Shown piece by piece: positions 1 to 39,519 of a DNA stretch of 39,519 bases. The DNA lies in contig JAQWTH010000027.1 of assembly GCA_029242795.1 (NCBI GenBank), forward strand, positions 1 to 39,519, given 5' to 3'. This stretch comes from Candidatus Pelagibacterales bacterium (GTDB lineage Bacteria; Pseudomonadota; Alphaproteobacteria; Pelagibacterales; AG-422-B15). The notes under the pieces were generated by a model. It had not been told where the DNA came from and did not search any database. It worked only from the letters and a program-made list of their open reading frames with translations. The translations under genes and the position numbers were made by a program. Every line of letters starts with the position of its first letter. Position 1 is the stretch's first letter.

Positions 1-538
1 TATAGGTGTTTCTTGCTTTTCTATTTTAACAGATGAAAAATATTTTAATGGAAGTCTTAATGATTTGGTTAATCTTCGAAGAAATACAAAAGCCCCTATC
101 CTAAGAAAAGAATTTATTGTTGATGAATATCAAGTATACGAGGCATTCATTTCAGGTGCAGATTGCATACTTATTATTTTATCAATGATTGATTTAGACT
201 TAGCAAAAAGAATAGAAAACGTGGCAATGTCTCTAGGTCTCGATGCAATAATTGAAGTACACAACGAAAAAGAAATAAATGACGCCATAAAATTTAATTC
301 TAATTTGATAGGAATAAATAATAGAAACTTAAAAGATTTCACTGTAGATATTAATAATGCAATTAGACTTGCTAACGGCATTAAGACTGACAAAATTCTT
401 ATTTCTGAAAGTGGCATAAACTCAAAGAGTGACATTAATCAGACCATAACTAATTCCAGTATTAGAACCTTTTTGATCGGCGAATCATTAATGAGATCTA
501 AAGATATTAGAGCTAAATTTAATAATTTAATAAATTAA
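1..538 (+). CDS. trpC: Indole-3-glycerol phosphate synthase, 5'-truncated by window edge
   Basis: Converts CdRP to indole-3-glycerol phosphate in cytoplasmic tryptophan synthesis. The reading frame is open from base 2, so the gene starts upstream of the window. About 178 residues remain of a family length near 260; the missing part is roughly the first 80 residues. Visible TIM-barrel motifs in order are SILTDEKYF, the catalytic-lysine segment LRKEFIVDEYQ, IIEVHNEKE, IGINNRNL and SESGI, then the phosphate-binding LIGESLM near the end. The stop is TAA. In many alphaproteobacteria trpC is followed by moaC and moeA before lexA; here lexA follows directly after 93 bases. Seen: motifs and frame. 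Known: family function. Confidence is high despite truncation. Confidence 0.96.
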   Translation, partial: IGVSCFSILTDEKYFNGSLNDLVNLRRNTKAPILRKEFIVDEYQVYEAFISGADCILIILSMIDLDLAKRIENVAMSLGLDAIIEVHNEKEINDAIKFNSNLIGINNRNLKDFTVDINNAIRLANGIKTDKILISESGINSKSDINQTITNSSIRTFLIGESLMRSKDIRAKFNNLIN

Positions 539-601
539 ACTATAAATATAATTCCATAATTTATTGATTTCATTACATAAAATTGTATTGAACATTCATG
601 A

Positions 602-616
602 GAACATTGATAGAAC
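602..616 (+). promoter_or_regulatory. LexA operator (alphaproteobacterial SOS box GAAC-N7-GAAC)
   Basis: The bases read GAACATTGATAGAAC, a perfect match to the GAAC-N7-GAAC operator known for alphaproteobacterial LexA. It ends 15 bases before the lexA ATG, so LexA bound here would block its own transcription. A third GAAC half-site lies at 590-593, spaced 8 rather than 7 bases from the next. TTGAAC at 588-593 could double as a -35 element. Autoregulation is inferred from the match and position. Confidence 0.85.
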
Positions 617-631
617 ATAAATATTGGGATT

Positions 632-1309
632 ATGTTAACAAAAAAACAAAAACAACTTCTAAATTATATTGGAACTTTTCAGAGAAGAAACGGTGTCACT
701 CCATCTTATGAAGAAATGAAAGATGCGTTGGAGCTTAAATCTAAATCAGGTATTCATAGACTGATTTTGGCTCTTGAAGAAAGAGGTTTTGTCAAAAGAC
801 TTGCTCACAAAGCGAGGGCGCTTGAAATTATAAAAGACGGCATTACTAATTTAGATGTATCTACTCATAGAAAGAATGTTGTTATTGCAGATTTTAAAGA
901 ACAATCTCATAATTTATCTGAAAATAAAGTTAGCACTATTCCAATGCTTGGTAAAATAGCTGCTGGAACTCCGATTGAAGCAATTCAGCACAATGATGAC
1001 ATGATTGATGTACCTAGAGAGCTTATGTCAGTAGGAGAGTCTTATGCTTTAAAAGTTGAGGGCGACTCAATGATAAATGAAGGAATTCATGAAGGAGATA
1101 CTGTTCTAATCAAAAAAACTAACCTTGCTGAAAATGGAGATATTATTGTTGCACTAATTGATGATCATGAAGCGACTTTAAAAAGATTAAGGAAAAAAGG
1201 GCAAAGCATTGCTCTTGAAAGTGCAAATCCATTATATGAAACTCGAATTTTGGCTGCACATAGAGTTAAAATTCAAGGTAAACTAACTGGTTTATTAAGA
1301 AAATATTAA
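632..1309 (+). CDS. lexA: SOS-response repressor/protease LexA
   Basis: Represses DNA-damage genes and cleaves itself when RecA filaments form. The 225 residues have an N-terminal winged helix-turn-helix at about 1-65 (starting LTKKQKQLL, with SKSGIHRLI as recognition region). A linker follows, then the Ala111-Gly112 cleavage site in GKIAAGTP. The S24-type catalytic pair is complete: Ser146 in VEGDSM and Lys184 in ATLKRL, so autocleavage should work. Length is usual for alphaproteobacterial LexA, which carries a longer linker than the E. coli protein. The ATG start is supported by the N-terminal match and by the operator just upstream. It stands between trpC and gltA as a single-gene unit with its own promoter. 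Confidence is very high. Confidence 0.98.
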   Translation: MLTKKQKQLLNYIGTFQRRNGVTPSYEEMKDALELKSKSGIHRLILALEERGFVKRLAHKARALEIIKDGITNLDVSTHRKNVVIADFKEQSHNLSENKVSTIPMLGKIAAGTPIEAIQHNDDMIDVPRELMSVGESYALKVEGDSMINEGIHEGDTVLIKKTNLAENGDIIVALIDDHEATLKRLRKKGQSIALESANPLYETRILAAHRVKIQGKLTGLLRKY

Positions 1310-1370
1310 TTATCCCTTTTTTTGCCTATTTATTCTTTTCCATTACTAATAAATAGTTTATTTAATAGTC

Positions 1371-2699
1371 ATGAAATCAAAGAAAAAATCAACAAAATCA
1401 AAGAAAAATACTGCAAAACTAATAATAAACTCTAATACATATCAACTCCCTATACACAAAGCTACTGAAGGAAGTAATGTAATTAATGTTACAAAACTTT
1501 TTTCTGAATCAGGTTATTTTACATATGATCCCGGCTTTACCTCAACCGCGGCATGTGAATCAAAAGTTACCTTTATTGATGGTGAAAAGGGAATACTACG
1601 TTATAGAGGAATTGACGTATCTGAATTAGCGAAAAAGAGTGATTTCATAGAAGTTTCTAACTTGCTTATTTATGGAGATTTACCAAATCAAAAACAATTA
1701 AAGAAGTATAGAAAATTAATTATAAATCATACGATGCTTAATGAGCAGCTGATAAAGTTCTTTAACGGATTTAGAAGAGATGCTCACCCAATGGCAATGA
1801 TGGTTGGAGTAATGGGCGCTCTCTCAGCATTCTATCAAGACTCATTAGATATAAATGACCCTCATCAGAGAATGACAGCTGCAAGAAGAATAATAGCTAA
1901 AGCAGCTACTATTGGCGCAATGTCATATAAATATTCAATTGGTCAACCATTCGTTTACCCTGATAATAATCTGTCTTATGCTGAAAATTTTTTAAATATG
2001 TGTTTTTCTGTACCATCTGAAAATTATAAAATTCCTAAAATAATATCAAAAGCAATGGATATAATTTTTATACTCCATGCTGATCATGAGCAAAACGCTT
2101 CAACATCTACAGTAAGATTAGCTGGCTCATCTGGCGCTAATCCATTTGCTTGTATTGCAGCTGGTGTTGCATCTCTTTGGGGGCCTGCTCATGGTGGCGC
2201 CAACCAAGCTGCATTAGAAATGCTTGAAACAATTGGTAATAAAAATAATATCGATAAATATATTAAAAAAGCAAAAGATAAAAAAGATGAATTCAAACTC
2301 ATGGGTTTTGGACACAGAGTTTATAAAAACTATGATCCTAGAGCTAAAATACTAAAAAGTATTTGTAAAAAGGTATTGGCCCATGTTGGCGTAAAAAAAG
2401 ACCCTATATTAGAATTAGCAATAGAACTAGAAAAGAAAGCATTAAAAGATTCTTACTTCATTCAAAAAAAATTGTATCCAAACGTAGACTTTTATTCAGG
2501 AATAATTCTTAGAGCGATAGGTTTCCCGCCAGAGATGTTTACAGTAATTTTTTCAATTGCTCGTACAGCTGGATGGACAGCACAATGGACTGAAATGATA
2601 GATGATCCAATTCAAAAAATTGGTAGGCCTAGACAACTTTATACAGGAAACAAAAGTCAAAAATATGGCAAGATCAGATCAAAAAAGAATACAAGGTAA
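1371..2699 (+). CDS. gltA: Citrate synthase (type II)
   Basis: Condenses oxaloacetate and acetyl-CoA to citrate, the entry step of the TCA cycle in the cytoplasm. At 442 residues it is slightly longer than usual because of a Lys/Ser-rich N-terminal tail of about 13 residues. The catalytic triad is visible: His274 in GPAHGGAN, His315 in GFGHRVYKN and Asp373 in PNVDFYSG; the [11 protein letters not shown] segment is also present. No clear Shine-Dalgarno precedes the ATG. An AT-only hairpin (AATAAA-TAG-TTTATT, 1348-1362) sits 8 bases upstream. It ends one base before the stop of the convergent lpxI gene, leaving no room for a terminator. Elsewhere in alphaproteobacteria gltX and lpxB flank gltA; neither is here. 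Confidence 0.98.
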
Positions 2700-2700
2700 G

Positions 2701-3523
2701 CTAAATAAAATACAAATTAAGCTTATTCTCTTTTAGCATTTTAATTATCTTTGACTTATTGAACACAATCGTATTACTTTTTCTTATAGCAATACCATTT
2801 AAATTTGCCTTAACGGCATTTAGTATTGTTTTAGGGCCAATTACTGGATTATCCGTATTATTTGATTGATTAATTTTTGAAATCTTAATCAGAATGCCTT
2901 CTCTATTATTTAATTTTAATATCTTCTTTTCTGATGCTACTCTTTTTAAAAGTTGATCAGTCCCTTCAGTCGCTTCTATTCCTAATATATATCCATTAGA
3001 AACAACAGCAGCTTGAGCGTTGTCATACTTGGAAATTTTATTTAATAATGAAATACCTTTTTTGATATCAAATTGATCATTATTTTTATCATAAAAAATA
3101 TATTCTTTATCAAATTTATTTAAATAGAAACTATCGTCTATAGATTTAAGTGATTTTGCTATAAAACCCTCATTTTTTAAAATTTTCAAAATTAAATCCA
3201 GCGTTTGGCCGTCACCGTTTTTATATTCATTCATTATTTGAGAAATATATTTTGCTAATACGTTATCAATTTTGATATTTGATAAATTGGGTCTATTAAC
3301 TTTTCCTATAAGGCACACGTCTCTGATATTGAATTTTTTTAACAAGTTAATAATTTTTGAGAATTCATAAACTTTTAAAGAAAATATATTTTTTTTTTTT
3401 TAATGAAATTGAAGTAGATAGATTTATAAAGATTGTATTCGAATATTTTTTTTTTGAATTTTTATAAATCTCTGCAGTTAGAGGTTCATATCCACCTATA
3501 AAAGCAATGTTACTTTTTTTCAT
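2701..3523 (-). CDS. lpxI: UDP-2,3-diacylglucosamine pyrophosphatase LpxI, frame-disrupted at an A13 tract
   Basis: LpxI hydrolyses UDP-2,3-diacylglucosamine to lipid X in lipid A synthesis, replacing LpxH in alphaproteobacteria. The N-terminal part starts at ATG 3523, overlapping lpxA by 14 bases, and begins MKKSNIAFIGGYEPLTAEIY. It runs to a TGA at 3365-3367. The rest is in another frame and ends with TAG at 2701. It holds the family motifs IGKVNRP, GDGQTLD, GIEATEGTDQLLKR and DNPVIGPKTIL. The frames join if one A is dropped from the run of 13 at 3389-3401, giving ...SLKKKNIFSLKVYEFSKII... and a 273-residue protein of normal family size. Upstream of the run the second frame meets a stop, so it cannot be an independent full protein. 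Causes could be sequencing error, mutation, phase variation or transcriptional slippage. The usual partner lpxB is missing next door. Confidence 0.9.
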
Positions 3524-4289
3524 AGCGACATAAGCCCCTACTCGATTTAACTGAAATAAATTCACTTATTTTATTTATCAAAATATTTCCATTGTTTTTA
3601 ATATTATCTATTTTAGTTTGAATAGACACATTGCTTGAAAAAATATCTTTAATAAAATTATTAACTGATTGAATATCAGATTTTCTATAATTAGCTCTTT
3701 TCAGTCCAATTAGATTAAGGCCAGTAATTTTTGCTCTATTTCCGATAGCTAAAGCAAAAGGAAATACATCATTTTCAACGGCACTCATACCACCAATCAT
3801 AGATAATTCTCCAATTCTACAAAATTGATGAATTGCTGATAATCCACCTATAACAGCATTATCTTCAACAATTACATGGCCCCCTAATGTAGCTTGGTTA
3901 GCCATAATAACGTTGTTTCCAACAATGCAATCATGAGCAATATGTACAGCTGTCATAAAAAGAGATTTATTACCAATTATTGTGTTGTATCCACCCCCTT
4001 CGGTGCCAGAATTGACAGTACAAAATTCACGAAAAGTATTAGAGTCACCAATCTTTACAAATGACTCCTCACCAGAAAATTTTAAATCTTGTGGAATTGA
4101 ACCTATTGAACAAAATGAGAAAATTTTATTATTTTTTCCTATACTTGTATTTCCAATTATTGAACTGGATGCAGATATTTCAGTATTATCTCCTATAATA
4201 ACATTACCATCAATATAAACATAAGGACCAATTCTTACATTAGAACCCAATTTAACTCCTTTACTAATAATTGCTGTAGGATGTATCAT
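3510..4289 (-). CDS. lpxA: UDP-N-acetylglucosamine acyltransferase LpxA
   Basis: First committed acyl transfer of lipid A synthesis: moves a 3-hydroxyacyl chain from acyl-ACP to the 3-OH of UDP-GlcNAc in the cytoplasm. The 259 residues are a left-handed parallel beta helix of hexapeptide repeats (for example IGPYVY, IIGDNT, VIIGG-like turns) to about residue 180, followed by a helical C-terminal domain. His119 in VHIAHDC corresponds to the catalytic His125 of E. coli; His154 in SAIHQFCRIG is also conserved. The C-terminal SSRGLCR is typical for alphaproteobacterial LpxA. The start overlaps the fabZ stop as ATGA, and the end overlaps lpxI by 14 bases, so the three are translationally coupled. 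Confidence is very high. Confidence 0.98.
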   Translation of the reverse strand: MIHPTAIISKGVKLGSNVRIGPYVYIDGNVIIGDNTEISASSSIIGNTSIGKNNKIFSFCSIGSIPQDLKFSGEESFVKIGDSNTFREFCTVNSGTEGGGYNTIIGNKSLFMTAVHIAHDCIVGNNVIMANQATLGGHVIVEDNAVIGGLSAIHQFCRIGELSMIGGMSAVENDVFPFALAIGNRAKITGLNLIGLKRANYRKSDIQSVNNFIKDIFSSNVSIQTKIDNIKNNGNILINKISEFISVKSSRGLCRYEKK

Positions 4290-4738
4290 TTCTTATCTTT
4301 ATCCATAATAGTCGCGCACCAAATTGATTCTGCAATCTTATTATCTTTTTCATCTAATAATTCACCTTCAAATTTCCATACCCGTCCCTTTGATCGCAAG
4401 GCGTTTACTTTTGCGAATATTTTTTCATTTGGAAAAACTGGTTTTCTAAATTTTGTATTATTGATATTCATTAAATAAACAATTTTATCAAAGGTTTCTT
4501 CTTTTATACTATAGGCAATTAAAGCTGCTGCTGTTTGGGCCATCATCTCAACAAGAATCACACCTGGAACTACAGGCTGCTCAGGAAAATGACCTTTAAA
4601 AAAATTATCTTTTACAGTAAATGTTTTAACTCCAGTGGCATTTTTTAATTTTTTAATGTCAATTAATTCATCAATAAATAAAAAAGGTTCTCTATGAGGA
4701 ATATATTCTTTAATTTGATTTTGATTCAGGGATACCAT
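4286..4738 (-). CDS. fabZ: 3-hydroxyacyl-ACP dehydratase FabZ
   Basis: Dehydrates beta-hydroxyacyl-ACP to trans-2-enoyl-ACP in fatty acid elongation. It competes with LpxA and LpxD for 3-hydroxyacyl-ACP, which explains its place between their genes. The 150-residue hot-dog fold protein shows YIPHREPFLFID near the N-terminus and the catalytic pair His50 (KGHFPEQPVVPG) and Glu64 (ILVEMMAQ). Length is normal. It ends in TGA overlapping the lpxA ATG, which is one of several genuine UGA stops in the window. Three bases separate its start from the end of lpxD. Confidence is very high. Confidence 0.98.
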   Translation of the reverse strand: MVSLNQNQIKEYIPHREPFLFIDELIDIKKLKNATGVKTFTVKDNFFKGHFPEQPVVPGVILVEMMAQTAAALIAYSIKEETFDKIVYLMNINNTKFRKPVFPNEKIFAKVNALRSKGRVWKFEGELLDEKDNKIAESIWCATIMDKDKK

Positions 4739-4741
4739 GAC

Positions 4742-5728
4742 TCAATTAACTTTATTTGTTTTTAATGTTTTTTTTAAGTGGGTAAACATGTTGATTGCCG
4801 GGTCACCCATAATTCTTTGATTATTTTCTATGCTATTTCTTACTCCACTTTTTGCAGCTATTTCTACATGATCTCCAATTTTGACATGCCCAACAATTCC
4901 CACCTGTCCACCCATTTTAACATAACTTCCTATATTAGCGCTTCCAGCGATTCCACATTGACCGGCTAAAACAGAATTTGAGCCAATTTTAACGTTATGA
5001 GCTATATGAACTTGGTTATCTAAATAAACATTTTCACCTATATAAGTATCTGAAAAACTACCACGATCAATTGTGCAATTTGAGCCAATATAACAATTGT
5101 CTTGTATTACTACTCTTCCAATATGATAAATCTTTAAATTACTATTATTTTGAAAAGCGAAACCAAAACCAGGCTGGCCAATTGAACAATTATTTTCAAT
5201 TTCAACATTATCACCAATTATTGAATTTTGAATTATAGTATTGGAGCCAATTTTAACATTTTTACCGATAATACAACCTTCAAGTATTACTGAGCCGTCT
5301 CCAACAAATAAGTCAGCTCCAATTTTGCATCCATTTTTAATAATTGCAGATTTAGAAATATTATAATTTTTTTTAATATTCGTCTTCTTTAGTTTAATTT
5401 TTTCAGAGTTGCTTAAATCTCTGTAAAATAGATTTGATATTTTAGCTACAGAAGAATGCACATCTGGCACAATAATTGTTATTATATTTTTAAAATCAGA
5501 TATATCTTTTCTCTTCGTAGAAATAATTATCCCCTTTGGGCTTTCTGCAGATGAAGAAAAATTATGCCCATCATACAAAAAAGTTAGGTCATTTTTTGAG
5601 CAGTTATTGAGTCCTTTAAACGAAGAAAAACTTATATTTTTATAATTTGATGATTTTTCATTTATCTCTAAAGCTGATAAAATATTATTATAAGAAATTG
5701 GTCCTAATTTCTTATAAAAATTAAACAT
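4742..5728 (-). CDS. lpxD: UDP-3-O-acylglucosamine N-acyltransferase LpxD
   Basis: Third step of lipid A synthesis: adds the N-linked 3-hydroxyacyl chain to UDP-3-O-acylglucosamine. Of 328 residues, about the first 100 form the uridine-binding domain (CSKNDLTFLYD). Hexapeptide repeats of a left-handed beta helix follow from about 125 to 300 (IGADLFVGDGSVI, IGKNVKIGSNTII, IGQPGFGF). The catalytic histidine lies in the VHIAHNVKIG segment (His244; E. coli His239 region). Length is close to the family norm of about 340. The stop is TGA. The gene lies 14 bases after skp and 3 before fabZ in the same operon. Confidence is very high. Confidence 0.97.
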   Translation of the reverse strand: MFNFYKKLGPISYNNILSALEINEKSSNYKNISFSSFKGLNNCSKNDLTFLYDGHNFSSSAESPKGIIISTKRKDISDFKNIITIIVPDVHSSVAKISNLFYRDLSNSEKIKLKKTNIKKNYNISKSAIIKNGCKIGADLFVGDGSVILEGCIIGKNVKIGSNTIIQNSIIGDNVEIENNCSIGQPGFGFAFQNNSNLKIYHIGRVVIQDNCYIGSNCTIDRGSFSDTYIGENVYLDNQVHIAHNVKIGSNSVLAGQCGIAGSANIGSYVKMGGQVGIVGHVKIGDHVEIAAKSGVRNSIENNQRIMGDPAINMFTHLKKTLKTNKVN

Positions 5729-5742
5729 ATATTTAAAAGAGA

Positions 5743-6285
5743 CTAGTCTTCTAATTCAACTTTAATTTTAGGAAGGTTTTTATTAAGTATTTTTATAACT
5801 TCTTCTGTCATGTCCATTTCATCTGCAGACATAACAACAGCATTTTTCTCTAGGATTACTGTAATTCCAACCTCTTTAGCATATTCATTAATAATTGGCT
5901 TAACTTCATCTAATATTTTAGCTCTAGCCATCTGAACCATTTGATCTAATTTTCTTAATTTTTCTTGTCTTTCAATTTGATAGTTTTGTACTTTTTTTTC
6001 AAAATCAGCAACTTTAACCTCAAATGCCTCAGGAGCCATAACAGATTGTTGCTCAATTAATCTTTCACGTTCCTTGATTATGAGATCATCTTCACTTTTA
6101 GACTCTTCTTCTGAGTTTTTTTGAATTTTATCTATCTGCTTAGTTGCATCAATTGCCGCTTTAGATTCTGTTAAGACTTTATTAATATCAATAATGCCTA
6201 TTGAAGTATTAGGGTATTGATCAGCAAATAAGCATGAAGAAGAAAAAAATAATAATGTAAGTAGTATAAAATTGAATTTTTTCAT
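5743..6285 (-). CDS. skp: Periplasmic chaperone Skp/OmpH family
   Basis: Holds unfolded outer-membrane proteins in the periplasm on the way to BamA. The 180 residues start with a signal peptide of about 21 residues (Lys-Lys followed by a hydrophobic stretch ending CLFA). The mature protein begins SIGIIDINKVL, the conserved OmpH beta strand. A charged coiled-coil region then spans about 45-125, rich in Glu, Lys and Gln, and the C-terminal strand reads ITVILEKNAVV. It lies 2 bases after bamA and 14 before lpxD, the usual position in proteobacteria. Function is assigned from family and context; the coiled coil itself is weakly conserved. Confidence 0.93.
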   Translation of the reverse strand: MKKFNFILLTLLFFSSSCLFADQYPNTSIGIIDINKVLTESKAAIDATKQIDKIQKNSEEESKSEDDLIIKERERLIEQQSVMAPEAFEVKVADFEKKVQNYQIERQEKLRKLDQMVQMARAKILDEVKPIINEYAKEVGITVILEKNAVVMSADEMDMTEEVIKILNKNLPKIKVELED

Positions 6286-6287
6286 AA

Positions 6288-8528
6288 TTAAAAATTGTAT
6301 CCTATATCAAAATAAAAAGTATCTATTGCGTCCGTTTCTTTCTTTTTTAAAGGTTGAGCAAAAATAAAATTAATTGGTCCAATTGCACTATCCCACATAA
6401 AATTAAGTCCCAAAGAAGATCTTAAATAATGCTCATCATCTATTGAGCCAAATCTATTATCAAGACCCCAAACACTCCCAACATCTAAAAATAGTGTACT
6501 TGTAATATCAAAATTTTCTATTGGTAAATCAATATTTGTTTCAGTTGATAACAAATAAAAATATTGACCTCCAGTATATGAATTGCCTGTTTTTGGACCT
6601 ACACGTTGACTCTGAAAACCTCTTAATTTATTACCTCCTAAATCAAAATATGAAGATATAGGGGCATACTTATTATTATATCCATTTACATGGCCACCAT
6701 TAAGTTTAAGAGATCCAATTAATGATCTACTGATTCTCTTATAGTATGTGTAATCTATCGTGCTTTTTATATAAAAAGAGTCACCTCCTAACCCTGCAAG
6801 ATCTTGATTTAAGATATACTTATATCCAGCTGAAGGCTTATAGGGGCTATTTCTTTTATCACTTGAAAATGAATAACCGACACTAGATACAGTTGTAGTT
6901 CCAGCAAGTAACTTTTCATAACTTGTGGCATCTACATCAGCCGTGGTTTTGTCATTAAATATTGCATATTTAGTCGTAATTCTTTGATCATAAGAAAGAG
7001 GAAATCCTAATGCTAGTCCAAAACCAATTTTTTCAGTTTCGTAATTTACTGTAGCAGAGTCCTGCAGCTCACTATATAAATCAGTTTTAATATATAAATC
7101 TCTTCCATATAGATAAGGTTCTGCGAAAGAAATATCATATGCAGTAAATTCATCGCCAAAGTTAGATTGAAACTTAAGTTGCTGACCTTTACCTAAAAAA
7201 TTATCCTCTGTAATCCCTAATTGTAAATTTGCTTTTGTCGCAGAGGAGTATCCTGCGCCAATCGTGGCTTCACCAGTATTTTTTTCTTCAACATCAATTA
7301 TTAAATTAATCTTATCAAATGCTTCATCTTTTTCTTCAGTAATACTTACTTTACTAAAATACTGAAGGGCTTGGATTTTATTTTTCGATACGTCGATTAG
7401 GTATTTGCTATATGAGTCCCCCTCTGAAATTGAAAGCTGCCTCCTGATAACTCTGTCAGTTGTTCTCGTATTACCGTTAATAATAATTTTCTTAATATAT
7501 ACCTTTGGGCCTTCATTGACCAAATAACTTATATTTACTTTCTTTTTTTCATTATCAAATGTTTTATTAGAGTCTATTTGTACAAAAGAATATCCATAAG
7601 CAGACGCACTATTTTTAATTGAGGCAATATCATCTCTTATAAGATTAGCATTATATAAGTTTCCTGATTTAACACTTAATGTATTGCTTAAAAATTGATC
7701 ATTTAATTTCTTAAACTTACTTTCAATTATTACATCTCCAAAAGAATACAATTCACCTTCATTAACCGTTAATATTATTTCAAATTGATTTTTATTTGGA
7801 ATTAATTGAGCAATAGAAGATTTAAAAGTAAAATTTGGATAACCACTATTTTTATATAGATTTGAAATTAAGATTTTGTCATACTCGAGTCTATCTGGAT
7901 CATAATTATCCGAAGAGGAGAAGAATCTCAATAAGTTTGAAGTTTTAGTCTTCATTTCCTTTCTCAATTCTCTTGAAGAAAAAACATTGTTTCCTATAAA
8001 AGTAATTTTTGATACTGAAACAATATCAGACTCATTTACTTCAAAAATCAAGTTAACACGATTATCTATTAATGTTTCAACTTTTGGAATAACTTCAGTA
8101 GATAGTCTTCCGGACCTTTGATAAAGTGATAGCAGTTTCTTAACATCTTTTTTTACTTTAGATCTTGAATATATAGACCTGTCTCTCAAAGAGATTTCAC
8201 TTAGTAAATCAGCATCACTTTTCTTATCATTACCAACAAATTTAATTAAATTAATAGTAGGATTTTCTCTGACAGTTATATTTAATAATCCATCTATAAA
8301 TTGAATCTTTACATCAGAAAATAAATTAGTCTCGTATAAACTTTTTAATGCAATATTTCCTATTTCATTTGAATAGAGACTATCAATATTTAATTTAGAA
8401 TATGAAATTACAGTCTCGCGTTCTATTCTTTCTAGGCCATTAATTTTGATTTCATCAATAGAAAAATCATCGGCTAAAATAGAATTACTGAAGAAAGCAA
8501 GTATCGTGATTAAGATTACATTACGCAT
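6288..8528 (-). CDS. bamA: Outer membrane protein assembly factor BamA
   Basis: Core of the machinery that folds beta-barrel proteins into the outer membrane. The 746 residues comprise a signal peptide ending about residue 19 (ILADDF), POTRA repeats to about residue 370 (for example INLIKFVGN, VSKITFIGNNVFS, VYIKKIIINGNTRT), then a 16-strand beta barrel. The barrel carries the L6-loop motif LRGF at 635-638 (consensus VRGF) and ends in aromatic FYFDIGYNF, the beta signal. Length is normal. It follows dxr by 21 bases; in most alphaproteobacteria the site-2 protease rseP lies between them, and it is missing here. Confidence is very high. Confidence 0.98.
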   Translation of the reverse strand: MRNVILITILAFFSNSILADDFSIDEIKINGLERIERETVISYSKLNIDSLYSNEIGNIALKSLYETNLFSDVKIQFIDGLLNITVRENPTINLIKFVGNDKKSDADLLSEISLRDRSIYSRSKVKKDVKKLLSLYQRSGRLSTEVIPKVETLIDNRVNLIFEVNESDIVSVSKITFIGNNVFSSRELRKEMKTKTSNLLRFFSSSDNYDPDRLEYDKILISNLYKNSGYPNFTFKSSIAQLIPNKNQFEIILTVNEGELYSFGDVIIESKFKKLNDQFLSNTLSVKSGNLYNANLIRDDIASIKNSASAYGYSFVQIDSNKTFDNEKKKVNISYLVNEGPKVYIKKIIINGNTRTTDRVIRRQLSISEGDSYSKYLIDVSKNKIQALQYFSKVSITEEKDEAFDKINLIIDVEEKNTGEATIGAGYSSATKANLQLGITEDNFLGKGQQLKFQSNFGDEFTAYDISFAEPYLYGRDLYIKTDLYSELQDSATVNYETEKIGFGLALGFPLSYDQRITTKYAIFNDKTTADVDATSYEKLLAGTTTVSSVGYSFSSDKRNSPYKPSAGYKYILNQDLAGLGGDSFYIKSTIDYTYYKRISRSLIGSLKLNGGHVNGYNNKYAPISSYFDLGGNKLRGFQSQRVGPKTGNSYTGGQYFYLLSTETNIDLPIENFDITSTLFLDVGSVWGLDNRFGSIDDEHYLRSSLGLNFMWDSAIGPINFIFAQPLKKKETDAIDTFYFDIGYNF

Positions 8529-8549
8529 TAGGCTCCTATTATAAATTAA

Positions 8550-9704
8550 CTATTTATTAATAATAGTTTTAATATTTGCATCTACCCAGATACTGGATTC
8601 GTTTAAATCTTCAATATTTGGTTCATTTATATTTTGATGAGATTTGAAATAAAGCTCTATGACCCTTTCATTAAAATTAACAATTTTTGTATACTTAATA
8701 AAACCTTCAAGAAATAATTTAACTAATTTATCATTGATATAGTTGAATAGATGTGGGGCTATACCATCTTTTTGCATAATATATTTGCCAAGACTGAATG
8801 CTGGAAATCGCTGGTTATCAATCTCAAGGAATTCTAGTATTTTTAATTTGGTTAAATCTAAATCATGATTATTAGATCTATAGTCCTTATTTGGAAAAAA
8901 TAAACTTGAAATTGGAATCTCCATATTCGGTTGACTTAGAAAAGCATAAGATGAATTATCGTTATAATTTATAATACCATGAATTATTGACTGAGGATGT
9001 ATAATTGCATCAACTTCATTAGGCTGAAGATGAAAAAGATTTTTTGCTTCAATAAGTTCAAGTGATTTATTCATCATATTTGACGAATCGACTGAGATTT
9101 TATTTCCCATCTTCCATTTTGGATGTTTGATCGCTTGTTCAGGAGTTATATATTCAAATTTATTTAAATCTAAGTCTAAGAAAGGCCCACCCGAGGCAGT
9201 TATGGTTATATTCTTTATAGGTTTATAATTTCTATTCAACAATTGATAAATTGCATTATGCTCAGAGTCTAAGGGAAATATACTAGTTTCAAACTTATGG
9301 CATTTATTAAAAAGTATTTTTCCGAGTGAAATTATACATTCTTTATTTGCTATTGCTAAAGTTTTTCCTGTTTCCGCAATTCTTAATGCTAAAGATGCCC
9401 CCGATAGACCGGAAATAGCTAAAATATAGATATCAATATCTTCATTAATAAACGACTCAAAATTTTTAATACCATAAACAGTATTTTTTTTTTCTAAAAT
9501 TTCATTTTTATCATTTGATAAATCTTCGTTTGAGACTCCTAAGTTGTCACATTTATAGCGATTGGAAATATCAATTAGACTTTCGATGTTCTGATTGCAA
9601 GTTATGCCTTTTAAGCAATACTTATCATTTGTCTTATCTAGGATTTTTAGTACAGAGGTACCAATTGATCCTGTTGCACCAAATAAAATAATATTTTTAG
9701 GCAT
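8550..9704 (-). CDS. dxr: 1-deoxy-D-xylulose 5-phosphate reductoisomerase Dxr
   Basis: Makes MEP from DXP with NADPH, the committed step of the non-mevalonate isoprenoid pathway that supplies UppS in the same operon. The 384-residue protein shows the NADPH-binding GATGSIG at 9-15. Metal ligands are Asp146 and Glu148 in FPLDSEHNAI and Glu219 in LELIEA. It also has SGGPF at 171-175, HPKWKMG at 194-200 and IIHPQSIIHG. Length is slightly under the usual 390-400. Codons around residues 70-74 contain an uninterrupted A10 run (9484-9493), in frame here but prone to slippage. Its start overlaps the cdsA end by 8 bases. Confidence is very high. Confidence 0.98.
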   Translation of the reverse strand: MPKNIILFGATGSIGTSVLKILDKTNDKYCLKGITCNQNIESLIDISNRYKCDNLGVSNEDLSNDKNEILEKKNTVYGIKNFESFINEDIDIYILAISGLSGASLALRIAETGKTLAIANKECIISLGKILFNKCHKFETSIFPLDSEHNAIYQLLNRNYKPIKNITITASGGPFLDLDLNKFEYITPEQAIKHPKWKMGNKISVDSSNMMNKSLELIEAKNLFHLQPNEVDAIIHPQSIIHGIINYNDNSSYAFLSQPNMEIPISSLFFPNKDYRSNNHDLDLTKLKILEFLEIDNQRFPAFSLGKYIMQKDGIAPHLFNYINDKLVKLFLEGFIKYTKIVNFNERVIELYFKSHQNINEPNIEDLNESSIWVDANIKTIINK

Positions 9705-10389
9705 AATAAATTAATTTATGAAAATCAGATATAATAAATAAAAAAAATACAAAAATAAAAGAGTCCATTCTATCTAAAAACCCTCCATGGCCAATAAATA
9801 AAGTTCCAGTATCTTTTAAGTTAGATCTTCTTTTTATAAATGATACGATTGCATCGCCAATAAAAGAAAAAGAACAAATTAAAGAAGCTAAAATAAATAA
9901 ATTTAACAATATTTTATCATAAAAATAATAAGTAAAAAATAAATTTAATAGAATAACAGTTATAAAGCCTGAAATAGAACCACTATATGTCTTTCCCTTA
10001 CTTAATCTTGGAAATATTTTCTTACCTTGAAATAGATTTCCACCAATATATGAAAAAGTATCAAAAACCCAAAGAGTAAGAAGTATATAAATAAATATAA
10101 AAAAATTATTATCTAATGAGAAATAATAAAATGGACATAATATTAAAGTATATGCTGATATAAAAATATATATAGCTACTCCTATTTTAAAATTTGATAA
10201 TTTGAAAATATTCACTAATTCACTTAAAATCATAACTAAAAAAAAAATAAATAGTAAGAAGAGCAAGATCCCCCCTTGGTACAAAGAATAAATAAAAATA
10301 GGAACAAAGATTATTACAGAGAATAATCTTTTAACTAACTCTATATTAAAGAGTGATCTAAAATTTGATAAAATATTATTATTTACCAT
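9697..10389 (-). CDS. cdsA: Phosphatidate cytidylyltransferase CdsA
   Basis: Integral inner-membrane enzyme that makes CDP-diacylglycerol from phosphatidate and CTP, the precursor of all phospholipids. The 230 residues are mostly hydrophobic, with several membrane helices. Conserved segments are DTFSYIGG, KTYSGSISG and the C-terminal signature KRRSNLKDTGTLFIGHGG followed by FLDRMDS. The signature usually has Pro before GHGG; here it is Ile. The protein is short for the family (often 260-280) but contains all key regions. It overlaps uppS by 11 bases and dxr by 8, fitting the frr-uppS-cdsA-dxr order of proteobacteria. Confidence is high. Confidence 0.95.
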   Translation of the reverse strand: MVNNNILSNFRSLFNIELVKRLFSVIIFVPIFIYSLYQGGILLFLLFIFFLVMILSELVNIFKLSNFKIGVAIYIFISAYTLILCPFYYFSLDNNFFIFIYILLTLWVFDTFSYIGGNLFQGKKIFPRLSKGKTYSGSISGFITVILLNLFFTYYFYDKILLNLFILASLICSFSFIGDAIVSFIKRRSNLKDTGTLFIGHGGFLDRMDSFIFVFFLFIISDFHKLIYYA

Positions 10390-11090
10390 AATTTCTTTTT
10401 CTCTGGAGATATTTGAGTAGTGATATCTTTAGATGATTAAACTTAAAATCAGGCCATAATTTTTTTGTAAAAATAAGTTCTGAGTAAGCTGACTGCCATA
10501 GAAGAAAGTCACTCATTCGTAATTCTCCTCCAGTTCTTATTATTAAATCTGGATCAGGTATTCCATCGCTGTATAAATATGTTTCAAGTTTATTTACTTT
10601 TTTTTTGTTAACTACTATTTGTTTGACAGCTTCGATAATTTCTTCTCGTGCACTATAATTAAATGCTAAATTGATTTGTATGCCTGTATTCTGTTCTGTT
10701 TTACTTTGAACGTCGTTGATTATTTTTTTTATTGATTTTGGTAATTTTTTATTTGAACCAAAGTGTTTAATTTTAAAATTTTCCTTAAGCGATAGATTTT
10801 CGAATTTATTGTATGTTTGTTTTACAAAATTAAACAGGGCATTAATCTCAAGACTTGATCTTTTCCAATTATTTACAGCAAAAACATAAAGCGTAATGTA
10901 TTTCAACTCTATTGTTTCTTCGTTATTTATTTTTAAGAATGCTAATGGCGTTGTTAATTCCTTCTTTGTGACCAAGACTAGTTTTTAACTTATGCTTTTT
11001 TGCCCATCTCCGATTTCCATCCATAATAATTGCAAGATGATTTAATTTTATTATATTATCTTGAAATTTTTTATGAGCACGTAGGGTCAA
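10379..11090 (-). CDS. uppS: Undecaprenyl diphosphate synthase UppS, frame-disrupted
   Basis: Cis-prenyltransferase that makes the C55 carrier lipid for peptidoglycan and LPS. The C-terminal frame (from about 10950 to 10379) carries [49 protein letters not shown] and the YSELIF segment. The essential N-terminus [16 protein letters not shown] and [10 protein letters not shown] is in another frame, open from TTG 11090 and closed by TAA at 10923-10925. Removing one base between about 10925 and 10955, for example one A of the A5 run at 10930-10934, joins them into 236 residues, the normal size. TTG 11090 lies 5 bases after the frr stop and puts 22 residues before MDGN; ATG 11024 is possible but too late for the family. 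A conserved, essential gene split this way suggests a sequencing error or a rescued lesion. Confidence 0.9.
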
Positions 11091-11095
11091 AAAGA

Positions 11096-11653
11096 TTATA
11101 TTTTCTTTAAATCTTCTTCTTTAGATTTAAGGTTATCCTCTATCTCTTTTATATATTTTGAAGTAATTTCTTCAATTTCATTTTGACATTTTTTAGAGTC
11201 ATCTTGTCCTATTTCTTTATTTTTTTCTAATGATTTAATTTTTTCAATTCCATCTCTTCTAATATTTCTTATTGCAACTTTAGAATTTTCAGAAATTTTT
11301 CCAGCTAACTTTAAAAATTCAACTCTTCGTTCTTCTGTTAATTGGGGTAAAGGCAATCTAATCAATAGGCCTTCCGTTTGAGGGTTTATACCTAAATCAG
11401 ATTCACTTAATGCTTTTTCAACTATAGATACATTAGATTGATCCCATATTTCTACATTAATAGTTCTAGAGTCTGGTGTTGTAATGTTTCCGATTTGATT
11501 AATAGGCATCTTTTGTCCATATACCTCAGCTCTTATAGAGTCGAGCATATTTGGCGATGCTCTTCCCGCTCTAATTCCTGAAAGTTCAGATTTAGCTGAA
11601 CTAATAGTTGACTGCATTCTTGATTTAATACCTGATTTTATTTCTTCAAACAT
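11096..11653 (-). CDS. frr: Ribosome recycling factor
   Basis: Splits post-termination ribosomes together with EF-G. The 185-residue protein has full family length. It shows the start region of helix 1, the conserved [15 protein letters not shown] at about 23-37, the domain II segment [17 protein letters not shown], then [15 protein letters not shown] and the long C-terminal helices with VAIRNIRRD. Its ATG overlaps the pyrH stop by one base (TAATG), so translation is likely coupled. The tsf-pyrH-frr-uppS order is conserved across bacteria. Confidence is very high. Confidence 0.98.
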
Positions 11654-12366
11654 TATGATATTTCTGAATGACTTAGCTTATTCATAAACATTTGAACAAA
11701 ACAGTTTTTTTCTTGAATAGAAAATAACTTTATTGGAATTTTATTATCACGCGATATTGCAATAGCTGAAGTGTCCATAACTTTTAAATTTTCATTAATA
11801 TATTTTTTAAAGGTTAGTTTAGAATATTTTTTTGCATTTTTGAATTTTTTTGGATCTTTATCGTAAATTCCATCTACTTGTGTGGCTTTATAAATAACGC
11901 CACAATCAAGTTCAGCGGCTCTTAGCGCAGCTGATGTATCTGTTGAAAAGTATGGATTTCCTGTTCCAGCGGTACAGATAACAATTCTATTTTTTTCCAT
12001 ATGTCTTATGGCTCTTCGTCTTATGTAGGTTTCACAAATTGACTGAATTGGAAATGCGGACATGACTCTTGTTTGAACTTCAATTTTTTCAAGAGCATTT
12101 TGAAGCGCTAAACCATTTAATACAGTTGCAAGCATACCCATATAATCAGCATTAGCCCTGTCCATTCCTTGAGATGAAGCTTCAAGCCCACGGAATATAT
12201 TACCTCCACCTATTACGACACAAATTTGTGTTTTTTTAAGTAAAAGTTTTTTTAGATTTGCAGCAATGTTATTAACTGTATCAATAGATATGCCATAATT
12301 TCCAGCGCCCATGAGTGACTCTCCGGAAAGTTTAATAAGTATCCGGTTATTTTTCATTAAAGACAA
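11653..12366 (-). CDS. pyrH: UMP kinase PyrH
   Basis: Phosphorylates UMP to UDP for nucleic-acid and UDP-sugar synthesis. The 237 residues show the amino-acid-kinase fold with LIKLSGESLMG near the N-terminus, VIGGGNIFRG, GTGNPYFSTDTSAALRA and TQVDGIYDKDPK. The start chosen is TTG at 12366. GGAG inside the end of tsf lies 8 bases before it, a good Shine-Dalgarno distance, whereas the in-frame ATG at 12357 would be 17 bases away. The start is therefore supported but not certain; either way the kinase domain is complete. It follows tsf by 3 bases. Confidence in function is very high. Confidence 0.97.
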   Translation of the reverse strand: MSLMKNNRILIKLSGESLMGAGNYGISIDTVNNIAANLKKLLLKKTQICVVIGGGNIFRGLEASSQGMDRANADYMGMLATVLNGLALQNALEKIEVQTRVMSAFPIQSICETYIRRRAIRHMEKNRIVICTAGTGNPYFSTDTSAALRAAELDCGVIYKATQVDGIYDKDPKKFKNAKKYSKLTFKKYINENLKVMDTSAIAISRDNKIPIKLFSIQEKNCFVQMFMNKLSHSEIS

Positions 12367-12369
12367 CGA

Positions 12370-13188
12370 CTATTCTCCTAATTCATATCTAATGAATTTA
12401 TCTATCTTTATTTCTGAACTTGATTCTTTTGAGGAATTTTCAAGATAAGAATTTATTGATATGGAAGGATCCATAACAAATTTTTGATTTAAAAGAACAT
12501 TTTCTTCAAAAAATTTCTTTATTTTACCATCAATCATTTTAGAAATAATATCATCTGGCTTACCAGAGTCTTTTAGTTGCTCCTTAAGAATACTTTTTTC
12601 ATTTTCGATTAGATTTTGATCTAAATCTTCTTCACTTAAAGACTTTGGAGAGCTTGCAGCTATGTGCATGCAAATATTTTTGCCTATCTCTTCAGATACT
12701 TCGTCATTAGTAAATTTTAAGATAACACCTATTTTACCTAATCCATCTGTGATTTTATTATGAGTATATGTAAATGATTTACCTGAAACATAATCAGATC
12801 TTTTAAAAACAATATTTTCACCAATTTTAGCAATAGCATTGCTTATTAATTCAGAGGATTTTTCTGCAGTATCATTATTTTCTAAAATTACAATATCTAA
12901 TATATTTTTCACCAAAGATTGAAATTCAGAGTTTCTTGATACAAAATCTGTTTCAGAATTTATTTCTACAATCGCGGCGCCATTGTCAGATGTTTTTATG
13001 CCAACTAGTCCTTCATTAGCATCTCTAGTTGATTTTTTTTCAGCTTTCGCTATGCCTTTTTCTCTTAGCCATTTAAAAGCATCTTCTAAATTACCATCAG
13101 TTTCTGCTAAAGCATTTTTACAATCCATCATGCCTGCACCAGACATCTTTCTAAGGTCTTGAACCTGTTTAGCTGTAACTTGAGCCAT
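12370..13188 (-). CDS. tsf: Translation elongation factor Ts
   Basis: Nucleotide exchange factor that regenerates EF-Tu-GTP. The 272-residue protein begins with the UBA-like domain (VQDLRKMSGAGMMDCKNAL), then the core with EKKSTRDANEGLVG and the EF-Tu contact region INSETDFVSRNSEFQ. Two dimerisation-type repeats follow (IGENIVFKRSD and a second copy). It is slightly short against common lengths of 280-305. The start ATG overlaps the rpsB stop by one base (TAATG). Transcription is presumably from the rpsB promoter. Confidence is very high. Confidence 0.98.
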   Translation of the reverse strand: MAQVTAKQVQDLRKMSGAGMMDCKNALAETDGNLEDAFKWLREKGIAKAEKKSTRDANEGLVGIKTSDNGAAIVEINSETDFVSRNSEFQSLVKNILDIVILENNDTAEKSSELISNAIAKIGENIVFKRSDYVSGKSFTYTHNKITDGLGKIGVILKFTNDEVSEEIGKNICMHIAASSPKSLSEEDLDQNLIENEKSILKEQLKDSGKPDDIISKMIDGKIKKFFEENVLLNQKFVMDPSISINSYLENSSKESSSEIKIDKFIRYELGE

Positions 13189-13988
13189 TATTGAGGCACC
13201 ACTAATGAGCTGGAATCCTTCATGTCTACTTTTTCAGTATTACCGTCTTCATCAATGCTGTTTTGCTTAACAACATTTGTATCTTTTTTTTCTTCAAATA
13301 CAATTTCTTGTTTTGATGATTCAATTGTCTGTTGTATTAAATCACAATAAAGATTAATTGATCTTCTTGAATCATCATTACCAGGAATTGGAAAGTCAAT
13401 TACTTCTGGATCCGCATTTGTATCAACGATACCAATAACAGGAATATTTAAATTTTTTGCTTCAGCCACTGCTTTATGCTCGAGTTTAGTATCAATTATA
13501 AATATTAAGTCTGGTGCTTTTTTCATCTCACTTATGCCAAACAGCGACAGCATTAGTTTTTGATACTGTCTATCCATTTGCAGAACTTCTTTTTTTGTAA
13601 ATTCGTTGTTAGGATTGGACTTAGATACTTCTAACTCCTTCATTTTTTTAATTGAATTTGTAATTGTAGACCAATTTGTTAGCATACCACCTAGCCATCT
13701 ATAATTTACATAATAATGGTTTGTGTCCGAAGCTAATTGAGCAATTCTCTTGGATGCCTGTTTTTTAGTAGATACAAACAATATCTTTCCACCTTTTGAT
13801 ACGACATCATTTATTTTATTAAGAGCTTCAGTTAATAATCCTACCGTTTGTGTTAGATCGATAATATGCACATTTTCTCTAGTGCTATGGATATATTGTT
13901 CCATTTTAGGATTCCATCTTTGGGTTTTATGTCCAAAGTGTACACCTGCTTCAATTAAGTCTTTGAGACCAAAATTTGGTATAGTCAT
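13188..13988 (-). CDS. rpsB: 30S ribosomal protein S2
   Basis: Structural protein of the small ribosomal subunit. The start is taken as ATG 13988 ([20 protein letters not shown]), because GGAG lies 8 bases upstream and family members begin here. An in-frame extension to 14018 adds only unconserved residues. The resulting 266 residues are typical. Conserved segments are [21 protein letters not shown]-type [41 protein letters not shown] and [11 protein letters not shown] Ser/Glu/Lys-rich tail follows. It is the first gene of the operon running to lpxI. The leader carries hairpins that could mediate S2 feedback. Confidence is very high. Confidence 0.98.
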
Positions 13989-14062
13989 ATATTTTCTCCG
14001 GTTGTTCATCCGCAACAATTTGACCCCATTGGGACCGGACAGCAGTTAGCTATCGTTACGTG
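13989..14062 (-). promoter_or_regulatory. rpsB 5' leader with tandem hairpins, candidate S2-responsive element
   Basis: Read on the minus strand, two stems stand side by side in an otherwise AT-rich region. The first is GATAGC-TAACT-GCTGTC (six pairs, one wobble). The second is GGTCCC-AAT-GGGGTC (six pairs, two wobbles, 14022-14036). The TCCGG between and into the stems (14035-14039) is complementary to CCGGA in the rpsB Shine-Dalgarno region (13996-14001), allowing an alternative fold that hides the ribosome binding site. In E. coli, rpsB is autoregulated by S2 through its leader; the same role here is inference from structure and position. Confidence 0.5.
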
Positions 14063-14074
14063 TTTAATTGTGTG

Positions 14075-14103
14075 TAATTAACTTAAAAATTGGAATACTT
14101 CAA
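14075..14103 (-). promoter_or_regulatory. Possible promoter of the rpsB operon
   Basis: On the minus strand TTGAAG (14098-14103) is followed after 17 bases by TAATTA (14075-14080). Transcription would begin near 14068 and give a leader of about 80 bases that includes both hairpins. The -10 match is poor and the region is AT-rich, so this is only a candidate. Confidence 0.28.
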
Positions 14104-14109
14104 TATAAT

Positions 14110-17100
14110 TTATTCGTCAAAACTTACTTCTTTAACCCCATAAATGGATCTTATTCGTTCAATCAAATTCGTATCAACTTGATAGAGATTTGGCAATGCA
14201 AGTCTTTGATTTTCAACAATAATATTTATTTTGTGATTTCCTTTTTTTAAATTAATTGCTTTGAATTCGTTCAGTGAAAATTTCTCATTGGCATATATTT
14301 GCAAAAGGGACGCCTTTGATTTTACCTTTCTAGCCTCTGTGTCAAAGGTCTTATTTTGATTTGTAAATGATGAGTATGACTGATTATTCATTTTAATAAC
14401 ATCTGCTATTTTATATATTTTTTTAGCTTCGCCCCTAAGGCCATTTCCATCATCAGAAAAATCAATACCAATAGCGTATGAGTCGCCTTCAACTAAAATA
14501 TCTCTGTACTTACGAAGATTGTTTTCAAATATAATGAGTTCATATATAGAGCTAAGATCTGAAAAATTTAAGAAGGCATATGCGTTCCCTCTGGCTGACC
14601 GTTTTTCCTTTTTTGATAATAGCGTTCCAGCTAACAAAACATTTTTTTCATTATGAAAGTTTTTATTAAGCTTAATTGTTTCAAAGTTTTTAATATCTAA
14701 ATTAGAAACTTTATTCAGAAATTGATTCAATGGATGTCCAGATAAATAAAAACCAAGTATTTCAAATTCTTTCATTAGCTTCATCTCCTCACTCCATCTT
14801 TCTTTTGAGGTAAACTTATATTCAAATTTTAGGGCCTCACCAAAAATATCTTCTTGATTGCTATTATTTGTATCGTGAAAATGTTTTAAATGTTTAATTA
14901 TTTCAGGACATTCATTAAATATATTTTCTCTTTTAATATTAAATGAGTCAAAACTACCTGAGCATGCTAAGGCTTCTAGTGTTTTTTTATTAGACACTGA
15001 TGAACTCACTCTTGTTAAGAAATCTTCAAAGTCTTTAAAGATGCCATTTTTATCTCTTTCTTCTTCAAGTTCCTTAATTGCCTCTATTCCAACGTTCTTT
15101 ATAGCTCCGAGTGCATATGAAATTCCATCTCCGTCACGCACAAAGTATGAATTTGACTTATTTACATCTGGAGCAATCAAAGGAATCTTCATTCTATCTA
15201 ATTCTTGTTGAAATATCGCTAGTTTATCTGTGTTATTAATATCTAATGACATAGATGCAGCAAAAAATTCAATTGGGTAATGTTTTTTTAAATATGCAGT
15301 TTGAAAAGCAATTAAGGCATAGGCCGCTGCATGACTTTTATTGAATCCATAATCCGCAAATTTTGATAATAGTTCAAATATATTATTTGCTTCGTTATCT
15401 TTTAGTCCATTTGAAATACAACCTTCTACAAATCTTTTCTTTTGAGCTGTCATTTCTTTTTGAATCTTTTTACCCATTGCTCTTCTTAGAAGATCTGCTT
15501 CACCATCTGAATAGCCCGATAATTCTCTAGCGACACCCATAACTTGTTCTTGATAAATAATAACCCCGTATGTCTCCTTTAATAAATCTTCTAGCAATGG
15601 ATGTACATAATCTGGCTTTTCCCTGCCGTGTTTTCTCTCAATATAAGTTGGAATATTGGCCATTGGTCCTGGTCGATACAAGGCAACAAGAGCAATAATA
15701 TCTTCAAATTTATCAGGTTTTAAATTTTTAAGAGTATCTTTCATACCTGGACTTTCTAATTGAAAAATACCTGTTGTTTCACCAGTTCCTAATAGATCAA
15801 ATGTTTGTGTGTCAGTTAAATCAATTTCTGATATGTCAAATTTTTCATACTTATTCACCAGCTCGACACAATTATTAATTAGCGTTAAGGTTTTTAAACC
15901 CAAAAAATCGAATTTTACTAACCCTGCATTCTCTACCCACTTCATATCAAATTGAGTTAGAAAAATATTTGTATCTGGATCACTATATAATGGTACATCC
16001 TTATAAATAATGTCCTTTGATATAACTACTCCAGCAGCGTGTATTGAAGCGTGTCTCTTTAAGCCTTCTAATTTAAGAGCGATACTTAAAAGTTTTTTAA
16101 TTTTAGGATTTTTGTTTGCTTCTTCCGTCAGCTTTGGTTCATCATCAATATATTCTTGAAGGCTTAATTGCCTCGAGGGATCGAATGGTATCAATTTAGT
16201 CAAATAGTCTACTTGACCATATGGAACACCAAGTACTCTTCCAATATCTCTTAATACTGCTCTTGCTTGAAGTTTACCAAAGGTAATAATTTGAGCGACA
16301 TGATCTTTACCATACTTCTCATAAACATAGTTGAGAACTTCGTCTCTTCTGTCCCTACAGAAGTCAATATCAAAATCAGGTAATGAAACACGCTCAGGAT
16401 TTAAAAATCGTTCAAAAATTAAACCAAAATGAATTGGGTCTAAGTCAGTTATCTCAAGACACCATGCAACCAATGAGCCAGCGCCTGAACCTCTTCCAGG
16501 TCCAACTGGTATATTATTATTTTTCGCCCATTTAATAAAATCGGCAACAATTAAAAAATATCCCTCATATTTCATATTAATAATAATATCTAATTCACTA
16601 TCTAATCTCTTCTGATATTCACTCCTTAATTGATTTGATTCTTCATCATTTTCTATTTTTTTCATTTTTAAAGTCTGCATCACTCTTTTTTCGAGTCCTT
16701 CGTTTGAAATTTTTCTAAGAAGATCTTCTTCTGTATTTTCCGCTCCTTTTATAAAAACTGGTAGTATCGGATTTTTAATTTCAGGCTTAAATGAACACCT
16801 TTGAGAAATTTCAATTGTATTTAATAAAGTTTCTGGAAGATCATGGAATAAAGATTCCATTTCATCAACAGACTTAAAATAATGTTGATCAGAAAATCTA
16901 TATCTATCCAATTGTGATACAAATTGCTTCTTTTCTATACAGCTTAATGCATCATGAGCCTCATAATATTCTGGTGACTCAAAGTAGACCTCATTAGTGG
17001 CGACTAAAGGTAATGTATTATCATAAGCTAAATTAAGAAGTGAATTTTCATTTTTTTTATTTGAATTTCCTAGTCTTTGGATCTCTATATATAGATTATC

Positions 17101-17601
17101 ATTAAATTGCTCTTTTAAATTATGTATAAATTGATTTGCATGAGATATTTTTCCTGAATTAAGGATGATCTCAATTAAATTATTTCTTCCACCAGTTAAT
17201 GCAATCAAGCCTTCTTTACTATTATATATATCAGATAGATTTACAGCATTGTTGTCTGGATATTTTGTATATGATAAGGAACTAAGCTCTAAAAGATTCT
17301 GGTAACCCTGTAGATTTTTTGCAAATAAATTTAAAAAGAAATACTTATTATCTAAGTTTGACGTATCTAAATTGTATTCATTAGGTATGCTGATTTTAAT
17401 ATTGCACCCAATTAATGGCTGAACACCATAGCTTGATATTTTATCACTAAATTCTAATGCACCAAACATGTTATTAGTGTCTGTAATTCCTACTGAAGGC
17501 ATTTGAAAAGACTCACATAATTCTGCAATACGATTGATTGTTATTGCTCCTTGAGATAAGGAATATTCTGTTTTATTTGTGAGGTGTACAAAATTAGTCA
17601 T
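14110..17601 (-). CDS. dnaE: DNA polymerase III alpha subunit DnaE
   Basis: Replicative polymerase catalytic subunit. The 1163 residues have full length. The N-terminal PHP domain (1-280) begins FVHLTNKTEYSLSQGA. The palm carries GPGRGSGAGSLVAW at 368-381 and the metal-binding PDFDID at 408-413 (Asp409, Asp411). Further on are FDFLGLKTL (third acidic region), ALYRPGPM, YQEQVM and GYSDGEADLLRRAMGKK. OB-fold and tau-binding regions follow. In the PHP motif the histidine usual in HLRVHS is Lys, so this domain is probably not a metal-dependent exonuclease, as in other DnaE1 proteins that rely on DnaQ. Its ATG overlaps the lolD stop (TGATG). The proS-lolC-lolD-dnaE order is typical of alphaproteobacteria. 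Confidence 0.98.
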   Translation of the reverse strand: MTNFVHLTNKTEYSLSQGAITINRIAELCESFQMPSVGITDTNNMFGALEFSDKISSYGVQPLIGCNIKISIPNEYNLDTSNLDNKYFFLNLFAKNLQGYQNLLELSSLSYTKYPDNNAVNLSDIYNSKEGLIALTGGRNNLIEIILNSGKISHANQFIHNLKEQFNDNLYIEIQRLGNSNKKNENSLLNLAYDNTLPLVATNEVYFESPEYYEAHDALSCIEKKQFVSQLDRYRFSDQHYFKSVDEMESLFHDLPETLLNTIEISQRCSFKPEIKNPILPVFIKGAENTEEDLLRKISNEGLEKRVMQTLKMKKIENDEESNQLRSEYQKRLDSELDIIINMKYEGYFLIVADFIKWAKNNNIPVGPGRGSGAGSLVAWCLEITDLDPIHFGLIFERFLNPERVSLPDFDIDFCRDRRDEVLNYVYEKYGKDHVAQIITFGKLQARAVLRDIGRVLGVPYGQVDYLTKLIPFDPSRQLSLQEYIDDEPKLTEEANKNPKIKKLLSIALKLEGLKRHASIHAAGVVISKDIIYKDVPLYSDPDTNIFLTQFDMKWVENAGLVKFDFLGLKTLTLINNCVELVNKYEKFDISEIDLTDTQTFDLLGTGETTGIFQLESPGMKDTLKNLKPDKFEDIIALVALYRPGPMANIPTYIERKHGREKPDYVHPLLEDLLKETYGVIIYQEQVMGVARELSGYSDGEADLLRRAMGKKIQKEMTAQKKRFVEGCISNGLKDNEANNIFELLSKFADYGFNKSHAAAYALIAFQTAYLKKHYPIEFFAASMSLDINNTDKLAIFQQELDRMKIPLIAPDVNKSNSYFVRDGDGISYALGAIKNVGIEAIKELEEERDKNGIFKDFEDFLTRVSSSVSNKKTLEALACSGSFDSFNIKRENIFNECPEIIKHLKHFHDTNNSNQEDIFGEALKFEYKFTSKERWSEEMKLMKEFEILGFYLSGHPLNQFLNKVSNLDIKNFETIKLNKNFHNEKNVLLAGTLLSKKEKRSARGNAYAFLNFSDLSSIYELIIFENNLRKYRDILVEGDSYAIGIDFSDDGNGLRGEAKKIYKIADVIKMNNQSYSSFTNQNKTFDTEARKVKSKASLLQIYANEKFSLNEFKAINLKKGNHKINIIVENQRLALPNLYQVDTNLIERIRSIYGVKEVSFDE

Positions 17602-18260
17602 CAGACTAATTTTATCTGGTGATCTGATTTACTTGCAAGTTCCAAATTATGAGTAGCCATAATTAATGTAATTTTCTGTGAATAAACAAAGTCAATAAGG
17701 TACTCAAATACATCATTGCTTGTATTTTTATCAAGATTTCCTGTTGGTTCATCGGCTATAATAACTTTAGGCTCATTGATTATCGCTCTAGCAATTGCTA
17801 CTCTTTGTTGTTCTCCCCCTGATAAATCTTTTGGTAAATGATTAATACGGTCACTTAAACCAAGGATATCTAAACATTTAAAAGCCAATTCATGAGCATC
17901 CTTTTTATTGTCTCCTAAAAGTATTCGGGGAATAGTAACATTTTCAATCGCTGTAAAATCTGAAAAAAGATTATTAGATTGGTAAACAAATCCAATTTTA
18001 TCTCTTCGAATAAGATTTTGCTTTGCATCATTGATATTCTTTAAATTTTCATTAAAGAGAAAAATATCTCCACTATCAGCTGTATCTATAAGTCCAATAA
18101 CATTTAATAGTGTAGATTTTCCTGATCCAGATGGTCCAATTACTGCTATAAATTTACCTTCCTGTATAGTTGCATTTAAGTTTTCAATTACCGGTATTAA
18201 TGAGCCTCCCTGAGAATATGATTTTGAAATATTTTCTAATTTAATAATAGTTTCAGGCAT
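17601..18260 (-). CDS. lolD: Lipoprotein-releasing ABC transporter ATPase LolD
   Basis: ATPase that powers extraction of lipoproteins from the inner membrane for transfer to LolA. The 219-residue ABC domain has Walker A GPSGSGKST at 42-50, the Q-loop VYQSNNLF, the signature LSGGEQQRVAIARA, Walker B VIIADEPTGNLD and the H-loop ATHN. All catalytic elements are intact and length is normal. Sequence alone resembles other MacB/FtsE-type ATPases; the adjacent lolC/E permease, overlapping by 8 bases, decides for Lol. The stop TGA overlaps the dnaE ATG. Confidence 0.95.
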   Translation of the reverse strand: MPETIIKLENISKSYSQGGSLIPVIENLNATIQEGKFIAVIGPSGSGKSTLLNVIGLIDTADSGDIFLFNENLKNINDAKQNLIRRDKIGFVYQSNNLFSDFTAIENVTIPRILLGDNKKDAHELAFKCLDILGLSDRINHLPKDLSGGEQQRVAIARAIINEPKVIIADEPTGNLDKNTSNDVFEYLIDFVYSQKITLIMATHNLELASKSDHQIKLV

Positions 18261-19485
18261 TGCTAAATATATCCTTGATTTTCATTTTTGAAGCAACTCT
18301 GGATGGGTATATAGTTGCTAATAGTGAAATGATTATTGAAAATACAAATATGAAAAATATTTGATTATAATCAATGATGGTTGGGATTTTATCAATAAAA
18401 TAAAATTGTGATGGAAATAAATTTAAGTTAAATAAATTATTGAGTATCTGCCTTATATTTTCTAAATTTAATGTAACAATAATTCCTAACAATGAACCAA
18501 TTAAACTTCCAGCTACTCCTATTAAAGAGCCTATTATTATAAATATTCTTAAAATTGAAATATTGGATGTGCCAATCGTTTTAAGAATAGCAATTTCATT
18601 TGCTTTATTTTTAACTAAAATAAAAAGACATGTAATAACATTGAATGCAGCTACTATTATAATTAACGATAAGATAATAAACATAACGTTTCTCTCAATT
18701 GATAAGGTTTCAAAGAAAAAAGCATTAACCTGTTTCCAGTCTCTCGAATAAAATAATTCTTTTTCTTTAATTATTTCGTTAACTTGATTACTTATCTTAT
18801 CCGTATAAGAAGAGCTTTTAAGATGAATTTCAATTGCAGAAATTCTATTATTAACTCCATAAATTTTTTGCATTTCTTTTAAATTAAGGAATGCATAATT
18901 ACTATCATACTCACTCATCCCCGTATCAAAATACCCTCCAACATTAATCAATCGAGATTTGGGAAGTTGGCCAAATGGAGAATTTACAGAACTAGATGTA
19001 TATAATTTAATTTGTGATCCTATTTCTACATTTAATCGTTCTGCTAATTTAGACCCAAGGTAAATTTCATTTAACATGAATTTATTAGAGTCATCTTTTT
19101 TATTCTTAAAATTATAATAATCCATATTTTCTGAGTTGAATGATTTAAGAATAATTCCTCGAGTTTGAGAATTTGCTGAAATCAAAACTTGATCAGAAAT
19201 ATTAGCGTCAATAAACTCTATCTCATCAATAGATGAAAAGATTTGAGATATATCCTCAAAATATTTTTCATAATTATTTATGTAGATATGGCCATTAAAT
19301 CCTATAATTCGATTTTCAAGCTCATATCGAAACCCATTCATTACTGACATAGTTATAATCAGTGTGGCAACACCAATGCATATACCAAAAAAAGAGAACC
19401 ATGATATAATTGAAAGAAGCCCCTCTGACCTCAATGGCTTTATATAACGAAACGCAATAAATCTTTCAAAACTATTAAAAGGCAC
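18253..19485 (-). CDS. lolC: Lipoprotein-releasing permease LolC/LolE family
   Basis: Transmembrane partner of LolD. The 410-residue protein starts with FERFIAFRYIKP, the family's N-terminal motif. It then has one membrane helix at about 22-50 (SIISWFSFFGICIGVATLIITMSVMNG region), a periplasmic domain to about 260, and three C-terminal FtsX-type helices. The conserved coupling segment NEIAILKTIG lies between the helices. Only one permease gene is present beside lolD, as is usual in alphaproteobacteria, so it probably forms a homodimer; the symbol lolC rather than lolE is a convention. It lies 12 bases after proS. Confidence is high. Confidence 0.93.
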   Translation of the reverse strand: MPFNSFERFIAFRYIKPLRSEGLLSIISWFSFFGICIGVATLIITMSVMNGFRYELENRIIGFNGHIYINNYEKYFEDISQIFSSIDEIEFIDANISDQVLISANSQTRGIILKSFNSENMDYYNFKNKKDDSNKFMLNEIYLGSKLAERLNVEIGSQIKLYTSSSVNSPFGQLPKSRLINVGGYFDTGMSEYDSNYAFLNLKEMQKIYGVNNRISAIEIHLKSSSYTDKISNQVNEIIKEKELFYSRDWKQVNAFFFETLSIERNVMFIILSLIIIVAAFNVITCLFILVKNKANEIAILKTIGTSNISILRIFIIIGSLIGVAGSLIGSLLGIIVTLNLENIRQILNNLFNLNLFPSQFYFIDKIPTIIDYNQIFFIFVFSIIISLLATIYPSRVASKMKIKDIFSNA

Positions 19486-19497
19486 TTTATTTATTTA

Positions 19498-20820
19498 TTA
19501 ATTATTCTTAAAAAAAGAAGTTATATTTTCTATGTTTACTTCTGAAATATCACCTGTTTTTCTATTTTTTACTTCAAGAATAGAGTCATTTTTAGATTTA
19601 TTCCCCACAATGACTTGATATGGAAGCCCTATTAAATCCATTCTTGAAAACTTAACACCTGGGTTATCGGCTTTATCATCATAAAGCACATCAAAGCCAG
19701 CACTCAGTAATTTTTCATAAACACTATCGGAAATAGAAGTAATATCACCGTCTTTTTGCTTTAGGTTAATTATACCAATGTCGTATGGAGATACTGATTT
19801 AGGCCAAATTATTCCTTTTTCATCATTAGAAGACTCAATTATCGCACCAACTAACCTAGAAATTCCAATTCCATAAGAGCCCATAAATACAGTTGCTTGC
19901 TTACCATCTTTATTTAAAACATTCGCTTTCATTGCTTCTGAATATTTAGTACCAAAGCTAAATATATGACCTACTTCAATACCTTTAGATTTAGTTTGAT
20001 TTTCATTTGAAACATTTTTATCAAAGTCATCTTGATTAAACTTATCATCAGAGACTGCGTATAATGCTTTATATGAGTTAACCAAACCCGATAAATCTTC
20101 TGAATAATTAATATTAAATAGCTCATTTTCTTGCTCAAGTAGTTTATTATCAAAATAAATATCAGACTCACCTGTTTTAGATATTATTATAAATTCATGA
20201 GATAAATCTCCACCTATTGGCCCTGTTTCTGCCGCCATCGGTATTGCTTTTAGTTCTAGTCTTTGAAAAGTTTTTAAATAACAAACAAAAAATTTATTAT
20301 AAGATATCTTACTTTGCAGCTTATCAAGATCAAATGAATAAGCATCTTTCATTAAAAATTCTCTTCCTCTCATTACCCCAAACCTTGGTCTAAGCTCATC
20401 ACGAAATTTCCATTGGATGTGATATAGCAACTGAGGAAGCTCTTTATATGACTTTATCGATCGCCTAAAGATATCTGTTACTTGCTCTTCATTTGTTGGG
20501 CCATAGAGCATCTCTCTATCTTGTCTATCATTAATTCTGAGCATTTCTTTTCCATAGTCTTCATACCTTCCACTTTCTTTCCATAAATCTGCAGGCTGAA
20601 TTGTGGGCATTAGAATCTCATTTACGCCCGCGGCATCTTGCTCTTCTCTCACAATATTTTCAATCTTTTTTAAAACTCTTAAGCCTAGTGGTAGCCATGA
20701 ATAAATTCCTGAGCTTGATTGAGAAATCATACCAGCACGCATCATTAGTTGATGTGAAACAATTTCAGCGTCACTTGGAGATTCTTTTAAAACTGGAAGG
20801 AAGTAATTAGTTAATCTCAT
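19498..20820 (-). CDS. proS: Prolyl-tRNA synthetase (short alphaproteobacterial type)
   Basis: Charges tRNA-Pro with proline. At 440 residues it lacks the roughly 180-residue INS editing domain found between motifs 2 and 3 of the E. coli enzyme; this short form is normal for alphaproteobacteria. Class II motifs are visible: motif 1 around [16 protein letters not shown], the TNEE segment [10 protein letters not shown], motif 2 [25 protein letters not shown] (split here as [10 protein letters not shown] and [10 protein letters not shown]), and motif 3 [15 protein letters not shown]-terminal anticodon-binding domain follows from about 350. Editing of Ala-tRNA-Pro would need a separate YbaK/ProX-type protein. 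It overlaps the DUF1467 gene by 14 bases. Confidence 0.97.
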
Positions 20821-21079
20821 TTATATAAAAAGTATTCATAATAAACATTAAAAATCCATCATTGTTTAGAAGCAAGAAAACAACGAACCATAAGATAACA
20901 GAAATAATTGTAGTTATGATGAATTTTTTTAATAAATGTGGATTATTAGGAGCGCCACGATCGTTTCCTTCGTATTCGGTGGCATTAGAAGCATTAGTAT
21001 CAATGCTTATTGGCAATAAAATAAATAATATTAGCCACCAAATTATTAGAAAAAGAATAATTGAGCCTGTAAGTCCCAA
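20807..21079 (-). CDS. DUF1467 family small membrane protein
   Basis: A 90-residue protein with two predicted membrane helices (about 5-24, [20 protein letters not shown] region, and about 52-78). A short polar loop links them with [15 protein letters not shown]. This matches the DUF1467 pattern: start TGxIxLFLxIWW, then a GAP-containing loop and a basic residue pair before helix 2. Function is unknown. Families of this type sit between mce and proS in many alphaproteobacteria, exactly as here. Gaps are 1 base to mce and a 14-base overlap to proS, so it belongs to the operon. Confidence 0.85.
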
Positions 21080-21080
21080 T

Positions 21081-21485
21081 TTAAGCTTCTTCTAATTCAA
21101 TCATTGTCCCATTACAGCTTTTTGGATGCAGAAAGACTACTGGTTTTCCGTGTGCACCAATTTTAGGCTCTCCAGTTCCAGTGATGGCTATTTCATGATC
21201 ATTTAATCTTTTGACAGCATCGTTTATATCTTCAACTTCAATACATATATGATGCATTCCACCCTTTGGATTTTTATTAATAAAATTTTCTATAGGTGAA
21301 CCTTCGCCTAATTTTTCAAGCAATTCTATTTTAGTATTACCAAGATCTATAAAGACAGTAGTTACACCATGATCAGGTTGTTCAACTGGATCTGAGACTT
21401 TAGCTCCAAAAATATTCTTATATTGTTCAGCGGCTTCTTGAATATTTGGTACTGCAATAGCAATGTGATTTAATTTTCCCAGCAT
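21081..21485 (-). CDS. mce: Methylmalonyl-CoA epimerase
   Basis: VOC-fold enzyme that interconverts (R)- and (S)-methylmalonyl-CoA in propionate metabolism. The 134 residues begin LNHIAIAVPNI. Likely metal ligands by alignment with the family are His7, Glu54 (KIELLEKLG), His79 (GGMHHICIEV) and Glu130 (GTMIELEE). Length is normal. The partner mutase genes are not in this window. Presence next to rnj and DUF1467 is conserved in alphaproteobacteria. Other VOC proteins are possible, but the GMHHICIEV and GEPKIGAHGKPVVFLHPK-type segments are characteristic. Confidence is high. Confidence 0.92.
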   Translation of the reverse strand: MLGKLNHIAIAVPNIQEAAEQYKNIFGAKVSDPVEQPDHGVTTVFIDLGNTKIELLEKLGEGSPIENFINKNPKGGMHHICIEVEDINDAVKRLNDHEIAITGTGEPKIGAHGKPVVFLHPKSCNGTMIELEEA

Positions 21486-21486
21486 G

Positions 21487-23157
21487 TTAAATATGTACTA
21501 TTTCTATATTGGTTAAAGGTTTTTTCTTTAATGATCTAAATATAGTATTTTTTGCTAAGCTTTCTAGTTTTTTGTGCATTTTTTTATCATTTGAGTTTAT
21601 ATTTTTTGGAGTATTAAAAAAATCATAGATTTCTTCTTCTAAATTTATAATAAAATCTTCTTCATCATCATTATCACTGATTACACCGTAAGTAGATATA
21701 ATTGGTGCTTTATGTAATTGTGATTTTTTATTTAAAATACAAGTTATATTCAATGAACCATTAAAATTCATTATTCGTCTTTCATTTAAATGATAACTAT
21801 CACTATCAACTAATCTATTACCATCCAAATAAAGTCTACCTGTTGTACATTGATCCATTACATAAGGTCTACCTGGAGCTAATTGCAAAATATCACCATT
21901 TGATACTAGTGTTGGATTTTCAACTTGTAGCTCCTTCGCTAATTCATAATGCGACTTTAAATGCCTGTATTCACCGTGTACTGGAACTGATATCTTAGGT
22001 TTTACATGATTATACATATCAATAACTTCATCACGACATGGATGACCAGATACATGTATATCTGCGTCGTATTCAGTAATTACATCAGCCCCAAGTTCTG
22101 ATAAGGTGTTAAACATTGCATACAGTTTTTTTTCATTTCCAGGAATGATTTTTGATGAAAATATCACAGTATCACCCTGATTAATTTCAACATTAGGAAA
22201 ATCTCTATTGGCAATTCTCATCATTGCTCCACGAGGTTCACCTTGACTACCCGTACATAAGTATAAAAGTTCACTGCCTTTTTTCTTTTTTGCTTCTTTT
22301 TCATTTAGGATGATATTTACATTTTCTAATATTCCATTTTCTCTCGCGACAGATATCATTCTGTGCATTGATCTACCTAAAACAACAAGAGATCTATTGC
22401 TCTCTTTCGCGGCAACTGCAACAGATTCTAATCTTGCTACATTTGATGCAAATGAAGTCACGAATATTTTAGATTTAATATTTTTGACAACATTAACTAA
22501 ATTTTTTCTTACAGTAGACTCAGAACCTGATCTACCAGCAGTTAGTACATTTGTTGAGTCACAAACCATCGCCAATATCTCAGTATTATCATTAAGTAGC
22601 TTGTTAAAATTAATTGGATTTCCTAACATTGGATCTTGATCAATTTTCCAATCACCTGTGTGATAAATGGTTCCTAATGAAGTTTTAATGAAAAGCGAAT
22701 TAGGCTCTGGTATAGAATGTGTAAGTGTTGATAATTGTATTTCAAATGGTCCTATTTTAAAATTAGATTCTAAATCAACAATATTTAGATATTCATCAAT
22801 ATTTATTCCCCTTTCATTAAATTTAAGTTTGATAATTGATGCTGTAAAGCTTGAAGCATATATTTTACACTCTAAGTCAGGCCATAAATATGCAAGTCCT
22901 CCTACATGATCTTCATGCGCATGTGTAATAAAAATTCCATCTAAATCTTCTTTTCTTTCTTTTATAAAGCCATGATCTGGCATAATCACATCAACACCAC
23001 CTAAAGTATCATCGCCAAATGTAATACCTACATCAACCAATAACCATTTCATATCATCAATATGAGAACCATATCCATAGCAATTCATATTCATTCCAAT
23101 TTCACCAGTTCCACCTAATGGAAGAAAAACAAGTTTATTTTTACTTTTTGTATTCAT
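21487..23157 (-). CDS. rnj: Ribonuclease J
   Basis: Metallo-beta-lactamase/beta-CASP ribonuclease with 5'-3' exonuclease and endonuclease activity in RNA processing and decay. The 556 residues begin FLPLGGTGEIGMNMN. The metal site is HAHEDH at 79-84, with THSIPEPNS and YHTGDWKID further on. The beta-CASP region contains CDSTNVLTAGRSGSE and LLYLCTGSQGEP, then VHVSGH-type DIHVSGHP and VPVHGEYRHL. Length is normal for the alphaproteobacterial enzyme. Its start overlaps the coaX end by 17 bases. Confidence is very high. Confidence 0.97.
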   Translation of the reverse strand: MNTKSKNKLVFLPLGGTGEIGMNMNCYGYGSHIDDMKWLLVDVGITFGDDTLGGVDVIMPDHGFIKERKEDLDGIFITHAHEDHVGGLAYLWPDLECKIYASSFTASIIKLKFNERGINIDEYLNIVDLESNFKIGPFEIQLSTLTHSIPEPNSLFIKTSLGTIYHTGDWKIDQDPMLGNPINFNKLLNDNTEILAMVCDSTNVLTAGRSGSESTVRKNLVNVVKNIKSKIFVTSFASNVARLESVAVAAKESNRSLVVLGRSMHRMISVARENGILENVNIILNEKEAKKKKGSELLYLCTGSQGEPRGAMMRIANRDFPNVEINQGDTVIFSSKIIPGNEKKLYAMFNTLSELGADVITEYDADIHVSGHPCRDEVIDMYNHVKPKISVPVHGEYRHLKSHYELAKELQVENPTLVSNGDILQLAPGRPYVMDQCTTGRLYLDGNRLVDSDSYHLNERRIMNFNGSLNITCILNKKSQLHKAPIISTYGVISDNDDEEDFIINLEEEIYDFFNTPKNINSNDKKMHKKLESLAKNTIFRSLKKKPLTNIEIVHI

Positions 23158-23911
23158 TATAAATAATATTTAATCCCTTCAATGTTAAGTCGGGTTCGTA
23201 ATACTGTATCTGAGATAAATCATCTCTGAATATTCCTGACAGCCCTCCCGTTGCAATTATATTTGCATCTTCAAAACCATTTTGCTTTTTTAATCTATCT
23301 ATTAATCCTCCAACTAAACTTACATAACCCCAGTAAATTCCAGACTCTATTGCCGAAGCGGTATCTTTTCCAATCAGTTTTTCAACTTTCTTAATCTCTA
23401 TTAATGGAAGTTTCGCTGTATTATGAGCAAGAGACTGAATTGAAAGATTTACTCCTGGGCATATTATTCCACCAATGTATGAACCTCTTAAATTCACAAG
23501 ATCAAAAGTGGTGGCGGTTCCAAAATCAATTATTATTAAAGGACTATTATATAGATTTAATCCTGCATATGAATTAATCAAGCGATCAACACCAACTTCA
23601 TATGGCTTATCTACATCAACTTTAATTAAATTAGCCAAATACTCATTGTCAATTTCAACTATATTTAAATCTTGATGATTTTTGATAAAATTTATGAGTG
23701 ATAAAATCGTATCTGGGACTACACCAGAAATAAAACAATCAACGCAATCATTTTTGATAAAATTATTTATTTTTTTGTAAGTTTCACTATCAATACTGGA
23801 AACATCTTTATTGAAGACTTTTGTCTCAATTCGAAGCTGTTCAACTAAATCCAAATTATTAAATTTACCGAATAATATATTTGTATTTCCAATATCTACT
23901 AATATATGCAT
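23141..23911 (-). CDS. coaX: Type III pantothenate kinase
   Basis: First step of coenzyme A synthesis. Start ATG 23911 gives MHILVDIGNTN, the standard CoaX beginning, and 256 residues. The in-frame extension to 23962 overlaps birA and adds unconserved residues. Motifs are the phosphate-binding DIGNT at 6-10, GVDRLINSYAGL, IDFGTATTFD (catalytic Asp and ATP phosphate contact), GGIICPGV and ATGGLSG near the C-terminus. This is the ATP-phosphate-binding ASKHA fold and lacks feedback inhibition by CoA in characterised members. It lies 4 bases after birA. The birA-coaX-rnj order is conserved in alphaproteobacteria. Confidence is very high. Confidence 0.96.
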   Translation of the reverse strand: MHILVDIGNTNILFGKFNNLDLVEQLRIETKVFNKDVSSIDSETYKKINNFIKNDCVDCFISGVVPDTILSLINFIKNHQDLNIVEIDNEYLANLIKVDVDKPYEVGVDRLINSYAGLNLYNSPLIIIDFGTATTFDLVNLRGSYIGGIICPGVNLSIQSLAHNTAKLPLIEIKKVEKLIGKDTASAIESGIYWGYVSLVGGLIDRLKKQNGFEDANIIATGGLSGIFRDDLSQIQYYEPDLTLKGLNIIYNEYKK

Positions 23912-23915
23912 ATTT

Positions 23916-24662
23916 TTATTTTCTAATTGAGATCTCTCCTGAATTAAATTTTTTGATCTCATTTTTTATTTTAAGTTTAATCTCGTAGCTATCGCTTAAT
24001 CCTGCTAAGATTCCTGTCTCAGCACGTCCCAAATGATTGAATTCGACATCTTTATTCAATTTCCATAACTTTGACAAGGTATATTCCCTAAAATGATCAA
24101 TTGATCTCTCATTGAAATAATTGAGATTTGTATGAATTTTTTCTTTTAATACATCAAAAAAATTCTCTAATAGATTGTCTGTTTTTGAAGTCAAATTATT
24201 AAGAGATACCGTCTGATGATCAAGATTCTCTGGAGATGATATTATGTTTACTCCAATGCCAATAATTGAAAAATTATTATCACTATTTAATTGGTTTTCA
24301 ATCAATACTCCTGATAATTTTGAGTTCTCAAATAATATATCATTTGGCCATTTTATTTTTAAGGAAGTTTCATTATCTAAAAACAAGCTGACTGACTGAT
24401 GAATGGATACAGCAATCACGCATGATAACATTGGAATAATATTCAGTTTCCAAGATATAGGGGTCAATAAAGTAGTAAATAGATTTCCTTCATCAGAAAC
24501 CCAGTTATTTTTATTTCTTCCTCTGCCTTTTGTCTGTTTTTTGGCTCTAAACCAAATTGGATCACTAATCTCACCTATAATATTTAAATGCTCTCGTGCG
24601 GCTGAATTTGTACTATCTATTTCATTGAACAACTTAACTTCAGCATTATTTATATTAATCAT
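23916..24662 (-). CDS. birA: Biotin-[acetyl-CoA-carboxylase] ligase
   Basis: Attaches biotin to the biotin carboxyl carrier protein. The 248 residues contain only the catalytic and C-terminal domains; there is no N-terminal DNA-binding domain, so it is unlikely to act as a repressor. Motifs are IDSTNSAAREHL, the biotin/ATP loop KGRGRNKNNW (GRGRxxxxW), IKWPNDI, KLSGVLIEN and IGIGVNI. The C-terminal domain ends in the short beta strands KKFNSGEISIRK. It lies 5 bases after nuoN and is therefore probably transcribed with the nuo operon. Confidence is very high. Confidence 0.96.
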   Translation of the reverse strand: MININNAEVKLFNEIDSTNSAAREHLNIIGEISDPIWFRAKKQTKGRGRNKNNWVSDEGNLFTTLLTPISWKLNIIPMLSCVIAVSIHQSVSLFLDNETSLKIKWPNDILFENSKLSGVLIENQLNSDNNFSIIGIGVNIISSPENLDHQTVSLNNLTSKTDNLLENFFDVLKEKIHTNLNYFNERSIDHFREYTLSKLWKLNKDVEFNHLGRAETGILAGLSDSYEIKLKIKNEIKKFNSGEISIRK

Positions 24663-24667
24663 CTGAA

Positions 24668-26080
24668 TTAAAAAAATGTCTTAGCTGCATAATTTCCAAT
24701 ATTAAGTATCGGACTTGGATAGACAAAAAAGAGAATTACTATTCCAGATGATATGAAAAAAATTAAATTAAGAGAGCTTGAATTAAATTCATCAAATTTT
24801 TCAGAAGGTTCATCAAAATATATAATTTTTACAATCCTTAAATAATAAAATGCAGAAACAACACTCGCTACAATCCCAACAACAGCTAATAAATAAAGAT
24901 CATTCTTAATCGCCGACATAAAAATATAAAATTTACCAAAGAACCCTGCTAGTGGTGGAATCCCTGCTAATGAGAACATGCTGAGAGCAATTAAAATTGC
25001 ATAAAATGGGTTATGTCTATAAAGACCAGAGAGATCGTCAATATTTTCACAGTATTCATCTTTTCTTTTCATCATAAGAATAAATGAGAAAACGGAAACA
25101 TTCATTACCAAGTATATAATTAAATAAATTATAAGAGACTGGACTCCTTCAAAATTGAAACAAGCCATTCCTATTAGAATATAACCAATGTGGCCAATAG
25201 AGCTGTAGGCCATTAATCGCTTTATATTTGATTGGGCGATAGCTGCAAAAGCTGCAAAGATCATTGACGCAATTGATAAGAAAATTATAATTTGTTGCCA
25301 ATCGGCAGCTGTTTCACCAAATGAAGAATATAAAAATCTAAGAAATAATGCTACTGCCGCAACTTTTGGCGCTAAAGCAAAAAAACCTGTAACAGGTGTT
25401 GGTGCACCTTGATAAACATCTGGTGTCCACATATGAAATGGAACCGCAGAAACTTTAAAGGCTAAACCTGAGCATACAAAAACAATGCCTATTAAAAGTC
25501 CCAGACTATCTTTATCGTACGTAGCTGAAATTAAGCTAAAGTTTGTATTGCCTGTAAACCCGTAGATGTATGAGACTCCAAAAAGAAGCAAACCAGATGA
25601 AAGGGCTCCAAGTATAAAGTATTTTATACCAGACTCTGAAGATTGCAGACTATTCCTGTTTAACGAAGCTAAAACATACAAGCTTAGACTCTGTAATTCT
25701 AATCCTATAAACATTGCCAATAAATCATTGGATGAAACCATTACCATCATCCCAAGTGAAGCAAAACTGATTAAAATTGGAAATTCATATATATCAATAT
25801 TTAATTTTCTTCTTGATGATGAAAACATTAACAATGTAGAAGCTGAGCCTATAAGTATTAACACCTTTATTGTTTTTGAAAATTCATCATTCACAAAACT
25901 ATTATTAAAACCAAATGATGACGGCTGATAAATAACAAGCACGGCTGTAAAAATAATAAGCAAGAAAGTGAGTAGATTTATAATATTTATCCTTCTATAA
26001 AATAGCCCTACCATCAATAAAAGGGTTGATGACAAAAACAGAAATATTTCTGGTAATATAATAGTGAAAATACCCATCAA
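24668..26080 (-). CDS. nuoN: NADH-quinone oxidoreductase subunit N
   Basis: Antiporter-like proton-pumping subunit of the complex I membrane arm. The 470 residues form about 14 membrane helices. Key conserved positions are in the LAMFIGLELQSLSLYVLA segment (helix 5 Glu), LAFKVSAVPFHMWTPDVYQGAPTPVT (Lys and loop) and IKRLMAYSSIGHIGYI (helix with Lys). The start overlaps nuoM by 4 bases; ATG 26077 directly follows as an alternative. Length is normal. It is the last subunit gene of the nuo operon, followed by birA. Confidence is very high. Confidence 0.98.
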   Translation of the reverse strand: MMGIFTIILPEIFLFLSSTLLLMVGLFYRRINIINLLTFLLIIFTAVLVIYQPSSFGFNNSFVNDEFSKTIKVLILIGSASTLLMFSSSRRKLNIDIYEFPILISFASLGMMVMVSSNDLLAMFIGLELQSLSLYVLASLNRNSLQSSESGIKYFILGALSSGLLLFGVSYIYGFTGNTNFSLISATYDKDSLGLLIGIVFVCSGLAFKVSAVPFHMWTPDVYQGAPTPVTGFFALAPKVAAVALFLRFLYSSFGETAADWQQIIIFLSIASMIFAAFAAIAQSNIKRLMAYSSIGHIGYILIGMACFNFEGVQSLIIYLIIYLVMNVSVFSFILMMKRKDEYCENIDDLSGLYRHNPFYAILIALSMFSLAGIPPLAGFFGKFYIFMSAIKNDLYLLAVVGIVASVVSAFYYLRIVKIIYFDEPSEKFDEFNSSSLNLIFFISSGIVILFFVYPSPILNIGNYAAKTFF

Positions 26081-27555
26081 TTCATCTTTCCATTTATTAT
26101 TTCTAAAGTTAGCTGGCTTGAAGGCTCAATTAACTCTAAGACTGGTATGGGATAAATACCGATTAAGATTGTCAGTAATATCAATGGAACAAAAATTATA
26201 ATTTCTCGAGACGATAAATCTAAAATATCCTTTAAATCATCCTTTATTAATTGGCCAAAAATAATTTTTCGATATAGCCATAAAGAATAAGTAGCAGCTA
26301 AGACAACGCCCGTTGTTGCAAAAACAGCAAAATAAGTATTTACAGAAAAAATAGAAAGTAAAACTAAGAATTCACCAACAAAACCACTTGTTCCTGGTAG
26401 CCCAAGACTAGCAAGAATAAAAATCATGAATGAAAAAGAGTACAGTGGCATTCTGTTAACAAGCCCACCATATCTTTCAATTTCTCTTGTATGTATCCTA
26501 TCATAAACCACACCAACACATAAAAATAATGCTGCAGAAACAATTCCATGGCTGATCATTTGTATAATAGCACCTTCAATCCCTTGAATTGTGAAAGTAA
26601 ATATACCCAATGTGACAAAACCCATATGAGCAACAGATGAATATGCTATCAATTTTTTCATATCTTCCTGAACCAGTGCAATTAATGATGTGAATATAAT
26701 GGCTATTATGCTTAATGCATAAATCATAGGTGCAAAATAGTGAGATGCATCAGGAAACATTGTAATTGAGAAGCGAATAAATCCATACCCCGCTAATTTT
26801 AATAAGACACCTGCCAGTATTACTGACCCTGCAGTCGGTGCTTCAACGTGTGCATCGGGCAACCACGTATGAAATGGCCACATAGGAATCTTAACAACAA
26901 AGGATGCAAAAAAAGCAAGCCATAAAATAATTTGAGCATCATAGCTAAATTCATGCTGCAATAGAACTGGTATGCTTGACGTTCCAACTTCCCAATACAT
27001 AAATATGACCGCTAAAAGCATAAAAACAGAACCTGCTAGGGTATAAAGAAAAAACTTAAATGTTGAATAAATCCTTCTTTCACCTCCCCAAATACCAATA
27101 ATTAAAAACATTGGTATTAAGCCGCCTTCAAAGAAAAGATAAAATAATATCAAATCCATTGATATAAAGACCCCAATCATGAAAGTTTCTAAAGCTAAAA
27201 AAGCAATAAGATATTCTTTCATAGAAAATTTAATATTGTTATAACTAGCTAATATGCAAATTGGGACTAGAAATGTTGTTAAGACAACAAATAATATTGA
27301 GATACCATCAACTCCTACTTGATAACTAATGGTATCGCCAAGCCAATAATATTTTTCTACAAATTGAAAATTAGGATCAAGTTGATTAAAATTAAATAAG
27401 ACAACTAATGAGATGATAAAATTTAGAAAAGATACCCAAAGAGCAGTTTGCTTTAAATTAGCATCACTCTCTGAGTTACTTGATATAAATGTTAAGAGCA
27501 AGATTCCTATAACAGGTAAGATTAATAGGATAGATAAGATGGGTAATTCATTCAT
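26077..27555 (-). CDS. nuoM: NADH-quinone oxidoreductase subunit M
   Basis: Second antiporter-like proton-pumping subunit of complex I. The 492 residues contain about 14 membrane helices with the family hallmarks FYLFFEGGLIPMFLIIGIWGG (helix 5 Glu), VKIPMWPFHTWLPDAHVEAPTAGSV, and DMKKLIAYSSVAHMGFV (helix 8 Lys). The protein is complete and of usual length. It follows nuoL with no gap and overlaps nuoN by 4 bases. Confidence is very high. Confidence 0.98.
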   Translation of the reverse strand: MNELPILSILLILPVIGILLLTFISSNSESDANLKQTALWVSFLNFIISLVVLFNFNQLDPNFQFVEKYYWLGDTISYQVGVDGISILFVVLTTFLVPICILASYNNIKFSMKEYLIAFLALETFMIGVFISMDLILFYLFFEGGLIPMFLIIGIWGGERRIYSTFKFFLYTLAGSVFMLLAVIFMYWEVGTSSIPVLLQHEFSYDAQIILWLAFFASFVVKIPMWPFHTWLPDAHVEAPTAGSVILAGVLLKLAGYGFIRFSITMFPDASHYFAPMIYALSIIAIIFTSLIALVQEDMKKLIAYSSVAHMGFVTLGIFTFTIQGIEGAIIQMISHGIVSAALFLCVGVVYDRIHTREIERYGGLVNRMPLYSFSFMIFILASLGLPGTSGFVGEFLVLLSIFSVNTYFAVFATTGVVLAATYSLWLYRKIIFGQLIKDDLKDILDLSSREIIIFVPLILLTILIGIYPIPVLELIEPSSQLTLEIINGKMN

Positions 27556-29478
27556 TTAGATAACAAAAATAAAATAAGTAATAAGAAAAGACAGGCCAAT
27601 TAAAATTGAAAATGCATAATGATAAATGAAGCCTGTTTGAATACTTCTTGCTTTTTCAGATATCTTTAAAACCATACTAGCGATACCATTTGGCCCGAAA
27701 CCATCGATAAAGTAGCCATCTATTATTTTCCAGAAAAATTTACCAATACCCCTTGCAGGGATAACAAAAACATACTGATAAAGTTCATCAAAATACCATT
27801 TATTAAGTAAGAATTTATATAAAGGCTCATTTAAAGAGGCCACAGCAGCTGGTAATTTTGTATTTTTTAAATACATGTACCAAGCAATAATAAAACCAAG
27901 AATACCCAGCATTGCAGGGAGATAGTATATTAAAAAAGGTATGTGGTGATGCTCATGATGATGAATAGCAATTGAATGATCCCAAAATTCAACACTTGCT
28001 CCTCCAATGAAATATGACTTAAAAATATATCCAAATGATAAAGCGCCAATTGCAAGAATAAATAAAGGTATTAACATTACATATGGTGACTCATGGACTT
28101 CTCTAAATTTCTGCTCTTCCATTCTAGTGTTCCCATTAAATGTAAGAAACATCAATCTCCAAGAATAAAATGACGTCATGACGACGCCCAGTGTTCCTAA
28201 AAAATATGCATAATTGGAAAACATAGCATCAGATAAGTATGCAGCCTCTATTATGGCGTCCTTTGAATAAAAGCCAGATGTAAATGGAAATCCCATTAAG
28301 GAGATAGTGCCAACTACCATCATGGCATGTGTTAATGGAGTAAAAATATATATTCCACCCATTTTTCTTATATCTTGCTCTTCATGAACTGAGTGTATTA
28401 CCGAACCGGCACCTAGAAAGAGCAATGCTTTAAAAAATGCATGGGTAAATAAATGGAACATCGCAGCACCGTAAGCGCCTAAGCCTGCTGCAAAAAACAT
28501 ATAGCCCAATTGACTGCAGGTCGAGTATGCAATTACACGCTTGATATCATTTTGAACTAGGCCAATTGTAGCAGCAAAGAAAGCTGTGGACGCACCTACT
28601 AAAGTTACAAATGAAGAGGCTTCCACTGATAGATCAAAAAGAGGAGAACATCTCACTACTAAGAAAACGCCGGCTGTGACCATCGTAGCCGCATGGATTA
28701 AAGCTGATACAGGTGTTGGTCCCTCCATTGCATCCGGTAACCATGTATGAAGGAATAACTGAGCTGATTTTCCCATGGCACCAATAAATAAAAGAAAGCA
28801 AATTAATGTAATTGCATTAATATCATATCCAATAAAGTTGAAATTTGTTTCATTAAATTTTTCTGCATTTTCAAAAACAACTTGATAATCAATAGAACCG
28901 AAAACCATATAAATTGTAAAGATACCAAGCGCTAAACCAAAATCTCCTACACGATTAACAATAAATGCTTTAATTGCAGCAGCATTGGCAGAAGGTTTTT
29001 TATACCAGAAGCCAATAAGAAGATAAGAAGCAAGACCGACGCCCTCCCATCCAAAAAATAATTGTAAGAAATTATCTGCTGTAACCAGCATAATCATTGC
29101 AAATGTAAACAATGATAAATATCCCATAAATCTTGGTTTACTATCGTCATGAGACATATAGCCAATTGAATAAATATGAACAAGAGCTGAAACAGAAGTT
29201 ATAACAACGAGCATTACTCTTGTTACGGCATCAATATACAAAGACCAGTTTACAGAAAGGTCACCAGATGTGATCCAAGTAAATAAAGTAAACTTGTATA
29301 CTTGGGGGTCTGATAGATTAATAACAAATAAATAAAATGATAAAATCGCTGAAATTGAAATAAATAAAGACGTAACAATTTGAGTGATACGATCTATTGT
29401 TTGGTCGCTCTTAAAGAAAGAAAATAAACAAGAAATAACAAAACCAAAAAGAGGTAAAAGAACAATCGAGTGAATCAT
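27556..29478 (-). CDS. nuoL: NADH-quinone oxidoreductase subunit L
   Basis: Distal antiporter-like subunit of complex I, with the long lateral helix that runs along the membrane arm. The 640 residues show FFGWEGVGLASYLLIGFWY (helix 5 Glu), KSAQLFLHTWLPDAMEGPTPVSALIHAATMV and DIKRVIAYSTCSQLGYM. C-terminal helices follow, ending in the anchor helix IGLSFLITYFIFVI. A loop near residues 500-515 holds a cluster of histidines (HHHEHHH), which is unusually dense. Length is normal. It lies 7 bases after nuoK and directly abuts nuoM. Confidence 0.98.
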   Translation of the reverse strand: MIHSIVLLPLFGFVISCLFSFFKSDQTIDRITQIVTSLFISISAILSFYLFVINLSDPQVYKFTLFTWITSGDLSVNWSLYIDAVTRVMLVVITSVSALVHIYSIGYMSHDDSKPRFMGYLSLFTFAMIMLVTADNFLQLFFGWEGVGLASYLLIGFWYKKPSANAAAIKAFIVNRVGDFGLALGIFTIYMVFGSIDYQVVFENAEKFNETNFNFIGYDINAITLICFLLFIGAMGKSAQLFLHTWLPDAMEGPTPVSALIHAATMVTAGVFLVVRCSPLFDLSVEASSFVTLVGASTAFFAATIGLVQNDIKRVIAYSTCSQLGYMFFAAGLGAYGAAMFHLFTHAFFKALLFLGAGSVIHSVHEEQDIRKMGGIYIFTPLTHAMMVVGTISLMGFPFTSGFYSKDAIIEAAYLSDAMFSNYAYFLGTLGVVMTSFYSWRLMFLTFNGNTRMEEQKFREVHESPYVMLIPLFILAIGALSFGYIFKSYFIGGASVEFWDHSIAIHHHEHHHIPFLIYYLPAMLGILGFIIAWYMYLKNTKLPAAVASLNEPLYKFLLNKWYFDELYQYVFVIPARGIGKFFWKIIDGYFIDGFGPNGIASMVLKISEKARSIQTGFIYHYAFSILIGLSFLITYFIFVI

Positions 29479-29485
29479 TATAACA

Positions 29486-29791
29486 TCATCCTTTCAAGCT
29501 ATTGATTTTCTCAATTTCAATAGTCCCAGCATTTCTATTATATATCACCAATATTGCTAAACCTATTGCGGCTTCAGCAGCAGCAACAGTTAAAACAAAT
29601 AAAGAAATTATCTGTCCTGTAAGATCGCCTAAGAAATAAGAAAAAGAAACTAGATTGATATTGACTGATAGAAGAATGATCTCGATTGACATTAATATAA
29701 TTATTACGTTTTTTCTGTTGAGAAAAATACCAATAACCCCGATGCTAAAAAGAAGTGCTGACAATATTAAAAACTGATTTAATTCAATCAT
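29486..29791 (-). CDS. nuoK: NADH-quinone oxidoreductase subunit K
   Basis: Small membrane subunit of complex I with three helices. The 101 residues are of exact family length. Conserved elements are [28 protein letters not shown], containing the first essential Glu (MSIE), and [15 protein letters not shown], containing the second Glu in helix 3. Both lie on the central hydrophilic axis for proton transfer. Its start overlaps the nuoJ stop by one base. Confidence is very high. Confidence 0.98.
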
Positions 29792-30411
29792 TATATATCA
29801 ACTCCTTCATTTGATTTAGGATCGACCATCGTTATGGTTGATTTATATTTACGATCTAATTGAGATTGAATTGATTGTCTTTTTACGCCCTCACGAGTCC
29901 TTAGAGTCAAAACAATTGAGCCAATCATGGCAACAAGTAAAATAACACCCGAAAGTTGAAAATATAAAATATAATCTGTGTATAGGATGGACCCAATAGC
30001 CTCTGTATTTGTTAAATTTTCAAATTTTATCATTGGATTAACTAAGATTTGAATATTTGAGAGATCAAATTTGGTATTAATGAGAACTATAATTAGTTCA
30101 GATATAAAAACCACACCTACAAAAAATCCAATTGGTAAATATTGAAGAATATTATTCTTATCGAGGCTTATTTTAAAATCTAACATCATAACAACAAATA
30201 AAAATAAAACTGCGACAGCTCCTACGTAAACGATAATTAAAATCATTGCCAGAAACTCAGCGTGTAAAATTATAAAAAGCCCTGCACCATTAAAGAATGT
30301 TAAAATTAAAAATAATACTGAATGAACTGGATTTTTTGAGGTAATCACCATCAAAGAAGAAAGGAGAATAACAGTTGAAAATATATAAAATGATAACAAG
30401 GATGCTGTCAT
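29791..30411 (-). CDS. nuoJ: NADH-quinone oxidoreductase subunit J
   Basis: Membrane subunit of complex I with five helices. The 206 residues show the conserved [24 protein letters not shown] and the helix-3 segment [20 protein letters not shown], which contains the flexible Tyr and pi-bulge region. The C-terminal tail after about residue 170 is polar and typical of alphaproteobacteria (RTREGVKRQ). It starts 3 bases after the true end of nuoI at 30415, a spacing that only makes sense if nuoI is read to that point. Confidence is very high. Confidence 0.97.
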
Positions 30412-30414
30412 TTT

Positions 30415-30900
30415 CTATCTATACTCCGCATCTTTTTTTAGATTTTCGGCAATTGCGCTTTCCCACTTATCACCATTATCTAAGAGCTTCTCTTTTGTAT
30501 AATAAAGTTCTTTTCTAGTTTCAGTGGAAAATTCAAAATTAGGTCATTGAACAATTGCATCTACCGGACAAGATTCTTCACATAATCCACAATAAATACA
30601 TTTTACCATATCAATATCATATCTAGTTGTTCTTCTCGTTCCATCATCTCGCGGTTCAGATTCAATAGTTATGGCTTGAGCTGGACAAACTGCCTCACAT
30701 AATTTGCAGCCAATGCATCGTTCTTCACCACTTGGGTATCGCCTCAAAGCATGTTCTCCTCTAAACCTTGGGCTTAATTTTCCTCGTTCATAAGGGTAGT
30801 TTAATGTGGCTTTCTTTTTGAAGAAATATTTCTGTGCTAATATGTAAGCCTTAATAAAGTCGATGAGCAGAAAAGATTTTATAAAATTAATAATTTTCAT
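30415..30900 (-). CDS. nuoI: NADH-quinone oxidoreductase subunit I, interrupted by an in-frame TGA
   Basis: Ferredoxin-like subunit that carries clusters N6a and N6b in the complex I electron chain. Residues 1-118 contain both motifs: Cys62, 65, 68, 72 ([12 protein letters not shown]) and Cys101, 104, 107, 111 ([12 protein letters not shown]). Codon 119 is TGA (30544-30546), where the family has the Gly of a GPN triplet. The same frame continues [20 protein letters not shown] to ...NLKKDAEYR and a TAG at 30415-30417. That makes 162 codons including the stop, the normal NuoI length. A single GGA-to-TGA change explains it. At least six neighbours (fabZ, lpxD, lolD, lolC, nuoH, nuoG) stop at TGA, so the code is standard here. 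Likely a sequencing error or recent nonsense mutation; readthrough is possible. A product truncated at 118 would keep both clusters. Confidence 0.93.
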
Positions 30901-31913
30901 GAAAATACAGGAGCTAGATTGAAGAAAAATAAAACGCTAGAGGTAACCACAACAGCTAATAATGAAAGAGGCAAAAATACTTTCCAACCAAGTCTCATTA
31001 ATTGATCATATCGATACCGTGGAACAAAGGCTTTGACCATCGATATCATATAAAAAATCACCATCATCTTAACTAAAAACCATATAAAACCAGGTATAAG
31101 GTTGAATGGAGCTACATCAATGGGTGGATACCATCCGCCAAAGAACATGATGGTCATCATTGCGCACATCAGTAAGATATTTATGTACTCACCTAGAAAA
31201 AAAAGGAGAAATGGCATAGCGGAATATTCTGTTTGATAGCCGGCTACAAGCTCGGACTCTGCTTCAGGTAAATCGAATGGCGGTCTGTTTGTTTCCGCAA
31301 GCGCTGAGATAAAAAAAACAACAAACATTGGGAACAAAGGAATAAAGAACCAAATATTTTTTTGAGCATAAACAATTTCTGAGAGGTTTAGAGAACCAAC
31401 GCACATTAATACTGTTACAATTACAAATCCTATAGAAACCTCATATGAAACCATTTGAGCTGCAGATCGTAATGCCCCTAAAAAGGGGTATTTACTATTT
31501 GATGCCCAACCAGCCATCAGGATTCCATAAATTCCTAAAGAGCTCATAGCAAATATATATAAAACTCCAACATTTATATCAGATAAAACAATATTTTCTT
31601 GAATAGGAATAACTGCCCAAGCTGCTATTGCTAACGTCGAAGTTAATATTGGTGCAACAAAATAAATAGTTTTATCAGCTCCATCTGGAATAATGATTTC
31701 TTTAAACAAAAATTTTAATCCATCGGCTGGTATTTGAAATAAACCAAAAGGTCCAACTACATTTGGTCCTTTTCTTTTTTGAACAGCTGCCCATATTTTT
31801 CTATCCGCAAATAAAACGATGACTACACCTAAAAGCAATGGAACAAAAATAAGAAGACAGAGACCAACAATAAAAAATAAATGAAAAAGGTTCTCAGAAA
31901 TTAGAGCTATCAT
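30897..31913 (-). CDS. nuoH: NADH-quinone oxidoreductase subunit H
   Basis: Membrane subunit linking the arms of complex I and forming much of the quinone chamber. The 338 residues have about eight helices. Conserved segments are [32 protein letters not shown] (N-terminal amphipathic region), [24 protein letters not shown], and the acidic loop [41 protein letters not shown] follows near the C-terminus. The start overlaps nuoG (ATGA) and the TGA stop overlaps nuoI (ATGA). Confidence is very high. Confidence 0.98.
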
Positions 31914-33967
31914 ATAGCTTTTCCATTTCTTAACTCTTTACGGATTTGACTACATTCAGCCATAGTCTTCGATAATCTTGATATTGAGTCAGTTAAGTAA
32001 AAATCTTTAATCATTGATCCAATTTCTTTATTATCAAATGAAATTTTTGATGCTTTATTTGCAAGCAATCTTTTGTAAGGCCTATCAGCAGATACTTGAT
32101 TAAATAAATCTGGATATTGATTTTTAATTTTTTTACGAACATCGTCCAATGTCACAAAACCCCAATTCAAATTAAGCATTTCACTAATTTGATTAATAAT
32201 TTTCCAATCAGTTTTTGCCTCACTTGGTGGAAAACTTGCCTGATAGGCATATTGAAGTCTGCCTTCAGTATTAATATAAATCGCGTCTTTTTCAGTGTAA
32301 GCTGCAGAAGGAAGAATTAAGTCTGAATTACTTGCGCCTCTATCGCCATGTGAGCCCATGTAAATAATTTTTGTGTTTTGAAATTTACTATAATCAATCT
32401 CATCCGCTCCAAATGAAAATAAAAGTTTTAAAGACCCATTCTCTGCATCTGCATATATATCTTTTAGTGATCTGCTGGATTGATAACAGCCCATATCTAA
32501 CGCACCGATTCTTGACGCTGATAATTGAAGAGTATTAACACCGTTCCATGAAGAGTCTAAGAAAGAATATTGATGAACAATATCTTCTATTAGCGAATAA
32601 GCATTAAGACTATCATCACGACTCAATACTGATTGACCAATAATAATCATTGGCTTTTTTGCTTTGTCTAGAATCTTACAAAAATTATTTTCACCATCAG
32701 AAATAGATTTTAAGATATTCAGGTCATTTCCTAAATGTTCATAATCAAAAGTAAGATCAAATTTTTCACCAATCAATCCAATAGGAATATTTTTATTCAA
32801 TAAGTGCTTTCGTATTCGAGTATTTATTATAGGAGCTTCTTCTCTGACATTGCTACCAATTATTAATATGCAGTCGCTTTCCTCAATTCCATTAATTGTT
32901 GAATTAAATAGATATTGGGAACGATCTGAATATGGAAGTCTCACCCCTTCTTGCCTACATTCAATTTTTTTAATATTTAATGATTCTGATAGTTGTTTAA
33001 TTAAATATGATGTTTCAAGATCAATGAAATCTCCCACAAGAAAAGCAATTTCATCAGGTTTGTGATTTTTCATAAATGACAAACACTCATTTAACGCATC
33101 ATTCCAATCAGTGGCGTTCAGATTTCCATCATGTCTTACGTAAGGGGTATCTAGTCTCTGATTCAATAAACCATCACAAGCATATCTGGATTTATCAGAG
33201 ATCCATTCTTCATTAATATCTTCATTCAAACGTGGAAGTATTCGCTTAACTTTCCATCCATAAGTATCAACTCTTATATTTGAGCCCACTGCATCCATGA
33301 CATCGATTGTTTCAGTTTTTTTTAGTTCCCATGGTCTTGCTTCAAATTGATAAGGTTTTGATGTTAGTGCTCCCACTGGACAGAGATCAATCACGTTTGC
33401 TGACATTTCAGAGTCAATCGACTTTTCGAGATAGGTGGTAATTTCCATATTTTCACCACGATTTACTGCTCCTATTTCTTCAACTCCAGCAACTTCCTCT
33501 GAAAACCGAATACATCTGGTACAATGAATGCACCGTGTCATATATGTTTTGATCAAAGGACCCATATATTTTTCTTCGACTGAACGTTTATTTAAATCAA
33601 ATCTTGATTTACCAGAGCCATAGGCAACAGTTTGGTCTTGTAGATCACACTCTCCACCTTGATCACATACAGGGCAATCCAAAGGGTGATTGATTAACAA
33701 AAATTCCATCACACCCTCTCTAGCTTTTTTAACTTTTTGTGTATTGGTATGAATTGACATCCCCTCATTTACCGGCATAGCACAAGACGCTACAGGCTTG
33801 GGTGATCCTTCTACATCAACTAGGCACATTCGACAATTTCCCGCTATAGACAAACGATCATGGTAACAGAATCTAGGTATTTCTCTCCCAGCTTCCTCAC
33901 ACGCTTGAAGTATCGTCATGTCATCACGAACTTCAATTTCTGTTCCATCAACTTTTATTTTTGCCAT
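31910..33967 (-). CDS. nuoG: NADH-quinone oxidoreductase subunit G
   Basis: Largest peripheral-arm subunit of complex I. The 685 residues begin with a [2Fe-2S] domain ([22 protein letters not shown]). The His/Cys-ligated [4Fe-4S] motif [14 protein letters not shown] follows, then the second [4Fe-4S] motif [10 protein letters not shown] with a distal Cys in [13 protein letters not shown]. The C-terminal part is a molybdopterin-oxidoreductase-like domain without catalytic role in complex I. Length matches alphaproteobacterial NuoG. It overlaps nuoF by one base and nuoH by four. Confidence is very high. Confidence 0.98.
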
Positions 33968-35238
33968 TATGCTGCTCTAATTTTTTTTATTAACTGCTCT
34001 TCTATTTCATCTCTAAAATGTCGAAATAAACCTTGAATTGGCCATGCTGCAGCATCACCTAGAGCACAAATCGTGTGACCTTCAACTTGCTTTGTAACAT
34101 CTAGTAATCGATCAATTTCACCAGGGCTGGCTTCACCAGCTGCAATTTTTTCCATCATCCTCCACATCCATCCAGTGCCCTCTCTGCATGGAGTACATTG
34201 ACCACAGCTTTCATGCTTATAAAATCTAGATATTCGAGCTATTGCTTTTACAAGATCTGTTGATTGATCCATAACAATGACAGCTGCTGTTCCTAAGCCA
34301 CTCTTAACAGAAGATAGCGAGTCAAAATCCATCGAAACATTGTCACAAACTGACTTTGGTATCATTGGAACAGATGATCCACCTGGAATAATAGCTTTTA
34401 AATTGTTCCAACCACCTCTCACACCCCCCGCATGTTTTTCTATAAGTTCTTTTAAAGGTATGCCCATTTCTTCTTCAATATTACACGGAGTATTTACATG
34501 TCCTGATATACAGAAGACTTTCGTACCGGTATTTTTAGTTTTTCCAAGAGAACTAAACCAAGACCCGCCTCTGCGTAATATTGTTGGTACAACGGCTATC
34601 GTTTCAACATTGTTAACTGTTGTCGGTGACCCATATAAGCCTTTATTAGCTGGGAAAGGAGGCTTAAGTCTTGGTTGGCCTTTTTTCCCTTCAAGACTTT
34701 CAAGAAGAGCAGTTTCTTCTCCACAAATATACGCTCCAGCTCCCCTATGAAGATAAATATTAAAATTCCATCCTGAGTTGCATGCGTTCTTTCCAATAAG
34801 ACCAGCTTCATATGCTTCATCAATTGCTTTTTGTAAGACAACACTCTCATTAAAATATTCGCCTCGAATATAAATATAACAATCGTGTGCATTCATTGCA
34901 AAACCAGCCAGTAGACATCCTTCAAGCAGTTTATGAGGTTCGTTTCTAATCATATCTCTATCTTTACAGGTACCAGGTTCTGACTCATCAGCATTCACAA
35001 CTAAATAATTATTTTTGTTTGCGTCCTTTGGCATGAAAGACCATTTTAAACCCGTGGGGAAACCTGCACCACCTCGTCCACGTAGCTCAGATTTTTTTAC
35101 TTCGTCTATTATCCAATCTGATCCTTTTTTAATAAAGTCAATCGTTTGATCCCAATCACCTCGAGACTGAGCTTCTCTAAGAGAATAGGTTTGATCCCCA
35201 TACAAATTAGTAAAAATTTTATCTTTAGCTTTTAACAT
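33967..35238 (-). CDS. nuoF: NADH-quinone oxidoreductase subunit F
   Basis: NADH-binding, FMN-containing subunit of complex I where electrons enter. The 423 residues show the nucleotide-binding glycine-rich [34 protein letters not shown], the FMN segment [20 protein letters not shown] and the N3 cluster motif [15 protein letters not shown] with the fourth Cys in [13 protein letters not shown]. All four ligands are present. Length is normal. It overlaps nuoE by 14 bases and nuoG by one base. Confidence is very high. Confidence 0.98.
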
Positions 35239-35785
35239 ATTCCTCCGCTCTTGATCCTTTGCGGCCTATTTGAGATCCTATAGGAGATAGATTTCCATCA
35301 ATAAATGACTGCAATACATTTTTTGTGTTTTCATAGTTTAAGTCTTCGTAAAAATCATCGTTGATTTGAACTAAGGGTGCATTAACACATGCTCCCAAAC
35401 ACTCCACTTCCATCCATGAAAATAATCCATCATTAGATAATTCATTTTGTTTTTCAGAAATAATTTCTTTACATGCTTTTACCACTTCATCGGAACCTTT
35501 TAACCAACAAGGTGTAGTAGTGCATACTTGAACAAAGTATTTTCCAACTGGCGTTGTATAATACATTGAATAGAATGTAACTATTTCATAAACTTTTATG
35601 TAAGGCATCTCAAGATGTGAAGCTACATGCTCAATTGCTGACTTGCTAAGCCAGCCACCATTTTGTCTTTGAGCAATATCTAGCAAAGACATCACAGAAC
35701 TTTGTTTTCGGTCTTCAGGATATTTACTGAGTTCAAACTTTACTTTATCTAAACTTTCAGCATTAAATGAAAATGTTTCAGTCAT
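35225..35785 (-). CDS. nuoE: NADH-quinone oxidoreductase subunit E
   Basis: Thioredoxin-like [2Fe-2S] subunit (cluster N1a) beside NuoF. The 186 residues have an N-terminal helical part ([30 protein letters not shown]), then the cluster motifs [15 protein letters not shown] (first two Cys) and [16 protein letters not shown] (second two Cys). The C-terminal extension of about 30 residues ([12 protein letters not shown]) is usual for the alphaproteobacterial and mitochondrial type. It starts immediately after the nuoD stop. Confidence is very high. Confidence 0.98.
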
Positions 35786-36958
35786 CTATCTATCAACTTC
35801 CCCAAACACAATTGCTAGAGATCCTAGTATCGCAGGAACATCTGCTAGTAAATGTCCTTTTGATAATAGATTGAACGCTTGTAAATGAGCAAATCCAGGA
35901 GCTCTAATTTTGCATCGATAAGGCCTACTTGTATTATCTGAAATTAAATATACCCCAAACTCTCCCTTTGGAGCCTCTACAGCTGTATAAATTTCACCTT
36001 CAGGAACATGAAAGCCTTCAGTAAAAAATTTAAAGTGATGAATAATGGCTTCCATTGACTCTTTCATCTCAGCCCGTTTTGGGGGAGCTATTTTAGTATC
36101 CCTATTAATGACTTCTCCACTCGGCATGTTATTAATGCACTGTGTCATAATCTTTACGCTCTCTCTCATCTCATCCATTTGACATAAATAGCGATCATAA
36201 CAATCACCATTTTTTCCAATTGGAACTTTAAAATCAAAGTCTTCATAAGAATCATAAGGTTGAGATCGTCTTAAATCCCATGGCACTCCAGATGCCCTTA
36301 GCACAAAACCACTAAAACCGTTATCTACAGCTTCTTCTTTTGAGATTTTGCCAATATCAACATTACGCTGCTTGAATATTCTATTTTCAGTAAGCAGTGT
36401 TTCCATATCATCAACAACTTTAGGAAATGATATACAGAAATCATTTATCTTTTCTAGAAGTCCATCTGGTAAGTCTTGATGAACACCTCCAGCTCTAAAA
36501 TAATTTGCATGAAAACGAGAACCAGAGACTTCTTCATAAAAGTCTAGAAGCTTTTCTCTTTCATCAAATCCCCAGGTGATAGGTGTCATTGCGCCAACGT
36601 CCATAGCTGTTGTCGTTACATTTAATAAATGACTTAAAAGACGCCCAATCTCAGAAAAAAGAACTCTAATATACTGCCCTCTTTTGGGAACATCTACCTT
36701 CATTAACTTTTCAATTGCTAGAGCAAATGCATGCTCTTGGTTCATTGGCGCTACATAATCAAGTCGATCAAAATATGGGATAGCTTGTAAATAAGTTTTA
36801 GTTTCAATTAGCTTTTCAGTGCCACGATGTAAAAGACCGATATGAGGATCAGCTCTTTCAACAACTTCTCCATCGAGGTCTAAAATTAATCTTAGAACTC
36901 CGTGAGCAGCTGGGTGAACAGGGCCAAAATTTACAGTTACTGTTTTACTTTCCGCCAT
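35786..36958 (-). CDS. nuoD: NADH-quinone oxidoreductase subunit D
   Basis: Quinone-binding 49-kDa subunit of complex I. The start is taken as ATG 36958 ([20 protein letters not shown]). This gives 390 residues, the family length, and a 14-base overlap with nuoC. A longer in-frame reading to 37099 lies entirely inside nuoC and is not conserved. Motifs are the quinone-site [63 protein letters not shown] and the C-terminal VFGEVDR. Confidence is very high. Confidence 0.97.
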
Positions 36959-37544
36959 TGCCGTCCTGCTCTTCTTCTTTATACGTAGTTCCTTCCCAAG
37001 GGCTTTGAATATCAAAATGACGATAGTCTTGTTGTAGCTTGACAGGCTCATATACAATCTTCTTTTCAATTTCATTGTATCGAACCTCAACATTGCCACT
37101 TAAAGGGAAATCTTTTCTTAATGGATAACCTTCAAAACCATAGTCGGTTAGAATTCTCCTCAGATCTGGATGATCATTGAATTGGATTCCGTACATATCA
37201 AATGCTTCTCTTTCAAACCAATTTGCACATGGGAATACAGACGTAAGACTATCTATTGCTGAACTTTCATCAATATAAACCTTAACTCGAGCTCTTAGAT
37301 TATTTTTAAAACTTAATAAATGGTATACAACTTCAAATCTATTTTCTCTATCAGGATAATCGACGCCAGCAATATCTGTTAACTGTCGAAATTGACACTT
37401 TGAGCTATCTTTTAAAAACTGAAAGCTTGAAATTATCTGTCTTGACTCAATAATAACTTCAATTTGATTATTAATAACTTTAACATCAATAGGATTTATT
37501 TTCTCACTTATAGTCTGAACGACTAAATCAATAGGACTGCTCAT
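36945..37544 (-). CDS. nuoC: NADH-quinone oxidoreductase subunit C
   Basis: 30-kDa peripheral subunit of complex I that supports NuoD. The 199 residues show the family core [25 protein letters not shown] and [10 protein letters not shown]-type strand ARVKVYID. The hallmark [39 protein letters not shown] follows (seen as REAFDMYGI and [13 protein letters not shown]). A short acidic tail ends [10 protein letters not shown]. It is separate from nuoD, not fused as in E. coli. It lies 4 bases after nuoB. Confidence is very high. Confidence 0.98.
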
Positions 37545-37548
37545 AAAT

Positions 37549-38070
37549 TTATCTAACTATGTTGCCTTCTCTACGTATTTTCTTTTGAAGTTGCAATATT
37601 CCATACATTAATGCCTCAGCTGTTGGTGGACATCCTGGAACATAAATATCAATTGGGACTATGCGGTCACTTCCCCTTACAACTGAATATGAATAGTGGT
37701 AATACCCTCCACCATTAGCACAGCTTCCCATTGAAATGACATATCGAGGTTCTGCCATTTGATCATAAGCTTTTCTTAGTGCAGGAGCCATCTTGTTAGT
37801 TAATGTTCCTGCAATAATCATTACATCAGCATGCCTAGGTGAGGCGCGTGGCGCAGCACCCATTCGCTCAACATCATATCTAGGTGTTCCAACATGCATC
37901 ATTTCAACAGCACAACAAGCAAGCCCAAAGGTCATCCAATGTAAAGAGCCTGTTCTCGCCCAATTAATTAAATTGTTTACATTTGTAACAATAAACCCTT
38001 TATCCGAGTAGCGTTGCTTGAGATCTTCTAATTCTTGAGAACCCATATCTGGTGTCGCAGCTATTGCCAT
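37549..38070 (-). CDS. nuoB: NADH-quinone oxidoreductase subunit B
   Basis: Carries cluster N2, the last iron-sulphur centre before quinone. The start is taken as ATG 38070 ([19 protein letters not shown]), overlapping nuoA by 10 bases and giving 173 residues. The open frame continues upstream to 38181, but that part lies within nuoA and is not conserved. ATG 38046 (MGSQ) is an alternative. The cluster ligands are visible: two adjacent Cys in [12 protein letters not shown], one in [11 protein letters not shown] and one in [14 protein letters not shown]. The quinone-site region LHWMTF is present. Confidence is very high. Confidence 0.97.
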
Positions 38071-38426
38071 TCTAGCGCACCTTTCTTCCATTCGTATATA
38101 AAACCAATGGTTAAAACACCCAAGAAAAACATCATTGAAAAGAATCCAAGTAAACCAAGGTTTCCAAAGGTAATTGCCCAAGGAAACAAGAAAGTAACCT
38201 CAAGATCAAAAATAATAAAAAGCAATGTAACAAGATAAAATCGAATATCAAATTTCATCCTTGAATCACCAAATTGAGGAAAACCGCTCTCAAACGCATC
38301 ACTTTTTTCAGGATCAGGATTCCTTCTAGCAACAAGAAAATTTGCTAATATAAAAAGGCAGCTTATAACCAATGCAACAATTATAAAAATTGCTAATGGA
38401 AGATACTCATCTAATATAAAGTTCAT
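38061..38426 (-). CDS. nuoA: NADH-quinone oxidoreductase subunit A
   Basis: Small membrane subunit with three helices at the junction of the two arms of complex I. The 121 residues have usual length. Hallmarks are [15 protein letters not shown] (helix 1), [48 protein letters not shown] (seen as the [20 protein letters not shown] loop, here with Phe in place of the Cys found in many E-C-G versions) and a third helix. AGGA lies just before the ATG. It is the first gene of the nuo operon, so the promoter must lie in 38427-38630. Confidence is very high. Confidence 0.97.
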
Positions 38427-38540
38427 AATCCTAAAGAGCTTTTAAACAATATATACACTTAAAAAAGTAAAAAAAAACAACGATATGCCTATTCAGTTAC
38501 GATTATTTGTGTATCATTTCATTGAAGAAATAAGTCGAAT

Positions 38541-38604
38541 TTATTGAATTAACTGTGACAAATTATCTTAGCTAAAATCTAAAATTAATGTTTAAATTCA
38601 ATAA
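38541..38604. repeat. 10-bp inverted repeat in the nuoA / SMP-30 divergent intergenic region
   Basis: TTATTGAATT (38541-38550) and its exact reverse complement AATTCAATAA (38595-38604) are separated by 44 bases within the 204-base gap between nuoA and the SMP-30-like gene. The centres are 54 bases apart, about five helical turns. The spacing would suit two half-sites of a looping or paired regulator, or it may be chance in AT-rich DNA. The rest of the gap contains a short A9 run near 38470 and no convincing promoter match on either strand. Confidence 0.4.
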
Positions 38605-38619
38605 GTTATTTAATATACC

Positions 38620-38624
38620 GGAGG
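38620..38624 (+). promoter_or_regulatory. Strong Shine-Dalgarno of the SMP-30-like gene
   Basis: GGAGG at 38620-38624 stands 6 bases before ATG 38631. It is a stronger ribosome binding site than those of most genes in this window, and it decides the start codon. Confidence 0.8.
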
Positions 38625-38630
38625 TACTAC

Positions 38631-39519
38631 ATGAGTCATGACCTTAAACTTCTAGTTGATAATCTCAATTTTGCTGAGGGCCCAAGATGGCACAATAATA
38701 AGTTTTGGTTCTCAGATTTTTACCAAAAAGCTGTTTTCTTTGTGGATGAGTCGGGAAACCTGGAAAAAGTCGTGGATGTCCCCAACCAGCCCTCTGGATT
38801 AGGGTGGCTGCCAAATGATGATTTACTCATAGTTTCAATGCATGACCAAAAATTAATGAGGCTTAGCAATGGACAATTAACAGTCCATTCTGATTTATCT
38901 CATCTCACTCCTTATACATGTAACGACATGGTTGTAGATAAAGACGGTCATGCTTACATCGGTAATTTTGGAACAACTCAACATAATGTGAATGTTAAGC
39001 CGACATGTTTGATACACGTATCACCTAATGGTGATGCAAATATAGTTGCAGATAATCTAGAATTTCCAAATGGCACTGTTATTACTCCTGATGGCAAAAA
39101 GATGATACTTGGTGAGACCTACGCAGGACGATTAACGTCATTTGATATTAATGATGATAAATCACTTTCAAATAGAAAAGTATGGGCCCAAATGATGCCA
39201 TTGCCAGTTTATTATCTTTCAAAAATTCAGAGATTCTTTGGTGTCAGAGCAAAAGAATCGACATACAAAGTACGCGTACCTGATGGAATTTGTTTAGATG
39301 AACAAATGGGCATATGGGTAGCTTCACCAACTTCAACAGAAGTATTTAGAGTTGAAGAAGGTGGAAAAATTACTGACTCGATTCCAACTCCAAATAGATC
39401 ATTTGCTTGCATGTTAGGAGGAGAGGATAAACGAACCTTGTATATTTTAACTGGTCAGGAATCTACGCCTGAAGTTGCAAGTCAAAATAAATTTGGAAAG
39501 ATATATACAACAAAAGTAA
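38631..39519 (+). CDS. SMP-30/gluconolactonase/LRE family protein, 3' end beyond window
   Basis: Six-bladed beta-propeller protein of the SMP-30 family, whose characterised members are metal-dependent sugar lactonases; the substrate here is unknown. From ATG 38631 the frame is open for 296 codons to the last base without a stop, so the C-terminus is missing, though the family length (about 285-300) suggests little is lost. Visible family segments are NFAEGPRWHNNKFWFSDF (metal-binding Glu16), QPSGLGWLPNDDLL, CNDMVVDKDGHAYIGNFG, EFPNGTVITPDGK (metal-binding Asn region) and VPDGICLDEQMGIWVASP (catalytic/metal Asp). No signal peptide is seen. It is divergent from nuoA. The 5' half is richer in G and C than the neighbours, a weak hint of separate origin. 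Confidence 0.9.
   Translation, partial: MSHDLKLLVDNLNFAEGPRWHNNKFWFSDFYQKAVFFVDESGNLEKVVDVPNQPSGLGWLPNDDLLIVSMHDQKLMRLSNGQLTVHSDLSHLTPYTCNDMVVDKDGHAYIGNFGTTQHNVNVKPTCLIHVSPNGDANIVADNLEFPNGTVITPDGKKMILGETYAGRLTSFDINDDKSLSNRKVWAQMMPLPVYYLSKIQRFFGVRAKESTYKVRVPDGICLDEQMGIWVASPTSTEVFRVEEGGKITDSIPTPNRSFACMLGGEDKRTLYILTGQESTPEVASQNKFGKIYTTKV

Follow-up and report, generated by a model that had tools for sequence, protein, structure and literature searches.

LpxI is the UDP-2,3-diacylglucosamine pyrophosphatase acting at step 4 of lipid A synthesis, and members of the family hydrolyze UDP-2,3-diacylglucosamine to lipid X and UMP. In AT-rich bacteria, coding regions are depleted of A or T runs (PMC1088944). 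Blochmannia has genes whose frame is broken once, within a long A-tract, and transcriptional slippage is presumed to correct them (PMC3017870); for such rescue of poly(A)-frameshifted genes in Buchnera and Blochmannia, the same paper cites Tamas 2008 and Wernegreen 2010, and we refer to these two studies as they are presented there. When transcript errors were surveyed genome-wide in E. coli and Buchnera, those in homopolymers proved to be predominantly insertions, and no error restoring a frame was reported (PMC5574713). Here, we report a frame break at a run of 13 A in the lpxI gene of a Candidatus Pelagibacterales draft genome (GCA_029242795.1, G000 below). The window, i.e., the whole stretch of DNA that was analysed, is 39,519 nucleotides long.

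On the minus strand of the window, a cluster of envelope genes, named from their sequences, runs uppS-cdsA-dxr-bamA-skp/ompH-lpxD-fabZ-lpxA-lpxI, with lpxI in the last place. An intact lpxA lies directly upstream of it (3510..4289, minus strand), and an intact gltA, read from its sequence as citrate synthase, is its convergent neighbor (1371..2699, plus strand). The larger part of lpxI (2701..3399, minus strand, with the stop at 2701) is out of frame with the ATG and holds the rest of LpxI_N together with LpxI_C. Pfam matches to LpxI_N (positions 61–121, 35.7 bits) and LpxI_C (107 bits) were obtained in this downstream frame; both domains were also recognized in the intact protein of the congener, which aligns over residues 50–263 with PDB 4GGM (E 2.6e-20) and also with 4J6E, both of them solved LpxI structures. 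The window gene has both domains in common with known LpxI, and lpxA, fabZ, and lpxD adjoin it; it is probably an ordinary lpxI of a SAR11-type alphaproteobacterium. What sets it apart from known LpxI is the reading frame, i.e., the first 41–45 codons are in a different frame from the remainder owing to A13, so the single continuous start-to-stop frame of the family is split at this run.

On the minus strand, the run is flanked as AATTTCATT-A13-TATATTTTC and occupies 3389..3401, where the two frames meet. The 5' frame (3365..3523, minus strand) starts from the ATG at 3523 and has 52 codons, the stop ending at 3365; it is translated as MKKSNIAFIGGYEPL...SISLKKKK, then YIFFKSL, then a stop, and matches the N-terminus of the intact congener LpxI. 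If one A is removed, the two frames fuse into 273 residues, exactly the length of the intact protein. The coordinates, the A13 junction, and the joined length given in the original prediction are all correct, and the frame break is present in the sequence. A second A-run of lpxI, A10 at 3446..3455 (minus strand), is in frame and corresponds to A9 plus a T-to-A change relative to the congener. An internal restart at TTG 3345 was considered as well; it would give a protein of 214 amino acids lacking the conserved N-terminal IAFIGG stretch, which seems unlikely to work.

The comparison genome is the closest one available, the congeneric single-cell genome AG-912-N08 (G002). Its alignment with the window spans the full 39.5 kb at 92.1% identity and has only six gaps: one of 3 nt in frame, two intergenic or at a gene edge, one harmless at the birA/coaX junction, and two gene-breaking, i.e., an additional A within lpxI and the loss of 2 nt from uppS. 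At the position of the tract, G002 has AAAAGAAAAAAA (12 nt, A4-G-A7) within an open lpxI of 273 amino acids, and the remainder of LpxI is 91.8% identical over 232 amino acids. Since the G002 gene is intact and collinear, the DNA identity is 92%, and exactly one net extra base is found here, a chance reading of the disruption is ruled out. G002 is also a relative with an in-frame gene and no long A-tract, the very finding that the original prediction had named as speaking against a biological frameshift. Elsewhere in the window, cdsA (9697-10389, minus strand), which adjoins uppS, has a dN/dS of 0.255 versus G002, the highest among the window genes and the 99th percentile genome-wide, and the synonymous divergence of dxr and uppS from G002 is also high (0.86 and 0.72). 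In nuoG-nuoK (29486-33967, minus strand), synonymous divergence from G002 is very low, 0.05–0.12 versus 0.3–0.8 in the surrounding genes, a pattern that suggests recent recombination.

Full-length lpxI was found in the loci of 27 of the 29 relatives, the remaining two being cut by contig ends, and none of the 29 loci examined has an out-of-frame or variable tract at the lpxI site. Four further relatives have no lpxI (G001, G018, G004, and G007); a loss of the lpx region there was considered, but assembly gaps are the simplest explanation, as lpxA was not found there either. Only weak matches to other hexapeptide proteins were returned by lpxA searches in these four, and the one in G018 is a different acyltransferase-like gene amid sugar-modification genes.

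The break in lpxI is not alone. On the same contig, the 5' frame of uppS (10923..11090, minus strand) ends in ...ISILKNK, with its stop ending at 10923, and the remainder (10379..10933, minus strand; Pfam Prenyltransf positions 35–219, 190.6 bits) follows in another frame; at the break there is A5 (10930..10934, minus strand) in place of the A7 of G002. G000 has a single copy of uppS, a gene whose family was found in 14 of 14 control genomes. A third break lies in a ketoacyl-ACP synthase III gene on contig C12 of G000 (near 14447), at AAGAA and 25 codons before the end, and the last 25 residues past it are 100% identical to G002. Stretches totalling 858 kb of G000 and 880 kb of G002 were sampled; in the ~470 kb compared, 3 of 444 genes are frame-broken in G000 and 0 of 443 in G002. 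The A5 of uppS and the AAGAA of the ketoacyl-ACP synthase are non-slippery sites without a long homopolymer, at which slippage would be expected neither in replication nor in transcription. A single cause that would account for the three breaks together is sporadic indel error of the draft sequence.

A search of the G000 genome for lpxH or a second lpxI, as the original prediction had proposed, found no match with the lpxH model and no second copy of lpxI; lpxA, fabZ, lpxD, and bamA are open in the window and lpxB is intact elsewhere. Beyond the tract, the dN/dS of lpxI versus G002 is 0.12, the 84th percentile of 438 genes (median 0.066). Of the 19 amino acid differences in this part, 5 were assigned to G000 and 10 to G002 with the family as outgroup, 4 being unassigned. 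Judged from these substitutions, lpxI beyond the tract is under purifying selection, with no acceleration in the G000 lineage and no sign of decay. Being intact in relatives, single copy, unaccompanied by lpxH, under purifying selection, and with lpxB present, lpxI is almost certainly in use. Without lpxH, a stable null of the single-copy lpxI would be expected to halt lipid A synthesis at step 4.

We consider it probable that the lpxI break is a consensus indel error of the draft genome, in an otherwise ordinary gene from which the cells make normal LpxI. A GAA/AAA (E/K) difference from the congener would have merged A4-G-A7 into one long A-tract, at a site that corresponds to a variable, lysine-rich loop of LpxI; the 13th A would then be a consensus error, one of the three frame-breaking indels in the compared sequence, and the extra base would presumably be absent from living cells, whose LpxI would be normal. 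The three breaks resemble the homopolymer and indel errors of draft assemblies in that A is gained or lost in A-rich stretches, in that unrelated conserved genes are hit, with uppS and ketoacyl-ACP synthase III as the further cases, and in that the sister genome has none of them. They differ from typical errors of this kind in their number, since a rate of three per ~470 kb is low and counts against an error, and in that two other A12–A13 tracts of the same genome are in frame. These two, A13 in murG (C10:2626-2638) and A12 in cmk (C6:29767-29778), indicate that the reads and the assembler do not always mis-size such runs. Of the three readings offered by the original prediction, i.e., slippage or phase variation, a gene on its way to loss, and a homopolymer sequencing error, the last is the best supported, by the in-frame gene of G002 and by the breaks in uppS and ketoacyl-ACP synthase III.

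It is also conceivable, if rather unlikely, that A13 is real and recent, i.e., that the sampled cell or population carries a +1 allele, produced by replication slippage on a hypermutable A12 and either defective or polymorphic and reversible as in phase variation. A-runs of at least 12 are hypermutable, and lpxI has at least 12 A irrespective of the 13th base; no decay is seen in the remainder of the gene, which is how a very recent event would leave it. However, a stable null of this single-copy gene should stop lipid A synthesis as set out above, slippage on the tract cannot account for the break in the neighboring uppS, and a variable tract at the site occurs in no relative.

A fixed A13 corrected at the RNA level is harder to reconcile with the data, and we regard it as quite improbable. 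Here RNA polymerase slippage would shorten some of the transcripts to 12 A, and these would be translated in frame, as described in Buchnera and Blochmannia. Several features are shared with the rescued genes of these symbionts: one break at a long A-tract, a conserved gene under purifying selection past the break, an AT-rich genome, and no rate acceleration; A13 even exceeds the tracts of up to 12 nt described for obligate symbiont genomes (PMC3017870). In contrast to those genes, the out-of-frame tract is not maintained across species, not even in the congener with its in-frame A4-G-A7, and the lineage is free-living and avoids long tracts. Only three A/T runs of at least 11 occur in the 1.19 Mb G000 genome, those in lpxI, murG, and cmk, versus a first-order expectation (base and AA frequencies, 858 kb sampled) of ~23 runs of at least 11 and 3.3 of at least 13; the long runs of G000 are thus not enriched but selected against, and runs of at least 10 are strongly avoided. 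In the order, nearly all long A-tracts are in frame as well. When one A run of 12 or more was taken from the genome of each of 29 relatives, 20 of the runs lay deep within open frames, flanked on each side by more than 20 open codons; another five lay close to where an open frame starts, three lay outside such a frame (one of them beside an open frame of the opposite strand), and one was ambiguous. None of these 29 runs was seen to split a long gene as in lpxI. Genomes of the sister family (e.g., G033, G036, and G038) have up to ~48 A runs of at least 12 each, and those of the window's family 0–3. The rescue would moreover require a 1-nt deletion in the transcript, yet insertions dominate in homopolymer transcripts (PMC5574713), and the breaks in uppS and the ketoacyl-ACP synthase, which lie at sites that are not slippery and have no counterpart in the symbiont cases, need a separate explanation regardless. 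With the tract not shared and the other long A-tracts kept in frame, slippage or phase variation has found no positive support. It is very improbable that a free-living SAR11-type bacterium carries true frame breaks in both core envelope genes, lpxI at A13 and uppS at A5, and expresses these genes through slippage or recoding.

That lpxI is under loss, in a cell giving up its LPS, is scarcely credible. The early truncation of the 5' frame, at 52 codons, speaks for it, but the dN/dS of 0.12, the lack of excess changes in G000, the intact lpx cluster, the presence of lpxB, and the lack of both lpxH and a second lpxI contradict it.

Were A13 real, an indispensable step of lipid A synthesis in a free-living streamlined bacterium would run on slippage-corrected transcripts, as described for endosymbionts, and if lpxI and uppS were both expressed in this way, slippage rescue would extend from insect endosymbionts to streamlined ocean bacteria. 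Under the reading that we favor, a consensus indel error, the lesson is one of caution: a story of slippage or phase variation in an AT-rich draft genome shrinks to an indel when the neighboring genes and a sister genome serve as controls.
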